In this document: positions 1 through 10,681 of the stretch, in pieces
Numbering within the stretch: position 1 is the first letter of the stretch
How the letters are laid out: each line of letters begins with the position of its first letter
The notes under the pieces: model-generated
The model's input: only the letters and a program-made list of their open reading frames with translations
What the model was told of the DNA's origin: nothing
Databases searched by the model: none
Made by a program: the position numbers and the translations under genes
Source of the DNA: Anaerolineae bacterium
GTDB taxonomy: Bacteria; Chloroflexota; Anaerolineae; 4572-78; NAK82
DNA length: 10,681 nt
Assembly: GCA_030598425.1 (NCBI GenBank)
Contig: JAUVPY010000041.1
Location: 1-10,681 of the forward strand
Reading direction: 5' to 3'

Positions 1-258
1 GCATTCTTGGGTGCAAGCGTAACACGACACGCACATCCAGACTGTATCGGTGTCCATTACCCGGTCGAATATCCCGGCACGCAGGGCGGCGACCATCCTG
101 CCTGGTGGGAAATCCATCAGGTAACCGAAGGGACACACGCCGCTGCACGTGCCGCATTGCAGACAGGCCCGGACACGTTCGCCATCCGCTACCTCGTACA
201 AGCTCGTGTAGAATTCCTTGTTGAATGAAGGAGTCTGAGAAACCGTGGTATCAGCCAT
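1..258 (-). CDS. HdrC-like 4Fe-4S dicluster protein, N-terminal part
   Basis: The gene starts at the ATG at 258-256 and runs off the left edge, so only 86 residues are visible. A strong Shine-Dalgarno (AAGGAGGTG) lies just upstream. Residues 32-43 read CLQCGTCSGVCP and residues 76-86 read CVSCYACTQEC: two CxxCxxCxxxC cluster-binding motifs about 44 residues apart, each expected to ligate a 4Fe-4S cluster. This spacing and the intervening RMVAALRAG segment are typical of heterodisulfide reductase subunit C and related electron-transfer subunits. It would pass electrons to a partner such as HdrB, which would lie outside the window. No signal peptide is visible, so a cytoplasmic or membrane-associated place is likely. 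The family assignment is firm; the pathway cannot be told from this fragment. Other relatives with the same motifs include subunits of Qmo, Tmc or glycolate-oxidase-type complexes. Confidence 0.9.
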   Translation of the reverse strand, partial: MADTTVSQTPSFNKEFYTSLYEVADGERVRACLQCGTCSGVCPFGYLMDFPPGRMVAALRAGIFDRVMDTDTVWMCVSCYACTQEC

Positions 259-552
259 TTATGGCACCTCCTTATGCCCTATTCCATGATGTGCAGCTTG
301 GGTTGTGATTATCTCCGGTGATAACCGAAAATTCGGTTTTGGCTTTGCCTGTGTCTTTCTATCAGATGCTTGGCGGGGGCCGCCTCGGGAGGCAACAGTC
401 AGCCAAAGAAAGTCGGGGACCGACTCTCCCAAAGGCTATCCTACTATAAGTTGGGGTGGCTGTCTATGGGGGAAGACCCTCTTCGGGTGGGGGGAAGTAC
501 CCTACCTATCCAGGCTGGTGAGGAAAAGAACATGCCCTCTGCTGACTAATTC
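259..552. other. Non-coding, hairpin-rich leader region
   Basis: No credible gene is seen: the open frames here lack ribosome binding sites and have unnatural composition. The stretch is rich in short stems, including AGTCGG-GGA-CCGACT at 411-425, ACCC/GGGT around 477-487 and a 16-bp dyad at 323-338. It lies upstream of the HdrC-like gene on the minus strand and could be its 5' leader. No known riboswitch consensus was recognised. Confidence 0.4.
323..338. promoter_or_regulatory. Dyad-symmetric site upstream of the HdrC-like gene
   Basis: The arms AACCGAA (323-329) and TTCGGTT (332-338) are perfect inverted repeats around a 2-bp centre. A GATAAT box on the minus strand (313-308) lies beside it, about 50 bp upstream of the HdrC-like start. 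An operator overlapping the promoter is possible, but no good -35 box was found and the assignment is tentative. Confidence 0.25.
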
Positions 553-700
553 GACAATGTCATGTCTCGCGTGACTCACCTTCCCGGAAGCTTCGGTGAG
601 ACCATGATTTGCACAAAGCCCAGCAGGTTCAGTTGGTCCTGACATTTGACGGCGATCCTCAAGCTTCCGGGAAGGTTTTCGGACCTAACATGACATTGTC
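553..700. mobile_element. 148-bp inverted-repeat element (MITE-like or IS remnant)
   Basis: The ends are perfect 13-bp inverted repeats, GACAATGTCATGT (553-565) and its complement (688-700). After a diverged spacer of 13 and 12 bp, a second perfect 15-bp inverted pair follows: CCTTCCCGGAAGCTT (579-593) and its complement (661-675). The roughly 67-bp centre has no coding sequence. Composite terminal repeats without a transposase suggest a non-autonomous element or the two fused ends of a deleted insertion sequence. No clear target-site duplication is visible. It ends 3 bp from the response-regulator stop codon and may also act as a transcript terminator. Confidence 0.65.
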
Positions 701-703
701 AAG

Positions 704-1363
704 CTAATCCCCGTCTATTTCGATGAGCCCTTTACGAATGGCGAATTTGATCAGCTCGGGCAGGCTCTGTAATTCCAGTTTTCGCATCATACTGGCCCGG
801 TGCTTCTCCACAGTTTTTGCGCTCAAGTGCAGCAACTCGGCCATCTCACGCGACGTTTTCCCCTCAGCGGCCAGGCGGAGGACCTGTTTTTCGCGCAGTG
901 TGAGGCTGTCGTAGCGCGACTGCGTTTGGTTTGGGGGCTGGGTTAGATAGTCTTCCAGAACGGCCTTGGTCACCGAGGGCGAGAGGAAAGCTTCACCGCG
1001 ATGCACCGCCCGGATGGCTACCAAGAGCTGTTGGGGTTCGCTCTCTTTCAGCACGTAGCCCAGGGCGCCAGCTTTAAGCATCGCAAAGAAGTACTCTTCG
1101 CGATCGTGCATGGTAAGGGCCAGGACGTTTACGTGAGGGGTGCGCTCTTTTATCTCCTGGGTGGCTTCCAGACCGCTCAAGTCGCCCATGGCAATGTCCA
1201 TCAACACAACATTTGGCTCGAGCCGGGTGGCCTGCTCGATAGCTTCCCAGCCGCTGCCTGCCTCGCCGACGACTTCGATGTCGTCGTGCCCTTCCAGCAG
1301 AGATCGAATGCCTGCCCGCACGAGGCTGTGGTCGTCAGCGATTAAGACTCGAATCTTGTCCAT
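704..1363 (-). CDS. NarL/LiaR-family response regulator
   Basis: A 219-residue cytoplasmic DNA-binding regulator that receives phosphate from the adjacent kinase. The receiver domain covers about residues 3-120: acidic pocket D10-D11, phosphoacceptor D56 (VLMDIAM), T84 and K106 are all present. A LuxR/GerE helix-turn-helix covers about 150-215, with LTLREKQVL at 154-162 and SAKTVEKHRASMMRKL at 181-196. Length and order match the NarL/FixJ family and nothing is missing. The start ATG at 1363-1361 is preceded by AGGTG, a modest ribosome binding site lying exactly at the edge of the inverted-repeat element that separates it from the kinase gene. It is probably co-transcribed with the kinase. The divergent ABC exporter is a plausible target, but this is inferred from position only. 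Confidence 0.95.
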   Translation of the reverse strand: MDKIRVLIADDHSLVRAGIRSLLEGHDDIEVVGEAGSGWEAIEQATRLEPNVVLMDIAMGDLSGLEATQEIKERTPHVNVLALTMHDREEYFFAMLKAGALGYVLKESEPQQLLVAIRAVHRGEAFLSPSVTKAVLEDYLTQPPNQTQSRYDSLTLREKQVLRLAAEGKTSREMAELLHLSAKTVEKHRASMMRKLELQSLPELIKFAIRKGLIEIDGD

Positions 1364-1370
1364 TGCACCT

Positions 1371-1453
1371 ACTGATCCGAAAACAACTATCTAAACCCCT
1401 TTGCGGCCCCATGGGATGCCCGAATTTGTTTAGTTCCATAGGTTCGGATCAGT
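1371..1453 (+). mobile_element. Short palindromic element, copy A
   Basis: The ends are perfect 11-bp inverted repeats, ACTGATCCGAA (1371-1381) and TTCGGATCAGT (1443-1453), with a weaker inner pair CTAAAC/GTTTAG. Its complement is about 90% identical to the element at 9015-9100 (roughly eight substitutions and one indel by eye). It fills nearly all of the gap between the kinase and regulator genes. The kinase stop codon TGA (complement of 1449-1451) lies inside its terminal repeat. A TA dinucleotide flanks the left end and TC the right. This fits a MITE of the TA-targeting IS630/Tc1 type with one decayed flank. Confidence 0.8.
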
Positions 1454-3326
1454 CGTTATGATCCAAGGGGACTTCGGCCAATACCAGGGTCCCGTTGCCC
1501 GGTCTGGACCCGACGTAGAATTTGCCGCCCAGCAAAGTGATACGTTCCTCCATGCCACGTAGACCCCAGGCGTGCTGCTGTTTCTGCATCACCAGGTCAG
1601 GGTCAAATCCGACGCCGTTATCCTCTACACGCACGATAAGCCGGTCGCCCTTTTTGGTGAGCGAGATGTTGGCCTTGTTGGCTTGAGCGTGGCGGGCGAT
1701 GTTGGTGACAGCCTCCTGGACAACCCGAAAGACGGCCGTCTCCACCTCGGCCGGCAATTGGTCTTTCAGCCCGGCAGCCCGGAGCTGCACCTGAACGCCA
1801 GCCGGCTCCAGGTATTTTTTGACCTGGCTGTGGAGCGCCAGGCCCAGGCCCAGGTCATCCAAGACCTCGGGGCGGAGATCGAAGATGAGACCACGCAAAT
1901 CGTGCAAGCTCTGGACGGCGATATTCCGCACGTTGGCCAGCTTCTCCTTACCGGTGACAAGATCAGCGGGAAGGCTGTTCTCGACGGCGTTTGTGGTCAT
2001 GATAACGGCGGTCAGTGATTGGCCGATCGTATCGTGCAGTTCGCGGGCCAGGCGCGTCCGCTCCTCCTCCTGCCCGGTCAGGACCTTGCCCAACAGTCGC
2101 TTGCACATAGCCTCCCGGCCCTCAAGTTGTTCATAGAGGGTGGCCAATTCGCGCGTACGTTCTTCTACCATCTCTTCCAGGGCTTCATTCCAACGACGGT
2201 GGTCTTCCAGGGTGGCATCCAGCCGCACCCGCATTTGCTCCAGATTAGCCGTAAGGCGAGCCACCTCGTCTATGCCGCCGCCGGGGAGAGTCACATCCAA
2301 GTTGCCGGCGGCGAATTGTGCCGAGACCTCATCAAGAGCCTGAATGGGCTGCAAGACCTGGCGTGTGATCAGCCACCACGTCACGAGCAAGGCAACGATC
2401 AGGGCCACCGCACCGCCCAGGAGTATCTGGCGGCGCAGATAGTTGACGGGGGCCATTACCTCACTGCTAGGCTGGCGGACAGCCACGCCCCACGGTGCGG
2501 CGCTCAGAGGGGCAAAGGCCAAGACTTCGTCAGTGCGCCTTACATCGGTCCCATCACCCGTGTGGCATCGGTGACAAGTGCCAACCGTCGGTTCTTGATT
2601 GTTTATCAGATTGGTGAATTGTTCGGTGTGGATGAGCTCGTGGTGAAGTTCCGGCAGACTGGAAGCCAGTATTGTCCCCTCGTGGTCAACGACTTCAATA
2701 TGGGCGGTGCCACCCGCGGTTGCCTCTGACAGAACTCCTTCCAGCCCCAATTGGTCGGCGACTATCTCTTCAACCAGTAGACCCTCGATCTCGCCTGTAG
2801 ATCCCGAGATGGGGGTGGTCAACAGGAAATAGGGTGTGTCTGAATTCGGCGGTTGGAGAAGACCTGAGACGTAGGCTGTGCCGTTTTCAAGAACCGGGCG
2901 AATTGCGGGGAAGTCAGAGAAGGGCTTTGAGAGAATCGCCTCGTCGAGGGGCTCTGTCCAAAGGACGTTTCCCTGGGCGTCGAGCCAATATAGGCGGCGC
3001 CCGTAGCTGCTCAATTGTAGTTGCGCATCTCGGAGGGTTGAAGCTGGACCTGATTGGGGAAGTTGGGATGGTTCCTTCAATTCCGGCTGAGCGGCGGTGG
3101 TTTCCAACAGGGCCCATGCCCCATTCAGCCGCTGGTCGAGTGAGGATGCGACCAGGTTGGCGATAGCTAACTGCTTCTCAAGACCCTGTCGCCGGCTGTC
3201 TTCAAGGGCCCGCAGACCCGTTATCCAGAACAATGCGAAGATTGCCAACAAGCCAGCTACAGTCAGCAGTTGGACGCGTCTCTGCAATCCTAGGTTCGTC
3301 AGCCAAGATAAGGCCCTGGTCGCCAT
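1449..3326 (-). CDS. Membrane sensor histidine kinase with haem-c motif in the sensor domain
   Basis: A 625-residue kinase of the NarX/LiaS class. In order: transmembrane helix about 18-38; extracytoplasmic Cache-like sensor about 40-298, ending in the typical APLSAAPWGVAVRQ segment; transmembrane helix about 301-320; HAMP about 321-375; a coiled coil to about 415; HisKA_3 with RELHDTIGQSL and phosphoacceptor H431; HATPase_c with N-box EAVTNIARHA (N542), DNGVGF (569-574) and GLRGM (588-592). The sensor contains CHRCH at 251-255, a perfect CxxCH covalent haem-binding motif on the outer side, which suggests haem-, redox- or gas-dependent sensing. The signal itself is unknown. The start at 3326 has only a weak ribosome binding site (GGGCGGTG); the sequence from residue 1 gives a sensible basic N-terminus. 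The stop lies inside the downstream palindromic element. It is first in an operon with the response regulator. Confidence 0.95.
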   Translation of the reverse strand: MATRALSWLTNLGLQRRVQLLTVAGLLAIFALFWITGLRALEDSRRQGLEKQLAIANLVASSLDQRLNGAWALLETTAAQPELKEPSQLPQSGPASTLRDAQLQLSSYGRRLYWLDAQGNVLWTEPLDEAILSKPFSDFPAIRPVLENGTAYVSGLLQPPNSDTPYFLLTTPISGSTGEIEGLLVEEIVADQLGLEGVLSEATAGGTAHIEVVDHEGTILASSLPELHHELIHTEQFTNLINNQEPTVGTCHRCHTGDGTDVRRTDEVLAFAPLSAAPWGVAVRQPSSEVMAPVNYLRRQILLGGAVALIVALLVTWWLITRQVLQPIQALDEVSAQFAAGNLDVTLPGGGIDEVARLTANLEQMRVRLDATLEDHRRWNEALEEMVEERTRELATLYEQLEGREAMCKRLLGKVLTGQEEERTRLARELHDTIGQSLTAVIMTTNAVENSLPADLVTGKEKLANVRNIAVQSLHDLRGLIFDLRPEVLDDLGLGLALHSQVKKYLEPAGVQVQLRAAGLKDQLPAEVETAVFRVVQEAVTNIARHAQANKANISLTKKGDRLIVRVEDNGVGFDPDLVMQKQQHAWGLRGMEERITLLGGKFYVGSRPGNGTLVLAEVPLDHND

Positions 3327-3385
3327 CGTTCACCGCCCATACGGTCGCCCTCGACGTGAAAGGAGAGGGGGACACCCCGCAGAGA

Positions 3386-3413
3386 ATTATATCACACATG
3401 AGCCGCACCTCAA
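3386..3413 (-). promoter_or_regulatory. Promoter for the kinase-regulator operon
   Basis: On the minus strand, a perfect TATAAT -10 box (3391-3386) is preceded by TTGAGG as -35 (3413-3408) with a 16-bp spacer. Transcription would start near 3379, about 50 bp before the kinase start codon. It is back-to-back with the plus-strand promoter starting at 3422, so one bound regulator could affect both. Confidence 0.65.
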
Positions 3414-3421
3414 ATTGGGTC

Positions 3422-3450
3422 TTGACACTCGTCTCGGCGTGTGTTATACT
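3422..3450 (+). promoter_or_regulatory. Strong sigma-70-type promoter for the leader ORF and ABC genes
   Basis: TTGACA (3422-3427), a 17-bp spacer and TATACT (3445-3450): perfect -35, one mismatch in the -10 and ideal spacing. The start of transcription would be near 3457, about 28 nt before the leader ORF. Such a strong promoter in front of a terminator fits control by attenuation rather than by promoter strength. Confidence 0.8.
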
Positions 3451-3484
3451 GGCTTTCGAAATCTCGTAAGAGGAGGTGGAATCA

Positions 3485-3580
3485 ATGCACTACGTTGGAA
3501 TGTTCCCTAGCATTTCACCGCGGCCACACGCTGACCGCGGCGTCGTGAACTTGGGGCGTAGTGCGTCCATCTACTGGTGA
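3485..3580 (+). CDS. Putative 31-residue leader peptide upstream of the ABC exporter
   Basis: ATG at 3485 follows a near-perfect ribosome binding site AGGAGGTGG (3471-3479) and lies just downstream of a near-consensus promoter. The peptide has 31 residues, starts MHYVGMFPSISPRPH, has prolines at 8, 12 and 14, and ends SIYW before TGA (3578-3580). There is no membrane segment or known domain. An intrinsic terminator follows 18 nt after the stop. This order (strong promoter, short well-translated ORF, terminator, multidrug ABC genes) matches leader-peptide attenuators such as Bacillus bmrB. The codons for P12-R13-P14 and D17-R18-G19 carry two copies of CCGCGG (3518-3523, 3535-3540). These can pair with each other or, alternatively, with the left arm of the terminator. 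It could instead be an independent small protein; no homolog was recognised. Confidence 0.6.
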   Translation: MHYVGMFPSISPRPHADRGVVNLGRSASIYW

Positions 3581-3597
3581 TTTGACATAAGATGCCG

Positions 3598-3629
3598 GGC
3601 CGTGGGCGTACCCGCTCACGGCCTTTTTT
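3598..3629 (+). terminator. Intrinsic terminator T1 after the leader ORF
   Basis: The left arm GGCCGTGGGCG (3598-3608) pairs with CGCTCACGGCC (3613-3623), giving an 11-bp stem with one G-U pair and a 4-nt loop. Six T residues follow at 3624-3629. This is a textbook Rho-independent terminator. It would end a short transcript of about 170 nt unless an alternative fold forms. The 3598-3605 part of the left arm can pair with 3518-3525 in the leader ORF (8 bp, one G-U). Confidence 0.85.
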
Positions 3630-3655
3630 CTGCCTCATCCGAGGGAATCGTATCG

Positions 3656-3696
3656 AAACGGCCGTGGGCTGCTTGACAGCAACTTCGGCCGTTTTT
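3656..3696 (+). terminator. Second terminator-like hairpin T2 just before the ABC gene
   Basis: AAACGGCCG (3656-3664) pairs with CGGCCGTTT (3686-3694), with an inner GCTG/CAGC stem (3668-3671 with 3677-3680) and a T run to 3696. It ends 7 nt before the ribosome binding site of the ABC gene. Its left arm repeats GGCCGTGGGC from T1, so the right arm of T1 (CACGGCC, 3617-3623) could instead pair with 3660-3666. The T run is short, so it may work as an anti-terminator partner or translation-control hairpin rather than a true terminator. Confidence 0.55.
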
Positions 3697-3716
3697 GCTA
3701 TGTGGAGGGGTTAACC

Positions 3717-5534
3717 TTGGCACTTGCTACCTCAACATCCTCGTACGATCTCAAAAACGCAGTTTCGTCCAATCGCCTGCGTGGGCTGTGGCGAATGATG
3801 ACGGGCTTTCGCCTGAAATACTTGGGGGCGACGCTCAGCCTGGCTCTGGCAGCGACATCGAAAACAGTCACCTACTTGTTGCTGCGCCATTACGTCGACG
3901 ACGTTTTGGGCCAGGGCGAGTCGGCAGGCACATTACTTTTGATCGCGCTGGGCTTTGTGGGCCTGGCCTTGTTTGAAGGCACCTTCACCTTCCTGAGCGG
4001 CCGGCTCGCGGCTCAGACGGCCGAAGGGGTTGTGCTGCGTTTGCGCAATTACCTGTTCGACCACATTCAACGCTTGTCCTTTACCTACCACGATCATTCG
4101 CAGACCGGCGAGTTGGTCCAGCGTTCGACCTCAGACGTCGATGCGCTGCGCCGCTTCTTTGCCGATCAGGCCATCGGGGTGGGGCGCATCGTTTTGCTGT
4201 TTGCGATCAACCTGACGGTTCTGTTGAACCTGAACTGGAAGTTGGCGCTCTTCTCCGTAATCGTGGTACCGCTGATCGTGCTTATTTCGGTCTTCTTCTT
4301 CAAGCGCGTATCAAAGGCGTACGAATCCTATCAGGAACAGGAAGCCACTCTCTCCAGCACCTTGCAGGAGAATCTGAGCGGCGTGCGGGTGGTCAAGGCC
4401 TTTGCCCGACAGGCTTACGAACGAGATCGGTTTGAAACGGACAACTGGGAGAAGTTCCAGCGCGGCCGGCAATTGCTGATGATGCACTCGCTGTATTGGC
4501 CAGTCACTGATATTCTGTGTGGCTTACAGATGCTGGCCGGTTTCTTCGTGGGCGCGCTGATGGCCATCAACGGCACGATTACGGTTGGCACTTACATGGC
4601 CTATACCGGTATGGTGATCTGGATCATCTGGCCCATGCGCAACTTGGGCCGGTTGATTGTGCAGATGTCAACCGGAATGGTGTCTTACGGGCGCGTGACC
4701 GAGATCATCGAAGAAGAGCGTGAACCACTGACCGCGGGCACGTACTCGCCGAATGGTGATCTGCGGGGAGAACTCGTCTTTCAGGACGTCTGCTTTGAGT
4801 ACGATTCGAGTAGCCCGGTGCTGAAGGAGATCAGTTTCCGCTGCGAGCCGGGCCAGGCCCTGGCTTTGCTGGGCTCTACCGGCTCCGGCAAAACGAGTCT
4901 GGTCAACCTGCTGCCGCGCTTCTATGAGTACACCGGCGGCAGCTTGACGCTGGACGGCGTAGAGCTTAGTGCTTACCCGCGTGAGTACTTGCGCCAGCAG
5001 ATCGGCATCGTCGAGCAAGAGCCATTCCTCTTCTCGCGCACCATCCGCGAGAACATCACCTATGGGGTAGGTCGGGACGTCTCCCAGGCCGAGATCGAAG
5101 CCGCCGCCCGGGCCGCTGCCATCCACGATGTGATTGCCACGTTCCCCGACGGCTACGACACCTTGGTCGGCGAAAAGGGGGTGACGCTCTCCGGTGGTCA
5201 GAAGCAGCGGGTGGTCATTGCACGCACGCTGCTAAGTGATCCGCGTATTCTCATCCTGGATGACGCGACGTCCTCAGTTGACGCCGGGACGGAGGGCGCC
5301 ATTCGCGCGGCATTGGAGGGGCTGATGCAGGGCCGCACTACCTTCATCATCGCGCACCGGATTCAGAGCGTGATGATCGCTGACTTGATCCTGGTGCTCG
5401 ACAAGGGACAGATTGTCCAAAAGGGTACCCACCAGGAACTTCTGGCGCAGCCGGGCATTTACCGGGAGATTTACGATTTGCAGACCCGCATTGATATCGA
5501 ACTGGAGAGGGAGGTGGCCAGTGTCGCACTATGA
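3717..5534 (+). CDS. ABC exporter half-transporter with degenerate ATP site (BmrC/TM287-like)
   Basis: A fused membrane plus ATPase half-transporter of 605 residues; it should pair with the next gene to export drugs or lipophilic compounds. The TTG at 3717 is preferred because GGAGGGG (3704-3710) sits 6 nt before it; the in-frame GTG at 3702 lies before that site and would add five residues. About six membrane helices lie within residues 35-312 and the ATPase domain covers about 350-595. Walker A is GSTGSGKT (386-393), the Q-loop is Q434, the signature is an intact LSGGQ (491-495), Walker B is ILILDD and the H-loop is H547. The residue after the Walker B Asp, normally the catalytic Glu, is Asp516. 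That marks the degenerate site of asymmetric heterodimeric exporters. The gene lies behind a leader ORF and two hairpins and overlaps the next gene by 14 bp. The substrate is unknown. Confidence 0.95.
   Translation: MALATSTSSYDLKNAVSSNRLRGLWRMMTGFRLKYLGATLSLALAATSKTVTYLLLRHYVDDVLGQGESAGTLLLIALGFVGLALFEGTFTFLSGRLAAQTAEGVVLRLRNYLFDHIQRLSFTYHDHSQTGELVQRSTSDVDALRRFFADQAIGVGRIVLLFAINLTVLLNLNWKLALFSVIVVPLIVLISVFFFKRVSKAYESYQEQEATLSSTLQENLSGVRVVKAFARQAYERDRFETDNWEKFQRGRQLLMMHSLYWPVTDILCGLQMLAGFFVGALMAINGTITVGTYMAYTGMVIWIIWPMRNLGRLIVQMSTGMVSYGRVTEIIEEEREPLTAGTYSPNGDLRGELVFQDVCFEYDSSSPVLKEISFRCEPGQALALLGSTGSGKTSLVNLLPRFYEYTGGSLTLDGVELSAYPREYLRQQIGIVEQEPFLFSRTIRENITYGVGRDVSQAEIEAAARAAAIHDVIATFPDGYDTLVGEKGVTLSGGQKQRVVIARTLLSDPRILILDDATSSVDAGTEGAIRAALEGLMQGRTTFIIAHRIQSVMIADLILVLDKGQIVQKGTHQELLAQPGIYREIYDLQTRIDIELEREVASVAL
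5508..5516 (+). promoter_or_regulatory. Ribosome binding site that fixes the second ABC start
   Basis: GGGAGGTGG inside the end of the first ABC gene, 4 nt before GTG at 5521. It decides against the earlier in-frame ATG at 5413, which would read 36 residues of unnatural sequence overlapping the first gene. Confidence 0.8.
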
Positions 5535-7341
5535 GTTTGAAGAAGAGGAATTTACCTCCCAGTTTAATGGCCGCACCGTCCTTCGCATTCTAGCCCAGAC
5601 CAAACCGCACTGGAAGTGGGTAGTAGGCTTCATGCTCACCATCGGCGTGGTGTCAGCCCTGGATTCGTTTTTCACGTTCCTCAGCATGCAGATCATCGAC
5701 AAAGGCATCGTCGCCGGCGACACAGAGGCCCTCGTCCGGATCGTTACCGTCTACGGCCTCCTGATCGTCGTACAGGCGGTCAACGTCTTCGGTTTCATTG
5801 TCCTGGCCGGCGTGCTGGGCGAACGAGTGCAATATGACCTGCGCAAAAAGATGTTCGACCACCTGCAGGACCTGTCCTTCTCCTACTTCGACCGGACGCC
5901 GGTGGGCTGGATCATGTCGCGTGTCACCTCCGATTCTGAGCGCATCGCCCGGTTGGTAACGTGGGGATTGCTGGACATTACCTGGGCCGTACTTAACATA
6001 ACCACAGCCGTCATCTTTATGCTGATCATCAACTGGAGGCTGGCGCTTATCGTGTTTGTCACCATCCCGGTGCTGGTGGTTGTTGCGGCTCAGTTTAAAA
6101 AGCGGATCATCGTCCAGTATCGGTTGGTGCGCAAAGCCAACTCCAAGATGACGGGGGCTTACAATGAGAGCATAACCGGTGTACGGGTGGTCAAGGCGCT
6201 CGGCCGGGAGGAGCAGAACCTGGAGGAGTTCGGGGGGCTTTCGAGCGAGATGTATCAGGCAGGGTACCGGGCGGCCTGGCTCTCGGCGCTGTTTTTGCCC
6301 GTGGTGCAGCTCATCAGCGCGGTGGCCATCGGCAGCATTGTCTTTTTTGGCGGTCTGCAGGCCGAGTATGGCGCCATGACCGTAGGTGGGATCCAGGCGT
6401 TTATCTCGTATGTCACCTTCATGCTCTGGCCTGTCCAGGACCTGGCGCGTGTGTACGCCGAAATGCAGCACGCCATCGCTTCGGCCGAGCGCGTCTTCTC
6501 GTTGATCGACGCGGAGCCGGAGGTGACGGACCGGCCTGACGCCGTCGATCCGGGCACCATCCGCGGCGATATCGAGTTTGACCACGTGGATTTCTACTAC
6601 GAGGAAGGCAAGCCGGTTCTGGAGGATTTCACGCTGGCTGTGAAACGGGGCGAGACGATCGCCCTAGTGGGCCCTACGGGTGGCGGCAAATCGACCATCG
6701 TCAATTTGCTGTGTCGCTTCTATGAGCCCAAACGGGGCGTCATCTGCATTGGCGGGCGGGATTACACGGGGTTGTCGCTGCACGCCATCCAGTCCCGGAT
6801 TGGCATGGTGTTACAAACGCCACACCTTTTCTCCGGCACGGTGCGCGAGAATATCCGCTATGGGCGTTTGGACGCCACGGATGAGGAGATAGACGGAGCG
6901 GCCAGACTAGCCGGCGCCCACGACTTCATTGTCACCTTGGATGGGGGATATGAGACCGAAGTGGGCGAGGGGGGTAACTTGCTTTCGGTGGGACAGAAGC
7001 AGCTCGTTAGCCTGGCGCGAGCGATCCTGGCGCGCCCGGAGATCTTTATCATGGATGAGGCGACGAGTTCGGTGGACACGCTGACCGAGGCCTTGATCCA
7101 GCAGGGTATGGAAGCCTTGATGCAGGACCGCACCAGCTTCGTCATCGCCCACCGGCTGTCGACCATCAAGCGGGCGGATCGGATTCTGGTTATCGAAAAG
7201 GGGAAGATCTCCGAGATGGGGGGCCACGCCGAATTGATGCGCGCCCGGGGGCACTACTACCAGCTTTACACGCGACAGTTCCGGCACGAGCTGAAGGAAG
7301 AGTACGATCCGCTACGGGCGGCCAGCCCGGCGGCGGCATAA
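5521..7341 (+). CDS. ABC exporter half-transporter with catalytic Glu (BmrD/TM288-like)
   Basis: A 606-residue partner of the preceding gene, starting at GTG 5521 within its last codons, so translation is probably coupled. The acidic N-terminus (EFEEEEF) precedes about six membrane helices in residues 30-312; the ATPase domain covers about 350-585. Walker A is GPTGGGKS (384-391), the Q-loop is Q432, Walker B is IFIMDE with catalytic E513, and the H-loop is H544. Its signature is LSVGQ (488-492), with Val replacing the first Gly of LSGGQ. In the head-to-tail dimer this weak signature faces the Asp516 site of the first subunit (degenerate site). E513 faces the intact LSGGQ of the first subunit (active site). 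That is exactly the pattern of BmrCD, LmrCD and TM287/288. A C-terminal Ala-rich tail ends the protein. Substrate unknown. Confidence 0.95.
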   Translation: MSHYEFEEEEFTSQFNGRTVLRILAQTKPHWKWVVGFMLTIGVVSALDSFFTFLSMQIIDKGIVAGDTEALVRIVTVYGLLIVVQAVNVFGFIVLAGVLGERVQYDLRKKMFDHLQDLSFSYFDRTPVGWIMSRVTSDSERIARLVTWGLLDITWAVLNITTAVIFMLIINWRLALIVFVTIPVLVVVAAQFKKRIIVQYRLVRKANSKMTGAYNESITGVRVVKALGREEQNLEEFGGLSSEMYQAGYRAAWLSALFLPVVQLISAVAIGSIVFFGGLQAEYGAMTVGGIQAFISYVTFMLWPVQDLARVYAEMQHAIASAERVFSLIDAEPEVTDRPDAVDPGTIRGDIEFDHVDFYYEEGKPVLEDFTLAVKRGETIALVGPTGGGKSTIVNLLCRFYEPKRGVICIGGRDYTGLSLHAIQSRIGMVLQTPHLFSGTVRENIRYGRLDATDEEIDGAARLAGAHDFIVTLDGGYETEVGEGGNLLSVGQKQLVSLARAILARPEIFIMDEATSSVDTLTEALIQQGMEALMQDRTSFVIAHRLSTIKRADRILVIEKGKISEMGGHAELMRARGHYYQLYTRQFRHELKEEYDPLRAASPAAA

Positions 7342-7381
7342 TCCCTTTCTGGCAGCCGAAATTTAGGGAGCGTAACCGATT

Positions 7382-7403
7382 GGTGACTTGTTACCCTGTC
7401 ACC
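7382..7403. terminator. Weak inverted repeat between convergent genes
   Basis: GGTGAC (7382-7387) and GTCACC (7398-7403) form a 6-bp stem around a 10-nt loop, overlapping the stop of the copper ATPase fragment. It sits where the ABC operon and the minus-strand genes converge. There is no strong T run, so it is a poor terminator candidate. Confidence 0.25.
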
Positions 7404-8264
7404 TGCGCTCGACGCAGCAACTGGGCGTTGATGGCTACAATCACAGTGCTGAGAGACATGAACAGCGCACCCAGCGCCGGCGACAGCAGAATACCGAAGG
7501 GGGCCAGGATGCCAGCCGCCAAGGGCAAGGCAATCACATTGTAGCCAGTAGCCCAAATCAAGTTCTCGGTCATTTTGCGATAGCTGGCCCGGCTCAGCTC
7601 AACGATCTTGACCACGTCCAGCGGGTTGTTCTTGACCAAGATGATGTCCGCCGACTCTACAGCCACGTCGGTGCCGCTGCCGATGGCGATGCCCACGTCA
7701 GCTCGGGTGAGGGCCGGGGCGTCGTTGACGCCGTCACCTACCATGGCTACGCGCCGTCCCTGGGCCTGCAACTCGGCCACTTTTTGGTCCTTGTGCTCGG
7801 GCAACACTTCGGCAAAGTAGCGGTCGATACCCAGCTCCTCGGCCACCGCTTTGGCGACGGCCTCGCTATCGCCGGTGAGCATGGCCACTTCAACGCCCAT
7901 CTCGTGCAATCGTCGCACCGCCTGCTTGCTCTCCGGCCGGATTACGTCGGCCAGAGCAAACGCGGCGGCCACTTGGTCGTCCTCCACCAGATAGACCACG
8001 CTTTGGCTCTTGGCGCCGGCCTCTGCCGCGAAGCGGACGAGCGTCTCTGATCGCCCCGGCTCAAGCATCTCCAGCAGGCGTGGGCCGCCCACGTAGGAGG
8101 TATGGCCGCTGTTGCTGGCCCGCACGCCGCGCTCCTTGATCGCCTCGAAGCCGGTGACGTGGGGCAACGCGAGTTGACGGTCCTCGGCCGCTTGGCGAAT
8201 GCCCCGAGCGATCATGTGTTCGGAATCACTCTCGACAGCGGCCGCTAGCGCCAGTGCTTCCTTC
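7391..8264 (-). pseudogene. copB: CopB-like P1B-type copper ATPase, 5'-truncated
   Basis: The reading frame gives the C-terminal part (about 290 residues) of a heavy-metal P-type ATPase that is normally near 700 residues. Visible parts: [14 protein letters not shown], the nucleotide-binding segment with the His of the SEHP loop but Met-Ile in place of Pro-Leu; [31 protein letters not shown] hinge; a seventh helix with GYN; an eighth helix with MSLST. The MSxST motif in the last helix is characteristic of the P1B-3 (CopB) group that exports Cu or Ag. The metal-binding N-terminus, helices 1-6 with the CPx/CPH motif and the DKTGT phosphorylation site are absent. No ribosome binding site precedes the first ATG (8215), and the frame runs without a start back to 8314. 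The break coincides with the 3' end of the next upstream gene, so a deletion joined them. Without the phosphorylation Asp it cannot transport. Confidence 0.88.
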
Positions 8265-8861
8265 TCACCCCAACCAGCGCTGCGCCACGCCCTGCGCTTC
8301 TTCGGGCGACAGGGTCATCCTACCCTCGGCGTAACCACCCATCATGCCCATCATATTGCCCTGCCCCATCATACCATATTTGTCGTTCCACATCATGTTC
8401 GGCCCTGGCTCTGGCCCCACGGCACCGCCGGCTTTGTCTATTAGCAATTCCATAGCCCCGATGTCGGTGGTCTCCTCAGCGACGATGGCGTAATAGTTAC
8501 GCTCAAACTCCATCACCTCCGTTGCTTCCAGGCCAGTGTAGCCCAAGCGATCCACGTAGCGATCGACAATTGTCTCCACCTCTTCGAGGGAAGTGACGCC
8601 ACCGTCGCCTGGCGTAACGTACGCCTCGTCACAGGACATAGCCTCCCAACCACGCCCCATCGTGCCAGATCCCTGCCAACCTTCGTCACACGGCATCCCG
8701 GCCCAACCACTGCCCATCATGCCCGTGCCCATCATCGTACCAGGTCCCATCATGCCGTATCCCCACCGCCCTTGATTCAGGGTGAGGCCCAACCAGAAGC
8801 CGGCTGCGACCAACACAACCGCCAGCGTAATGGTGCCCAACACAAGTGCAAAAGTCTTCAT
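8265..8861 (-). CDS. Met/Gly-rich membrane-anchored protein, likely C-terminally truncated
   Basis: 198 residues from ATG 8861-8859; AAAGGAG lies about 12 nt upstream, slightly far. A longer in-frame ATG at 8954 would add 31 residues of charged sequence without a ribosome binding site. Residues 4-26 form a single membrane anchor or signal anchor. Residues 33-58 and 153-177 carry many MM and MxGMM repeats, which often bind Cu(I). Between them, residues 88-150 resemble a PepSY-like alpha/beta fold ([25 protein letters not shown]). The protein ends [18 protein letters not shown]. In related proteins, as far as I recall, this motif begins a second PepSY-like half of about 60 residues, so this copy seems cut at the point where the ATPase fragment begins. 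A role in extracytoplasmic copper handling is likely from composition and neighbours. Confidence 0.75.
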
Positions 8862-9014
8862 CGTTGTTTTTGTCTCCTTTCGGTTTTCTTCAAGACTTGG
8901 TCTTCTCCAGTCTCGTGTTTCAGCGATGCGTGCTCCCTCTGGGTGGCTGCACATCTGATTTCACATCACTGGCGATAGTTTAGCAAGCCTGATTGAAGAA
9001 ACGATAAAGCGGAA

Positions 9015-9100
9015 TTACTGATCCGAACATATGAAACTAAACAAATTCGGGCTTCCATGGGGCCGCAAAAAAGTTTAGATAGTTATGTTCGGATCAGTAA
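9015..9100 (-). mobile_element. Short palindromic element, copy B
   Basis: The ends are perfect 16-bp inverted repeats, TTACTGATCCGAACAT (9015-9030) and its complement (9085-9100). Its complement matches the element at 1371-1453 at about 90%, so the two copies are in opposite orientation about 7.6 kb apart. Counting CTGATCC as the true end, a TA dinucleotide flanks both sides (9016-9017 and 9098-9099), as expected for the target duplication of Tc1/IS630-type transposition. There is no coding capacity. The more perfect repeats suggest it is the younger copy. Confidence 0.8.
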
Positions 9101-9167
9101 AGGTTGTGTAAAGAAGACGGGAGATAGGTTCCTGAACGCCTAGGGAAAACCCGCCAGGGTCTGGGCC

Positions 9168-9250
9168 GTGTTGACATATTGTCCTTGCCCTCTGAGGCTC
9201 CAGCGAAGAGTCTGATGATGTCTCTCAGCTGCTAAATCAAATGTCAACAC
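9168..9250. mobile_element. 83-bp segment bounded by 10-bp inverted repeats
   Basis: GTGTTGACAT (9168-9177) and ATGTCAACAC (9241-9250) are perfect inverted repeats around 63 bp without coding potential. It is unrelated in sequence to the other elements in the window. It may be another tiny non-autonomous element, or a regulatory pair upstream of the SHOCT gene. The repeat alone is modest evidence. Confidence 0.4.
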
Positions 9251-9273
9251 TACCTAGTTCTTTACCAAATCTT

Positions 9274-9314
9274 TATAATTGCTTCAAAGAAACTTTAATC
9301 GCCGCAATTATAAT
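9274..9314 (+). promoter_or_regulatory. AT-rich segment with two TATAAT boxes upstream of the SHOCT gene
   Basis: TATAAT occurs at 9274-9279 and again at 9309-9314 in an AT-rich stretch that contrasts with the GC-rich surroundings. Neither has a convincing TTGACA box at 16-18 bp. One of them probably serves the gene starting at 9388. Confidence 0.4.
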
Positions 9315-9387
9315 GTTGGCACGAATTGAAATGAACGATGTCTTTCGTGGCGAACACTGCAAACGAAAGGCGAAAGGAGCAAAAATC

Positions 9388-9624
9388 ATGATGGGCATGG
9401 GGCTGGGCTGTGGGGTCTTTGGGCTGTTGCTCATGCTCCTCTTCTGGGGCGGGCTGATCGCCCTGGCGGTCTGGTTGGCCAGTGCCCTCTTTCCACGCAG
9501 CAACCGCGAGATGTCAATCTCGACCGACCAGGACCTCAGCGCCCAGGAGATTCTGGACAGACGTTACGTCAGAGGGGAGATCACGCGTGATCAGTACGAG
9601 CTGATGAAACAGGATATTGAATGA
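9388..9624 (+). CDS. Small SHOCT-domain membrane protein
   Basis: 78 residues. The ATG at 9388 follows AAAGGAG (9373-9379) with 8-nt spacing, which decides it over an ATG at 9241 that would add 49 residues of unnatural sequence. Residues about 8-32 are a Gly/Leu-rich membrane helix. Residues 49-77 (DLSAQEILDRRYVRGEITRDQYELMKQDI, here described by its SAxEIL-RY-GEI-YE pattern) form a SHOCT domain, a short C-terminal motif seen in many small bacterial membrane proteins and thought to mediate oligomerisation. It begins with Met-Met-Gly-Met, common in copper-cluster SHOCT proteins. Its last 17 codons and stop are repeated immediately downstream. Function unknown; context suggests a role near copper or thiol proteins. 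Confidence 0.88.
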   Translation: MMGMGLGCGVFGLLLMLLFWGGLIALAVWLASALFPRSNREMSISTDQDLSAQEILDRRYVRGEITRDQYELMKQDIE

Positions 9625-9727
9625 ACGATACTTGTCACCTAAATCACGGATCAGGGGGGAGATCACGCGTGATCAGTACGAGTTGATGAAACAGGATATC
9701 GAATGAACGATACTTGTCACCTAAATC
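9574..9727 (+). repeat. Tandem duplication of the SHOCT gene tail
   Basis: The 72-bp unit 9574-9645 recurs at 9656-9727 with only two differences, separated by 10 bp (period 82 bp). The first copy holds the last 16 codons and stop of the SHOCT gene plus its 3' flank. The second repeats the same codons but has no start and is a dead fragment. Both differences fall at third-codon or silent positions in the peptide reading, so the duplication is recent or was gene-converted. Confidence 0.92.
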
Positions 9728-9812
9728 CGGGAGGAGTATCACTATCTTTTATGTCGCATTTACCTAAAATAGGAACACCAGCGTGTGGGACACGAACAGA
9801 TGAGGTGAGAGG

Positions 9813-10268
9813 ATGAGGTTAAGCCCTTTTTCTATATTGATACTGCTCCTCCTGGTCACGATCTCAGGCATCAGCGCGTGTGCTGGCCCGGCCGGAACCG
9901 CCCAGGAGAAACTCACCCTGGCGCCCGAGTCCGCGCTGCCGGACTTCGTCCAGGATGCGCCTCCGCAGGTGAAAGAAGCCTACCGCTTCGCCATCGCCAA
10001 CCCCGACGTATTGAGTGATTTCCCCTGCTATTGCGGCTGTGGGGCGGTGGGTCACCAGAACAACTTGCAGTGCTATATCAAGGAGGTGCGTTCTGACGGG
10101 TCTATTGAGTTTGAGAACCACGCCTTTGGTTGAAGCATCTGTATTGATATCACGCGGGACGTGATGCGATTAATGGGCCAGGGCAAAGACTTGAAAGAGA
10201 TTCGCGCCTACGTGGATGCCGAATACAGCCAGTACGGTCCGCCGACCGACACCGAACCGATCCAATGA
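9813..10268 (+). CDS. PCYCGC-motif lipoprotein, probable selenoprotein (Sec at in-frame TGA 10131-10133)
   Basis: ATG 9813 follows GAGGTGAG. Residues 1-22 are a lipoprotein signal with lipobox ISAC, lipid Cys23. PCYCGCG is at 71-77, then H81 and C87, matching the PCYCGC family of exported proteins of unknown function, thought to bind metal or act in thiol chemistry. Codon 107 is TGA. The frame continues without break for 44 codons (SICIDITRDVM..., ending PPTDTEPIQ) to TGA at 10266-10268. Family members have HxxxCGxC-(IV)(DE)I here; the TGA replaces the first Cys, giving UxxC with C110. A SECIS-like hairpin follows: 10143-10154 pairs with 10160-10174 (12 bp, one G-U, a 3-nt bulge), with loop CGGGA starting 21 nt after the TGA. 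The next gene overlaps the distal stop by ATGA and lacks its own ribosome binding site. A nonsense mutation is the alternative; it would leave 106 residues. Confidence 0.8.
10143..10174 (+). promoter_or_regulatory. Candidate bacterial SECIS element
   Basis: Upper stem ATCACG (10149-10154) with CGTGAT (10160-10165), loop CGGGA (10155-10159). The lower stem ATTGAT (10143-10148) pairs with ATTAAT (10169-10174), with GCG bulged on the 3' side. Known bacterial SECIS hairpins place the apical loop roughly 16-37 nt after UGA and have a G in the first two loop positions; here the distance is 21 nt and the second loop base is G. Pairings were made by eye. Confidence 0.65.
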
Positions 10269-10681
10269 TGCGCGCCCGACTCCTCAGTTTGGTCCCCTTT
10301 GTGGGACTGGCATTGGTTGTGTTGCTGCTCCCCGCCCCTCTGACCGCCGCACCTGCTACCCGACAGGTGACGATAGAGGCCGATCAATTTGCCTTCGACC
10401 CGCCGGTGTTGCGTGTTAACCGGGGTGATCGAGTGCGCCTCACCTTACAAGCTGCTGACGTCGTGCACGGTTTCTACCTGGACGGCTATGGCATTGAAAC
10501 CCGCGTGGAACCGGGCATCTCGCAGCAGGTGGAATTCGTAGCCGATCGAGTGGGCAAGTTCCGCTATCGCTGCTCAGTCAGTTGCGGCACGCTCCATCCG
10601 TTTATGATCGGCGAACTGGTTGTCGGGCCCAACCTGACGTACGCCCGTGCTGTCGGTCTCACCTTGGTGGTCCTGGGGGCC
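10265..10681 (+). CDS. CuA-type cupredoxin domain protein, C-terminus beyond window
   Basis: The first 139 residues are visible, starting at ATG 10265 (overlapping the preceding stop as ATGA) or the next ATG at 10268. Residues 6-29 are a signal peptide or anchor. The cupredoxin domain covers about 34-121: VTIEADQFAFDPPVLRVNRGD, then H68 (VVHGFYL) and C103-S-V-S-C107-G-T-L-H111-P-F-M114. CxxxCxxxHxxM with the upstream His is the binuclear CuA site of cytochrome oxidase subunit II and nitrous-oxide reductase. The protein lacks the two-helix membrane hairpin of subunit II before the domain; a hydrophobic stretch (AVGLTLVVLGA) begins at about 128 and may be a membrane anchor. There is no ribosome binding site, so translation is probably coupled to the PCYCGC gene. 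A role in copper delivery or extracytoplasmic electron transfer is likely; the enzyme partner is not visible. Confidence 0.9.
   Translation, partial: MMRARLLSLVPFVGLALVVLLLPAPLTAAPATRQVTIEADQFAFDPPVLRVNRGDRVRLTLQAADVVHGFYLDGYGIETRVEPGISQQVEFVADRVGKFRYRCSVSCGTLHPFMIGELVVGPNLTYARAVGLTLVVLGA

Follow-up and report, generated by a model that had tools for sequence, protein, structure and literature searches.

A predicted selenocysteine-containing PCYCGC (PF13798) lipoprotein encoded next to a CuA-type cupredoxin in an Anaerolineae bacterium

Selenoproteins with the PF13798 (PCYCGC) domain have been listed before. A CYCXC family protein (hypothetical protein OS_HP4) with PF13798 and a UxxC motif, credited to Zhang and Gladyshev (2007), is found in a 2026 review (PMC13188914), and OS_HP4 with UxxC also appears in a 2022 review (PMC9312934); as far as the accessible text of the 2025 deep-Sep paper goes (PMC12013277), the nine new families described there do not name PF13798 or CYCXC. 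The corresponding NCBIfam model, NF041379, 'CYCXC family (seleno)protein', is named for OS_HP4. Another described relative is AOT13_14730 of Parageobacillus thermoglucosidasius (PMC13068155), which shares with the protein analysed here the PCYCGC motif plus four additional conserved Cys, of which one belongs to the lipobox, but differs from it in that the available part of that paper mentions no selenocysteine (Sec) and gives an Fe3+ substrate-binding protein as the neighbour; its function is stated there as unknown.

The stretch of DNA that we analysed (hereafter the window) comprises 10 681 nt of contig JAUVPY010000041.1 from a draft genome of an Anaerolineae bacterium. On its forward strand, the ATG at 9813 opens a frame in which TGA at 10131–10133 is codon 107 and which runs on for 44 more codons (10134–10265) to TGA at 10266–10268, so that the gene (9813–10268) would encode 151 residues with Sec at position 107. 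The readthrough product matches PF13798 with 113.1 bits (cut-off 25) over residues 37–148, i.e. into the family's C-terminal part, which lies 3' of the Sec codon. In the CYCGC motif (residues 72–76; 10026–10040, forward strand), C72, C74 and C76 are invariant among 83 aligned sequences, and Cys23, in a lipobox called by eye, is invariant in five relatives and at least 90% conserved in the 83. The next gene on the same strand (10265–10681, incomplete at the contig end) encodes a CuA-type cupredoxin (matches to COX2 at 39.3 bits and to Cupredoxin_1 at 37.3 bits exceed the cut-offs); its ATG (10265–10267) overlaps the stop codon of the lipoprotein gene as ATGA, while a hypothetical translation stop at 10133 would lie 131 nt before the cupredoxin start. 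In these respects, namely the PCYCGC lipoprotein identity, the 44 open codons past the TGA and the overlap with the cupredoxin gene, the first-pass annotation of this DNA was borne out. The gene product is best explained as a PCYCGC selenolipoprotein that is extracytoplasmic and anchored to the membrane.

Two other features of the window deserve mention. An 82-nt tandem duplication (9569–9732, 94% identical) takes in the 3' end of a SHOCT-domain gene and the region downstream of it. On the reverse strand, the similarity of the frame at 7391–8215 to copper/heavy-metal P-type ATPases is confined to their C-terminal half; the gene may be truncated, or its upstream part may be broken.

The window protein has several features in common with OS_HP4/CYCXC, as described in PMC13188914: the Pfam family, a single Sec and the UxxC motif. 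Since the C-terminal pair is the only one with CxxC spacing among the Cys conserved in the 83 aligned sequences, the UxxC of OS_HP4 very likely falls in the same column as residue 107. The two differ in that OS_HP4 is credited, in the same review, to a deltaproteobacterial symbiont of Olavius algarvensis, whereas the nearest named relative of the window protein comes from a Chloroflexi assembly; the adjoining CuA-type cupredoxin gene is a further contrast, drawn from the window side. Against NF041379 the window protein scores 70.8 bits, below the cut-off of 90; this cut-off was reached in none of the 400 sampled genomes of the phylum, and a protein search started from a near-cut-off member returned nothing over it or named OS_HP4. 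Judged by its sequence, the window protein is a further branch of the listed PF13798 selenoprotein family that lies below the cut-off of the existing model, and the suggestion, made in the first-pass annotation, of a possible new selenoprotein family is not supported, given the PF13798 UxxC entry in PMC13188914 and the existence of NF041379. No description of Sec forms of this branch was found in the open-licence literature searched, and a scan of viral_contigs revealed no relative.

Comparison with homologues showed that the Sec column is occupied by only three codons. In 117 distinct homologous genes it holds TGA (30 genes), TGC (45) or TGT (42) and nothing else, although the share of TGA is not a prevalence, as loci from the search of the class were added to earlier loci with preference for TGA. 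It is the column in which the family has the leading Cys of its C-terminal CxxC pair. All 30 TGA frames stay open for 39–48 codons past the column, and TGA is also found there in two genes (three loci) that escaped the motif pattern and stand outside the 117. A scan of genome_contigs, from which the best 80 of 454 loci were kept, together with five loci from the window's taxonomic family (at least one gene being common to both sets), gave 85 loci, all with the motif and with 13 TGA, 36 TGC and 36 TGT at the column, a set that leans to Cys in that one of the two scan patterns has Cys at this position. Titles of the TGA loci include Chloroflexota, Rokubacteria, Gemmatimonadales and Methylomirabilota. 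Within the window's own family, four of seven genomes contain PF13798 matches: a single TGA copy is present in each of three, namely the genome studied here and two others, and the fourth has one Cys and one TGA copy. When 396 sampled genomes of the class were searched with stops read through, 89 yielded a match, 25 of them with one TGA in the matched stretch; in one (G141) this TGA is the ordinary C-terminal stop, which leaves 24 genomes verified at the Sec column.

Bacterial SECIS elements, according to the rules given in PMC13188914, have a stem of 4–16 bp, a loop of 3–9 nt with G in the first two loop positions, a distance of 16–37 nt from the UGA and an MFE of −7.5 or lower. The SECIS-like hairpin that had been noticed 21 nt past the UGA conforms to these rules: its upper stem-loop (10148–10166, forward strand) consists of two arms (10148–10154 and 10160–10166) forming 7 bp and of the 5-nt loop CGGGA (10155–10159), with 21 nt from UGA to loop and an MFE of −9.1 kcal/mol over 42 nt. 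On its own it does not stand out: the z score is −0.67 and 47 of 200 shuffled sequences fold equally well, stems of at least 6 bp with the loop G survive in 18% of random synonymous recodings of the window, and Rfam gave no match over the window. As this single-sequence fold test is not significant, we relied on comparison with relatives. It is only against these that the hairpin becomes significant: 28 of the 30 TGA genes, but none of the 87 Cys genes, have at the fixed position a stem of 4 bp or more together with the loop G (Fisher p 5.5e-25, a value overstated, like all p values here, by the relatedness of the sequences). Stems of at least 6 bp at that position occur in 28/30 TGA genes versus 10/87 Cys genes, and stems of at least 7 bp placed freely within the permitted spacing in 28/30 versus 5/87, whereas the loosest published rule (at least 4 bp, free position) separates the two groups poorly, accepting all 30 TGA genes but also 57 of the 87 Cys genes. 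Synonymous recoding of the 30 TGA genes (2000 draws) left stems of at least 6 bp in a mean of 5.1 and a maximum of 12 genes, against the 28 observed. In MFE folds, at least six of the seven pairs formed in 18, 24 and 23 of the 30 TGA genes at 42, 48 and 52 nt, respectively.

The stem is also maintained by paired changes. In 37 TGA sequences (35 distinct), 96.7% of 245 cells pair and four of the seven pairs show changes on both sides, with 13 both-side-changed cells where shuffling gave a mean of 2.0. Seven of the 37 sequences were found with a pattern that includes the loop, which favours them, and three loci, L173 (TGA) and L220 and L223 (TGA match), were kept outside the set. Another measure of covariation, further pair types, showed no excess over shuffles (7 versus 7.2). 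The stem forms that differ on both sides are ACG/CGT, GTG/CAC, GCG/CGC and GCC/GGC; in the genes with GTG/CAC (L134, L165 and L166), Thr and Val are swapped in the protein while the stem is kept. The usual stem is absent from two divergent genes among the 30, L170 and L177 (DLCLDVTLDA and DLCMNVALDA), both of which have some rule-fitting hairpin of at least 5 bp and may use a different SECIS. The codon in the loop specifies Gln (CAG/CAA) in 70 of the 87 Cys genes and Arg (CGT/CGG) in 28 of the 30 Sec genes. This Gln/Arg difference is what one would expect if G is required at that point of the SECIS loop, and it suggests that the RNA signal shapes the protein.

The tree of these genes requires at least four Sec/Cys changes, three of them forced by starred branches, in a topology of low resolution, with 60 of the 113 inner branches open. 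One Sec gene (L168, in G159) is nested among Cys genes and carries the same SECIS and Arg codon, a pattern that suggests regain or transfer.

As for the Sec machinery, the genome that contains the window encodes selA (575 bits), selB (311.1 bits, or 354.6 with its neighbour in frame) and the C-terminal part of selD (149.6 bits, in a frame open at the locus end). The presence of sel genes, on which the first-pass annotation had made its reading depend, was thus confirmed for these three, selD in part, but not for selC, which was not found in this 63% complete draft: ARAGORN, run on three of the five Rfam loci and covering the three contigs, called the matches as tRNA-Ser and tRNA-Arg. A tRNA-Sec was called in five of the seven family genomes (G001, G003, G004, G005 and G006); in G002 the best match, the one that was run, is a tRNA-Ser. 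Across the class, selA was over the cut-off in 315 of the 396 sampled genomes, in 22 of the 24 in which a TGA gene was verified (the exceptions are G293 and G334) and in five of the seven reached via named TGA loci (not found in G398 and G401); its presence in most of the class makes this co-occurrence weak, hardly discriminating evidence.

The TGA/Cys column, the SECIS with its paired changes and the selA, selB and selD genes together lend strong support to selenoprotein synthesis by UGA readthrough, and we consider it very probable that the hairpin immediately past the UGA holds SelB and its Sec-tRNA, which would decode codon 107 as selenocysteine. If the TGA were instead a real stop, the product would be a 106-residue protein, either a functional short form or the remnant of a decaying gene. 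Database records could be read in this way: 33 of the 120 homologues listed (of 2948), one of them without an outside source, end exactly before the Sec codon, although this is also how gene callers end Sec genes. A true stop is difficult to reconcile with the open frames past the column in all 30 TGA genes, with the lack of either TAA or TAG at this position in the 117 genes and with the presence of the SECIS. Listed stops were checked in four relatives: that of L173 is a TGA in the Sec column, and those of the remaining three are at the normal C-terminus. We regard a genuine stop as highly improbable, and even less credence is due to the idea that TGA has been reassigned to Trp or another residue, or that it reflects a sequencing or assembly error; we found nothing in favour of either. 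The selenoprotein gene itself and the upstream SHOCT gene (TGA at 9622–9624) end in TGA, the column alternates with Cys codons and never with Trp, and numerous independent assemblies contain this TGA as well. On the open frames past the TGA, the restriction of the column to TGA, TGC and TGT, and the stop positions in relatives, we rejected a pseudogene, a true stop and code reassignment.

The periplasmic domain of CcmH (2hl7 and 2kw0) provided the first and second Foldseek matches of the predicted selenolipoprotein, and a profile search gave a weak match of CcmH to the C-terminal helices (E 0.016) and also a ferredoxin at E 0.05; the CcmH family PF03918 gave no match for the window protein at E up to 5. 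A relationship to CcmH is only hinted at by these results. One PF13798 protein (P0130) is fused to DUF1573, and a DUF1573 protein is encoded upstream of the Sec PCYCGC gene at L184; the DUF1573 family has a listed selenoprotein form of its own, according to PMC13188914.

Gene order points to copper. A cupredoxin gene lies at most 1.2 kb downstream in 19 of the 30 Sec loci and 68 of the 87 Cys loci, and 11 of the 30 Sec loci are without one. In the window, the downstream cupredoxin carries CSVSCGTLHPFM, which we take to be the CuA ligand pattern, and the copper context proposed in the first-pass annotation is supported by this neighbour. The product, with its CYCGC motif and a U-x-x-C pair at a helix start, would act together with the cupredoxin of the overlapping gene in thiol/copper chemistry outside the cytoplasm. 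Its most likely task would be that of a reductase or a metal chaperone, which either maintains the two CuA cysteines in reduced form or loads the copper, with Sec as a more reactive replacement of the Cys used by most relatives. On the strength of gene order, we put this role forward tentatively, rating its chance at somewhat below even. General metal or metalloid handling (heavy-metal export, arsenic), rather than CuA assembly, appears rather unlikely; it would fit the Sec copies without a cupredoxin that precede an arsC-like gene (L193) or heavy-metal P-type ATPase-like genes (L166 and L171), all named by eye, as well as the copper-type P-ATPase fragment in the window, but not the frequency with which a cupredoxin is found next door in both Sec and Cys loci. 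The CuA-related role can also be drawn more narrowly: the Sec branch of PF13798 might serve the cysteines of CuA-type cupredoxins specifically, as their selenol/thiol reductase or copper chaperone, within an uncharacterised electron-transfer module (cupredoxin, NapH/MauN-like polyferredoxin and CuA-cytochrome c protein) that Chloroflexota would share with some other phyla. We hold this version to be speculative and about as doubtful as general metal handling.

These data extend a selenoprotein family that has been listed but not characterised by a branch that is well supported and recurs; many database records of this branch stop at the Sec codon. The neighbouring CuA-type genes offer a testable idea for the function of PF13798, a domain of unknown function.
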